DNA of 42,287 bases, taken from the NCBI GenBank assembly GCA_017624905.1, contig JAGAMD010000010.1:1-42287 (forward strand), written 5' to 3'. Below the pieces are notes generated by a model that was not told the DNA's origin, ran no database searches, and saw only the letters and a list, made by a program, of their open reading frames with translations. Both the position numbers and the translations under genes were made by a program. The stretch comes from Clostridia bacterium (GTDB lineage Bacteria; Bacillota; Clostridia; Oscillospirales; CAG-272). Positions 1 through 42,287 of the stretch are shown here, in pieces (within the stretch, counting starts at the first letter, position 1; each line of letters opens with the position of its first letter).

Positions 1-163
1 GGTTGAAAAACTGCGTTTTTCTTCATAAATAAAACTTTTGATTTCTATCGGCGAATTTTCCCTCTCGATGTACACAAGTACACCTTCGGAAAAAATTCAC
101 CAATTTCTGCACCCTCTATCTTCGCCCGTCTGTGATATAAGAGGCACAACCGAAATCAAAAGT
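1..163. repeat. structured dispersed repeat, family A, copy 1 (left edge cut by window)
   Basis: It begins with GGTTGAAAAACTGCGTTTTT, a small hairpin typical of the family. A body follows, closed by a perfect 12-bp inverted repeat at 34-45 (ACTTTTGATTTC) and 152-163. Inside is a second stem (53-61 with 88-98) capped by GTAC-ACAA-GTAC (70-81), then the conserved CTTCGCCCGTCT (120-131). The other copies are at 211-275, 25395-25577 and 25623-25797. No coding capacity is visible. It could be a MITE-like element or a structured RNA. Confidence 0.65.
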
Positions 164-210
164 AAAGAGAAGAGAGGGCTTTTGTTCTCAAATATTGTTT
201 TGCAACAAAA

Positions 211-275
211 AGGTTGAAAAGCTTTGCTTTTATTCCATAAGAAATCTGTGATATAGGGGCATAACCGAGGATAAA
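211..275. repeat. internally deleted copy of repeat family A
   Basis: It carries the family opening GGTTGAAAAGCTTTGCTTTT and the closing segment CTGTGATATA-GGGGCATAACC, but the central hairpin and the CTTCGCCCGTCT block are missing. Its last bases (CCGAGGATAAA) hold the GAGG that would serve as ribosome site for the ORF starting at 276. Confidence 0.5.
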
Positions 276-443
276 ATGGAAACAAGATATTACAAGGTAA
301 CAAGAATTGAAGGCGAGTATGCATATATCACCGATGAGGAGTCGGGGGATGAGATATTTATAGCTCTGTTTCTCTTGCCGGAGGGCACAGATATTGGCAC
401 ACGTCTTAAGTATGAGCTTTTACAGTATGAAATTGTAGAATAA
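276..443 (+). CDS. small 55-aa hypothetical protein
   Basis: This ORF starts at ATG 276 after GAGG (267-270) and encodes METRYYKVTRIEGEY, ending in LLQYEIVE. It has no signal peptide or membrane segment. The alternation of short beta-like stretches and acidic turns (IEGEYAYITDEESGDEIFIA, then LLPEGTDIGTRLKYE) recalls small single-barrel proteins of the DUF3006 type, but this is only a resemblance. A strong bidirectional terminator follows three bases after the stop, which supports a real transcribed unit. The ribosome site lies inside a shortened repeat of family A, so the gene may have been captured by, or travel with, that element. Function unknown. Confidence 0.6.
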   Translation: METRYYKVTRIEGEYAYITDEESGDEIFIALFLLPEGTDIGTRLKYELLQYEIVE

Positions 444-445
444 AC

Positions 446-475
446 AAAAAACAGCGACACGTGTCGCTGTTTTTT
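446..475. terminator. bidirectional intrinsic terminator
   Basis: A perfect 20-bp palindrome (ACAGCGACAC then GTGTCGCTGT, 451-470) is flanked by A5 on the left and T5 on the right. It can stop the 55-aa gene from the left and the esterase/alpha-galactosidase operon from the right. Confidence 0.85.
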
Positions 476-481
476 CTGTTT

Positions 482-525
482 TTATCTCTTTTTATATTCC
501 TCAAGAATATCCTTTGATACCCAGT
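482..525 (-). pseudogene. second copy of the esterase gene 3' end (gene tail remnant)
   Basis: Read on the minus strand, this 44-base segment encodes NWVSKDILEEYKKR and a stop. It is nearly the same as the last residues (DWVSRDILEEYKKR) of the intact esterase gene, whose matching bases are 597-640. I count about six mismatches, all at synonymous or conservative positions (V and S third bases, R to K, L third base). The copies are separated by the hairpin element at 532-580. It may be the tail of a lost, diverged paralogue or an old duplication made when the element arrived. Confidence 0.65.
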
Positions 526-531
526 TTAGAG

Positions 532-580
532 CCTCCTCCTGATGGGGGAGGTGTCTGCGAAAGGCAGACGGAGGGAGAGA
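532..580 (+). repeat. two-hairpin element, family B, single arm
   Basis: Hairpin 1 is CCTCCTCC-TGAT-GGGGGAGG (532-551) and hairpin 2 is GTCTGC-GAAAG-GCAGAC (553-569), followed by GGAGGGAG. The order hairpin 1, TG, hairpin 2, GGATGAG-like tail matches each arm of the element at 9647-9761 and the arm at 27485-27563. Confidence 0.6.
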
Positions 581-596
581 TATAGAGATTGTTAGA

Positions 597-1457
597 TTAT
601 CTCTTTTTATATTCCTCGAGAATATCACGAGAAACCCAGTCGTTTGTTTGCGGACTATAATGGATTAGGTCCCATCTAAATAGAGTGTATGGGTCCTCGG
701 GATTATAGTGTGGTGCACGAGTGCTGTCAAACATTGTTACGTTTGGCACCTCATTACATAGGTCGCTGAAAACCTCGTTTATAAAATGCATACTCGGCAG
801 GTGCTTACCGTCCTCAATGCCCTTGAGGACAGCCTCAAAGTTCATTTTGTGAATAACAATAGGAAACTCATAGCCGAGTGCTTTGCGTAGACCAGAAAAG
901 ATAGTCTTATATGTATTTTTTAGCCTATCATTGTCCTTTAGATTGGGAATAGCTTGCCAAAATTCCTGCTCACCACCACGCCAGTGCATACCGACAAAGT
1001 CAGGCTCTAGCTCATTTTCCTCCATATACTTTTTGAAAAGAGATAGCACGTGAGATGCAAATGGATACATAGAAATATCACAGTCGCCTAGTTTACCAGG
1101 GATTAGCTTTTTTGGTCTCTCTGGTGACCACATACCATATACACCCTGCGAGCCGATTGAAATATGAATTATATATAAGTCTGGCAATTCTACCCCATTA
1201 TCTATGTCAGATTGCCAGTTTTTTGCAAGACAGTTAGGAACGGAGTAGGTGTTATCTTGGTTCTCAGCTAGATTCATACCATAGCTTGTATAGCCTGTAA
1301 ACTTTAATTTTTCTGTATCAAATGACTGGTTAGGCTCACGATTTAAGCCAAAAACATTTTTAAGAGGCTCCTTTATAATGTCGCCCTCGGTCATAGGTAC
1401 ACCGTGTCCCGTGGCATTAGACTGACCAAAAATCATAAAAACTGCTATCTTTTTCAT
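597..1457 (-). CDS. SGNH-type carbohydrate acetylesterase (sialate O-acetylesterase-like)
   Basis: This 286-aa protein has the block I motif GQSNATGHG (residues about 11-19, nucleophile Ser in GQSN), the HWRGGEQEFW block near residue 160, and a C-terminal DLIHYSPQ with the likely catalytic His. These are the hallmarks of the SASA/DUF303 branch of SGNH hydrolases, which remove acetyl groups from sugars. There is no signal peptide, so it is probably cytoplasmic. It starts one base after the alpha-galactosidase stop (TAAAATG) and shares its operon, which fits joint degradation of an acetylated galactoside. The ribosome site GAGG lies within the end of the upstream gene. A partial second copy of its last 44 bases lies just downstream. 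The exact substrate is not evident. Confidence 0.8.
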   Translation of the reverse strand: MKKIAVFMIFGQSNATGHGVPMTEGDIIKEPLKNVFGLNREPNQSFDTEKLKFTGYTSYGMNLAENQDNTYSVPNCLAKNWQSDIDNGVELPDLYIIHISIGSQGVYGMWSPERPKKLIPGKLGDCDISMYPFASHVLSLFKKYMEENELEPDFVGMHWRGGEQEFWQAIPNLKDNDRLKNTYKTIFSGLRKALGYEFPIVIHKMNFEAVLKGIEDGKHLPSMHFINEVFSDLCNEVPNVTMFDSTRAPHYNPEDPYTLFRWDLIHYSPQTNDWVSRDILEEYKKR

Positions 1458-1458
1458 T

Positions 1459-3651
1459 TTATTTTACCTCTTCGATATAGTAAAGCTGTGATTCATAATC
1501 CCCCCAGCTTTCCGCTAGCATAAGTCCGTTGTACATAAGTGTAGCACCCTTATAAATTTTGTCATCATTTACCTTATAGTATTTAGTCTCATCGAGTCCA
1601 CGTAAACGAACAAATTCCGGATGTGTGCTTGCCTCAGTTCTGTGTTTAACGGCACAAACAAGAGCTTCACTTTTATCAGCCGATGCAACCTGCCATACAC
1701 AGTATAGGCTGTCTGTCTCATAAGGTGAGATAAGACGAGAATATTCGCCCCTCTGAATTAGCTCGTAGTGGTCTTTGAATTCTTTAATTTGGCGTTTGAT
1801 TTCTGTTTTTTCCTCGTCTGTCATTTTGTTTACATCAAGCTCAAGACCGTATGTGCCAAAGTAAGCAACATTGCCTCTTGTTTTTAGTGGTGTAATTCTG
1901 CCTGTTTGGTGGTTGGGTGAGGCTGAAACGTGTGCACCCATTGTAGAAACAGGGTAGATAAAGGATGTTCCGTGTTGAATTTTCAGTCTTTCAATCGGGT
2001 CAGTGTCATCGCTTGTCCAAGCCTGTGGCATATAGTAATGCATACCACAGTCAAAGCGACCGCCACCACCTGAACAGCTTTCAAACAGAATGTCAGGATA
2101 ACGAGAGGTGATTCTTTCAAGCAATTCATATAAGCCGAGCACATATCTGTGATAAATCTCACCTTGCTTTTCGGCAGGAACCTCACAGCTATATAGGTCG
2201 GTTATGTTTCTGTTATAGTCCCATTTTACATAAGTAATATTTGCAGAGTCGAGAATTTTACAAATTTGGTCATATGTGTTGTCTCTTACCTCTTTTCTTG
2301 ACATATCAAGAATAAGCTGATGACGGGCAAGAGTAGGCTGACGATTCGGCATTTTGAATGCGTAGTCGGGGTGTGCACGATAAAGCTCAGAATCCTCGTT
2401 TATAGCCTCCGGCTCAAACCAAATACCAAATTTAAGACCGGTATCGTTTATTCGCTTAACAAGCTCACCAAGTGTACAGCCGAGCTTTTTCTCGTTTACA
2501 AACCAGTCGCCAAGACCTGAGAAGTCATCATCACGCTTGCCAAACCAACCGTCGTCCATAACAAATAGCTCAACTCCAAGCTCGGAGGCGTCCTTAGCCA
2601 TAGAAACAAGCTTGTCTGCGTTAAAATCAAAGTACGTGCCCTCCCAGTTGTTGATAAGCACAGGGCGACGTGCGTTTTTGTATTTGCCACGGCAAAGGTT
2701 GTTTCTGATTGCTTTGTGTAGGCTTTGAGATGCCATTTCAAAGCCATTATATGAAAATGTCATCGCAACCTCAGGTGTTTGGAATTTTTCGCCACCTTCA
2801 AGTGTAAAATCAAAGTTTTCGGGATTGATGCCGATAACCAAGCGAGTGTTGTCTTGAATATTTCTTGATGCACTGATTAAAAAGCTACCACTGTAAACAA
2901 ACGCAAACGCATAAACATCGCCTGTTGTTTCTGTTGCGTTTTTATTAGCAAGCATACAGGACGGGTTCATAATATGACCTGATGCTCCACGAGTTGAGAA
3001 AACCTGTGTTTTCCCGTGTAAAACAGGAGCTTTTTGGAAGCGTCTTTCCTGTGCCCAACGTCCCTCAAAGGAAACTAAATCAAAATTGCCATAGTTAAAA
3101 TCGAGGTTTAGGGAAAGAGCCTTTTCTATATGGATTTTTTCATTTGTTTTGTTTTCAATTACTAATGAACGTGTGATTAGGTCGTATTCCGGCAAAACAC
3201 CATAATATAGGTGTAGATATACATCGTAAACACGGTCCTTTAAGGTAACAACAAGAGTTTCTCCCTCATCACCATAAAATGCAGGCAAGCCCTCAAGGGA
3301 ATATTTTCCGCTTTTTATTTCCGCGGATACAAAAATCGGTTGAAGTCCCATTGTGCCGTCTGCGTGTCTAATATTTATCGCACTTTCACGATAATCTCCA
3401 CAGCCAAAGCAGGAAATTTCTTGCGGGATATGGTCAATTCTTGCCCATACCTCATCACCCTTTATCTCCTCATTTTTTGGAGTATATGGCCACATATCGC
3501 CATATGCTGTATAGGAAAGATTGTCGTTTTCTATTTTTCTGCCGTAATATGTATGCAATAGCACACCCAATTTATTTACAGCCATTTGATATGTAGTGTT
3601 TTTAGTTTGAATTGTGTAGGTTTTTTCTTGTTCGTTATAAATAATAGCCAT
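1459..3651 (-). CDS. alpha-galactosidase, glycoside hydrolase family 36
   Basis: This is a 730-aa enzyme releasing terminal alpha-galactose from raffinose-type sugars or galactomannan. Family GH36 is shown by the nucleophile motif VKWDYNR, the acid/base region SCSGGGGRFDCGM followed by WTSDDTD, and FVMDDGWFG at the start of the catalytic barrel. The length is normal for the family. I take the start at ATG 3651 (MAIIYNEQEK) because AGGGGGA lies just upstream; an earlier in-frame start at 3711 falls inside the promoter. There is no signal peptide, so it acts on imported oligosaccharides. It is the first gene of a leftward operon with the esterase, and its promoter contains a palindrome likely bound by a regulator. 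Confidence 0.92.
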   Translation of the reverse strand: MAIIYNEQEKTYTIQTKNTTYQMAVNKLGVLLHTYYGRKIENDNLSYTAYGDMWPYTPKNEEIKGDEVWARIDHIPQEISCFGCGDYRESAINIRHADGTMGLQPIFVSAEIKSGKYSLEGLPAFYGDEGETLVVTLKDRVYDVYLHLYYGVLPEYDLITRSLVIENKTNEKIHIEKALSLNLDFNYGNFDLVSFEGRWAQERRFQKAPVLHGKTQVFSTRGASGHIMNPSCMLANKNATETTGDVYAFAFVYSGSFLISASRNIQDNTRLVIGINPENFDFTLEGGEKFQTPEVAMTFSYNGFEMASQSLHKAIRNNLCRGKYKNARRPVLINNWEGTYFDFNADKLVSMAKDASELGVELFVMDDGWFGKRDDDFSGLGDWFVNEKKLGCTLGELVKRINDTGLKFGIWFEPEAINEDSELYRAHPDYAFKMPNRQPTLARHQLILDMSRKEVRDNTYDQICKILDSANITYVKWDYNRNITDLYSCEVPAEKQGEIYHRYVLGLYELLERITSRYPDILFESCSGGGGRFDCGMHYYMPQAWTSDDTDPIERLKIQHGTSFIYPVSTMGAHVSASPNHQTGRITPLKTRGNVAYFGTYGLELDVNKMTDEEKTEIKRQIKEFKDHYELIQRGEYSRLISPYETDSLYCVWQVASADKSEALVCAVKHRTEASTHPEFVRLRGLDETKYYKVNDDKIYKGATLMYNGLMLAESWGDYESQLYYIEEVK

Positions 3652-3682
3652 AAAGCGTCCCCCTAAGGATAGTGTTAACTCT

Positions 3683-3711
3683 AGTATATCATTTATAAAA
3701 TGATATTTCAA
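3683..3711 (-). promoter_or_regulatory. promoter of alpha-galactosidase operon with palindromic operator
   Basis: On the minus strand, TTGAAA (3711-3706) and TATACT (3688-3683) are 17 bp apart. The spacer is almost filled by the palindrome ATATCATTT-ATA-AAATGATAT (3686-3706), placed where a repressor would block polymerase. Confidence 0.6.
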
Positions 3712-3718
3712 TAAATTA

Positions 3719-3747
3719 TTGACGATAAATAAGTAAAATGATATAAT
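3719..3747 (+). promoter_or_regulatory. promoter of sugar isomerase gene
   Basis: TTGACG (3719-3724), a 17-bp spacer and TATAAT (3742-3747). The 11-mer TAAAATGATAT at 3735-3745 repeats the half-site of the palindrome in the divergent promoter (3696-3706), suggesting shared control. Confidence 0.65.
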
Positions 3748-3774
3748 ATATTTATCAAGTGCAAGGAGAGAATT

Positions 3775-4605
3775 ATGGAAATAGGATTATCAACACCCGG
3801 ATTTATAAACGAACAGCTTTTTAAAGGTATGCAAGAAGCAGGTATTAAGCATATGGAGGTTTCCGTTTCAAGAGAGCTTAGTGAAAAGCTTTGCTATGAG
3901 GATTTAAAATGCTGGGCGGAAAAATATAATGTAAATTTATGGTCGTTTCATCTACCGTTTTGGCCATTTAACGAAATTGATATTTCAAAGCCGACTCTTG
4001 CAAAAAGCAGTGTAGAGTATTTAAAGGGCTACATAGAAAAGGGAAGCAAGATAGGTATAGATAAATATGTAATCCACGCAAGTGGTGAGCCTATTGGCGA
4101 GGACGAGAGAGAATTGCGTATGCAAACCGCAAAAGAGAGCTTGAAGGAGCTTGCCGGCTATGCTGACACATTTGGCTCTGTTATCATAGTAGAAAATCTG
4201 CCACGCACCTGTCTTGGTAGAGATTCAAGTGATATTTTGGAGTTGCTTTCAGCTGACCAAAGACTAAAATCCTGCTTTGATACCAATCATCTTTTAAGCG
4301 AGGACTCAGGGGAGTATATAAAAGCAGTTGGTGAAAGCATAGTAACAACTCACGTATCAGACTATGATTTCAAGGACGAAAGACATTGGCTGCCGGGCGA
4401 GGGAAAAATAGCTTGGCAAAAGCTGATTTCCGACCTTAAGGGAGTTGGCTATGATGGAGTTTGGTTATATGAAATCGACTTGGGGGCACCTTGGACAATA
4501 CATAGAGATAGAGATTTGAGATGCCAAGATTTCAGCGATAACGCAAAGGAGCTATTTAGTGGTAACACACCAAAGCCAATCGGCACACCAAAACCAAATC
4601 TATAA
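3775..4605 (+). CDS. sugar phosphate isomerase/epimerase-like TIM barrel protein
   Basis: This 276-aa protein belongs to the AP-endonuclease-2/xylose-isomerase-like superfamily. Candidate divalent metal ligands sit on successive barrel strands: Glu in IIVENLPR (about residue 143), Asp/His in CFDTNH, His in THVSDYD, and Glu in WLYEIDL. Such proteins isomerise or epimerise sugars or inositols; the substrate cannot be told here. The start has a clear AAGGAGAG upstream. The C-terminus ends in a short repeat (TPKPIGTPKPNL). It is divergent from the alpha-galactosidase operon and shares its control region, so it probably acts on the same imported sugars. Confidence 0.75.
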   Translation: MEIGLSTPGFINEQLFKGMQEAGIKHMEVSVSRELSEKLCYEDLKCWAEKYNVNLWSFHLPFWPFNEIDISKPTLAKSSVEYLKGYIEKGSKIGIDKYVIHASGEPIGEDERELRMQTAKESLKELAGYADTFGSVIIVENLPRTCLGRDSSDILELLSADQRLKSCFDTNHLLSEDSGEYIKAVGESIVTTHVSDYDFKDERHWLPGEGKIAWQKLISDLKGVGYDGVWLYEIDLGAPWTIHRDRDLRCQDFSDNAKELFSGNTPKPIGTPKPNL

Positions 4606-4609
4606 GCTA

Positions 4610-4634
4610 AAGGGTCGCTTGTGCGACCTTTTTC
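4610..4634 (+). terminator. intrinsic terminator after the isomerase gene
   Basis: The stem AAGGGTCGC-TTGT-GCGACCTTT is followed by a T run, four bases past the stop codon. Confidence 0.8.
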
Positions 4635-4663
4635 TTGACTTTATACTAAAGCTATGGTAAAAT
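4635..4663 (+). promoter_or_regulatory. promoter for the 88-aa membrane protein
   Basis: TTGACT (4635-4640), a 17-bp spacer and TAAAAT (4658-4663), beginning immediately after the preceding terminator. Confidence 0.7.
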
Positions 4664-4693
4664 ACTTGTAGTTAGTTTAATAGGGAGATTTTT

Positions 4694-4960
4694 ATGACTT
4701 GGTGGATAAAAATACTTATAATAGTTGCACTTTTGGCGTTGATACTTTTGCTTTTAGGTCTTTTTGTAATGCTTGTGGTTGTGCCACTTGCTGTTATAAT
4801 AGCGACTATTATAATAATTTGCATAATAGTTAAAAAGGTAAAAAAGACAGCAAAGGCTATTGTTGAGGCTGAGGAGGAAATAATGAACGACCTTCTTTTT
4901 GAGGTTGAAAAATCCTACGAGGGAAAAGACATTGAGGGTACATATCGCGAGATAAAATAA
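4694..4960 (+). CDS. small membrane protein, 88 aa, unknown function
   Basis: Almost the whole N-terminal half (residues 5-46) is hydrophobic, enough for two closely spaced membrane helices. A basic VKKVKKTAK stretch and an acidic amphipathic C-terminal part (EAEEEIMNDLLFEVEKSYEGKD) follow and are probably cytoplasmic. The start has AGGGAG upstream. The gene is an independent unit with its own promoter and terminator. I do not recognise a family. It resembles its neighbour at 5070 in size and hydrophobicity. Confidence 0.7.
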   Translation: MTWWIKILIIVALLALILLLLGLFVMLVVVPLAVIIATIIIICIIVKKVKKTAKAIVEAEEEIMNDLLFEVEKSYEGKDIEGTYREIK

Positions 4961-4963
4961 ACT

Positions 4964-4992
4964 AAAGAAGTTGCTTGACAACTTCTTTTTTT
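4964..4992 (+). terminator. intrinsic terminator
   Basis: AAAGAAGTTG (4964-4973), a 5-base loop and CAACTTCTTT (4979-4988), followed by T residues. Confidence 0.85.
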
Positions 4993-5008
4993 ATTATGTG
5001 CTTTTTTG

Positions 5009-5037
5009 TTGATTTTTTAAATAATATATGCTATAAT
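5009..5037 (+). promoter_or_regulatory. promoter for the 83-aa hydrophobic protein
   Basis: TTGATT (5009-5014), a 17-bp spacer and TATAAT (5032-5037). Confidence 0.7.
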
Positions 5038-5069
5038 AAGCATATAATTTTTGAGGAGGGAGCTTTATA

Positions 5070-5321
5070 ATGGAGAGCATAGCAGCGTTTTTACCAATTC
5101 TTATACCAATTATTGTAATTGGCGGACTTTTATTACTACCAATACTACTTTTGCTATTACCTGTTATCCTTTTATTATTGCCTGTAATTTTGATAATTGG
5201 AGTGCCACTTCTAATTATAGTTTTTGTAGTTAGATTTGTCATTTCCTTTGTTGTTGGCTTAATTATAGGATTTGCTGAGACAGCCTTTGCAGCATTGGCA
5301 CCTACATTATTACTACTATAA
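5070..5321 (+). CDS. extremely hydrophobic 83-aa membrane protein
   Basis: It is preceded by a near-ideal ribosome site (GAGGAGGGAG, 5053-5062). The protein is almost wholly Leu/Ile/Val, with a repeating LLPILLLLLPVILLLLPVI pattern at about residues 21-40. Only three charged residues are visible (Glu2, one Arg near residue 55, one Glu near 70), which allows about three membrane passes. It has its own promoter and terminator. Candidate roles are a membrane-active small peptide, a type I toxin-like or holin-like protein, or a membrane organiser. None can be chosen, and no antisense RNA gene is obvious. Confidence 0.65.
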   Translation: MESIAAFLPILIPIIVIGGLLLLPILLLLLPVILLLLPVILIIGVPLLIIVFVVRFVISFVVGLIIGFAETAFAALAPTLLLL

Positions 5322-5327
5322 TGACAG

Positions 5328-5358
5328 AAAAGTCGCACACGTGGTGCGACTTTTTTTG
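5328..5358 (+). terminator. intrinsic terminator
   Basis: AAAAGTCGCAC (5328-5338), loop ACGTG, and GTGCGACTTTT (5344-5354), followed by more T residues. Confidence 0.85.
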
Positions 5359-5385
5359 TTTTTGGGAGAGCAAATATACAAATGC

Positions 5386-5414
5386 TTGACTTTGGTTAGC
5401 TCTTGTGTTAAAAT
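5386..5414 (+). promoter_or_regulatory. promoter of dxs
   Basis: TTGACT (5386-5391), a 17-bp spacer and TAAAAT (5409-5414). Confidence 0.7.
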
Positions 5415-5451
5415 AACTACGTATATAATATAAATAAAGGAGGACTAAGGT

Positions 5452-7281
5452 GTGCGAGACTATTTAAGCGAAATTAAAAACATGTCGTACAAGGAAATGA
5501 CAGCCTTAAGCGACGAAATACGTCAAAAAATAATCACCACAGTTTCAAAAAACGGTGGACACCTTGCCTCCAATCTCGGCATAGTGGAGACAACGGTTGC
5601 ATTGCATCACGTTTTTGACTCGCCAAACGATAAGCTTATTTTTGATGTTGGACATCAGTCCTATGCTCATAAAATACTAACAGGCAGAGAGGACTCATTT
5701 GATACTCTACGCAAATTTGGTGGTATATCGGGCTTTCCAAACAGATGTGAAAGTGAGCACGATGTATTAAACGAGGGACATAGTGGCACATCAATTTCGG
5801 CAGCGCTTGGTATTGCCGAGGCAAATAAGCTAGCTGGAAATGATAACTATGCCATAGCGATTATTGGCGATGGCTCTTTAACAAACGGTATGGTCTATGA
5901 GGCGTTAAACAACTGTGCACACAGAGGACTTAAGCTGATTATTGTAATAAATGACAATGAAATGGCTATTTCTAAAAACGTTGGCGGTCTGCCTAAGTAT
6001 CTGTCAAAATTCAGAGTGAGCCGTAGCTATTTCAGACTCAAAAGAAGTGCAAAGCGTGGCTTTAGATTCATTCCTATTATCGGTAAGCCCTTTGCAAGAT
6101 TAACAGCCGGAATTAAAAACGCATTTAGACGTGCGTTTGTAAAGAGCACTTTCTTTGAGGACTTAGGGCTTGACTATATCGGCCCTGTTGACGGCAATAA
6201 TTTAAAGAAGCTTGTTTTGGTTTTAAAGGAAGCAAAATCACGTGGCGACTGTACAGTTGTACATATTAAAACTAAAAAAGGGTTCGGCTATGAGCAAGCA
6301 GAGAACGAGCCTAGTAAATACCACGGTGTTGGTTGCTTTGACATAGAAAATGGAGCAATTGACTCGACTGAGGAAACATTTTCAACCTTTGTAGGCAATA
6401 CTCTTACAAGGATGGCAAGAGAGGATGACAAGATTTGTGCTATTACCGCTGCTATGTGCGACGGCACAGGCTTAACTCCATTTGCCGAGGAGCATCCAAA
6501 TAGATTTTTTGATGTTGGTATTGCTGAGGAACACGCAATAACCTTCGGTGCCGGCCTTAGTGTAAGCGGTATGAAGCCTGTTGTGGCTATGTACTCAACC
6601 TTTGCACAAAGAGTATATGACCAAGCATTTCACGATATATCAATACAAAAGCTACCGATGACCTTGCTCCTTGACAGAAGCGGACTTGTTGCAGGTGATG
6701 GAATAACCCATCAGGGCATATTTGACGTCTCGCTGTTTTCATCAGTTCCAAACGTGAAAATCTACTCGCCGGAAACGTATAGCGAGGTCGAAAAATCACT
6801 AAAAACAGCACTAAGCGATAACGATTTTGATATTATAAGATACCCTAAGGGAAGTGAAAAATCATACACTCCGTCCCTTGAAATGATATATGACGAGAAT
6901 AATATGTATTATTATTCAAGCAATATAGATAAGGCTAAAAATGTTATTATCACCTATGGCAGAATAACCTGCCTTGCAAACGAGGTGATAAATGAGCGTA
7001 AGGATGATACCGCACTTATTAAGCTTGTGCGTATTTTCCCGCTTGATTATGAGGAAATAGCTAAGCTGTGCAAGGACAAGGAGCTTGTATATATTCTTGA
7101 GGAAGGATATATTCACGGCGGTGTTGGTGAAAAGCTAAGCGGTACACTAAATAGAGTAGCCAAGAATGTCCACATCCACGCAATAGAAGGACTGCTTGAG
7201 CACGGCGAACTTGACGACTTGTATCGCATTTGTGGCTTTACTAAGAACGAGATAATTAGTCGAATGAATAATGTTTGTTGA
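5452..7281 (+). CDS. dxs: 1-deoxy-D-xylulose-5-phosphate synthase
   Basis: This 609-aa thiamine-diphosphate enzyme condenses pyruvate and glyceraldehyde 3-phosphate into DXP, the first step of the MEP isoprenoid pathway. Signatures seen are HQSYAHKILTGR, GHSGTSISAALG, the ThDP/Mg motif GDGSLTNGMVYEALNN (about residue 140), the transketolase-like pyrimidine domain GIAEEHAITFGAG, and DRSGLVAGDGITHQGIFD. The last differs from the commoner DRAG-GDG-THHG form at two positions, as in a divergent Clostridial branch. The start is GTG 5452, chosen for AAAGGAGG at 5437-5443. It is monocistronic here with no other MEP genes adjacent. The wider transketolase family is the only serious alternative. Confidence 0.88.
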   Translation: MRDYLSEIKNMSYKEMTALSDEIRQKIITTVSKNGGHLASNLGIVETTVALHHVFDSPNDKLIFDVGHQSYAHKILTGREDSFDTLRKFGGISGFPNRCESEHDVLNEGHSGTSISAALGIAEANKLAGNDNYAIAIIGDGSLTNGMVYEALNNCAHRGLKLIIVINDNEMAISKNVGGLPKYLSKFRVSRSYFRLKRSAKRGFRFIPIIGKPFARLTAGIKNAFRRAFVKSTFFEDLGLDYIGPVDGNNLKKLVLVLKEAKSRGDCTVVHIKTKKGFGYEQAENEPSKYHGVGCFDIENGAIDSTEETFSTFVGNTLTRMAREDDKICAITAAMCDGTGLTPFAEEHPNRFFDVGIAEEHAITFGAGLSVSGMKPVVAMYSTFAQRVYDQAFHDISIQKLPMTLLLDRSGLVAGDGITHQGIFDVSLFSSVPNVKIYSPETYSEVEKSLKTALSDNDFDIIRYPKGSEKSYTPSLEMIYDENNMYYYSSNIDKAKNVIITYGRITCLANEVINERKDDTALIKLVRIFPLDYEEIAKLCKDKELVYILEEGYIHGGVGEKLSGTLNRVAKNVHIHAIEGLLEHGELDDLYRICGFTKNEIISRMNNVC

Positions 7282-7306
7282 CAATAGCTTTATAATATGA
7301 TAATAT
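7278..7306 (+). promoter_or_regulatory. promoter of the secreted protein gene, overlapping the dxs stop
   Basis: TTGACA (7278-7283) includes the dxs TGA stop, followed by a 17-bp spacer and TAATAT (7301-7306). Confidence 0.6.
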
Positions 7307-7340
7307 TAGATTAGAAATTATAAATATTTTTGGAGGAAAA

Positions 7341-9017
7341 ATGAAAAAGATTATTTTAGCATTAGTGTTAGCTCTTGTGTTTACTTGTCTTTTTGTAGTT
7401 GGCATTTCAGCTACTGATAAAGGCGTATATTATTTGGTTCAAGATAACACATCCGAGCTTGCAACCACCTTAAAGGACGAGGGCAAGAATGTTGTTGGAA
7501 TAGCTGATCTATACAGCAATGCAACAACACCGCTTTTCACTACTCTAAACGATGGCGACAGCGTTGTAATAGAGCTCGCGGAGAATATTAACTATACACC
7601 AAGTGGAAAAACATCCAACCCAACAACAACAGTTGCTATGAGATTAGAAAAGGCAATAACTGTTACTGTAAAGTTTGGTGCATATTCTTGGTGGGTTTCT
7701 GACGACTCAAACTATTGTGGATTTATCATTAACAACACAGGTGCAACACTTAGACTTATTGGTGGTAAGCTCCAAGATGGAGAAAATGCAGTTGCAGTTA
7801 AAGATGCCGGCTCATATTCAGTTAGTACAAATACAAATGATATAGACTTTTATGGTGGATATGTAGGAATTTATACAGGTTGTGGAAGCCTTTATGCTGA
7901 AAACCTTATTGCTGTTGGCGCAGAGGAATTAGTATATAGAAACGGCAGTATGGATTCAAGCACTGCAAATTATGAATTTAAGAACTGTTCACTAAATGTT
8001 AAAAAGGTTAATCTTTTTGCTATTGCTGATAAAACAGGCTATAATGCACAACCGGTTGCGCTAAACATTGATGGCGGATATTATGACGGTATATGTCTTA
8101 CTAACTTGTTAGAATCCTCTGTGAAAAACGCAACAGTTGACATTGAAAAAGCCACTATAAGCGGTAAAGCTATAGAGTGTAGCATTTTTATTGACTCATA
8201 TAAGGGAGTAAACGAGTTTAATTTCACACTTGACAATGTTAAGTTGCTCGGTAAATATCATGCTGAGGGAGACAGTAACCTAATAGTTGCAAACAATTGT
8301 GAATTTAAGGAGATCTGTCTAAAGGGAGATAGCTCAGGCGGTGCCGATGCAATCCTTACAGACTGTACATACGAATCAGTTGACTTTGCTAGTAAAGATG
8401 GTACTCTTACACTTATAACAACTGCAACTTGTGAAAATGCGGGAGAAAAGACTGTTTTGACAAAGGACGGCTCAACACCTGACGCAGAGTACACAACACA
8501 AAACCCGGCACTTGGACACAATATCGATAATCCAACAGGCGTACATTATGATAACTACTTTAGTGTAGGTGCATACACAGGTCTATGCTCAAGATGTAAT
8601 CTCGAGTCTAAGGAGACAACTCCATCAGCTCCGGCGTTTATAACAAGCAAGGGACTATCAAGCTTTGACGATGGCGAAACAGTTGCAGTTGCTCAAGGCT
8701 TTACAATCAATAAGGATATGGTAAAATATCTTGGCGAGGGCTGTGATTATGGAGTTCTTGCAGCAGTAAATGCAGGGGAAGAGGCAATTGCACCATCACT
8801 TGACAGCCAAAGTGTGCTTAGTGCATCACTAAAGGAGGGCAACTATGTAGTTACCAACATTAAGGTAGCAAGTATTCCTTTAGCAAACAAGACTACAAAC
8901 ATTGTATTTTGTATGTATGTTGTACAAAACGATAAAACATACTATGTGAGCAACGCACAAACAGGCGAGAGCATCGTTGGCTTAAGCTATGAAGATGTTG
9001 TAGAAATAAACAAATAA
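7341..9017 (+). CDS. secreted protein, probable right-handed beta-helix plus C-terminal modules
   Basis: This 558-aa protein has a Sec signal peptide (residues 1-24, ending ISATD) and GGAGG seven bases before ATG. Residues about 50-340 are short repeating beta-rich turns (for example IDFYGGYVGIYTG and LNIDGGYYDGICL), as in pectate-lyase-like helices, but no catalytic residues can be assigned. Around residues 360-430 it carries an ATCENAGEKT, ALGH, LCSRC module also found repeated in the surface protein at 38609. A separate C-terminal domain (about 440-558) is unrecognised. No cell-wall sorting signal is seen, so it is released or held non-covalently. It is monocistronic between its own promoter and terminator. 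Confidence 0.75.
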   Translation: MKKIILALVLALVFTCLFVVGISATDKGVYYLVQDNTSELATTLKDEGKNVVGIADLYSNATTPLFTTLNDGDSVVIELAENINYTPSGKTSNPTTTVAMRLEKAITVTVKFGAYSWWVSDDSNYCGFIINNTGATLRLIGGKLQDGENAVAVKDAGSYSVSTNTNDIDFYGGYVGIYTGCGSLYAENLIAVGAEELVYRNGSMDSSTANYEFKNCSLNVKKVNLFAIADKTGYNAQPVALNIDGGYYDGICLTNLLESSVKNATVDIEKATISGKAIECSIFIDSYKGVNEFNFTLDNVKLLGKYHAEGDSNLIVANNCEFKEICLKGDSSGGADAILTDCTYESVDFASKDGTLTLITTATCENAGEKTVLTKDGSTPDAEYTTQNPALGHNIDNPTGVHYDNYFSVGAYTGLCSRCNLESKETTPSAPAFITSKGLSSFDDGETVAVAQGFTINKDMVKYLGEGCDYGVLAAVNAGEEAIAPSLDSQSVLSASLKEGNYVVTNIKVASIPLANKTTNIVFCMYVVQNDKTYYVSNAQTGESIVGLSYEDVVEINK

Positions 9018-9063
9018 CAGAGAGAGGGGCTTTTAGTGTTGGGCGCTAAAGGACAGTAAAAAA

Positions 9064-9100
9064 GCCGATACGGATTTATTTCCGTATCGGCTCTTTTCTT
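9064..9100 (+). terminator. intrinsic terminator
   Basis: A perfect 11-bp stem (GCCGATACGGA, 9064-9074, with 9081-9091), loop TTTATT, then a T-rich tail. Confidence 0.9.
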
Positions 9101-9155
9101 ATTATACACGACCGCCTTCGGTGGTGAGTAAGTGCGCTCCTTTTGATAGCTTTTA

Positions 9156-9335
9156 GTGATATGCTATCTTTGATAGCGTGATATTTTTGCTCTAGCAAAA
9201 GTGATATTTCTAGGCACTGCCTTGAAGTGATATTCTGTTCGCTGGGAAAACTCGCGTAGCGAATACCACTCGGTGTAAGCCGAATATCACTGCAAAGCAA
9301 TATAACTCGCAGAAGGCGAATAGAGTTGGCGTAGT
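9156..9335. repeat. array of short hairpins joined by GTGATAT linkers (family C)
   Basis: Four GTGATAT words (9156, 9178, 9201, 9227) alternate with hairpins: GCTATC-TTT-GATAGC, TTTTGC-TCTA-GCAAAA and TTCTAGGC-ACT-GCCTTGAA. A larger TTCGCT/AGCGAA stem follows. The right side carries the inverted linker ATATCAC with CGG/CCG, TGC/GCA and CGC/GCG mini-stems. There is no ORF. The units are far too short and too palindromic to be CRISPR. It lies in the gene-free stretch 9018-10052. Confidence 0.65.
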
Positions 9336-9377
9336 GTCCTCAAGAACACAATGCCTTATGGGGGATTATAGGGGGAT

Positions 9378-9510
9378 TTATTCTTTCTTCTAATGTTCTT
9401 ATCTATCTTTTATTCTTTTATTCTTTCTCTCTTTTTGTTTTCTCTTTTGCTACTTTTCTCTTGCTTTTTCTCTCTTTCGTGTTTTCTTTTTTCTTTCTTT
9501 TCTTTGATTT
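9378..9510. other. long polypyrimidine tract
   Basis: About 130 bases are almost all C and T on the plus strand (runs such as TTCTTTCTCTCTTTTTG), with only scattered purines. No convincing gene lies on either strand; the minus-strand ORF across it is a Lys/Glu/Arg-rich reading of the tract. Such mirror-rich tracts can form triplex DNA. Its role here is unknown. Confidence 0.5.
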
Positions 9511-9646
9511 CGTCCCAGCTTCGTCCCAACAAAAATTTTCAAAGTGCCACAAAGCCAATAACCACAGGGAATCTCGGCGTCCCAAGATCGTTCCACCTTT
9601 GCCACAACAAGCTTCGCTATTCTCGGTCAAAATGACATCGATATAA

Positions 9647-9761
9647 GCCTTCCCTAGCAGGGAAGGTGTCACCTGTGGTGACGGATGAGTAGAATACAAT
9701 ATGTGATAAATTCCTCTCCTCATCCGTCTGCTTCGCATACACCTTCCCCGCGGGGGAAGGC
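9647..9761. mobile_element. MITE-like element, family B, complete two-armed form
   Basis: Two 42-bp inverted arms (9648-9689 and 9719-9760) enclose about 29 bp. Each arm starts CCTTCCC, forms one hairpin closed by GGGAAGG or GGGGAAGG, then TGT, then a second hairpin or loop, and ends ACGGATGAG. The arms are imperfect copies of each other. There is no transposase, so mobility would depend on an enzyme elsewhere. Single arms of the same design lie at 532-580 and 27485-27563. Confidence 0.7.
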
Positions 9762-9777
9762 AACAGAAGATAAGTAT

Positions 9778-9944
9778 GGGCGATTATTGGTCGCCCGTCA
9801 AATACAAGATTTCTCCATTCGCTAGGCTTGGTAAAAATGACAAAATGTTACCTGTCATTTTGGAGCGTAGCGATTAATGACACTCGAAATTTTAATTTCG
9901 TTAGTGGAATTATGCAAGTGAATGCAATGAATCGTAAGAATCTT
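9778..9944. repeat. inverted TGTCATT/AATGACA repeat unit (family D)
   Basis: A GGGCGA/TCGCCC stem (9778-9796) is followed by an inverted pair: AAGATTTCTCC through AAAATGACA (9806-9842), then TGTCATTTTGGAGCGTAGCG (9853-9872) through AAGAATCTT (9936-9944). A CGAAATT/AATTTCG stem lies at 9885-9900. It resembles the TGTCATTCTGAGCG-type dispersed repeat seen in many bacterial genomes. It is non-coding. Confidence 0.55.
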
Positions 9945-9984
9945 TAATATAGAAAATCGGCTTTCTATCTTTCTTGAAAAATTG

Positions 9985-10020
9985 CAAAAGTGTACCGGCT
10001 CGTACCGGTTTTTTTGTTTT
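9985..10020 (+). terminator. terminator-like hairpin just upstream of the phage-like operon
   Basis: A TACCGG/CCGGT-type stem around GTACCGG-CTC-GTACCGG is followed by a T run, about 35 bases before the first gene of the operon. I see no good -35/-10 pair between it and the gene. It could end upstream reading or act as an attenuator at which the operon is switched. Coordinates may be off by a few bases. Confidence 0.5.
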
Positions 10021-10052
10021 ACAATAGAGGTGCGAAGGCAAAGGAGGAACTA

Positions 10053-10400
10053 ATGGCAAAGAAGGACGAGCAACTATTTTTTATAAGCGAGAGCAAAAAA
10101 AGGGACGAAAAGAAAAAAAGGCGCAGAAAAGCAAAATCATTAAGCGAAAACACCTCGTTTAAGGAGTCTTTTGCTAAAATCCTTGCGCTAGAGGTCCCGA
10201 GTGAAGCACTTGCAGACGTGATAAAGGAGTCGCCTCTTGGAGAAAAAATAAGCTATCAGGAGGCAATACTCCTTGCACAAATTATAAAGGCGACAAACGG
10301 TGATACACAGGCTGCAACCTTTGTAAGAGATACCTCCGGAAACAAAATTAAGGAAACGGACGGCAAGGAGATACAAAGGAAAAAATTTGAGGATTTTTAA
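10053..10400 (+). CDS. phage-like small protein (possible small-terminase/DUF5681-type), 115 aa
   Basis: Start ATG 10053 (MAKKDEQLFF) is chosen for AAGGAGG at 10041-10047. The N-terminus is a highly basic Lys/Arg segment (residues about 15-30). The C-terminal half contains EAILLAQIIKATNGDTQAAT followed by FVRDTSGNK. This resembles the 'A-I-x-GD-x-A-x-x-x-RDT-GEK' pattern common in small proteins next to terminase genes of Clostridial phages; that match is from memory of the family, not a search. It is the first gene of the operon and lies 15 bases before the adaptor-like gene. In a complete phage, large terminase, portal and capsid genes would be expected after such a protein; here they are absent. 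Confidence 0.55.
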   Translation: MAKKDEQLFFISESKKRDEKKKRRRKAKSLSENTSFKESFAKILALEVPSEALADVIKESPLGEKISYQEAILLAQIIKATNGDTQAATFVRDTSGNKIKETDGKEIQRKKFEDF

Positions 10401-10415
10401 TACACAGGAAAGGAG

Positions 10416-11063
10416 ATGGAAGAAATAAAAGTTGGAGAAATTAAAGCACATTCTATTATGCTTATCTGTCCGGAGGTGGAAATAAGCTACGATGTAGACG
10501 ACGAGGACAGCTTAACCGACACAATAGAAAGCTTAAGGTGTGATCCAAATATAAGAGATATAGCTCTTGGCATAGTGCCATCAATTAATCGTGCATTTTC
10601 TCTTATTGAAAAAAGAGGAGGCACACGAAAAAAGAGCAAAACACTTAGGCTTGAAGCTCTTGAAAAAATAGGCAGACGCTCAAGAGTACCACTCGTCAGC
10701 ATCTCGCCCGACATACTCTTTGTAGAGAGCATATATTTTGAAAACGGAGAAAAAATTCCGTTTGATGTAGAATGTGATGACGAAATCTATATCCACTCAC
10801 AAAAAAATGGAGAATACACCTTTATTTACAGCACTAGGCTGAAACGCTTGACCGAAGCAACAAGCGACAACGAGGACATTGACCTTGACGAGGGCATAGC
10901 CGAAATTATCCCATACTTTGTAAAGAGTGAGCTAATCGCATCAGAAAACAGCGAGGAATCAAATGCGTCAAGATTGCTTTTTGACGGGATTTTAAAGGAG
11001 CTGACCGCTATTAGTCGAGGTAGCACAAATCAAGTGGTAGATACTGTTTATTTCTTTGAGTGA
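10416..11063 (+). CDS. phage head-tail adaptor-like protein (T7 gp11-type), 215 aa
   Basis: The middle is beta-rich, and a C-terminal alpha-helical stretch reads GIAEIIPYFVKSELIASENSEESN then LLFDGILKEL. This pattern of a hydrophobic helix, acidic break and second helix is typical of podovirus/siphovirus adaptors that sit between portal and tail. The assignment rests mainly on position, since the next gene looks like a tail nozzle. The ATG follows AGGAAAGGAG with almost no spacing, so the true start is uncertain. It contains no membrane segment. It could instead be an unrelated tail accessory protein. Confidence 0.45.
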   Translation: MEEIKVGEIKAHSIMLICPEVEISYDVDDEDSLTDTIESLRCDPNIRDIALGIVPSINRAFSLIEKRGGTRKKSKTLRLEALEKIGRRSRVPLVSISPDILFVESIYFENGEKIPFDVECDDEIYIHSQKNGEYTFIYSTRLKRLTEATSDNEDIDLDEGIAEIIPYFVKSELIASENSEESNASRLLFDGILKELTAISRGSTNQVVDTVYFFE

Positions 11064-11070
11064 GGTAAAT

Positions 11071-13563
11071 ATGGCAAAGAAATACAAATATACATACAAA
11101 GAGATAGGCGGAACAAGTCAAAATGAAAAAAAAGGCATTTCATATGTAAAAAATATGATAAACGAAGGCTCAATCAATGTGAAAAGACGGGGACATATAA
11201 ATGTTGCCAAAATCACGGATATTGACCTAAATCCCTTAAAAATTAATGGTATTTACAGCTACTCACAGATAGAAAACGGCGAAGGACAGGAATATAAAAT
11301 AGTCCACGCAAAAAATAAGCTTTTTAAATGCAAGAATGATTTTTCAAGCTATGAGGAGATTGAGTCAAGCTCTTTGATAAACGACTCAAAAAGCCAAGCA
11401 CTCCCTGTCGGCAACAGCCTTTTTATAGTCGGCTGTGGTGAGATGCTTTTATATGACGGAGTCGAGCTGAAAAGTGCATACGGGGACAAAAAAGCATATA
11501 TACCGACAACAGCATTTGGCATAACCGACATAACACAGCCCGACAAACGAGTGGTGGGCGAGGAGCAAAACCTTTTAACTCCACGCAGAATTAACAGGCT
11601 AAGAGGCACACAAAGAACACCTAGCGTGTTTTTGCTTGATAGCAACGTAAGGTACGGAACAAAGCTAATACTTGAGGTTAAAATACGCACTGTAACAAGC
11701 TCCCAAGAGGAGGAATACCAAAACGCAACCTCGTATATAGGTATTGATAAGGACGGCAACGAGGTTAGCACGATTGCAACAATTCGCTACGAGGTATCAT
11801 CAGTCAGCGACGGCTCGTCGTTTTTTGTAACCGAGCCGATAAAGGACATAGATGGAAACGAAATAAGCATAAAAAGGGGCGATAAAACCTATCTATATAA
11901 TCAATTGCCCTTTGGCGTATCGATAAAAAATCATAAAGAGGTGCACCTATCCTTTGAAACAACACCACCCTTTGAGGACGAGGACAACATAACCGTTGAA
12001 TACGAGTCAAAAAACGAGGACACAGGCGACAAGCTATCAAACGCAACTCACCTTGCACTGTCAAATAGTGATAACGGAAAAGCTATTTTTGTAGCTTGCT
12101 TTGGAGATAATAAGCTCTATTTCAGCGACAGGGACAAGGGAATTTATCATATGCCACAGGGAAACGAAATTTCTCTTGGCAGCGAGAGTGAGCCGATAAC
12201 AGCAGTCATAAGGCTAAGCGACAATATGATAGGCGTCTTTAAGAAAAACAGCTTTTATCGAGTTAGATTTACCTCGTCAAATGAAAATGGCTATGAGGTG
12301 TTTTTCTCAACCGATCAAATCGGTGCAATAAATCAGGGCAGTGCTTGTGTTGTAAACAATGAGTGCCTTGTGTTTAATGAAAGAGGTATATATAGCGCTA
12401 GTGATTATAGGTCGGGAGAAAACGCTTTTTCTCTGCTTAAGGAGTGCTCCCCTGACATAAGAGCATACCTTAGCCATCACACAAAAGAGGAAATAAAAAA
12501 TGCTCTTGCAATATCAGTTGACAAAAAGCATTATCTTTTTATTGGAGAAAATGTATATATTACCGACACCGACTCAAGAGTAAGGAAAAGCACTGCATCA
12601 AACTATTCATACGAGCTTTGGGTGTGGGATTTTATGACTGTAACAAGCGTATATGCCGATGGAAACGATATCTATTTTGGTCTTGAGAATGGCGAAATCA
12701 GAAAATTTAGCGATAAGTATTATGATACCGACCTGGTTTATTACAAAACCGATGAAAATAGCCTTCTTTTAAAGCAAGAGGAGAACGCAACAGGCTTTGT
12801 CTTAGGTGGACTTTATGAAGGTCGTGGGAAGATGGTAAAAATCACTCTTAGCGACCACGAGGTGCTTATAACTCGTGAGGCAGAATATAAAAACGGAGAG
12901 CTATGCTTAGCTGAGGGCTTTCTTTATAAGGACGGTACGCCTAAAATTTATGATGGTATGACCATTACACTGTACGACAAGTACGGCACACAGATATCAT
13001 CCGGCACTGTAGCCTCGACAAATATAGTTAACAGGAGTGTAATAATAGACCACCCGCTTATCGAGGGCGAGGTCTATGTCGCTTATCTAAAGGAAGACGA
13101 CTCCTTTGAATACGATATTGAAAGCACGACATCGTGCAAATATCTACTGAGAAACGGTGAAAGAATAACCATAAGGACACAAGAGCCACTAACGCTTACA
13201 CAGCATAGAAGAGAAAATGTAGTATGCGAGTATAAAACCATACCTCTTTGCTTTGATAAGCCGACTACAAAAAAGACACTAAAAAATGTCTATCTAAAAA
13301 TACCAAAATGGTCAAAAGGGGAAATAAATTTAGAGCTTGAAACCAAAAGAGGCAAGCTGAAAAGAGAAATAAATTTAGGCAACCCCATTGATTTTGACAG
13401 TCTTGATTTTGACAGCATTTCGTTAAATAGTGAGCTTGATATTATAGTGAGGGTAAAGGCGTTTATGCGTGGCTTTGAATATCTAAGCTTAAAAATCACG
13501 TCAAGCGACGGTAAGCAATTTGGGCTTGACACAATATATTTTGAATATACGGAGGAAAAATGA
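11071..13563 (+). CDS. podovirus tail-nozzle-like protein (T7 gp12-type), 830 aa
   Basis: Start ATG 11071 (MAKKYKYTYKEIGG) has GAGG upstream and lies seven bases after the previous stop. The protein is almost all beta-strand. It has propeller-like blades, notably HLALSNSDNGKAIFVACFGD, NKLYFSDRDKGIYHMPQGN, then PITAVIRLSDNMIGVFKKNSF and YELWVWDFMTVTSVYADGND. The 'lookup in the propeller' pattern (YFSD, I-x-A-I, D-N-x-I-x-V-F-K) is typical of tail tubular protein B/nozzle proteins that form the end of the short tail of podoviruses. It has no signal peptide. Its stop overlaps the next start (ATGA). The reading frame is intact over its full length, which argues against a decaying remnant. Confidence 0.6.
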   Translation: MAKKYKYTYKEIGGTSQNEKKGISYVKNMINEGSINVKRRGHINVAKITDIDLNPLKINGIYSYSQIENGEGQEYKIVHAKNKLFKCKNDFSSYEEIESSSLINDSKSQALPVGNSLFIVGCGEMLLYDGVELKSAYGDKKAYIPTTAFGITDITQPDKRVVGEEQNLLTPRRINRLRGTQRTPSVFLLDSNVRYGTKLILEVKIRTVTSSQEEEYQNATSYIGIDKDGNEVSTIATIRYEVSSVSDGSSFFVTEPIKDIDGNEISIKRGDKTYLYNQLPFGVSIKNHKEVHLSFETTPPFEDEDNITVEYESKNEDTGDKLSNATHLALSNSDNGKAIFVACFGDNKLYFSDRDKGIYHMPQGNEISLGSESEPITAVIRLSDNMIGVFKKNSFYRVRFTSSNENGYEVFFSTDQIGAINQGSACVVNNECLVFNERGIYSASDYRSGENAFSLLKECSPDIRAYLSHHTKEEIKNALAISVDKKHYLFIGENVYITDTDSRVRKSTASNYSYELWVWDFMTVTSVYADGNDIYFGLENGEIRKFSDKYYDTDLVYYKTDENSLLLKQEENATGFVLGGLYEGRGKMVKITLSDHEVLITREAEYKNGELCLAEGFLYKDGTPKIYDGMTITLYDKYGTQISSGTVASTNIVNRSVIIDHPLIEGEVYVAYLKEDDSFEYDIESTTSCKYLLRNGERITIRTQEPLTLTQHRRENVVCEYKTIPLCFDKPTTKKTLKNVYLKIPKWSKGEINLELETKRGKLKREINLGNPIDFDSLDFDSISLNSELDIIVRVKAFMRGFEYLSLKITSSDGKQFGLDTIYFEYTEEK

Positions 13564-14699
13564 GTCAGGTATATAAAATAACAGACGAGGAAATTAACCA
13601 AACTATTTTACATTCCCCTTATTCACTTGCCGACTCTCCGGCTAAGGCAGGGCTTAAGGCTATGCAGATTAAAAAATATTTCTATGAATTTATTCGATTT
13701 TTTGCCGGAAAGATAAACATTCATTTGGATGATATCGGTGAAGGCTTTGATAATATTGATTTGCTCCTTGAAGAGATAAATCAAAAAATACTTGACCTTG
13801 AGGCATCAGATTTATCTATCGGCGATGCGATAAAATCAAATATCAAGGCGCACAACATAAGCACGGGAGCGCATCTAGATATAAGAAATGAGACAGTATC
13901 AAAGCTAAGTGCACATAATATTAGCTCAACAGCCCACGGGGATATTCGCTCTTACCTAAAGGAGCTTAAGGACAAGCTCAATGTAGCATATACCTTAGCA
14001 AGTGGTAAGCAAAGGGTTTATCCATGCGACACAGCCTTAGATGCTATTATCAAAAGTGCAACGGGAGATATTAATGTTGGCGATTTGCTTTTGGTAAGAG
14101 ATGAGAGCGAGGTTGACTTTACTGTTTTTGAAAAAAGCGTATCACAAGCCCAACAAGACGATATAGAGGTTGACTATACAGCCTTAGTAAACGGAGAGTT
14201 TACCTTTGAGGCGGGGAAAATGTACTTTTTCAAGGGTAAACGATTACTTGCCTCAAGGGGCAATCTTGAAACAGGCTTACTTGCTAAGCAAGACGACCTT
14301 GACGAGCTTGAAAATCTTGTTTTAGCAAATGCCGAGGCAATAGGAGAAAAGCTAACCGAGCTTGAAAATATTCTGTCCCTCAAGCAAAATAACAAAGAAA
14401 CGGTTGATAATACATCAGAGGTTGTAACCTTGGAAACCGACCACGAATACAATCTTGGACTAAGAACAAGCGTTATAATTGAGGTTGAGTCAACGAAGAT
14501 AAATTCAATTATAAACTTCAGAAGCGGAACAACACCAACCTCATTTGATGCACCGAGCGATATCATATTTACGGGTGATGACACGCTAAACGGCAGACTG
14601 TATCCTGTTTCAAACCGACTCTACGAGATTAATATTAAAAATGTTATGGGAGCTTTAGTCGCTCGTGTTGGTGCAAGTGACTATGAAGTAATAGAGTGA
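13560..14699 (+). CDS. phage tail fibre/appendage protein, 379 aa
   Basis: It has an N-terminal helical segment (residues about 1-90) and two copies of a fibre motif, AHNISTGAHLDIR and AHNISSTAHGDIR (about residues 97-125), well known from tail fibres. A short beta domain, a coiled-coil stretch (DDLDELENLVLANAEAIGEK, about 240-275) and a beta-sandwich tip (INFRSGTTPTSFDAPSDIIF then GDDTLNGRLYPVSNRLYEI) follow. That tip is common at the ends of Clostridial phage appendages. It is translationally coupled to the nozzle gene by ATGA. The protein would link the tail to a receptor-binding tip. Confidence 0.7.
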   Translation: MSQVYKITDEEINQTILHSPYSLADSPAKAGLKAMQIKKYFYEFIRFFAGKINIHLDDIGEGFDNIDLLLEEINQKILDLEASDLSIGDAIKSNIKAHNISTGAHLDIRNETVSKLSAHNISSTAHGDIRSYLKELKDKLNVAYTLASGKQRVYPCDTALDAIIKSATGDINVGDLLLVRDESEVDFTVFEKSVSQAQQDDIEVDYTALVNGEFTFEAGKMYFFKGKRLLASRGNLETGLLAKQDDLDELENLVLANAEAIGEKLTELENILSLKQNNKETVDNTSEVVTLETDHEYNLGLRTSVIIEVESTKINSIINFRSGTTPTSFDAPSDIIFTGDDTLNGRLYPVSNRLYEINIKNVMGALVARVGASDYEVIE

Positions 14700-16096
14700 A
14701 GTATTTTGAAAATAACCGCAGAGGGCTAACAAAGCATCACTATATAAGAGGCACAGAAAAAACCGTAAGTGGAACAAGCTCAGTATCAATCGAGGACAGT
14801 GCAGGTGTACCTCTAAAAAGAATAGAGATTGTCGGCAAAACAGTGCAAAACGGAGTGCCGAGCAAGGAATTGCCCGTTGATATTCAAAGCTCAAACAGTA
14901 ATGGAGCAAGCTCTATTCTGTTTTCAAAAAATCTAGCTACTGCTAAGCAGATTTGCAAAGGCTTTGGTTTGTATAGAGAGGAAAACAAAGACGGTAGAAA
15001 TTGTATTTACTACACCCATAATATAGGCAAAGAGAATGTAATCGAGGGTGGATTTAAGGAAAACACTCAATATACCATTTCATTTGATTGGATTACGGGA
15101 AAAGACATCTATGGTAGTACCGGTATCTTCACACCACTTCTAAGAATTCTGTACACAGACGGAACTGCAACAACTTTGAATAATAACAACATATCAAACG
15201 TGTGGAAAAACACAACTTTCACCACAACACCGGGAAAAACTGTTTCATCAATAGGCACACTCTCCATAACGAATGTTCAAATATGGATTGATATAGATAC
15301 CTTTATAATACAAGAGGGAGCAGTAACAAGTCCTGAATACGAGCCATATTTTTGGGATGAAATTCCACTGCCTACATCATTGGAGGTAAGCGGAGAAGAG
15401 ATACCGCTAATTCTCAGCGAGTATGACAGGATTGTGGTCGATACTTCAAAAAACAAGGTTATATATCATAATGGAGGCTATTATAAGGATTTTTATGCTT
15501 CTTCGGGCATGGGCTCTTCCACAAATCCGAGCAAGGTGTGGGCAAAAATCCCCTGTGAATTGACAGGAAACGGCTATTGCTCTCACTTTGAAAAAAACAG
15601 CTTTGCGTTTGAAAACAATTTAGGCTTTGGTACCTCCGGAATTTCATTTCTCACATCGGTTTTTGCGTCTACCACAGCTCTTAGTGAGTTTTTAGACGAG
15701 CAAACGACAAACGGAACACCGCTTACAATTCTAGCCGAAAAGCAAACACCGACTGAATACGATATAACAAGCACAGAGCTAGGTCAAAGGCTACTTGCCC
15801 TGTTTGTACCAAAGGGAGCAAACGGCACACTTGAGCTTTCTAGCGATGTTGGTATTACCTCGCTTGATTTAAGCTACTATTCAGAAACAAAAGAGGACAC
15901 AGTGAAAATAACTATTAAATACATAAATGAGGCAGGAGAAGAGATAGCTACATTAAAGGAGCATAATGTACGCAAGGCTTCAAAATGCCTAATTATAGCA
16001 CCGCATATTGAGGGCTATACTCGTGTGTCAACCGAGGTCTACGGTGTGGCAGACGAGGACACAACAATTGAATTACTTTATAAGGAGGCACAGTAA
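14696..16096 (+). CDS. phage tail appendage/receptor-binding protein with C-terminal MucBP-like domain, 466 aa
   Basis: The start is GTG 14696, overlapping the previous stop (GTGA). Residues about 35-75 contain the IVGKTVQNGVPSKELPVDIQ segment, and about 75-215 look like a carbohydrate-binding-type beta-sandwich ending AVTSPEYEPYFWDE, a layout common in distal tail proteins of Clostridial phages. The last 70 residues (VKITIKYINEAGEEIATL to YGVADEDTTIELLYKEAQ) resemble the MucBP domain of bacterial surface adhesins, so a mucin- or sugar-binding fold may be fused to the fibre. It ends TAATG at the next gene. Receptor unknown. Confidence 0.6.
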   Translation: MKYFENNRRGLTKHHYIRGTEKTVSGTSSVSIEDSAGVPLKRIEIVGKTVQNGVPSKELPVDIQSSNSNGASSILFSKNLATAKQICKGFGLYREENKDGRNCIYYTHNIGKENVIEGGFKENTQYTISFDWITGKDIYGSTGIFTPLLRILYTDGTATTLNNNNISNVWKNTTFTTTPGKTVSSIGTLSITNVQIWIDIDTFIIQEGAVTSPEYEPYFWDEIPLPTSLEVSGEEIPLILSEYDRIVVDTSKNKVIYHNGGYYKDFYASSGMGSSTNPSKVWAKIPCELTGNGYCSHFEKNSFAFENNLGFGTSGISFLTSVFASTTALSEFLDEQTTNGTPLTILAEKQTPTEYDITSTELGQRLLALFVPKGANGTLELSSDVGITSLDLSYYSETKEDTVKITIKYINEAGEEIATLKEHNVRKASKCLIIAPHIEGYTRVSTEVYGVADEDTTIELLYKEAQ

Positions 16097-16380
16097 TGCT
16101 ACCATATAAAAATGTATATAGCATACAAGACGGTAGGCTAATAAAAAACAAGGAAAACAAAATTGAATACTATGACGAAGAAGGCAAGAAAAGAGTAAAA
16201 ACAAATCCATCATATAAGGATTTTGCAAAAGTGGGAATGTATCCCTTAAAGGAAAGCGGACAAGCTGATTCCAAGGGTGAAGGAGCGACCTTATCAACCA
16301 CGGATGTGGCTCTTTATGAAAAGGCTGAAAAATACGTCATAGAAAACGGCTATATTTTAGTTATGGAGGACAAGAAATGA
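16096..16380 (+). CDS. small phage-like protein of unknown function, 94 aa
   Basis: A soluble, charged protein (start MLPYKNVYSIQDGRL) with AAGGAGG upstream and a one-base TAATG overlap with the fibre gene. There is no membrane segment. Its place directly after the distal fibre gene is that of short fibre chaperones or assembly proteins in phages, but I recognise no motif. Its stop overlaps the next start (ATGA). Confidence 0.6.
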   Translation: MLPYKNVYSIQDGRLIKNKENKIEYYDEEGKKRVKTNPSYKDFAKVGMYPLKESGQADSKGEGATLSTTDVALYEKAEKYVIENGYILVMEDKK

Positions 16381-17099
16381 ACGTAAAAAAGCTACTTTTA
16401 TCAGTAGGTACGCTTTTGCTTTTCACTGTAATTTTTTTGCTCTGCTTCCATTGCTTTACCAAGGCAAGCGAGCTACCAGACGAGATTTCTTTGGAAAAAA
16501 ATAGCGAAAGCACAATAGCCCCGGAGGGCGATGGTGATAAGAACAGTACAATCAACGAGGAAAGCACCACCGATAAAACAAGCACGGAAAACAGCGATAA
16601 CACCACTGCCGAAAGCACAACCGAGGATAAGATAACAACCACCGAGGTAGTTTCCAAGGGCAAGGAAATTGGCATATATATAAAGGAAAAGATACTACCC
16701 GTTGTTGTAGGTGTTTTAACATCTGTTTCAGCACTTCTTGCTACTTTAGTAGCAATTAAACGCTCACTTACCTCGGTTAGCGAGGCAAAGGACACCTTTA
16801 AAAGGGAAGCTAAGGACAGAGAGGAGCAGTTCAAGAAGGAAAGCGAATACTTAACAACAAAGGCAGAGGAAATAGAAAGAACGCTATCGTTAGTTCCACA
16901 GCTACAGGGTGAAATTACAGCTTTAGAGAAAAACACGGAAAAGCTGATTAAGAAATGTACATATCTTGGCAAAATGATATCTCTTGGCTTTAGCCAAAAT
17001 GAAGAGGTTGTAGCAAGTGGCAACGGCAAGAAAATCAGCCGTTTGCTTGAGGAGTGCCAAAGACTAGATACATCTTATGGGAGTGAAAACGAGCAATGA
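16377..17099 (+). CDS. membrane-anchored protein with Ser/Thr/Glu linker and coiled coil, 240 aa
   Basis: Residues 4-26 form a membrane helix or signal anchor, and about 30-95 are a low-complexity acidic Ser/Thr/Glu/Asn linker (TTDKTSTENSDNTTAESTT) likely outside the cell. A second helix (about 106-127, ILPVVVGVLTSVSALLATLV) is followed by a charged coiled coil (about 130-205) inside. Both termini would be cytoplasmic with the linker exposed. It is coupled by ATGA to its neighbours and has a good ATGGAGGA site. It could be a surface or release-control component of the phage-like module. No family recognised. Confidence 0.65.
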   Translation: MNVKKLLLSVGTLLLFTVIFLLCFHCFTKASELPDEISLEKNSESTIAPEGDGDKNSTINEESTTDKTSTENSDNTTAESTTEDKITTTEVVSKGKEIGIYIKEKILPVVVGVLTSVSALLATLVAIKRSLTSVSEAKDTFKREAKDREEQFKKESEYLTTKAEEIERTLSLVPQLQGEITALEKNTEKLIKKCTYLGKMISLGFSQNEEVVASGNGKKISRLLEECQRLDTSYGSENEQ

Positions 17100-17503
17100 A
17101 GAAAATGAAAATTCCTCTTTTGTACGCTCTTTCCTTCCTTTGCAGTGTACTTCCTGTGCTTATCTACTTTCTTATTAATCACGAGAGCTATATAAGCACA
17201 ACACCGGAAAAGGTTAAGCTTCTTTTCGGTGGTGTTTTGGCAGTTGCTATTTTAATAACTAAGACAATCGGCGTTTTAAAAATCAACTCGGGAATTACGC
17301 TTTTTGCATTGGTTTTTGCATTTGCATATCTGCTTGAGGGAATAATAAACGACCTTTTAATCTTTTCGTTTTTAGCCCTTGTTGGCGAGGTTTTAGCGTT
17401 TATTGTACGACTGATTATAAAGTCGCAAAGGGAAAAGGACAAATTAGAAAAAACAGAACAAGCAATAGAAAAGGTAATTGCCAAAACAAACGGTAGGGTA
17501 TAA
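17096..17503 (+). CDS. holin-like four-helix membrane protein, 135 aa
   Basis: About four membrane helices are predicted by eye (residues about 5-26, 41-60, 64-84, 86-107), followed by a charged cytoplasmic tail (KSQREKDKLEKTEQAIEKV). Small size, several helices and a charged tail after the fibre genes are the usual profile of a phage holin, but no specific holin family is recognisable. No endolysin gene accompanies it. ATGA overlap with the previous gene. Confidence 0.5.
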   Translation: MKKMKIPLLYALSFLCSVLPVLIYFLINHESYISTTPEKVKLLFGGVLAVAILITKTIGVLKINSGITLFALVFAFAYLLEGIINDLLIFSFLALVGEVLAFIVRLIIKSQREKDKLEKTEQAIEKVIAKTNGRV

Positions 17504-17505
17504 AA

Positions 17506-18381
17506 ATGAAAAAGACCTTTCAGGAGCTATTTTTTAAAAACGCAGGCTACTTTGCCGTTTTATTAATCTCACTTGCTTATATTGCGGGTAGCTTTATTTT
17601 AATTTCATCAACCGGCAAAACCATCTATGAGATAATAGCGACCGGTGTTATTAGCTTAATTGTCGGCGTGCTTATCACAGGTGTTTTTCGCTCTTTGGGA
17701 ATACAAAAGGGCGAGGAGGACGAAAGGACAATTTCAACGAACCACCTATATGGAGAAACGGTTGAGAGCAGTGTGCCTTACATTGATAAGCTGGAGGAAT
17801 TTTGTGAGCTTGAAAACAAAAATGCACAAATATCAATACGCAAAAAAATCCTTGCTGTCGTTGGCTTGAAATACGACGATTGCTTTGACGAAAACGGAGT
17901 TTGCAAGGAATATAACTACGAGCTATACAGCGAGGAGATAATTGAAAAAGCCAAAAGCAAAAAGCAAAAAAGACGCTACAAAAGAGTAAACTCAAAGCGT
18001 AAAAAAGCATACTTTAAGGCAGTAAATATCAAAATAAAGCTTTTAACTCCAAGTGCACTTACCTCATCAAGCATAAAGGAAAACGATCCGTTTAATTTTG
18101 GTAAAACCAAAAAGGAATATACCTCACAAAGAAACATTTCCGATATGGCAACAAGAGTAGTAATGGCGATAATTTTCGGCTATTTTGGAGTCAGCTTTGT
18201 AAGCGAGGTCAACTTTGCAACGCTCATTTGGAATATACTTCAAATTGTAATGTATATAACCTCCGGTATTATTCAAATGTACGCAAGCTACTCTTGGATT
18301 GTTGATGAGTATCGCTTGAATGTCATCAAAAAGATTGACTATCTTCAAAAATTCAAAAAGTTTGCCGAGAATAAGAAATAA
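17506..18381 (+). CDS. four-helix membrane protein with basic cytoplasmic domain, 291 aa
   Basis: Two membrane helices at the N-terminus (about 14-33 and 41-63) and two at the C-terminus (about 217-238 and 242-266) flank a soluble, very basic central region (SKKQKRRYKRVNSKRKKAYF near 151-170). It starts two bases after the previous stop and is the last gene of the operon; no clear terminator follows before the next promoter at 18389. The family is not recognised. It may belong to the phage-like module or be a cargo/effector gene. Confidence 0.6.
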   Translation: MKKTFQELFFKNAGYFAVLLISLAYIAGSFILISSTGKTIYEIIATGVISLIVGVLITGVFRSLGIQKGEEDERTISTNHLYGETVESSVPYIDKLEEFCELENKNAQISIRKKILAVVGLKYDDCFDENGVCKEYNYELYSEEIIEKAKSKKQKRRYKRVNSKRKKAYFKAVNIKIKLLTPSALTSSSIKENDPFNFGKTKKEYTSQRNISDMATRVVMAIIFGYFGVSFVSEVNFATLIWNILQIVMYITSGIIQMYASYSWIVDEYRLNVIKKIDYLQKFKKFAENKK

Positions 18382-18388
18382 ATGTATA

Positions 18389-18417
18389 TTGACATTAAGC
18401 TCTTAAAATGTTAAAAT
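18389..18417 (+). promoter_or_regulatory. promoter of transketolase genes
   Basis: TTGACA (18389-18394), a 17-bp spacer and TAAAAT (18412-18417). Confidence 0.7.
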
Positions 18418-18447
18418 AATAAAGATAAAAAACACTCGGAGGTCAAT

Positions 18448-19296
18448 ATGGAAAACGAGAAAATTTTAGAGCTTAAAAAAATCGCAACCGAAATCCGTTT
18501 AGGTGCGGTTGAAGCTGTATTCAATGCAAAATCGGGACATCCAGGAGGAGCACTTTCAAGTGCAGATATTCTTGCTTGTCTATATTTTAATGAGCTTAAT
18601 GTTGATGTAAGCAATCCAAAATGGGAGGACCGCGACCGCTTTGTTCTATCAAAGGGACATTCCTGCCCGGGACTTTATTCAGCTCTTGCACTAAAGGGCT
18701 ACTTTGACAAGGAGGAGCTAAAATCCTTTAGACACACAGGAGCACTTTTACAGGGACACCCTGATATGAAGGCGATTAATGGCGTTGATATGTCAGCCGG
18801 CTCACTTGGACAAGGCTTTTCCTGTGCTTGTGGTATGGCTCTTGCAGGTAAATTAAATAACAAGAGCTATCGCACATACGCACTCGTTGGCGATGGCGAG
18901 AGCCAAGAGGGACAGGTTTGGGAGGCAATTATGTTTGCATCTCACTATAAGCTTGACAACCTATGTATGATTATTGATAATAATGGTCTGCAAATTGACG
19001 GACGCGTTAGCGATGTTATGAACGTTATGCCTTATGAAAGTAAGCTAGAGGCTTTTGGTTGGAATGTTATTTCTATCGACGGACATAATATTGCACAAAT
19101 CCTTGATGCCTTCAAAAAGGCAAAGGAAGTAAAGGGTAAGCCAACTGCAATTGTTGCAAAAACAATTAAGGGCAAGGGCGTTTCCTTTATGGAGGACCAA
19201 GCATCCTGGCACGGCAAAGCACCTAACGAGGAGCAATACAATATAGCAGTTAGTGAGCTTACAGCATACAAAAATTCTTTAGGGGGTAATAACTAA
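18448..19296 (+). CDS. transketolase, N-terminal subunit
   Basis: This 282-aa protein is the ThDP-binding half of a split transketolase. Motifs are AKSGHPGGALSSADILACLYF, SKGHSCPGLYSALA, the ThDP/Mg site LVGDGESQEGQVWEA followed by IIDNNGLQIDG, and IKGKGVSFMEDQASWHG. The length is normal for the N-subunit. With the C-subunit it moves two-carbon units between pentose phosphates and glycolytic sugars. The stop overlaps the next start (TAATG), giving coupled synthesis. The split is the usual Clostridial form, not a frameshift. Confidence 0.92.
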   Translation: MENEKILELKKIATEIRLGAVEAVFNAKSGHPGGALSSADILACLYFNELNVDVSNPKWEDRDRFVLSKGHSCPGLYSALALKGYFDKEELKSFRHTGALLQGHPDMKAINGVDMSAGSLGQGFSCACGMALAGKLNNKSYRTYALVGDGESQEGQVWEAIMFASHYKLDNLCMIIDNNGLQIDGRVSDVMNVMPYESKLEAFGWNVISIDGHNIAQILDAFKKAKEVKGKPTAIVAKTIKGKGVSFMEDQASWHGKAPNEEQYNIAVSELTAYKNSLGGNN

Positions 19297-20240
19297 TGGC
19301 AGATAAGATAGCAACAAGAGAAGCCTATGGCAACGCACTTGCTGAGTTTGGTGCAACAAACGAAAACATAGTAGTTTTAGATGCAGACCTTGCCGAGGCA
19401 ACAAAAACTTGTGTATTTAAAAAGCAAATCCCTGAAAGATTTTTTGACTGTGGTATAGCAGAAAACAATATGGTGTCGGTTGCAGCAGGTCTTTCCACCT
19501 GTGGCAAAATCCCATTTGTAAGCACATTTGCTATGTTTGCGGCAGGTCGTAGCTTTGAGCAAATTAGAAACTCAATAGGCTATCCGCACCTAAATGTAAA
19601 AATTTGTGCAACTCACGCAGGTATTTCTGTTGGTGAGGACGGTGCAACACACCAATGTAATGAGGACATCGGTCTTATGCGTACAATTCCCGGTATGGTT
19701 GTTATCAATCCAAGCGATGGAGTTGAGGCAAGAGAGGCTGTAAAGGCAGCAATCGACTATAATGGCCCTGTATACATTCGCTTTGGTAGACTTGCTCTCC
19801 CAATTATCAATGATAACGATAGCTATAAGTTTGAAATCGGCAAGGCTATAAAAATGGCTGATGGTAAGGATGTTACAATTGTAGCTAACGGTATGATGGT
19901 AGCAGAGGCACTTGAGGCAAGAAAAATCTTGGCAGAGGAAGGCATTTCAGCTTCTGTTATCAACGCACACACAGTAAAGCCACTTGATGCTAAGACAATT
20001 GTAGATGATGCAAAAATCACAGGTGCAGTTGTTGTCAGCGAGGAGCATAATATTATCGGTGGTCTTGGCTCAGCAGTTGCTGAGGCAATAGCAGAAAGCT
20101 ATCCCGTTCCGGTAGTTCGCCACGGCGTAAACGATGTATACGGTAAGAGTGGTCCTGCTAAGGAGCTTATTGAATACTACGAATTAAACGCAAAGGGAAT
20201 AGTTGATAAGGTAAAGAAGGCTTTGAGCCTAAAGAAATAA
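19296..20240 (+). CDS. transketolase, C-terminal subunit
   Basis: This 314-aa protein holds the pyrimidine-binding and C-terminal domains. It shows VLDADLAEATKT, the conserved catalytic Glu in FDCGIAENNMVSVAAGLS, FAAGRSFEQIRNSIGYP, THAGISVGEDGATHQCNED, and a Rossmann-like C-terminal domain with VVSEEHNIIGGLGSAVAEA. It is the partner of the preceding gene, sharing a start/stop overlap, and is followed by a strong terminator. Such pairs can be hard to separate from DXS-type enzymes, but size and pairing favour transketolase. Confidence 0.92.
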   Translation: MADKIATREAYGNALAEFGATNENIVVLDADLAEATKTCVFKKQIPERFFDCGIAENNMVSVAAGLSTCGKIPFVSTFAMFAAGRSFEQIRNSIGYPHLNVKICATHAGISVGEDGATHQCNEDIGLMRTIPGMVVINPSDGVEAREAVKAAIDYNGPVYIRFGRLALPIINDNDSYKFEIGKAIKMADGKDVTIVANGMMVAEALEARKILAEEGISASVINAHTVKPLDAKTIVDDAKITGAVVVSEEHNIIGGLGSAVAEAIAESYPVPVVRHGVNDVYGKSGPAKELIEYYELNAKGIVDKVKKALSLKK

Positions 20241-20272
20241 AAAAAGAGTGCCAAACGGCACTCTTTTTATTT
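20241..20272 (+). terminator. intrinsic terminator after transketolase
   Basis: AAAAAGAGTGCC (20241-20252), loop AAAC, and GGCACTCTTTTT (20257-20268). Confidence 0.92.
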
Positions 20273-20338
20273 TTGTATTCTCAAAATCAAATCATCAAAA
20301 GACAGTATGATTAAATCGCTCGAAAATGAAAAAATCAA

Positions 20339-20830
20339 CTATTTTATCATAATAGACTCTACTATGATATCAAACTGATATCCTTCGGCTTCGATTTCAA
20401 TCCTTTTTGGCATATCGTTTTCGCCCATTGTCAGCCTGTAGCTGCCATGCTCACTATCAAACTCCATTATATCGCCGTTTTCCCCCTTGCTAACGGAAAC
20501 CAAGCATTCCTCGCTGAGTGAAAACATAGATAAAACAGCAACAGCACCCTCAAGCTCGTTTTTTGGCAGAGTTATCTCCATATCGGAGGCTCTTGCCGTA
20601 ACCCTTTCTCCCTCGTAGGTAAAGGAAACGGATGAAAGAGAGGACGGCTCGATAAAGGAAACCGAGCTTTTTTCCCCGCTCTTTGTAACCAAAATTTTAT
20701 ATTCACCATTTAAAGTACATTCAGCCTCAATATTCTTATCTTGATATGATAAAATCCCATAGCTTTGGTTGTGGCACGACACAACAAAAAAGAGAAGAAC
20801 AGGGAGCAAAAACAGACTAAGCCTTTTCAT
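20339..20830 (-). CDS. small lipoprotein, 163 aa, unknown function
   Basis: The signal peptide ends in the lipobox FVVSC (Cys at about residue 19), so it is probably lipid-anchored outside the membrane. The mature part is beta-rich (DKNIEAECTLNGEYKILVTK, VSFTYEGERVTARASDMEI), a layout like LolA/MucB-type half-barrels. The ribosome site GAGGTGATT is clear. It lies 61 bases after spoIIE on the same strand with no terminator between them, so it may be co-expressed and linked to sporulation. The family is not recognised with certainty. Confidence 0.75.
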   Translation of the reverse strand: MKRLSLFLLPVLLFFVVSCHNQSYGILSYQDKNIEAECTLNGEYKILVTKSGEKSSVSFIEPSSLSSVSFTYEGERVTARASDMEITLPKNELEGAVAVLSMFSLSEECLVSVSKGENGDIMEFDSEHGSYRLTMGENDMPKRIEIEAEGYQFDIIVESIMIK

Positions 20831-20891
20831 ATAATCACCTCGTAAAAAAAGACACTTCCTCGCTAAAATATATGAAAAAAGCTAAAAAATA

Positions 20892-23201
20892 TTACTCAAA
20901 TTTCACCACGCATACGCTCATATCGTCCTTTGCCTCGTTCCCCTTAGCATAAGACATTATTTTTTGACAAAGCTCGTTTGGGCTTTCGCCCTCGCTTTCA
21001 CGCAAAAGACCAATAAGCCAAGAGGAGTCTTGCCTTTCGTTTGCAATTCCATCACTAATCATTACGCAAATATCACCGACCTCAAAGGTAAAGGACAGCT
21101 TTTCGCTATCAAGCCTTTTCATAATGCCGAGCGGTGCAGTTTTGGATTGTAGCTTGAAAACCTTTTCGCCTCGCTTAATAAATGAGGGAGCAGCGCCACT
21201 CTTTAAAAAGCACGATGCACCGTTTGATAAATCAATTTCAAGCAAATCAACACTTGACGAGCACTCAATGTCCTTAGCTCTTATAAAGTTATTCAGCATA
21301 GAGAGAGCAAGCTCCTTTTCAGGTGAAACGGTTAGTATTTTTTCAAGAAATGATGTACACATAGACGAGGTAAGGGAAGCATTTTTTCCACTGCCCATTC
21401 CATCACAAATTAAAAAGTATTCACGCCCGTCGTCGCTTTTAAATGAAGCAACACTATCACCGTTTATCTCGCCATCCTTAGATATAGAAAGCATATTTGA
21501 TGTGGTGTTATACATAGGCAGGGTATCAATTTCAATAGTTGCAAGGCTACCATTTTCGTGAAGCACGGGTGCGTCAAGCTTAATGCCTAATTCAAGGCTA
21601 AGAGCTTCCTTTAATTCCTCAAGAGTGCAGGTGCTACGCACGGTGTCAACTCCCGCTATTATAATTTGCCTTTTGTTTATTCCTAAAATCTCGATTTTTT
21701 CAAATTGCAATCCGCAAACCGTGGCACATTTAATTGCAAGGCTACAAAGACGGTCGCTCTCCTTTTCACCGCCCGTTTCCTTGTCGCAATATGCTTGTAT
21801 CATTTTCGAGCTTAAATCCAGGTTACTTGCACAGGTTAGTAGCTTGTCGCTTTTAATTCTCGTTTTTATGCTCTCACGAGAATACGCATTAATTTTATCT
21901 ATAATTTTTTCTACATTTGGGCATCTGTGGATAAATTTCTCGTCAAGCGAGTCAAGACCTGCCTCACCGCTGTGATAAGCATCCTCGCTCATTTTACCTA
22001 TGTTGCTTTTGGTCGTGTCAATATCCTTTTTCCAACAAATTTCCTCCTTAGGACAAGAAAAGCAGTAGCCCTCACACGCTTCAATACACATTCTTTCATA
22101 GCTTGTCCTATCAGGAATTTTTGCTTTTTCACTAACATCGTAAAGCATTTTTGAAATATCACCAAAGGAGCCGGAGATTTTTCTTATTCCGTTTGAAATT
22201 CTTTGTCCCTCACGCCTTATTATGTGTGTGTCTGCTGTCTTTTTCTTTTCGCTTATATTCATCAAAAATTCGGGCTTAGGTAAAATTTCAAAGCGTAAAA
22301 GCGGATACATAATCAAGCTACCACCAAGTATCTCAGGGGCTAAATAAGCAATAGCCTCGTAGCCGGAGGCAAAAATCCCGTACCCCATACTAATAATAAA
22401 GGAAGACATAATAGCAAGATAAGAAGATATATGCCAACTAAAGCCACTTATGATACCGGCTAATGCAAACGCAGGAGCAAAGGTGATATTTGAGGCTATG
22501 CCAAGCAAAAGACCAACAGCCGAGGCAATAGGCGAGGACACATTTTTTGAAATATACAAAACAAGCATATAGCTAAGCACAATTGATAAATCAATGCCGA
22601 AAATTTCTCGTCCGTGTAGCATATAAGCAATACAAAATGCAATTGCAATTAGCGATACAGTTAGATGCTTACTTCTTTTCTTTCCCTCATATAGACCGCA
22701 GAAGGCATACGTCAAAACAGGGAACAGTGCCAAGGAAAACACAAGGGCAAAAATATCATAATATTTATATCCGTTTACTATTACATAGTAAATTCCCAAG
22801 CCGAGTGCTACCGCTATGGAGATTGACACTCTTAAGGTTATGCTTTCCTTAAACATTCCGCTGAAAAATCCACTCACGCGGGACTCACCTAAAAGATACG
22901 CTCGTTTCTCGTTTTTGGAAAGGAACGAGGCAATTGCTCGAAGCACGAGAATTGAAATCAAGGCTATCAGATATACAGGGTCGGCATCCATAAAGAAGAT
23001 GACTGAGAGAGCCGAGCCGCAAATAGAAAAAAGAGCATAGCTCTTAGTTGCAAGAGCAAAGCAAAGACCAAACGGATAAAGCCCCATAATAAATTCAAGA
23101 GGCGTTAAAACAAAGCCAAGAAGAAAAATAAGAGCTTCAAAAATAACAATCCTTGCTTCCTCGGGCAACTTAAATTTTTTCTTAAAAGTATTTTTTACCA
23201 T
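20892..23201 (-). CDS. spoIIE: stage II sporulation protein E
   Basis: This 769-aa membrane PP2C-type phosphatase dephosphorylates the anti-sigma-F antagonist and thereby starts forespore sigma-F activity after asymmetric division. About ten membrane helices lie in the first 320 residues. A cysteine-rich region CIEACEGYCFSCPKEEICW (about 370-388) is typical of Clostridial SpoIIE. The C-terminal phosphatase has LICDGMGSGKNAS (about 598-610) and CVMISDGI. I chose ATG 23201 (MVKNTFKKK) because GGAG lies six bases upstream; earlier in-frame starts lie in the promoter. The promoter has Spo0A-like boxes. Intact SpoIIE implies a spore-forming host. Confidence 0.93.
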   Translation of the reverse strand: MVKNTFKKKFKLPEEARIVIFEALIFLLGFVLTPLEFIMGLYPFGLCFALATKSYALFSICGSALSVIFFMDADPVYLIALISILVLRAIASFLSKNEKRAYLLGESRVSGFFSGMFKESITLRVSISIAVALGLGIYYVIVNGYKYYDIFALVFSLALFPVLTYAFCGLYEGKKRSKHLTVSLIAIAFCIAYMLHGREIFGIDLSIVLSYMLVLYISKNVSSPIASAVGLLLGIASNITFAPAFALAGIISGFSWHISSYLAIMSSFIISMGYGIFASGYEAIAYLAPEILGGSLIMYPLLRFEILPKPEFLMNISEKKKTADTHIIRREGQRISNGIRKISGSFGDISKMLYDVSEKAKIPDRTSYERMCIEACEGYCFSCPKEEICWKKDIDTTKSNIGKMSEDAYHSGEAGLDSLDEKFIHRCPNVEKIIDKINAYSRESIKTRIKSDKLLTCASNLDLSSKMIQAYCDKETGGEKESDRLCSLAIKCATVCGLQFEKIEILGINKRQIIIAGVDTVRSTCTLEELKEALSLELGIKLDAPVLHENGSLATIEIDTLPMYNTTSNMLSISKDGEINGDSVASFKSDDGREYFLICDGMGSGKNASLTSSMCTSFLEKILTVSPEKELALSMLNNFIRAKDIECSSSVDLLEIDLSNGASCFLKSGAAPSFIKRGEKVFKLQSKTAPLGIMKRLDSEKLSFTFEVGDICVMISDGIANERQDSSWLIGLLRESEGESPNELCQKIMSYAKGNEAKDDMSVCVVKFE

Positions 23202-23225
23202 AATTTTCTCCATCGTTTTTGTTTT

Positions 23226-23272
23226 ATTATATCTTGTAAAATGAAAGGATTTTGTCAAAGCATATTGTCAAA
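23226..23272 (-). promoter_or_regulatory. spoIIE promoter with Spo0A-like boxes
   Basis: On the minus strand TTGACA (23258-23253) and TATAAT (23231-23226) are 21 bp apart instead of 17. Two TTGTCAAA-type words (TTTGTCAAA at 23251-23259 and ATTGTCAAA at 23264-23272, 13 bp apart) overlap and flank the -35. Long-spaced sigma-A promoters with 0A boxes at the -35 are the known arrangement for Spo0A-activated spoIIE and spoIIG in Bacillus. Confidence 0.65.
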
Positions 23273-23403
23273 AAAATGATTGTTCGGTCGCAATAAACAC
23301 CTAAATGTGAAAACGGGAGATTTTTTAAGAAAATGCCTCGCCCTGTGTCGATAAAAAAATACATAGTTTTGGCAAAAAGTGAATATTTATTTTGCAAAAT
23401 TTA

Positions 23404-23432
23404 TTGTATTAATAAATTTTAGGTGATATAAT
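23404..23432 (+). promoter_or_regulatory. promoter of the SLOG/flavin reductase operon
   Basis: TTGTAT (23404-23409), a 17-bp spacer and an extended -10 TGATATAAT ending at 23432. Confidence 0.65.
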
Positions 23433-23465
23433 TTAAATATAAATTTAAAAAAGGATAGGAAAAAT

Positions 23466-23951
23466 ATGTCAAGAGAAAAGACATGCTGCTTTACAGGACA
23501 CAGACATCTATATAGTAGCTACAAGGCAGAGGACCTGAAAAATGCAATAGAAACAATGGTAAATAAAGGGGTTACAATCTTTATTGCCGGTGGTGCACTC
23601 GGATTTGATACCGAGGCAGCAATCGAAGTGTTGCGTCTGAAAAAGAAAAACAAGGACATAGAATTGCATATCTATGCACCCTGCAACGACCAAAGCAAGC
23701 TTTGGACGCTCGGTCAAAAAATGCTTTATAAAAAGATATTAAAGCACGCAGACTATGTTGATATGCCGTCGCACTCTTACAATAATCAGTGTATGAAGAT
23801 AAGAAATTATAAAATGGTAGACAACTCGGCATATTTAATTGCATATTACGACGGCTCGGTAAGGTCAGGCACAGGACAAACCTTCAGATACGCACAAAAG
23901 TGTGGTCTTGGCATAATAAATATTTGTAAAGAGGAAGCAGAAGAATATTAA
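23466..23951 (+). CDS. YpsA/SLOG-family protein (DUF1273-like)
   Basis: This 161-aa single-domain protein has CCFTGHRH (residues 7-14), the glycine motif IAGGALGFDTEAA (about 40-52) and MVDNSAYLIAYYDGSVRSGTGQT (about 118-140). These are typical of the SLOG superfamily, which binds nucleotides or related ligands in a Rossmann-like fold. The biochemical role of this branch is not established; Bacillus YpsA has been linked to cell division and envelope stress. The gene overlaps the following flavin reductase by one base (TAATG), so they are co-translated. Confidence 0.82.
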   Translation: MSREKTCCFTGHRHLYSSYKAEDLKNAIETMVNKGVTIFIAGGALGFDTEAAIEVLRLKKKNKDIELHIYAPCNDQSKLWTLGQKMLYKKILKHADYVDMPSHSYNNQCMKIRNYKMVDNSAYLIAYYDGSVRSGTGQTFRYAQKCGLGIINICKEEAEEY

Positions 23952-24526
23952 TGGAAAAGGTTAGTTGGAAGGGTGGAGCACTCGTTGCACCCGTGCCTCC
24001 TGTTATGGTGTCGCTTGGAGATATGGAAAGGAGCAACATAATAACAGTTGCTTGGTGCGGTATTACAAACACAGTGCCACCAAAAACATATATTTCTGTT
24101 AGGCCAAGCAGATACTCCTATGAAATATTAAAGGAAAAGAAGGAGTTTGTAATAAACCTAACGCCATCATCACTTGCAAAAAAGGCAGATTGGTGCGGTA
24201 CATATACAGGTCGCAAGGTTGACAAGTTTGAAAAATGCTCGTTTACTAAGGAAAAAGCAACTAAGGTAGATGCACCAATGATAGGCGAATGTCCAATTTC
24301 AATTGAATGTAGGGTTACCGACATAATACCGCTCGGCTCACACGATATGTTCCTTGCCGACATTGTGGCTGTAAATGTGGAAAAATCGCTACTAGAGGGC
24401 GACAAGCTCTGCATAAATCGTGCACACCTGTGTGCTTTTGCTCACGGTGAATACTACAAATTAGGCGAACGCATCGGAAAATTCGGCTTTTCGGTAAAGA
24501 AAAAACCAAACCAAAAGAAAAAATAA
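23951..24526 (+). CDS. flavin reductase-like protein (FMN-binding split barrel)
   Basis: This 191-aa protein has the family layout: VAPVPPVMVSLGD at the start, NIITVAWCGITNTVPPKTYISVR as the FMN phosphate-binding stretch, EFVINLTP, and GSHDMFLADIVAV near the end, all typical of the flavin reductase-like domain. It probably binds FMN and takes part in redox reactions, perhaps as an NAD(P)H:flavin reductase or electron-transfer flavoprotein. The C-terminus is an unusual Lys/Gln tail (KKKPNQKKK). It is coupled to the upstream SLOG gene. Confidence 0.85.
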   Translation: MEKVSWKGGALVAPVPPVMVSLGDMERSNIITVAWCGITNTVPPKTYISVRPSRYSYEILKEKKEFVINLTPSSLAKKADWCGTYTGRKVDKFEKCSFTKEKATKVDAPMIGECPISIECRVTDIIPLGSHDMFLADIVAVNVEKSLLEGDKLCINRAHLCAFAHGEYYKLGERIGKFGFSVKKKPNQKKK

Positions 24527-24529
24527 AGA

Positions 24530-24630
24530 AGCAATCCCCCACCCACTGGTGTGGGAGCCCCATTTGCACAAGGGAGCCGAGGCAAAAAACAACAAATAAT
24601 GCAGGGACAGGCGACCTAGACTGTCCGCTG
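24530..24630. repeat. G/C-rich hairpin insertion between flavin reductase and GDSL genes
   Basis: CCCAC-TGGT-GTGGG (24542-24555) is followed by GGGAGCCCC-ATTTGCACA-AGGGAGCC and a GGACAG/CTGTCC stem (24605-24626). It is richer in G and C than its neighbours and resembles the dispersed GGCTCCCTTGTGCAAA-type hairpins of gut Clostridia. No duplicated gene end was found around it. Confidence 0.45.
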
Positions 24631-24657
24631 AAAATAAACAACAAGGAGAAAAGAAAA

Positions 24658-25311
24658 ATGATTTTTCAAAATGGAGAAACAATAGTATTTGCAGGAGACT
24701 CAGTTACTGACTGTGGTAGAAAGCGTCCATATGGTATGGGACTTTGGGAGGGACTTGGCAACGGATATGTACGTATGGTTGATACAAGCCTTGCAATAGA
24801 TTATCCAGATAGAATGTTACGCATTATAAACGTAGGCGAGAGCGGTGCAGCTAGTAAGGATATGCTTGCAAATTGGGAGCAAAACGTAGAAAAATGCAAC
24901 CCTGATTGGGTGTTTATTATGATAGGTGCAAACGACGTTTGGAGACAATTTGACGAGCCAAACCTTGATAACAGCCTACTTATGCCGGAGCCATATCGTG
25001 CAAATTTAGAGGCTGTATGTGAAAGAACACTTCCAAAGGTAAAGGGAATGTTTGTAATCAGCCCATTTTATATGGAAGCAAACAACAACGACCCAATGAA
25101 AAAGCGTATGGTAGAGTACGCAAATATCTGCCGTGAGGTTGTAGAGAAGTACGCTAAGGAGTACAATATCAAATACATAGACGTACAAGAGGATTTTGAT
25201 AACCACCTAAAGTATCGCTATCCCGCATATATCTCTTGGGACAGAGTTCATCCTAACTGGGTTGGTGGAATGATGATAGCACGTAAGATACTTAAAGCAA
25301 TAGAGGCGTAA
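24658..25311 (+). CDS. GDSL/SGNH-family hydrolase
   Basis: This 217-aa esterase shows all main SGNH blocks: FAGDSVTDCG with nucleophile Ser (residues about 11-20), NVGESGAASKDM (Gly block), MIGANDVWRQF (Asn block) and the C-terminal DRVHPNWVGG with the Asp/His pair. There is no signal peptide, so it is probably cytoplasmic, acting on acetylated sugars or similar esters. The start follows AAGGAG. No promoter of its own is clear; it may be read from the upstream operon. It ends just before a long repeat region. Confidence 0.88.
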   Translation: MIFQNGETIVFAGDSVTDCGRKRPYGMGLWEGLGNGYVRMVDTSLAIDYPDRMLRIINVGESGAASKDMLANWEQNVEKCNPDWVFIMIGANDVWRQFDEPNLDNSLLMPEPYRANLEAVCERTLPKVKGMFVISPFYMEANNNDPMKKRMVEYANICREVVEKYAKEYNIKYIDVQEDFDNHLKYRYPAYISWDRVHPNWVGGMMIARKILKAIEA

Positions 25312-25351
25312 TAGGCTGTGACGTGACGGCACAATCAAAATTAAAAGGCGA

Positions 25352-25388
25352 AAAAGAGGTACATCGTTTGTCGGTGCGCCTCTTTTGT
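25352..25388 (+). terminator. terminator hairpin, first of three similar in the repeat array
   Basis: AAAAGAGG (25352-25359) pairs with CCTCTTTT (25379-25386), with an inner CATCG/CGGTG stem. The similar hairpins at 25587-25614 and 25809-25836 keep the inner GGCATCG and GGTG words. Confidence 0.75.
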
Positions 25389-25394
25389 TATTAC

Positions 25395-25577
25395 AAGGTT
25401 GAAAAGCTAAGGCTTTTCTTCCAAGGCTAATGCCTTTTAATTTTTATGGGCGACTGCTACTCTGCAGTACGAAGTACAGCGACGACTACGCACTCGCCCA
25501 TTTCTGCTCGCCACCTCTTCGCCCGTCTAAAACTGTGATTGGGCATTGACACGTGGGCACAACCAAAATCAAAAAAT
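25395..25577. repeat. structured repeat, family A, copy 3
   Basis: It opens with AAGGTTGAAAAGCT and a GCTTTTC partner. The body has a GGGCGA (25448-25453) to TCGCCC (25494-25499) stem and the core GTAC-GAA-GTAC (25467-25477). The conserved CTTCGCCCGTCT (25517-25528), the tail GGGCATTGACACGTGGGC and ACAACCAAAATCAAAA follow. It is one of two tandem units, 228 bp apart. Confidence 0.7.
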
Positions 25578-25586
25578 AATTATAAT

Positions 25587-25614
25587 AAAAGGCATCGCTT
25601 GAATGGTGCCTTTT
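25587..25614 (+). terminator. terminator-like hairpin between the two tandem A units
   Basis: AAAAGGCATC pairs with GGTGCCTTTT around GCTTGAAT, followed by G and more T residues. Confidence 0.6.
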
Positions 25615-25622
25615 GTTGTTAT

Positions 25623-25797
25623 AAGGTTGAAAAGCTATCGCTTTTCTATATTGAAATTTTTTGATTTTTATTGCCGATTTCTGCTCTACCGTACAAAGTA
25701 CGCCTACGCTTAGAAATCGACAATTTCTGCTCCCCGTCTCTTCGCCCGTCTAAAACTGTGGTTGGGCATTGACACGTGGGCATCACCAAAACAAAAA
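25623..25797. repeat. structured repeat, family A, copy 4
   Basis: Same plan as copy 3: AAGGTTGAAAAGCT at 25623, stem CGATTTCT (25675-25682) with AGAAATCG (25712-25719), core GTAC-AAA-GTAC (25691-25701), CTTCGCCCGTCT at 25740-25751, and the GGGCATTGACACGTGGGC tail. The outer body stem has a different sequence from copy 3 but still pairs. Confidence 0.7.
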
Positions 25798-25808
25798 TAG
25801 CAAAAAGC

Positions 25809-25836
25809 AAAAGGCATCGATTGGTCGGTGTCTTTT
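25809..25836 (+). terminator. third terminator-like hairpin of the array
   Basis: AAAAGGCATCGA pairs with TCGGTGTCTTTT around TTGG. Confidence 0.55.
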
Positions 25837-25867
25837 GCTACTTTTAATGTAACGGAGACTTTTATAC

Positions 25868-25896
25868 TTGCTATTTTCTTTCGCGTGTGATAAAAT
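25868..25896 (+). promoter_or_regulatory. promoter of yifB
   Basis: TTGCTA (25868-25873), a 17-bp spacer and TAAAAT (25891-25896). Confidence 0.55.
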
Positions 25897-25925
25897 TAAA
25901 ATATCAAACTTTCACGAGGTAATTT

Positions 25926-27473
25926 ATGATCAGCATAGCGTACAGTGCGGGACTTTTTGGGATTGACGGGTATTTGGTTACTGTCGAATGCCATTCGGCA
26001 AGACGTCTTTCTTGCTTTGAAATAGTTGGACTTCCCGACAATGCGATAAAAGAGGCAAAGGAAAGAGTAAGAGCAGCAGCGATTAACTCACATTTGCCAT
26101 TTCCTCAAAATGAAATAATAGTAAATTTAGCTCCTGCTGACAAGCGTAAGGAGGGCTCAAGCTTTGACCTTGCTATTCTTATCAGCATTTTAATTAGCGG
26201 TGGTGTTTTTGAAAAACCGGAGCTGCTTGAAAATTCTTGCTTTATAGGTGAACTTTCACTATCCGGCGAGGTTAGACGTGTAAATGGCGTTCTTTGTATG
26301 GCGGTTGCCGCTAAAAAAGCAGGAAAAACAAAGCTTTTTGTTCCACAGGAAAACGTAAATGAAGCAAGTGTTGTAAAGGGACTTGAGGTTTATGGTGTTA
26401 AGTCTGTAAACGATATAGTAAACCATTTTAACGGCTTGAAGGAATTAAGCAAAACAGAATATACTCCATCTAACGAAAATGATGCTTTTAGCTATCCGGA
26501 TTTTTGCGATGTTATGGGACAGGTAGCGGTGAAAAGAGCGGTTGAAATAGCAGCCGCAGGGGGCCACAATATTTTACTTATCGGCCCACCCGGTACGGGA
26601 AAATCAATGATTGCCAAGCGTATACCATCAATCCTTCCCGAAATGACCTTTGAGGAGTCAATAGAAACAACAAAAATCCATTCAGTATCAGGCATCTTGC
26701 CACAGGATGTTTCTCTTATAAGAGAAAGACCATTCCGCTCTCCGCACCATACAATGTCAGCGCCGTCGTTGGTCGGTGGTGGCAAAATTCCGCAGCCGGG
26801 AGAGGTTTCTCTTGCCAACAATGGCGTTTTATTCCTTGACGAGCTGCCGGAGTTTAATCGCACGGTTACCGAGTCGCTTCGCCAACCGCTTGAGGATGGC
26901 AAAATTACAATAACAAGAACAGCAGGTAGAATTACATATCCTTGTAGCTTTATGCTCGTTGCAGCTATGAACCCTTGTAAGTGTGGCTATTATGGACATC
27001 CAACACATGCGTGTACCTGCAAAAAAGAGGACATCAAAAAATACGTTTCAAAAATCAGCGGTCCACTCCTTGACAGAGTAGATATACAAATCGAGGTGAT
27101 GTCGATCGGCTATGGTGAAATTTCAGAAAAGAGAAAAGCAGAGCCGTCAAGCGAGATAAGAAAAAGAGTAAATAAAGCTCGTGCAATTATGCAAGCTCGC
27201 TTTGAAAATGACACAACAGAAAACGGCGTAAAAATCACCTGTAATGCTCAAATGGAATCAAAGCATTTACGTAAATATTGCACACTTTCAAATGAGTGCT
27301 CGTCCCTTATGGAAACGGCATTTACAGCACTTGGACTGTCGGCAAGAGGCCACGACAGAATTTTGCGTCTTGCCCGTACAATAGCTGACCTTGGCGGAAG
27401 CGAGGAGATACAGCCAAATCACATAGCAGAGGCAATCGGACTTCGCTCACTTGACAAAAAATACTTTAACTAA
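25926..27473 (+). CDS. YifB/ComM-family AAA+ ATPase (Mg-chelatase-like)
   Basis: This 515-aa protein has the N-terminal S5-like domain (VECHSARRLSCFEIVGLPDNAIKEA), then an AAA+ domain with Walker A GPPGTGKSM (about residue 219) and Walker B GVLFLDELPEF (about 300). It also has the MNPCKCGYYGHPTHACTC segment and a C-terminal chelatase-type helical domain (LRLARTIADLGGSEEIQPNHIAEA). Related ComM is a hexameric helicase that promotes branch migration during natural transformation; the Clostridial role is not proven. The start has GAGGT upstream. The last 51 bases, including the stop, are duplicated at 27572-27622. Confidence 0.93.
   Translation: MISIAYSAGLFGIDGYLVTVECHSARRLSCFEIVGLPDNAIKEAKERVRAAAINSHLPFPQNEIIVNLAPADKRKEGSSFDLAILISILISGGVFEKPELLENSCFIGELSLSGEVRRVNGVLCMAVAAKKAGKTKLFVPQENVNEASVVKGLEVYGVKSVNDIVNHFNGLKELSKTEYTPSNENDAFSYPDFCDVMGQVAVKRAVEIAAAGGHNILLIGPPGTGKSMIAKRIPSILPEMTFEESIETTKIHSVSGILPQDVSLIRERPFRSPHHTMSAPSLVGGGKIPQPGEVSLANNGVLFLDELPEFNRTVTESLRQPLEDGKITITRTAGRITYPCSFMLVAAMNPCKCGYYGHPTHACTCKKEDIKKYVSKISGPLLDRVDIQIEVMSIGYGEISEKRKAEPSSEIRKRVNKARAIMQARFENDTTENGVKITCNAQMESKHLRKYCTLSNECSSLMETAFTALGLSARGHDRILRLARTIADLGGSEEIQPNHIAEAIGLRSLDKKYFN
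27423..27473 (+). repeat. 51-bp direct repeat, copy 1 (native yifB 3' end)
   Basis: It runs from ATAGCAGAGGCAATCGG to ACTTTAACTAA and includes the last 16 codons and stop of yifB. It is identical to 27572-27622, 149 bp downstream. Confidence 0.9.
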
Positions 27474-27484
27474 AATTTGGGAAA

Positions 27485-27563
27485 CACCTCATCCACCACT
27501 GATAAAGCGAGACTGTATTTACAGCTTGGTGGCTGTGGTCCCCCTTCCCCCGCTGGGGAAGGC
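27485..27563 (-). mobile_element. two-hairpin element, family B, single arm
   Basis: On the minus strand it reads hairpin 1 (CCTTCCCC-AGCG-GGGGAAGG, 27562-27543), then a second stem CCACC (27532-27528) with GGTGG (27497-27493) enclosing CTGTAAATACAG, and ends GGATGAGGTG. This is the arm design of the element at 9647-9761. It sits between the two 51-bp repeats. Confidence 0.65.
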
Positions 27564-27571
27564 AAGTACAT

Positions 27572-27622
27572 ATAGCAGAGGCAATCGGACTTCGCTCACT
27601 TGACAAAAAATACTTTAACTAA
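27572..27622 (+). repeat. 51-bp direct repeat, copy 2 (duplicated yifB end)
   Basis: An exact copy of 27423-27473. Its final TAA is followed by TGG, so TAATG recreates a stop/start overlap with the next ORF. Confidence 0.9.
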
Positions 27623-27843
27623 TGGTAAAAAACATGAAAAAGAATAAAATTTTAAAAATCAAATTAAGCGAGGATGTGGCAAAGAAATTTGCAATCGTCG
27701 CCGAAAATGAAAAAATGACACTCCAAAATGAAATTATGTCTATGATTCGCCAAAAAATCTCTTACTACGAAAGAGTAAAGGGCAACATCAAAAGAGAAGC
27801 CCTTGACTCAGCCAATATGAGCGAATATTCAGACGAGGAATAA
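27622..27843 (+). CDS. ribbon-helix-helix-like small protein, 73 aa
   Basis: A short basic strand (ILKIKLSEDVAKK) is followed by two helices (KFAIVAENEKMTLQNEIMSMIRQKIS), the layout of Arc/MetJ-type DNA-binding proteins. The acidic tail ends YSDEE. It probably binds DNA as a dimer, perhaps its own promoter. The first start, ATG 27622, overlaps the duplicated yifB stop. A second Met at 27634 (MKKNKILKIK) is possible; neither has a strong ribosome site. Before the insertion it was likely coupled to yifB translation through TAATG. A terminator follows two bases after the stop. It could be the antitoxin half of a lost pair. Confidence 0.7.
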   Translation: MVKNMKKNKILKIKLSEDVAKKFAIVAENEKMTLQNEIMSMIRQKISYYERVKGNIKREALDSANMSEYSDEE

Positions 27844-27845
27844 CA

Positions 27846-27880
27846 AAAAGCCGTTCACTTTATGTAGGACGGCTTTTATG
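27846..27880 (+). terminator. intrinsic terminator
   Basis: AAAAGCCGT (27846-27854) pairs with ACGGCTTTT (27869-27877). Confidence 0.85.
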
Positions 27881-27958
27881 TTTTATACACAAAACGAGAA
27901 AAAATATGCACAAATCTATATATTTATTACAAATTTTTAAAAAATAAGTCATAACTAT

Positions 27959-27987
27959 TGAATTTTTTATAGAAAAGTGATATTATT
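27959..27987 (+). promoter_or_regulatory. promoter of nifJ
   Basis: TTGAAT (27959-27964), a 17-bp spacer and TATTAT (27982-27987). Confidence 0.6.
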
Positions 27988-27995
27988 ACTATGAA

Positions 27996-28036
27996 CGTGC
28001 ATACGCACGTGGCTTTTTTGCGCGTAAAAACGTGCC
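27996..28036 (+). promoter_or_regulatory. possible terminator/antiterminator leader of nifJ
   Basis: ACGTGC (27996-28001) pairs with GCACGT (28006-28011), followed by GGC and six T residues (28015-28020), a compact terminator. A second ACGTGC (28031-28036) can pair with the same GCACGT instead. Two exclusive pairings ahead of a highly expressed gene suggest transcript control, but no ligand or regulator is implied. Confidence 0.4.
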
Positions 28037-28072
28037 TTAATATTGTAAAAAAATAAAACTGGAGGGTTTTTT

Positions 28073-31660
<3,588 letters not shown>

Positions 31661-31680
31661 AATAAATCTTCATAAAATAA

Positions 31681-31709
31681 AAAGCCACGAGCAATCGTGG
31701 CTTTTTTGT
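31681..31709 (+). terminator. intrinsic terminator after nifJ
   Basis: AAAGCCACGA (31681-31690), loop GCAA and TCGTGGCTTT (31695-31704), then more T residues. Confidence 0.93.
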
Positions 31710-31715
31710 TTTGCC

Positions 31716-31744
31716 TTGACAATTTTAGTTGCTTAATTTATAAT
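31716..31744 (+). promoter_or_regulatory. promoter of the binding lipoprotein
   Basis: Consensus TTGACA (31716-31721), 17 bp, TATAAT (31739-31744). Confidence 0.75.
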
Positions 31745-31774
31745 TAAACTAAGCAATTTTATCGGAGGCTTATT

Positions 31775-32959
31775 ATGAAAAACAAATTAAAATCTTTAGT
31801 TGCAATTTTTTTACTATTCGTACTTAGCTTTACATTTTCCTCGTGCTCGTTTATTAAGAACGGCGATTTCAATAGTAACGAACCAACTATAAAAATAGGG
31901 CTTTCAGCGCCACTTACAGGTGCTAAATCAGAATATGGAATAGCTGCAAAAAACTCTGCTCAATTAGCTGTTGATGAAATTAATGCTATGGGTGGAATAA
32001 ACGGCATAAAGCTTGAGCTTATGGTGCGTAATGACTTTAATAATAAAATAATAGCTCGTTACAACTATAAAAAGCTTTATAAAAGTGGAATGCAGATTTC
32101 CCTCGGTACTGTTACCAATAGACCAGCTCTATCCTTCAACAAGCAAGCCGCTAAGGATAATGTTTTCATTTTAACACCATCAGCATCAACTGATGAAATT
32201 TTACAATACGAAAATACATATCAAATGTGTATAAATGACAGCAATACAGGAAGCAATTTAGCAAGAGTGATTGACTTTGAGTACGGGTCAAAGCAAACAA
32301 AAGTAGGAATCTTTTATAAGTCGGATGATAGCAAATTTGCTGGTATAAAGGATGCGTTTTTCCGTTCGCTTGCTCCGTCATTTGAAACACCTATTGTAGC
32401 ATCATTTACATCCTTAACCTCTTTGAATTTTTCGTTACAGGCAAACAAATTAAAGGATTGTGATGTAATTCTCATTCTAGCAGATAAAGATTCCGCAGCA
32501 CGCTTTATGAAAAACGGAAGAAATATCGTTAACCCGGATGCCGTATATTATGGAACCGAAGACATGTTTGGAATAGATAGCGTTAAAAATTTCGATATAT
32601 CCTCAATTCCTCAAAAGGTTTGTTTCCTATCCGCTTACAACTATAACAGCACAGAGGGTGCAAGCAAAATATATGCAGATAAATATAAAAGCGTCTATGG
32701 AGACGATGCTCCATTGAATGAATATGGAGCAAGTGCTTATGATAGTGTGTATGCAATTTATGCTGCAATTAAAAATGCGACAAATGAGGGCTATAAGCTT
32801 GATGAAACCACCTCACCGGCTGAATTTTGCAAGGCTTTAAAAAGCTCGTTCGATGGTGATTTTAAGTTTTTCGGTATATGTGAAGAGAATGAATGGGGAA
32901 TAACTTGGTCGGCAGACGGAAGAGTTAATAAGAGAACGTTTTGGTATTATGTAAAGTAG
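31775..32959 (+). CDS. ABC-type substrate-binding lipoprotein (branched-chain amino acid type)
   Basis: This 394-aa protein has a lipoprotein signal ending FSSC (Cys at about residue 26). It then shows the Peripla_BP_6 opening TIKIGLSAPLTGAKSEYGIAA and AVDEINAMGGINGIKLELMV, with ILTPSASTDEIL and YGASAYDSVYAIYAAI farther on, the layout of LivJ/LivK-like receptors. It probably binds an amino acid, peptide or amide outside the membrane. No permease or ATPase gene lies nearby, so it is an orphan receptor in this window. It has its own promoter and terminator, with GGAGG upstream of the ATG. Confidence 0.88.
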   Translation: MKNKLKSLVAIFLLFVLSFTFSSCSFIKNGDFNSNEPTIKIGLSAPLTGAKSEYGIAAKNSAQLAVDEINAMGGINGIKLELMVRNDFNNKIIARYNYKKLYKSGMQISLGTVTNRPALSFNKQAAKDNVFILTPSASTDEILQYENTYQMCINDSNTGSNLARVIDFEYGSKQTKVGIFYKSDDSKFAGIKDAFFRSLAPSFETPIVASFTSLTSLNFSLQANKLKDCDVILILADKDSAARFMKNGRNIVNPDAVYYGTEDMFGIDSVKNFDISSIPQKVCFLSAYNYNSTEGASKIYADKYKSVYGDDAPLNEYGASAYDSVYAIYAAIKNATNEGYKLDETTSPAEFCKALKSSFDGDFKFFGICEENEWGITWSADGRVNKRTFWYYVK

Positions 32960-32985
32960 TAATTTATTAAATTGTGTATAAGAAG

Positions 32986-33018
32986 GCTCGTGCGGATTAT
33001 CGCACGAGCTTTTTTTGT
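32986..33018 (+). terminator. intrinsic terminator
   Basis: GCTCGTGCG (32986-32994) pairs with CGCACGAGC (33001-33009), followed by seven T residues. Confidence 0.93.
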
Positions 33019-33155
33019 CTTTGTCAACAAAAAGAAAAAGTTTACAATTTTGTAATAAATTAATGATATACTGAAAGTTAGAGTATTTAATATATAGTTT
33101 ATATTTAGATGTTATATTATTTTTGCTAAAATTCAAGCGAAAGGCAGGGGAGAGA

Positions 33156-36100
33156 ATGTATCGTGTTGGTATTGACATTGGCTCAACAACTGTAAAGGTT
33201 GTAGTTATCAATGAAAATGACGAAATCGTATTTGAAAAATACGAAAGACATCTATCGCACACACAAGACAAGCTATATTCACTTCTTTGCGAGGTTAAAG
33301 ACTCACTTGGAGAGTGTGATATAAAGGTAAAAATCACAGGCTCAGGCTCTATAAATTTAGGAAAAGCATTAAATATAGATTTTGTGCAAGAGGTTACAGC
33401 CGTTGCCGTTGCACTTAAGCATTTAGCACCCGACACCGATGTTGCAATTGAGCTGGGTGGCGAGGATGCCAAAATAATATATTTTGATGGCAACAATATC
33501 GAGGAGAGAATGAATGGTATTTGTGCAGGTGGCACAGGCTCATTCATTGACCAAATGGCATCACTTTTGCAAACAGATGCCGAGGGACTTAACAAAGAGG
33601 CAAAAAATTATCAAAGAATATATCAAATTGCTGCCCGTTGTGGTGTTTTTGCAAAAACAGATATTCAACCACTTATAAACGAGGGCGCAAGTCGTGCTGA
33701 CTTATCAGCATCAATTTTCCAAGCGGTTGTAAACCAAACAATCTCAGGTCTTGCCTGTGGTAAGCCTATACGTGGTAAGATTGCGTTCTTAGGTGGCCCA
33801 CTCCACTTCCTAACAGAGCTGAAATCAGCGTTTATTCGCTCATTAAAGCTCACAGACGATAAAATAGTCGACCCCGACAATTCGCACCTTTTTGCAGCCT
33901 ATGGCTCGGCTCTTGAGGCAAAGGACAGCAAGGCTATCTCACTTGATACACTTCTTAGTCAGCTTTCAAGTGGTGTGAAAATGAAATTTGAGCTTAAAAG
34001 ACTTGAACCATTATTTAATAATGAAGAAGAGTATAACGAGTTCAAGATAAGACACGAAAAAGCAAAAATTACCCGTGGGGACATAAAAGCCTACAAGGGA
34101 AATACATATCTTGGCATTGATGCCGGCTCAACAACTACTAAGGTTGCACTAATTGGCGAAAATGGTGAGCTTTTGTATTCATTTTACAAAAACAACCAAG
34201 GCTCTCCTGTAAAAACCGCTATGGAGTCTATGCGTGAGCTAAGAGAGCTGCTTCCCGCCGACGCTAAAATAAAATACACCTGTTCAACAGGCTATGGTGA
34301 AAAGCTACTGAAAACTGCATTTAATCTCGATATGGGCGAGGTTGAAACCGTTGCCCACTGCGTAGCTGCCAAGTTCTTTGATAAAGAGGCTGACTGTGTG
34401 CTTGATATTGGCGGACAGGATATGAAATGCATCAAAATAAAGAACGATATAGTTGATACAGTTCTATTAAATGAGGCGTGCTCCTCCGGATGTGGCTCGT
34501 TTATTGAGACATTTGCAAGCTCGCTCGGCTATACTGCTAAGGAATTTGCAAACGAGGCTATTTTTGCAAAAAATCCAATAGACCTCGGCACTCGCTGTAC
34601 TGTATTTATGAATTCAAATGTAAAGCAAGCACAAAAGGAAGGTGCAAGCGTACCTGATATTTCAGCAGGTCTTGCTTATTCCGTTATTAAAAATGCGTTA
34701 TTCAAGGTTATAAAGCTGAATACAGGCAAGGACCTTGGTAGCCACGTTGTTGTACAGGGCGGTACATTCTACAACCACGCAGTTTTACGTGCACTTGAAA
34801 AAATAGCGGGTGTAACCGTTACTTGTCCCGATATTTCAGGCATTATGGGTGCGTTTGGTGCGGCACTTATCGCTCGTGAAAACGCAAACGAAAAGGAAAG
34901 CTCAATTTTGCCGTTTGATAAAATTGAAGAAATCACTTTTAAAACAACTACTGTAAGATGTAAGGGCTGTTCCAACAGCTGTGCCTTGACTGTCAATGTC
35001 TTTGACGGAGACAGACGCCACGTAACAGGCAACAGATGTGAAAAGGGAGCAGGTTTAGATAACCAAAGAGAAAAGGGTGTAAATCTAGCTAAATATAAGC
35101 TGGATAGGATTTTCGGCTATGAGCCACTTGAACCGGAAAACGCAAGGCGTGGAGTAATTGGTATACCAAGAGTATTAAATATGTATGAAAATTATCCATT
35201 TTGGGCGACATTCTTCTATGAGCTTGGCTTTAGCGTTGTCTTATCTCCTTTCTCTACAAGAGAAATTTACGAGATGGGAATGGAAACAATTCCGTCCGAG
35301 TCCGAGTGCTACCCGGCAAAGCTGGCGCACGGTCACGTAAAATGGCTAATTAACAACGGTGTAAAATCTATTTTCTATCCTTGCATTTTCTATGAAAATC
35401 AAGAGTTTGAAGGCCCGCAAAATCACTATAACTGTCCAATTGTCGTTTCCTGCTCGGAGAATATTAAAAATAACGTAGAGGAAATCACAAGCGGAAAAAT
35501 AGATTATTATAGACCGTTTATTGCATTTACAAATGAAAAAACCGTCAGTGACAGGTTAGTAAAATACTTCTGCCACGAGAAAAGGTTTGATATAAAGGAA
35601 AAGGAAATAAGACGTGCTGCATCTCTTGCTTGGCGTGAGCAGAGACGAGCTAAGGACGATATAAGGAAAAAGGGAGAGAAGCTACTTAGGGAGCTTGAAA
35701 AAACAGGCTCACACGGTATAGTTTTAGCCGGTAGACCTTATCACCTTGATCCCGAAATCAACCACGGTATTCACGACCTTATTGCCTCATATGGCTTTGC
35801 AGTTTTAACCGAGGATGCAATTCCATATAACTACAAGGAAATCGAAAAGCTTAGAACCAATGACCAATGGGTATACCATTCACGTCTATACAATGCCGCC
35901 TCATATGTAAGAGGCCATGACAATTTGGAATTAGTACAGCTAAATTCCTTCGGCTGTGGCATTGATGCCGTTACAACCGATCAGGTGGCTGAAATCCTAG
36001 AGGGCTCCGGCAAGCTATATACAGCACTGAAAATAGACGAGGTAAACAACCTTGGTGCTATAAGAATTCGTGTGCGTAGCTTAATTAGTGCTATTTCAAT

Positions 36101-37421
36101 GCGAGAAAAAAGGAATATAAAAGCAAAGAAAAAGCCAATTAACTATAAGCGTACAGAGTTTACTAAAGAGATGCTAAATGAGGGCTATACAATTTTAGCA
36201 CCTCAAATGTCGCCAATACATTTTGACCTGGTAGAGCCTGTATTTAGAGCCTATGGCTATAATGTAGAAATTCTATCAAACACAACTAAGGATGCAATTG
36301 ATGCAGGGCTAAAGTATGTTAATAACGATGCGTGCTTCCCGTCAATTACAATAGTTGGTCAAATTATGGATGCTGTTTTGTCCGGCAAATATGATACTCA
36401 TAGACTGGCAATTTTAATGACACAGACAGGTGGCTGTTGTCGTGCAAGTAACTATGTTAGCTTTATAAGAAAGGCACTTGATAAGGTTGATATGTCATAT
36501 ATCCCTGTTATTTCACTCAATATGGCAGGGCTTGAGAAAAACGAGGGCTTTAAGCCACCAATAAAGGGACTTTTAGCAGGACTTCGTGCATTTGTTTACG
36601 GCGACTTACTTATGAAGTGTCTATATCGCACTCGACCTTATGAGCTGGTAGAGGGCTCGGCTGAAGCACTCCGCCAAAAGTGGAACAAGATTTGTATTCG
36701 AGAGCTAACAGGCAAAAAAACTATATATAAATATAGAAAAATTTGCCGTGGAATAGTTAAGGACTTTGATAATCTACCACTAAATGAGGACATAAAAAAG
36801 CCGAAGGTCGGTATAGTTGGCGAGATACTTGTCAAGTATATGCCACTTGCAAATAACAACTTAGTTTTACAGTTGGAAAAAGAAGGTGCAGAGGTAATTG
36901 TGCCGGATTTCCTTGACTTTTTTAACTACTCAGTGTATAATTCAGAGTATAAGCACAAATTTTTAGGCTTCAAGAAAATCAGTATGCTTATTTCAAAAAT
37001 TGGAGTAAGAGCTATTGAACGCTTCCGTATGCCTGCAAAGAGGGCACTAAAGAGAAGCAAACGCTTTGATGCACCTATGCATATAACAAAGGTGGCAAAG
37101 CTCGCAAAGCCGTTTTTGTCAATGGGCAACCAATATGGCGAGGGCTGGTTCTTAGCCGGAGAAATGATTGAGCTTATAAAAAGCGACGTTCCAAACATTA
37201 TTTGTATCCAGCCATTTGCGTGTTTGCCAAACCACGTTGTAGGCAAGGGCGTTATCAAAAGACTGCGTGACTCATTCCCTGAGTCAAATATAGTAGCTAT
37301 TGACTATGACCCAAGTGCAAGTGAGGTAAATCAGCTTAATAGAATAAAGCTTATGCTATCAGTAGCTAAGAAAAAGCTTGAGGCTGAAGAAAGCAAAGAG
37401 AACGAGCTAACAAAAAAATAG
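33156..37421 (+). CDS. giant 2-hydroxyacyl-CoA dehydratase activase-like protein (BcrAD/BadFG + DUF2229)
   Basis: The start ATG 33156 (MYRVGIDIGSTTVK) has GGGGAG upstream; 1421 aa. It has two ASKHA-fold ATPase modules. The first (about 1-270) has GIDIGSTTVKVVVI and the cluster-binding CAGGTGSF. The second (about 318-570) has GIDAGSTTTKVALI and CSSGCGSFIE. Then come a Cys cluster CKGCSNSC with NRC (about 600-632), a DUF2229-like region from about 666 (IGIPRVLNMYENYPFW), LAGRPYHLDPEINHG (about 856) and a dehydratase-like C-terminal part (CFPSITIVGQIMDAV, about 1059). Small relatives use ATP to inject an electron into 2-hydroxyacyl-CoA dehydratases; the role of this giant form is unproven. It is followed ten bases on by the propeller-like protein. 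Confidence 0.88.
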   Translation: MYRVGIDIGSTTVKVVVINENDEIVFEKYERHLSHTQDKLYSLLCEVKDSLGECDIKVKITGSGSINLGKALNIDFVQEVTAVAVALKHLAPDTDVAIELGGEDAKIIYFDGNNIEERMNGICAGGTGSFIDQMASLLQTDAEGLNKEAKNYQRIYQIAARCGVFAKTDIQPLINEGASRADLSASIFQAVVNQTISGLACGKPIRGKIAFLGGPLHFLTELKSAFIRSLKLTDDKIVDPDNSHLFAAYGSALEAKDSKAISLDTLLSQLSSGVKMKFELKRLEPLFNNEEEYNEFKIRHEKAKITRGDIKAYKGNTYLGIDAGSTTTKVALIGENGELLYSFYKNNQGSPVKTAMESMRELRELLPADAKIKYTCSTGYGEKLLKTAFNLDMGEVETVAHCVAAKFFDKEADCVLDIGGQDMKCIKIKNDIVDTVLLNEACSSGCGSFIETFASSLGYTAKEFANEAIFAKNPIDLGTRCTVFMNSNVKQAQKEGASVPDISAGLAYSVIKNALFKVIKLNTGKDLGSHVVVQGGTFYNHAVLRALEKIAGVTVTCPDISGIMGAFGAALIARENANEKESSILPFDKIEEITFKTTTVRCKGCSNSCALTVNVFDGDRRHVTGNRCEKGAGLDNQREKGVNLAKYKLDRIFGYEPLEPENARRGVIGIPRVLNMYENYPFWATFFYELGFSVVLSPFSTREIYEMGMETIPSESECYPAKLAHGHVKWLINNGVKSIFYPCIFYENQEFEGPQNHYNCPIVVSCSENIKNNVEEITSGKIDYYRPFIAFTNEKTVSDRLVKYFCHEKRFDIKEKEIRRAASLAWREQRRAKDDIRKKGEKLLRELEKTGSHGIVLAGRPYHLDPEINHGIHDLIASYGFAVLTEDAIPYNYKEIEKLRTNDQWVYHSRLYNAASYVRGHDNLELVQLNSFGCGIDAVTTDQVAEILEGSGKLYTALKIDEVNNLGAIRIRVRSLISAISMREKRNIKAKKKPINYKRTEFTKEMLNEGYTILAPQMSPIHFDLVEPVFRAYGYNVEILSNTTKDAIDAGLKYVNNDACFPSITIVGQIMDAVLSGKYDTHRLAILMTQTGGCCRASNYVSFIRKALDKVDMSYIPVISLNMAGLEKNEGFKPPIKGLLAGLRAFVYGDLLMKCLYRTRPYELVEGSAEALRQKWNKICIRELTGKKTIYKYRKICRGIVKDFDNLPLNEDIKKPKVGIVGEILVKYMPLANNNLVLQLEKEGAEVIVPDFLDFFNYSVYNSEYKHKFLGFKKISMLISKIGVRAIERFRMPAKRALKRSKRFDAPMHITKVAKLAKPFLSMGNQYGEGWFLAGEMIELIKSDVPNIICIQPFACLPNHVVGKGVIKRLRDSFPESNIVAIDYDPSASEVNQLNRIKLMLSVAKKKLEAEESKENELTKK

Positions 37422-37430
37422 GAGAGAGTT

Positions 37431-38507
37431 ATGAAAAATAAGGTATTAAAAACTACACTCAGCATTTTAGCTGCAGTTGTTCTTGGTGTGGCTATTCTTT
37501 TAGCGCTTGTTAAAATCGGCGAAAGATTAGTTTTCGCTCCATATTACTTCAATTCAACAACAGAATTTAAGGTGCCCGGACTTGCTCACGGCTTTGTACA
37601 ACAGGGCTTTGACTACTACGAGGGAGATGCGTCAACCGACGAGGATGACAGATTTTTAGTTTCCGGTTATATGAAGGACACCACTCTTGCGTCAAGAATA
37701 TATGTTCTTAACGCAAATGGCAAGATTGTAAGCATCACTCAGCTAAGAAACGCTGATTACAAGGAATACACAGGCCACTGCGGTGGTATTGCTCACGATG
37801 GCGAGTATTTGTATGTTTCAAATGACGATAACAACAATATGTCGCTTGATGTATTCAGCCTAAAGGATGTTCTTGAGGGTAAGGAAAAGACAGCAATTAA
37901 GGGCTCAGTATTTGTATATCAAAAGCCTGCATTCTGCTATATAGCTGATGGTAAGCTATATACAGGTAACTTCCATAGAGAAGAAACAAGAGGTAGCGAT
38001 AAGGAATATCTATCCCCTGATAAGGTAGTTGCTCTTGGTGATGAAAAAGCAACAGCTCTTATGACAGTATTTGAGCTTGACCACAATAAGTATGCAAGTA
38101 ACTTTGGTGTAGCTAGCGAGCCAATGGAGGCTTACGCAATTCCAAGCCAAGTACAAGGCATGACAATGACAAAGAATGGCAATGTTGTGTTCTCAACCTC
38201 ATGGGGCGTTTCCGCATCACATCTTTATATCTATGATATGAAGGGCGTTCGCGATAATACAAAGACAACAACAGACATCTTTAAGGACGCTGAGCTGTTT
38301 GGTGACAAGGCACTTAACAAGGATGTAACACTCTATACAATGGGAGAAGAGCATCTTTATAAGGATGTAAAAGCACCGCCAATGGCAGAGGAGCTTGTAT
38401 ATCTAGATGGCAAAGTCCTCGTTATGAACGAGTCAGCATCAAAGAAATATATGTTCGGCAGACTCCTCAGCGGAACATATGTAAACGCCTACAAGACAGA
38501 ATATTAA
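37431..38507 (+). CDS. membrane-anchored beta-propeller-like protein, 358 aa
   Basis: One N-terminal membrane helix (about residues 8-29) is followed by an extracytoplasmic beta-rich domain with repeated four-strand stretches, such as GGIAHDGEYLYVSNDDNNN, CYIADGKLYTGNFHRE, GMTMTKNGNVVFSTS and ELVYLDGKVLVMN. This suggests a propeller that binds a ligand or partner. No catalytic motif is recognised. It is ten bases after the giant activase-like gene with its own GGAG site, so the two are co-transcribed. A long terminator follows. The function is unknown. Confidence 0.7.
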   Translation: MKNKVLKTTLSILAAVVLGVAILLALVKIGERLVFAPYYFNSTTEFKVPGLAHGFVQQGFDYYEGDASTDEDDRFLVSGYMKDTTLASRIYVLNANGKIVSITQLRNADYKEYTGHCGGIAHDGEYLYVSNDDNNNMSLDVFSLKDVLEGKEKTAIKGSVFVYQKPAFCYIADGKLYTGNFHREETRGSDKEYLSPDKVVALGDEKATALMTVFELDHNKYASNFGVASEPMEAYAIPSQVQGMTMTKNGNVVFSTSWGVSASHLYIYDMKGVRDNTKTTTDIFKDAELFGDKALNKDVTLYTMGEEHLYKDVKAPPMAEELVYLDGKVLVMNESASKKYMFGRLLSGTYVNAYKTEY

Positions 38508-38511
38508 TAAG

Positions 38512-38541
38512 AAAACGGCTTGAATTTCAAGCCGTTTTTTG
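38512..38541 (+). terminator. intrinsic terminator, identical to that at 42171
   Basis: AAAACGGCTTGA pairs with TCAAGCCGTTTT around ATT, followed by T residues. The same 27 bases recur at 42171-42197. Confidence 0.92.
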
Positions 38542-38549
38542 TGTTTAAG

Positions 38550-38578
38550 TTGACAGAGCTTTGGCATTGTGATATAAT
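38550..38578 (+). promoter_or_regulatory. promoter of the BspA-like surface protein
   Basis: Consensus TTGACA (38550-38555), 17 bp, TATAAT (38573-38578). Confidence 0.78.
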
Positions 38579-38608
38579 CAAAATATCTTGTTTAATAGGG
38601 AGTAGAAA

Positions 38609-41600
38609 ATGAAAAACAAGCTCTTAAGTATTATTTTTATCATATTAATTACAATGTTTGCATTTTCTTCTTGTGGTATAATAAACCTAGGAAATGCAAA
38701 TACAAGTACCGAATCTAATAAGAAAACAGACACAGAGGAAAAAGGAAAAATAGTAGCAGTTACCAGAGTTGAGTTGAGCCAAACCAACATGACCTTGATA
38801 GAGGGAAAGCAGGCAAAGCTGATTGCTACTGTTTATCCAAGCACTGCTACAGATAAAACCGTGGAATGGGAGTCTTCAAATCCCAAGGTGGCAACTGTAA
38901 AGAATGGTTTAGTTGAAGCAAAGCAATGTGGCATTGTGGTAATATATGCATTTACCTCTAATGGTGTAGAAGCATCTTGTACAATTAATGTTTTACCATC
39001 AGAGGATGATTCAAGCAACATAGAAAATCCAAGCGAACCGGAGAATCCAATTGAACCGGACAATCCGGTTGTACCAGACGAACCAACCGAACCAGAAAAT
39101 CCAAGCGAACCGGAGAATCCAATTGAACCGGACAATCCGGTTGTACCAAACGAACCAACCGAACCAGAAAATCCAACCGAGCCAGAGGAACCAACTGAAC
39201 CAGAAGATCCAACTGAACCAGAGGAGCATGTCCACACGGAAGAGATATTGCCAGCAGTTGCACCAACCTGTACTGAAACAGGTCTAACAGAGGGCAAGAA
39301 ATGCTCAGAGTGTGGTGAAATTTTAATTGCACAAGAGGTCGTTGGCACGCTTGGTCATGATTATGTTGAGAACGAGGCAAAAGAGCCAACCTGCACTGAA
39401 ATTGGTTGGAACGAATACCAAACCTGCTCAAGATGCGAATATACAACGTATGAGGAAATATCTGCTCTTGGTCATGATATGCAATTTGCTGAAACAGTGA
39501 AACCAACCTGTGTTGCTAATGGTTATGATATATACGATTGCTCAAGATGTGAAAGAACAGAGCATAACAATATTACCTCTCCAAGCAATAGTTTTGATGC
39601 TCATTCATACGAAACGATAGGGGTAGCACCAACCTGTACAAGCGCCGGTTATAGCGACGAGATTTGCTCATTGTGTGGCTGTTCTGCCGGAAATAGAGAG
39701 ATTTTAGATGCGCTTGGTCACGACTATGTTGAGAACGAGGCAAAAACGCCAACATGCACAGATATAGGCTGGGATACATACCAAACCTGCTCAAGATGTG
39801 ATTATACAACATATGAGGAAGTACCTCAGCTAGGTCATAGTTATAATGGAAATTATGTATGTACAAGATGTGGTGGCGATTGCCCTGTAAGCCAAGGCTT
39901 AGAATTTACTCTTGATACCGCAACCGATACATATATAGTTTCCGGTATGGGCACTTGCGCAGATACAGATATAGTCATTCCTTATACATATGAGGGAAAA
40001 TTAGTAACAGGTATAGAGGGTAGTGCGTTTGCATCTAAAACAAGCATTACAAGTGTAACAATACCAAATAGCATTGCAAGCGTAGGATATAGAGCATTTG
40101 ATGGTTGCACCTCACTCGAATTCAACGAATATGGCAATGCTTATTATCTAGGTAATAATGACAATCCATACATAGTACTCATAAAGGCAAGCGATAAAGC
40201 TATTACGTCTTGCACGATAAATGAAAATGCAAAAATATTAATGAGCTATGCGTTTAGTGATTGCAAAGCTTTGGAAGAAATTAATTTTAATGCAATTTCA
40301 ATGTATGATTTAGACGAAAGTAATACAGCATTTAAAAACGTCGGACAAGAGGGCGGAGGAATTACATTGAATATAGGAAACAGTGTAACAAAAATTCCTG
40401 CGTATTTGCTATACATAGATAGAACCTCTTATCTCCCTAATGTAACAAGCATTGTCTTTGAAGAAAACAGCGAATGCGAAAGCATAGGAAATTATGCGTT
40501 TTATTTGTGCGATAGCTTGGAAAACATAACATTGCCTAACAGTATAACGAGCATAGGAGATAGTGCATTTAGAGGCTGTAGCAGTTTATCAAGCATAGAA
40601 ATACCAAATGCTGTAAAAACTATAGGCAACTCTGCATTCTATCTTTGCGATAAGCTAACAAGCATTACAGTAGGAAAAGGCGTTACAAGTATTGGAAGCG
40701 AGGCGTTTTATTCCTCCGACAACATAGCTTACGTAAATTATCTTGGAACAATCGAAGAATGGAATAACATATCCTTTGCAGATTGTTATGCTAATCCACT
40801 GTGTTATGCAAAGAAATTATATATTAGCGACGAGCTTTTATCGGAGCTTGTTATAAAAGACACTGTAACAAAAATAAATAGCTACGTATTTTATAATTGT
40901 ACAAGCTTAACAAGCATTACAATACCAGAAAGCGTAACAAATATAGGAAGTTATGCATTCTATGGTTGTGCTGGCTTGGAAGAAATTAATTTCAACGCAG
41001 TGGCTATGGACGATACATATAGTAATTATACGTTTGATTTTGCAGGAAATAGCAGTGATGGAATAACTGTAAATGTAGGTAAAAATGTAACAAAAATACC
41101 TTCGTGTTTGTTCTATTCCGAATCCACAAGCTTCTCGCCAAAAATAACAAGCGTAGTTTTTGACGAGAACAGCGTATGTGAAAGCCTAGGAGCGAGTGCG
41201 TTTAATGGATGTACAAACTTGACAAGCATAACATTGCCTAGTAGTATAACTAGCCTAGGAGTGAGTGCGTTTAATGGATGTACAGGCTTGACAAGTATAA
41301 CAATTCCAAATGGTGTAACAAGCATAGGAGCAAGACTTTTTAGTGGTTGCTCAAGCTTGACTAGCATAGAAATACCAAACAGTGTAACTACCATAGGTTC
41401 GAGTGCTCTAAGCGGTTGCTCCAAGCTTGTAAGTCTAACAATTCCGTTTGTTGGAGGAAACGCTAGCGCTACAACAGCCTCGAGCTCTACTTTGTTCGGC
41501 TATATATTTGGAACAGCTAGTTATACAAACGGAGTAGAAACAGAGCAGTATTATTCCTCCACAGGTAGTGCAACCTATTACATACCATCAACTCTAAAAA

Positions 41601-42148
41601 ATGTAACAATAAATGGAAAAAGCATTTTGTATGGTGCATTTTACGCATGTAGTAATTTGAAGAGCATAACGCTTGCTAAGGACATAACGAAAATAGAATC
41701 ATTATCATTCTTTGGATGTAGCTTGACCAGCGCAAATTATCTAGGCGACATTGAGGGATGGTGTAATATAACGTTTGGACATAGCTATAATAGCAATCCT
41801 GTAATAGGTGCAACCGAGAGCTTTTTGATGAATGGTGAGGCTTTAACCAATCTTGTTATTCCAAGAACTATAACAAAAATAAATAGTTATGCGTTTAAAG
41901 GGCTGACAAGTATAAAAAGCATAGCCTTCTCAGATGGCTTAACAAACATAGGCGTGTATGCATTTGCAGGTTGTACAGGCTTGACAAGCATAACATTTCC
42001 TAACAGCTTAAAGAACATAGGAGTAAGTGCGTTCGAAGATTGCACAAGCTTAACAAATGTTACAATTCCTACGGGTACAACAATTGGTACAAATGCATTT
42101 TACAATTGTAGCTCTAATTTGCAAATTGATTATAGCACTAATGAATGA
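38609..42148 (+). CDS. BspA-like surface lipoprotein: Ig-like domain, Pro/Glu stalk, Cys repeats, LRR_5 repeats
   Basis: This 1179-aa protein has a lipoprotein signal (FAFSSC, Cys about residue 22). A bacterial Ig-like (Big_2) domain (about 50-132; VTRVELSQTNMTLIEG, TVEWESSNPKVATV) is followed by a Pro/Glu stalk (about 133-207; units such as EPENPIEPDNPV). Five modules of the PTCTEIGW and CSRC type with paired Cys, separated by LGHDY linkers, lie at about 210-425. From about 430 to the end run leucine-rich LRR_5/BspA repeats (for example LTSITIPNGVTSIGARLFSGC). BspA-like repeats act as adhesins for host or bacterial surfaces. It is lipid-anchored and likely exposed. A 72-bp tandem repeat encodes part of the stalk. 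Confidence 0.93.
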   Translation: MKNKLLSIIFIILITMFAFSSCGIINLGNANTSTESNKKTDTEEKGKIVAVTRVELSQTNMTLIEGKQAKLIATVYPSTATDKTVEWESSNPKVATVKNGLVEAKQCGIVVIYAFTSNGVEASCTINVLPSEDDSSNIENPSEPENPIEPDNPVVPDEPTEPENPSEPENPIEPDNPVVPNEPTEPENPTEPEEPTEPEDPTEPEEHVHTEEILPAVAPTCTETGLTEGKKCSECGEILIAQEVVGTLGHDYVENEAKEPTCTEIGWNEYQTCSRCEYTTYEEISALGHDMQFAETVKPTCVANGYDIYDCSRCERTEHNNITSPSNSFDAHSYETIGVAPTCTSAGYSDEICSLCGCSAGNREILDALGHDYVENEAKTPTCTDIGWDTYQTCSRCDYTTYEEVPQLGHSYNGNYVCTRCGGDCPVSQGLEFTLDTATDTYIVSGMGTCADTDIVIPYTYEGKLVTGIEGSAFASKTSITSVTIPNSIASVGYRAFDGCTSLEFNEYGNAYYLGNNDNPYIVLIKASDKAITSCTINENAKILMSYAFSDCKALEEINFNAISMYDLDESNTAFKNVGQEGGGITLNIGNSVTKIPAYLLYIDRTSYLPNVTSIVFEENSECESIGNYAFYLCDSLENITLPNSITSIGDSAFRGCSSLSSIEIPNAVKTIGNSAFYLCDKLTSITVGKGVTSIGSEAFYSSDNIAYVNYLGTIEEWNNISFADCYANPLCYAKKLYISDELLSELVIKDTVTKINSYVFYNCTSLTSITIPESVTNIGSYAFYGCAGLEEINFNAVAMDDTYSNYTFDFAGNSSDGITVNVGKNVTKIPSCLFYSESTSFSPKITSVVFDENSVCESLGASAFNGCTNLTSITLPSSITSLGVSAFNGCTGLTSITIPNGVTSIGARLFSGCSSLTSIEIPNSVTTIGSSALSGCSKLVSLTIPFVGGNASATTASSSTLFGYIFGTASYTNGVETEQYYSSTGSATYYIPSTLKNVTINGKSILYGAFYACSNLKSITLAKDITKIESLSFFGCSLTSANYLGDIEGWCNITFGHSYNSNPVIGATESFLMNGEALTNLVIPRTITKINSYAFKGLTSIKSIAFSDGLTNIGVYAFAGCTGLTSITFPNSLKNIGVSAFEDCTSLTNVTIPTGTTIGTNAFYNCSSNLQIDYSTNE
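39023..39166 (+). repeat. 72-bp tandem repeat in the Pro/Glu stalk
   Basis: Copies 39023-39094 and 39095-39166 appear nearly identical, with one difference noted (GAC versus AAC codon). Shorter 12- and 24-bp sub-repeats continue to about 39230. It encodes two 24-residue units and can change number by slippage. Confidence 0.9.
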
Positions 42149-42170
42149 TATGATTTTGGCAAACAATAAC

Positions 42171-42198
42171 AAAACGGCTTGAATTTCAAGCCGTTTTG
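42171..42198 (+). terminator. intrinsic terminator, identical to that at 38512
   Basis: The same 27-base palindrome as at 38512, so the surface protein gene lies between two identical hairpins. Confidence 0.9.
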
Positions 42199-42239
42199 TT
42201 ATATAATACAATAAATAATGTTTTAAATTTAAAAAAAGG

Positions 42240-42268
42240 TTGACATAAATGAGATATGATGAGATAAT
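42240..42268 (+). promoter_or_regulatory. promoter of a gene beyond the window end
   Basis: TTGACA (42240-42245), 17 bp, GATAAT (42263-42268). The window then ends in a short ACAG repeat (GACAGACAGAC). Confidence 0.5.
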
Positions 42269-42287
42269 CTCTTACAGACAGACAGAC

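Follow-up and report, generated by a model that had tools for sequence, protein, structure and literature searches.

A head-less podovirus-like tail operon in a genus of gut Clostridia is probably the tail half of a split gene transfer agent

Introduction

What is a phage tail operon doing in a bacterial chromosome if no head genes lie beside it? We asked this of one contig of a Clostridia MAG that is 75% complete (genome G000); "the window" is this whole stretch of 42,287 nucleotides. The first-pass annotation of this DNA described nine genes of a head-less tail operon and suggested a new kind of tail-derived particle, a short-tailed counterpart of tailocins, or else a domesticated module. 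From gene content, shared control elements and inheritance, we argue that the nine genes (T) are probably the tail half of a split, vertically inherited gene transfer agent (GTA) derived from a podovirus, and that its head half (H) lies at another chromosomal site.

Results

The tail operon

The nine genes are intact, as first described: all lie on the + strand between 10053 and 18381, and the ORF calls show no interrupted frame (Table 1). Several genes overlap, with junctions of ATGA (13563/13560, 16380/16377, and 17099/17096), GTGA (14699/14696), or TAATG (16096/16096). The absence of head genes from the window also held up: we recognised no TerL, portal, capsid, protease, integrase, or endolysin among 27 window proteins (a set that excludes small ORFs and a 1179-aa ORF at 38609).

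Table 1. Features of the tail operon T and its host flanks
Feature	Position	Strand	Remarks
dxs, host flank	5452..7281	+	TIGR00204
promoter/operator element	9992..10025	+	10-bp-spaced direct repeat GTACCG, T tract, -10-like box
g1 small-terminase-like protein, 115 aa	10053..10400	+	homologues directly upstream of TerL in L048, L050
g2 head-to-tail adaptor, 215 aa	10416..11063	+	9d83_B match; position as P22 gene 4
g3 tail nozzle/hub-like virion protein, 830 aa	11071..13563	+	Bacillus phage Page gp15 match
g4 fibre-like protein, 379 aa	13560..14699	+	AHN/AHxDIR repeats
g5 fibre-like protein, 466 aa	14696..16096	+	weak MucBP-like C terminus
g6, 94 aa	16096..16380	+	in some T loci and in prophages
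g7, 240 aa	16377..17099	+	signal/TM and coiled coil (by eye)
g8 small membrane protein (by eye), 135 aa	17096..17503	+	conserved as g7
g9 membrane protein (by eye), 291 aa	17506..18381	+	among best conserved T genes
transketolase N and C halves, host flank	18448..20240	+	conserved neighbour of T

The proposal that g2 is a head-tail adaptor is backed by a solved homologue ("Head to tail adaptor Gp50", E = 2.2e-5). g3 had been called T7 gp12-like, and this has no sequence support: of the two nozzle proteins that we tried as homologues, neither T7 gp12 (719 residues given) nor P22 gp10 matched. g3 does match the virion structural protein gp15 of a podovirus, Bacillus phage Page (hhalign 99.4%, E = 1.1e-21). 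A scan of IMG/VR with g3 gave no match. Both g4 and g5 had been described as fibre-like with AHNxS...AHxDIR motifs; we located the repeats in g4, while g5, which we also list as fibre-like, has a C terminus that resembles MucBP with E = 0.0044, under the Pfam cut-off. g7 and g8 are kept across T loci, unsplit clusters (described below), and prophages. In a search for lysis families, no T protein scored over the cut-off.

The product of g1 is similar to small terminases (TerS). In two unsplit clusters, its homologues stand immediately 5' of TerL, and its C-terminal tail (KKFEDF) can be compared to the KFEDL or KFEDM of prophage TerS. No DNA-binding domain is detectable in g1, as HTH models from Pfam matched 0 of 17 members of its family; the TerS of the prophage in the same genome matches HTH models weakly, under their cut-offs. 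A small terminase without a detectable DNA-binding domain, which the g1 family appears to be, is described as a trait of known GTAs (PMC11841831).

A head operon accompanies the tail operon

Beyond our genome, 22 genomes of the genus have a homologue of the nozzle, and in 16 of these it lies within a head-less operon. T itself occurs in 17 of the 29 genus genomes and adjoins transketolase in 15 of these (g9 lies next to tktN). A head-only operon, H, encodes TerL, portal, scaffold, and coat. It is found in 16 of the 29 genomes, and 16 of the 17 genomes with T also carry H; we did not find it in G022, a MAG that is 86% complete. In our genome, H is on contig C32. Where its flanks could be seen, H lies between ACT, UPF0210-like, PLP-enzyme, and MetA-like genes and ParB-type genes, all of the host. 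T is about 8.3 kb and H about 5.3 kb.

Placed together, the genes of T (g1 and the adaptor through g9) and of H (TerL-portal-scaffold-coat) have the same arrangement as the unsplit clusters in G014 and G028 and, as far as the nozzle, as P22. The ATPase, coupling, and nuclease residues of TerL are kept in 14 of 14 aligned H rows, one of which is a near-copy from a suspect contig. The TerL gene of H is interrupted in G013, and G016 has one head contig that is near-identical to that of G007. A search for Terminase_3 (PF04466) found no match in our genome and was uninformative. An active prophage would have integrase, replication, repressor, and lysis genes with its structural genes; we recognised no replication, integration, repressor, or lysis genes beside T or, by eye, beside H, in contrast to locus L077.

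Unsplit clusters and prophages in related genomes

The first-pass annotation had named adjacent head, terminase, and integrase genes in close relatives as the mark of an ordinary prophage. No such arrangement was seen at the T locus. Head genes are adjacent in two other settings: unsplit clusters, which six related genomes carry at other loci, and separate true prophages, of which our own genome has one. (Portal matches of four G010-type clusters were artefacts and were excluded.) Related full prophages share genomes with T or H: contigs C13/C38 of our genome, G004, and G018. Our genome's prophage has a P22-type portal (PF16510, 8.1e-12). Proteins of both H and T have prophage homologues, as expected for the caudoviricete-derived structural proteins of a GTA.

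T and H share a genome-specific operator

The operator of T recurs 5' of H and at two more sites in our genome (contigs C37 and C8). Across genomes, the variant at T matches the variant at H of the same genome (mean distance 1.5 vs. 7.3; 0 of 100,000 permutations, either free or within subclades). This test used 16 genomes and left out G022, which is without H, and the suspect contig G016:C31. A consensus pattern for the operator hits 26 sites in the 29 genomes, as compared to 0 for the reversed pattern. Among operator sites, it catches 8 of the 17 at T and 7 of the 16 at H; the others are variants that the consensus does not cover. Both operators of G016 score under the shuffled maxima, and the H operator of G013 is barely over them. 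In G009, G012, G013, and G026, a foreign H operator is closer to the T operator than the genome's own is.

The same operator precedes phage-type replisome-organizer genes, at 14 of the 29 places with homologues (27 of which were read). At these genes, too, the operator variant fits the genome that carries it: for 8 sites from 7 genomes, none of 100,000 free permutations did as well, and 15 of 100,000 did so when permuted within subclades. This test considered split genomes only; the four G010-type genomes, which all have a single operator variant, were set aside, as were the sites in G000 and G022 that have cut genes or genes from a different family. A similar element is found in two outgroup prophages (L130 and L136) and a weak one in L046, which implies that this type of promoter is phage-derived and is not diagnostic by itself. 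No activator gene for the operator was found.

In prophages, g9 is followed by genes for large internal proteins (c72 and c73), which do not follow g9 in T. We considered whether these might form a third structural locus and rejected this: c72 is in only 2 of the 29 genomes, and c73-like pieces are in 13 of 29, with no operator at the eight outlying places that we read (one of which, G026:C9, is a prophage contig).

Selection and inheritance

Both operons appear to be under purifying selection: in one pair of genomes, G004/G022, eight T genes have dN/dS of 0.12-0.25, and four H genes compared in one pair have 0.01-0.28. Distances for T and H proteins correlate with host distances (r = 0.37-0.79, Mantel tests without L066, L071, L076, and L094-L096); the weakest is the coat (r = 0.37, 41 of 5000 permutations). 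We also tried the idea that T and H co-evolve beyond what the host explains and dropped it, as there was no residual correlation between them (r = 0.07, 0.13, and -0.20).

Subclades recur across trees, with deep branches not resolved. In the TerL tree (without L066, L076, L094-L096, and L172), the rows from H are not one clade; the unsplit clusters fall among them with weak support, and H plus the unsplit clusters are apart from prophages at 80/99 support only. In the g9 tree, T is not separated from the g9s of prophages (24% of bootstrap trees have T as a single clade), and in host-marker trees the split genomes form one group in 9% of bootstraps. Because these trees fail to group the split loci or genomes, they do not demonstrate a single split.

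The conserved site of T, the dN/dS values, the trees, and the correlation with host distances all agree with the earlier view that the tail module is retained and selected rather than a rotting prophage, and they indicate vertical inheritance as well. As described in PMC9662315, GTAs have caudoviricete-derived structural proteins, are endogenized and vertically inherited, package mostly random host DNA in a head too small for their own genes, and deliver DNA to other cells. Of these traits, T and H have vertical inheritance with co-diversification with the host and also full endogenization, which in GTAs is often over multiple loci (PMC9662315): T and H are at separate conserved host sites.

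Discussion

Alternative explanations

Particles might form and hold DNA without transferring it, and act as PBSX-like bacteriocins or as decoys against the related prophages. PBSX particles package DNA yet are bactericides (PMC12946183), interference with full prophages in the same genomes is conceivable, and the lack of c72 and c73 after g9 could impair injection. We give this a small chance of being correct. The packaging motor, adaptor, and several fibres are kept under purifying selection and replisome-organizer genes are under the same switch, both of which fit DNA transfer better.

A second alternative is a short-tailed tailocin: T by itself would form tail particles without heads that kill relatives, and H would be unrelated or form empty shells. 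T is indeed a conserved, self-contained transcription unit with variable fibres, and G022 has T with no H found. We dropped this as the main reading once H turned up, and we now consider it quite unlikely. A tailocin has a tail only, without head or packaging genes, whereas 16 of 17 T genomes also have H, under the same genome-specific operator, the motor and nuclease residues of TerL are conserved, and T retains a TerS-like gene. Also, an adaptor and nozzle without a portal would have no evident base for assembly. Because the head half shares the control switch, T and H together most likely produce a particle that carries DNA rather than a weapon made of tails only.

It is highly improbable that T and H are a decaying ordinary prophage that was broken up in assembly or binning or by a recent rearrangement: the genomes are MAGs, many contigs stop within fibre genes, and there are the interrupted TerL of G013 and the near-identical head contig of G016, but each operon has the same host flanks on long contigs in many genomes, frames are intact, dN/dS is far under 1, and the operators match.

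Proposed mechanism

If T and H are the halves of a GTA, then one putative trans-acting activator would read the GTACCG-type direct repeat and turn on T and H along with the phage-type replisome-organizer genes. A procapsid of scaffold and coat would assemble on the portal, and TerL, with g1 (whose DNA-binding domain is not detectable), would load heads with unspecific host DNA. The g2 adaptor and g3 nozzle would seal the portal, and the g4 and g5 fibres would attach to kin cells. Particles might be released by the membrane proteins g7-g9 or by host factors. Such short-tailed particles could hand chromosomal DNA to related cells.

More speculatively, and by analogy, there may be a three-part regulon in which one rapidly co-evolving activator controls the genes for heads, for tails, and for phage-type replication initiators, dispersed over the chromosome. 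This would be a podovirus-like GTA, vertically inherited in a genus of gut Clostridia, in which host DNA is first amplified and then packaged, an independent parallel to run-off replication in Bartonella, with an unsplit form persisting in related lineages. We view this extension as possible but doubtful.

Comparison with known systems

The closest system in design is FpGTA of Faecalibacterium (PMC12946183, 2026), as compared by its description; it makes particles of about 40 nm with about 9 kb of DNA and is podovirus-like according to its authors, while T and H are known from their genes. Both are from gut Clostridia, are podovirus-like, and occupy two separate operons that lack DNA replication genes; both have TerL, portal, scaffold, capsid, and a TerS or TerS-like protein without an obvious DNA-binding domain (PMC12946183). 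In FpGTA, the head operon contains both TerS and TerL, and tail and lysis genes (holin and endolysin) are in the other operon, whereas T and H are cleanly partitioned into tail and head, the TerS-like g1 is in T, and no lysis gene was recognised. In the parts of the FpGTA description available to us, we found no account of a shared genome-specific operator, replisome-organizer members, or unsplit relatives.

BaGTA of Bartonella resembles T and H in its vertical inheritance, conserved chromosomal position, and linked phage-derived replication module (PMC6899734). T and H differ from BaGTA in that a shared operator provides this link, and for them amplification is a proposal. The host and the phage ancestor of BaGTA are unrelated to those of T and H. 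RcGTA is siphovirus-like, with head and tail together in its main cluster. The RcGTA family is like T and H in that its genes are scattered over several loci and have co-diversified with their hosts (PMC9662315).

Among complete phages, Bacillus phage Page has a homologous nozzle, and P22 shares the order TerS-TerL-portal-scaffold-coat-adaptor-next tail gene; T and H differ from both in having no recognised replication, integration, or lysis genes. R- and F-type tailocins and PBSX are, like T and H, domesticated phage structural genes. Unlike these, T is accompanied by a head, portal, and packaging motor that are kept elsewhere, behind the same operator.

Implications

In the literature surveyed, mostly at the level of listings, we found no paper that describes this T/H system and one report of a podovirus-like GTA (FpGTA, 2026), so T and H would be the second candidate, from a different clade. 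They add an evolutionary record: unsplit relatives, a partition into head and tail, and a switch sequence that changes together at distant loci. The operator is a sequence signature for finding other members of the regulon, including a putative activator and lysis genes. A caution also follows: a "head-less" phage operon may be half of a working particle. Relatives of this genus are largely from ruminants. For these gut Clostridia, our results suggest that production of transfer particles may be a heritable trait of the genus.

The tail operon in the window

The window makes up all 42,287 bases of contig C2 of its genome (G000), a 1.5-Mb, 74.7%-complete metagenome-assembled genome (MAG). As the first-pass annotation had described, it holds an unbroken tail operon (T) of nine co-directional genes, g1 to g9. 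Among the 27 window proteins searched, no terminase large subunit (TerL), portal, capsid, integrase or endolysin was recognised, which also agrees with that annotation. Its identification of g2 as a head-to-tail adaptor is supported by a profile match to the solved structure 9d83_B (E = 2.2e-5). It had also proposed that g3 is a nozzle like T7 gp12; instead, hhalign identifies gp15 of Bacillus phage Page, a podovirus, as a homologue of g3 (99.4%, E = 1.1e-21), and the best tblastn matches of g3 (E = 3e-5) are in Bacillus phages of the Page kind. Neither T7 gp12 (719 residues given) nor P22 gp10 matched g3, and the likeness to T7 gp12 is not supported by sequence. g4 and g5 are fibre-like. g7 to g9 look by eye like membrane proteins and had no Pfam assignment above the cut-off.

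Judging by its sequence and neighbors, g1 is small-terminase-like (TerS-like): its homologues lie directly upstream of TerL at two loci (L048 and L050), it ends in KKFEDF (prophage small terminases end in KFEDL or KFEDM), and 0 of 17 members of its family match helix-turn-helix (HTH) models. A small terminase without a DNA-binding domain is the trait that PMC11841831 reports for known gene transfer agents. The TerS of the genome's own prophage matches HTH models weakly, under their cut-offs.

Features discussed, with coordinates in the window or in loci (L) read out from the genomes
Feature	Coordinates	Strand	Contig	Remarks
T, g1-g9	window 10053-18381	+	C2	nine genes, short overlaps, frames intact
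Flanks of T			C2	dxs and a 558-aa protein on one side, split transketolase on the other
Complete-looking prophage of the own genome	L003:8052-20000 and L077:1-20000		C13/C38	2257-aa gene after g9
TerL of the G013 head operon	L076:242-2001		G013 C48	interrupted

Nozzle matches came from 25 of 57 genomes; 23 of the 25, G000 included, belong to the window's own genus, which is represented by 29 genomes. Sorted by gene content, 17 of these 29 have T: G000, G001, G002, G003, G004, G005, G007, G009, G011, G012, G013, G016, G018, G022, G024, G025 and G026 (over two contigs in G001, G018, G022 and G024). The tktN gene directly follows g9 in 15 of the 17 (the exceptions are G001 and G005). In the six genomes with neither nozzle nor TerL (G006, G008, G015, G020, G021 and G027), tktN adjoins a large mfd-like gene (named by eye) with no T-type insert (6/6). 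Relatives with named records are Clostridia or Oscillospiraceae bacterium MAGs, many from the guts of deer, sheep or goat. Assemblies often break within fibre genes, at T, unsplit and prophage loci (for example L040, L046, L047 and L049), which suggests repeats or strain variation there.

A separate head operon complements T

Contig C32 of the same genome carries a head-only cluster (H) of TerL, portal, scaffold and coat. H lacks adaptor, nozzle and fibre genes, as seen on long contigs in several genomes. The same 22 genomes, out of 29 in the genus, have both TerL and coat, and T and H co-occur: H holds the TerL in 16 of 17 T genomes (the exception is G022; H is in contig fragments in G005 and G024). 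The survey of relatives suggested by the first-pass annotation thus did recover the head-less operon in 17 of 29 genus genomes, with the heads held elsewhere, as H, in 16 of the 17. On one side of H are genes for an ACT-domain protein (Pfam match), a UPF0210-like protein and a PLP enzyme and a MetA-like gene; on the other are ParB-, Soj- and ParB-type genes (Pfam match for ParB; names on both sides are partly by eye). H ends 650 bases from the contig end in G000, so its downstream flank was taken from relatives.

T and H are complementary: together they give the gene order of an unsplit cluster in G014 and G028, which runs g1-TerL-portal-scaffold-coat-adaptor-nozzle-fibres and on to g9 (g7 to g9 are on a separate contig in G028) and lacks the two genes that come after g9 in prophages. 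As far as the nozzle position, this order is identical to that of P22 (3-2-1-8-5-4-10). Four genomes (G010, G017, G019 and G023) have another unsplit type: a conserved 500-aa gene adjoins TerS, TerL and the genes up to the nozzle (split over contigs in G023). Of these four, the TerS of G010 was aligned, and the HTH region seen in prophage TerS is missing from it. In G010 and G023, the part from the fibres to g9 is on another contig and ends next to decarboxylase-type host genes (by eye).

In G001 (C121 and C172; L056 and L068) and G005 (C120; L092), the tkt pair lies next to the MetA-like and PLP genes of the H flank. The distance between T and H may therefore be about one metabolic block there, and this arrangement is a possible intermediate of the split. 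A second head cluster in G016 (C31, L071) has 95-100% protein identity to that of G007 and is probably on a contaminating contig.

Head and tail genes also stand together in a related, complete cluster of the own genome, which lies at one end of contig C13 and continues on C38 (the two overlap by 141 bases). Behind it come genes of 356 and 2257 aa, then early-type genes and a regulator of cI type (by eye). This is a true prophage. Its fibre gene is 77% identical to the start of g5 and nearly identical to g4 over a C-terminal stretch, which suggests exchange between the prophage and T. Four T genomes (G022, G025, G011 and G003; L343-L346) carry lone chromosomal pieces that resemble the middle of the 2257-aa protein, without the operator.

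T and H share an operator

The same element, AAAAGTGTACCGNTCNGTACCGGTTTTTTTATGCAATAAT, precedes T (before g1), H (before TerL) and the unsplit clusters. With a weight matrix built from these elements, 16 of the 17 T loci, 15 of the 17 H loci (including the suspect G016 contig) and all 6 unsplit clusters scored above 12; the maximum in 300 shuffled stretches was 7.9. Both G016 loci and H of G013 (9.4) were not above 12, and the best 33 bases of the two G016 loci are identical. Since these same loci went into the matrix, its scores there are circular, and we made two independent tests. In the first, a pattern was searched across the 29 genomes; 12 of them gave 26 sites in all, and the reversed pattern gave none. 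Eight of the sites are at T, seven at H and one on the suspect contig, two are at unsplit clusters, and the other eight are extra sites, each in a genome that carries T or an unsplit cluster. More divergent variants, present in other genomes, are not covered by this pattern. The variant CTAACGGTCACTAACGG has 15 sites, in all four G010-type genomes and in no others (control, 0).

In the second test, across 16 genomes, the 17-bp repeat of T differs from that of H by a mean of 1.50 within a genome and 7.30 between genomes, and 0 of 100,000 permutations were as low. With H permuted inside host subclades, again none was as low (lowest sum 25, versus 24 observed). In nine genomes the T-H distance is 0 or 1, and the own partner is strictly nearest in all nine; a foreign H operator is nearer in G009, G012, G013 and G026. 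T and H thus have a common switch. The first-pass annotation had offered a tail-only particle as a candidate; the complementary H operon, present in 16 of 17 T genomes behind the same switch, makes this reading unlikely.

A scan of 16 prophage or phage loci gave no match above 12 at 13 of them and a weak one (12.4) at L046. Outgroup prophages have similar elements (L130, 26.8; L136, 22.6 before packaging genes and 15.2 elsewhere), so the promoter type is phage-derived.

The operator also precedes replication genes

Two extra sites in G011 lie upstream of phage-type replication genes, a DnaD-like helicase loader (C48; phrog_2514, 4.9e-19) and a replisome organizer (C1; phrog_13246, 4.1e-12). 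Searching with the latter, we obtained 29 places, spread over 16 of the 29 genomes. The element is present at 14 of the 27 places read (in G001, G002, G010, G011, G012, G013, G017, G018, G019, G023 and G024), and absent at three places on prophage contigs and at ten weak C-terminal matches. Eight replisome-organizer operators from seven split genomes are closer to their own T/H operators than to those of others (sum 16, permuted mean 57.1, 0/100,000 as low; within subclades, permuted mean 36.0, 15/100,000); that of G013 is nearer to G024's. The replication-linked GTA (gene transfer agent) of Bartonella, as described in PMC6899734, is the analogue for these replication members.

In G000, the sites on C37 and C8 each stand before an open frame truncated at the contig end, which by eye looks like the G011 C48 protein; in G022, one site is followed by an 80-aa DUF6291 protein. 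Other sites (G022 C26, G025 C31 and G024 C101) are upstream of unrelated or regulatory genes. The one on G024 C101 (L279) precedes a DeoR/HTH_11 regulator adjoining a Hol44 holin and an AAA ATPase, a candidate regulator or lysis locus; we did not identify activator or lysis genes. Operator-like sites at L280 (G022 C26), L283 (G025 C31) and L330-L334 precede unrelated genes (AAA ATPase, nagA-like and argG-like, by eye) or lie near contig ends.

Inheritance and selection

T and H are inherited with the host. The group of G000, G003, G009, G011 and G012 is recovered in host (tkt), g9 and TerL trees alike, and the g9 and tkt trees also agree on {G001, G005}, {G002, G013, G016, G024} and {G004, G007, G018, G022, G026}. 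Distances correlate with host distances for the nozzle (r = 0.79), g9 (0.76), adaptor (0.67), portal (0.65) and TerL (0.61; 0/5000 for each), and for the coat (0.37; 41/5000). After removing the host, no T-H distance correlation is left. In the TerL tree, H and unsplit clusters stand apart from prophages (support 80/99). At their deep branches the trees do not show a single split: unsplit clusters branch among the H rows, which therefore do not form a clade, the g9 tree does not set prophages apart from T, and only 9% of host-marker bootstrap trees place the split genomes in one group.

The genes tested are under selection. For eight T genes (without g6) in the pair G004/G022, dN/dS was 0.12-0.25 (transketolase, 0.04-0.06); the remaining T pairs, the window's included, are saturated at synonymous sites. 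For H (G007/G016-C31) it was 0.01-0.28, and for the unsplit pair G014/G028, 0.05-0.42. With distances that follow the host, this bears out the suggestion of a retained, selected module: the window operon is a real, selected feature. The motor motifs are intact: Walker A (as KGRQQGFTT or KSRQQGFTT), the Walker B acidic residue, ETTANG and the acidic residues of the nuclease are conserved in all 14 H TerL rows aligned. The interrupted G013 TerL shares an identical stretch with the IMG/VR contig L144.

A probable split podovirus-like gene transfer agent

From these sequence comparisons, T and H together are probably a split podovirus-like GTA, our best reading. The products of T and H would assemble jointly, packaging would be unspecific, and particles would be released and then deliver their DNA. 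The last step separates this from a rather unlikely alternative, in which the particles hold DNA without transferring it and act as bacteriocins or as decoys against prophages. T/H shows three of the six GTA criteria in PMC9662315; the other three concern head size, the packaged DNA and its delivery.

PMC12946183 describes FpGTA, a two-operon GTA-like element with particles of ~40 nm holding 8.4-8.9 kb of host DNA, which its authors consider podovirus-like and the first of that morphology. The likeness of T/H to FpGTA is one of design, and the two differ in how their genes are divided.
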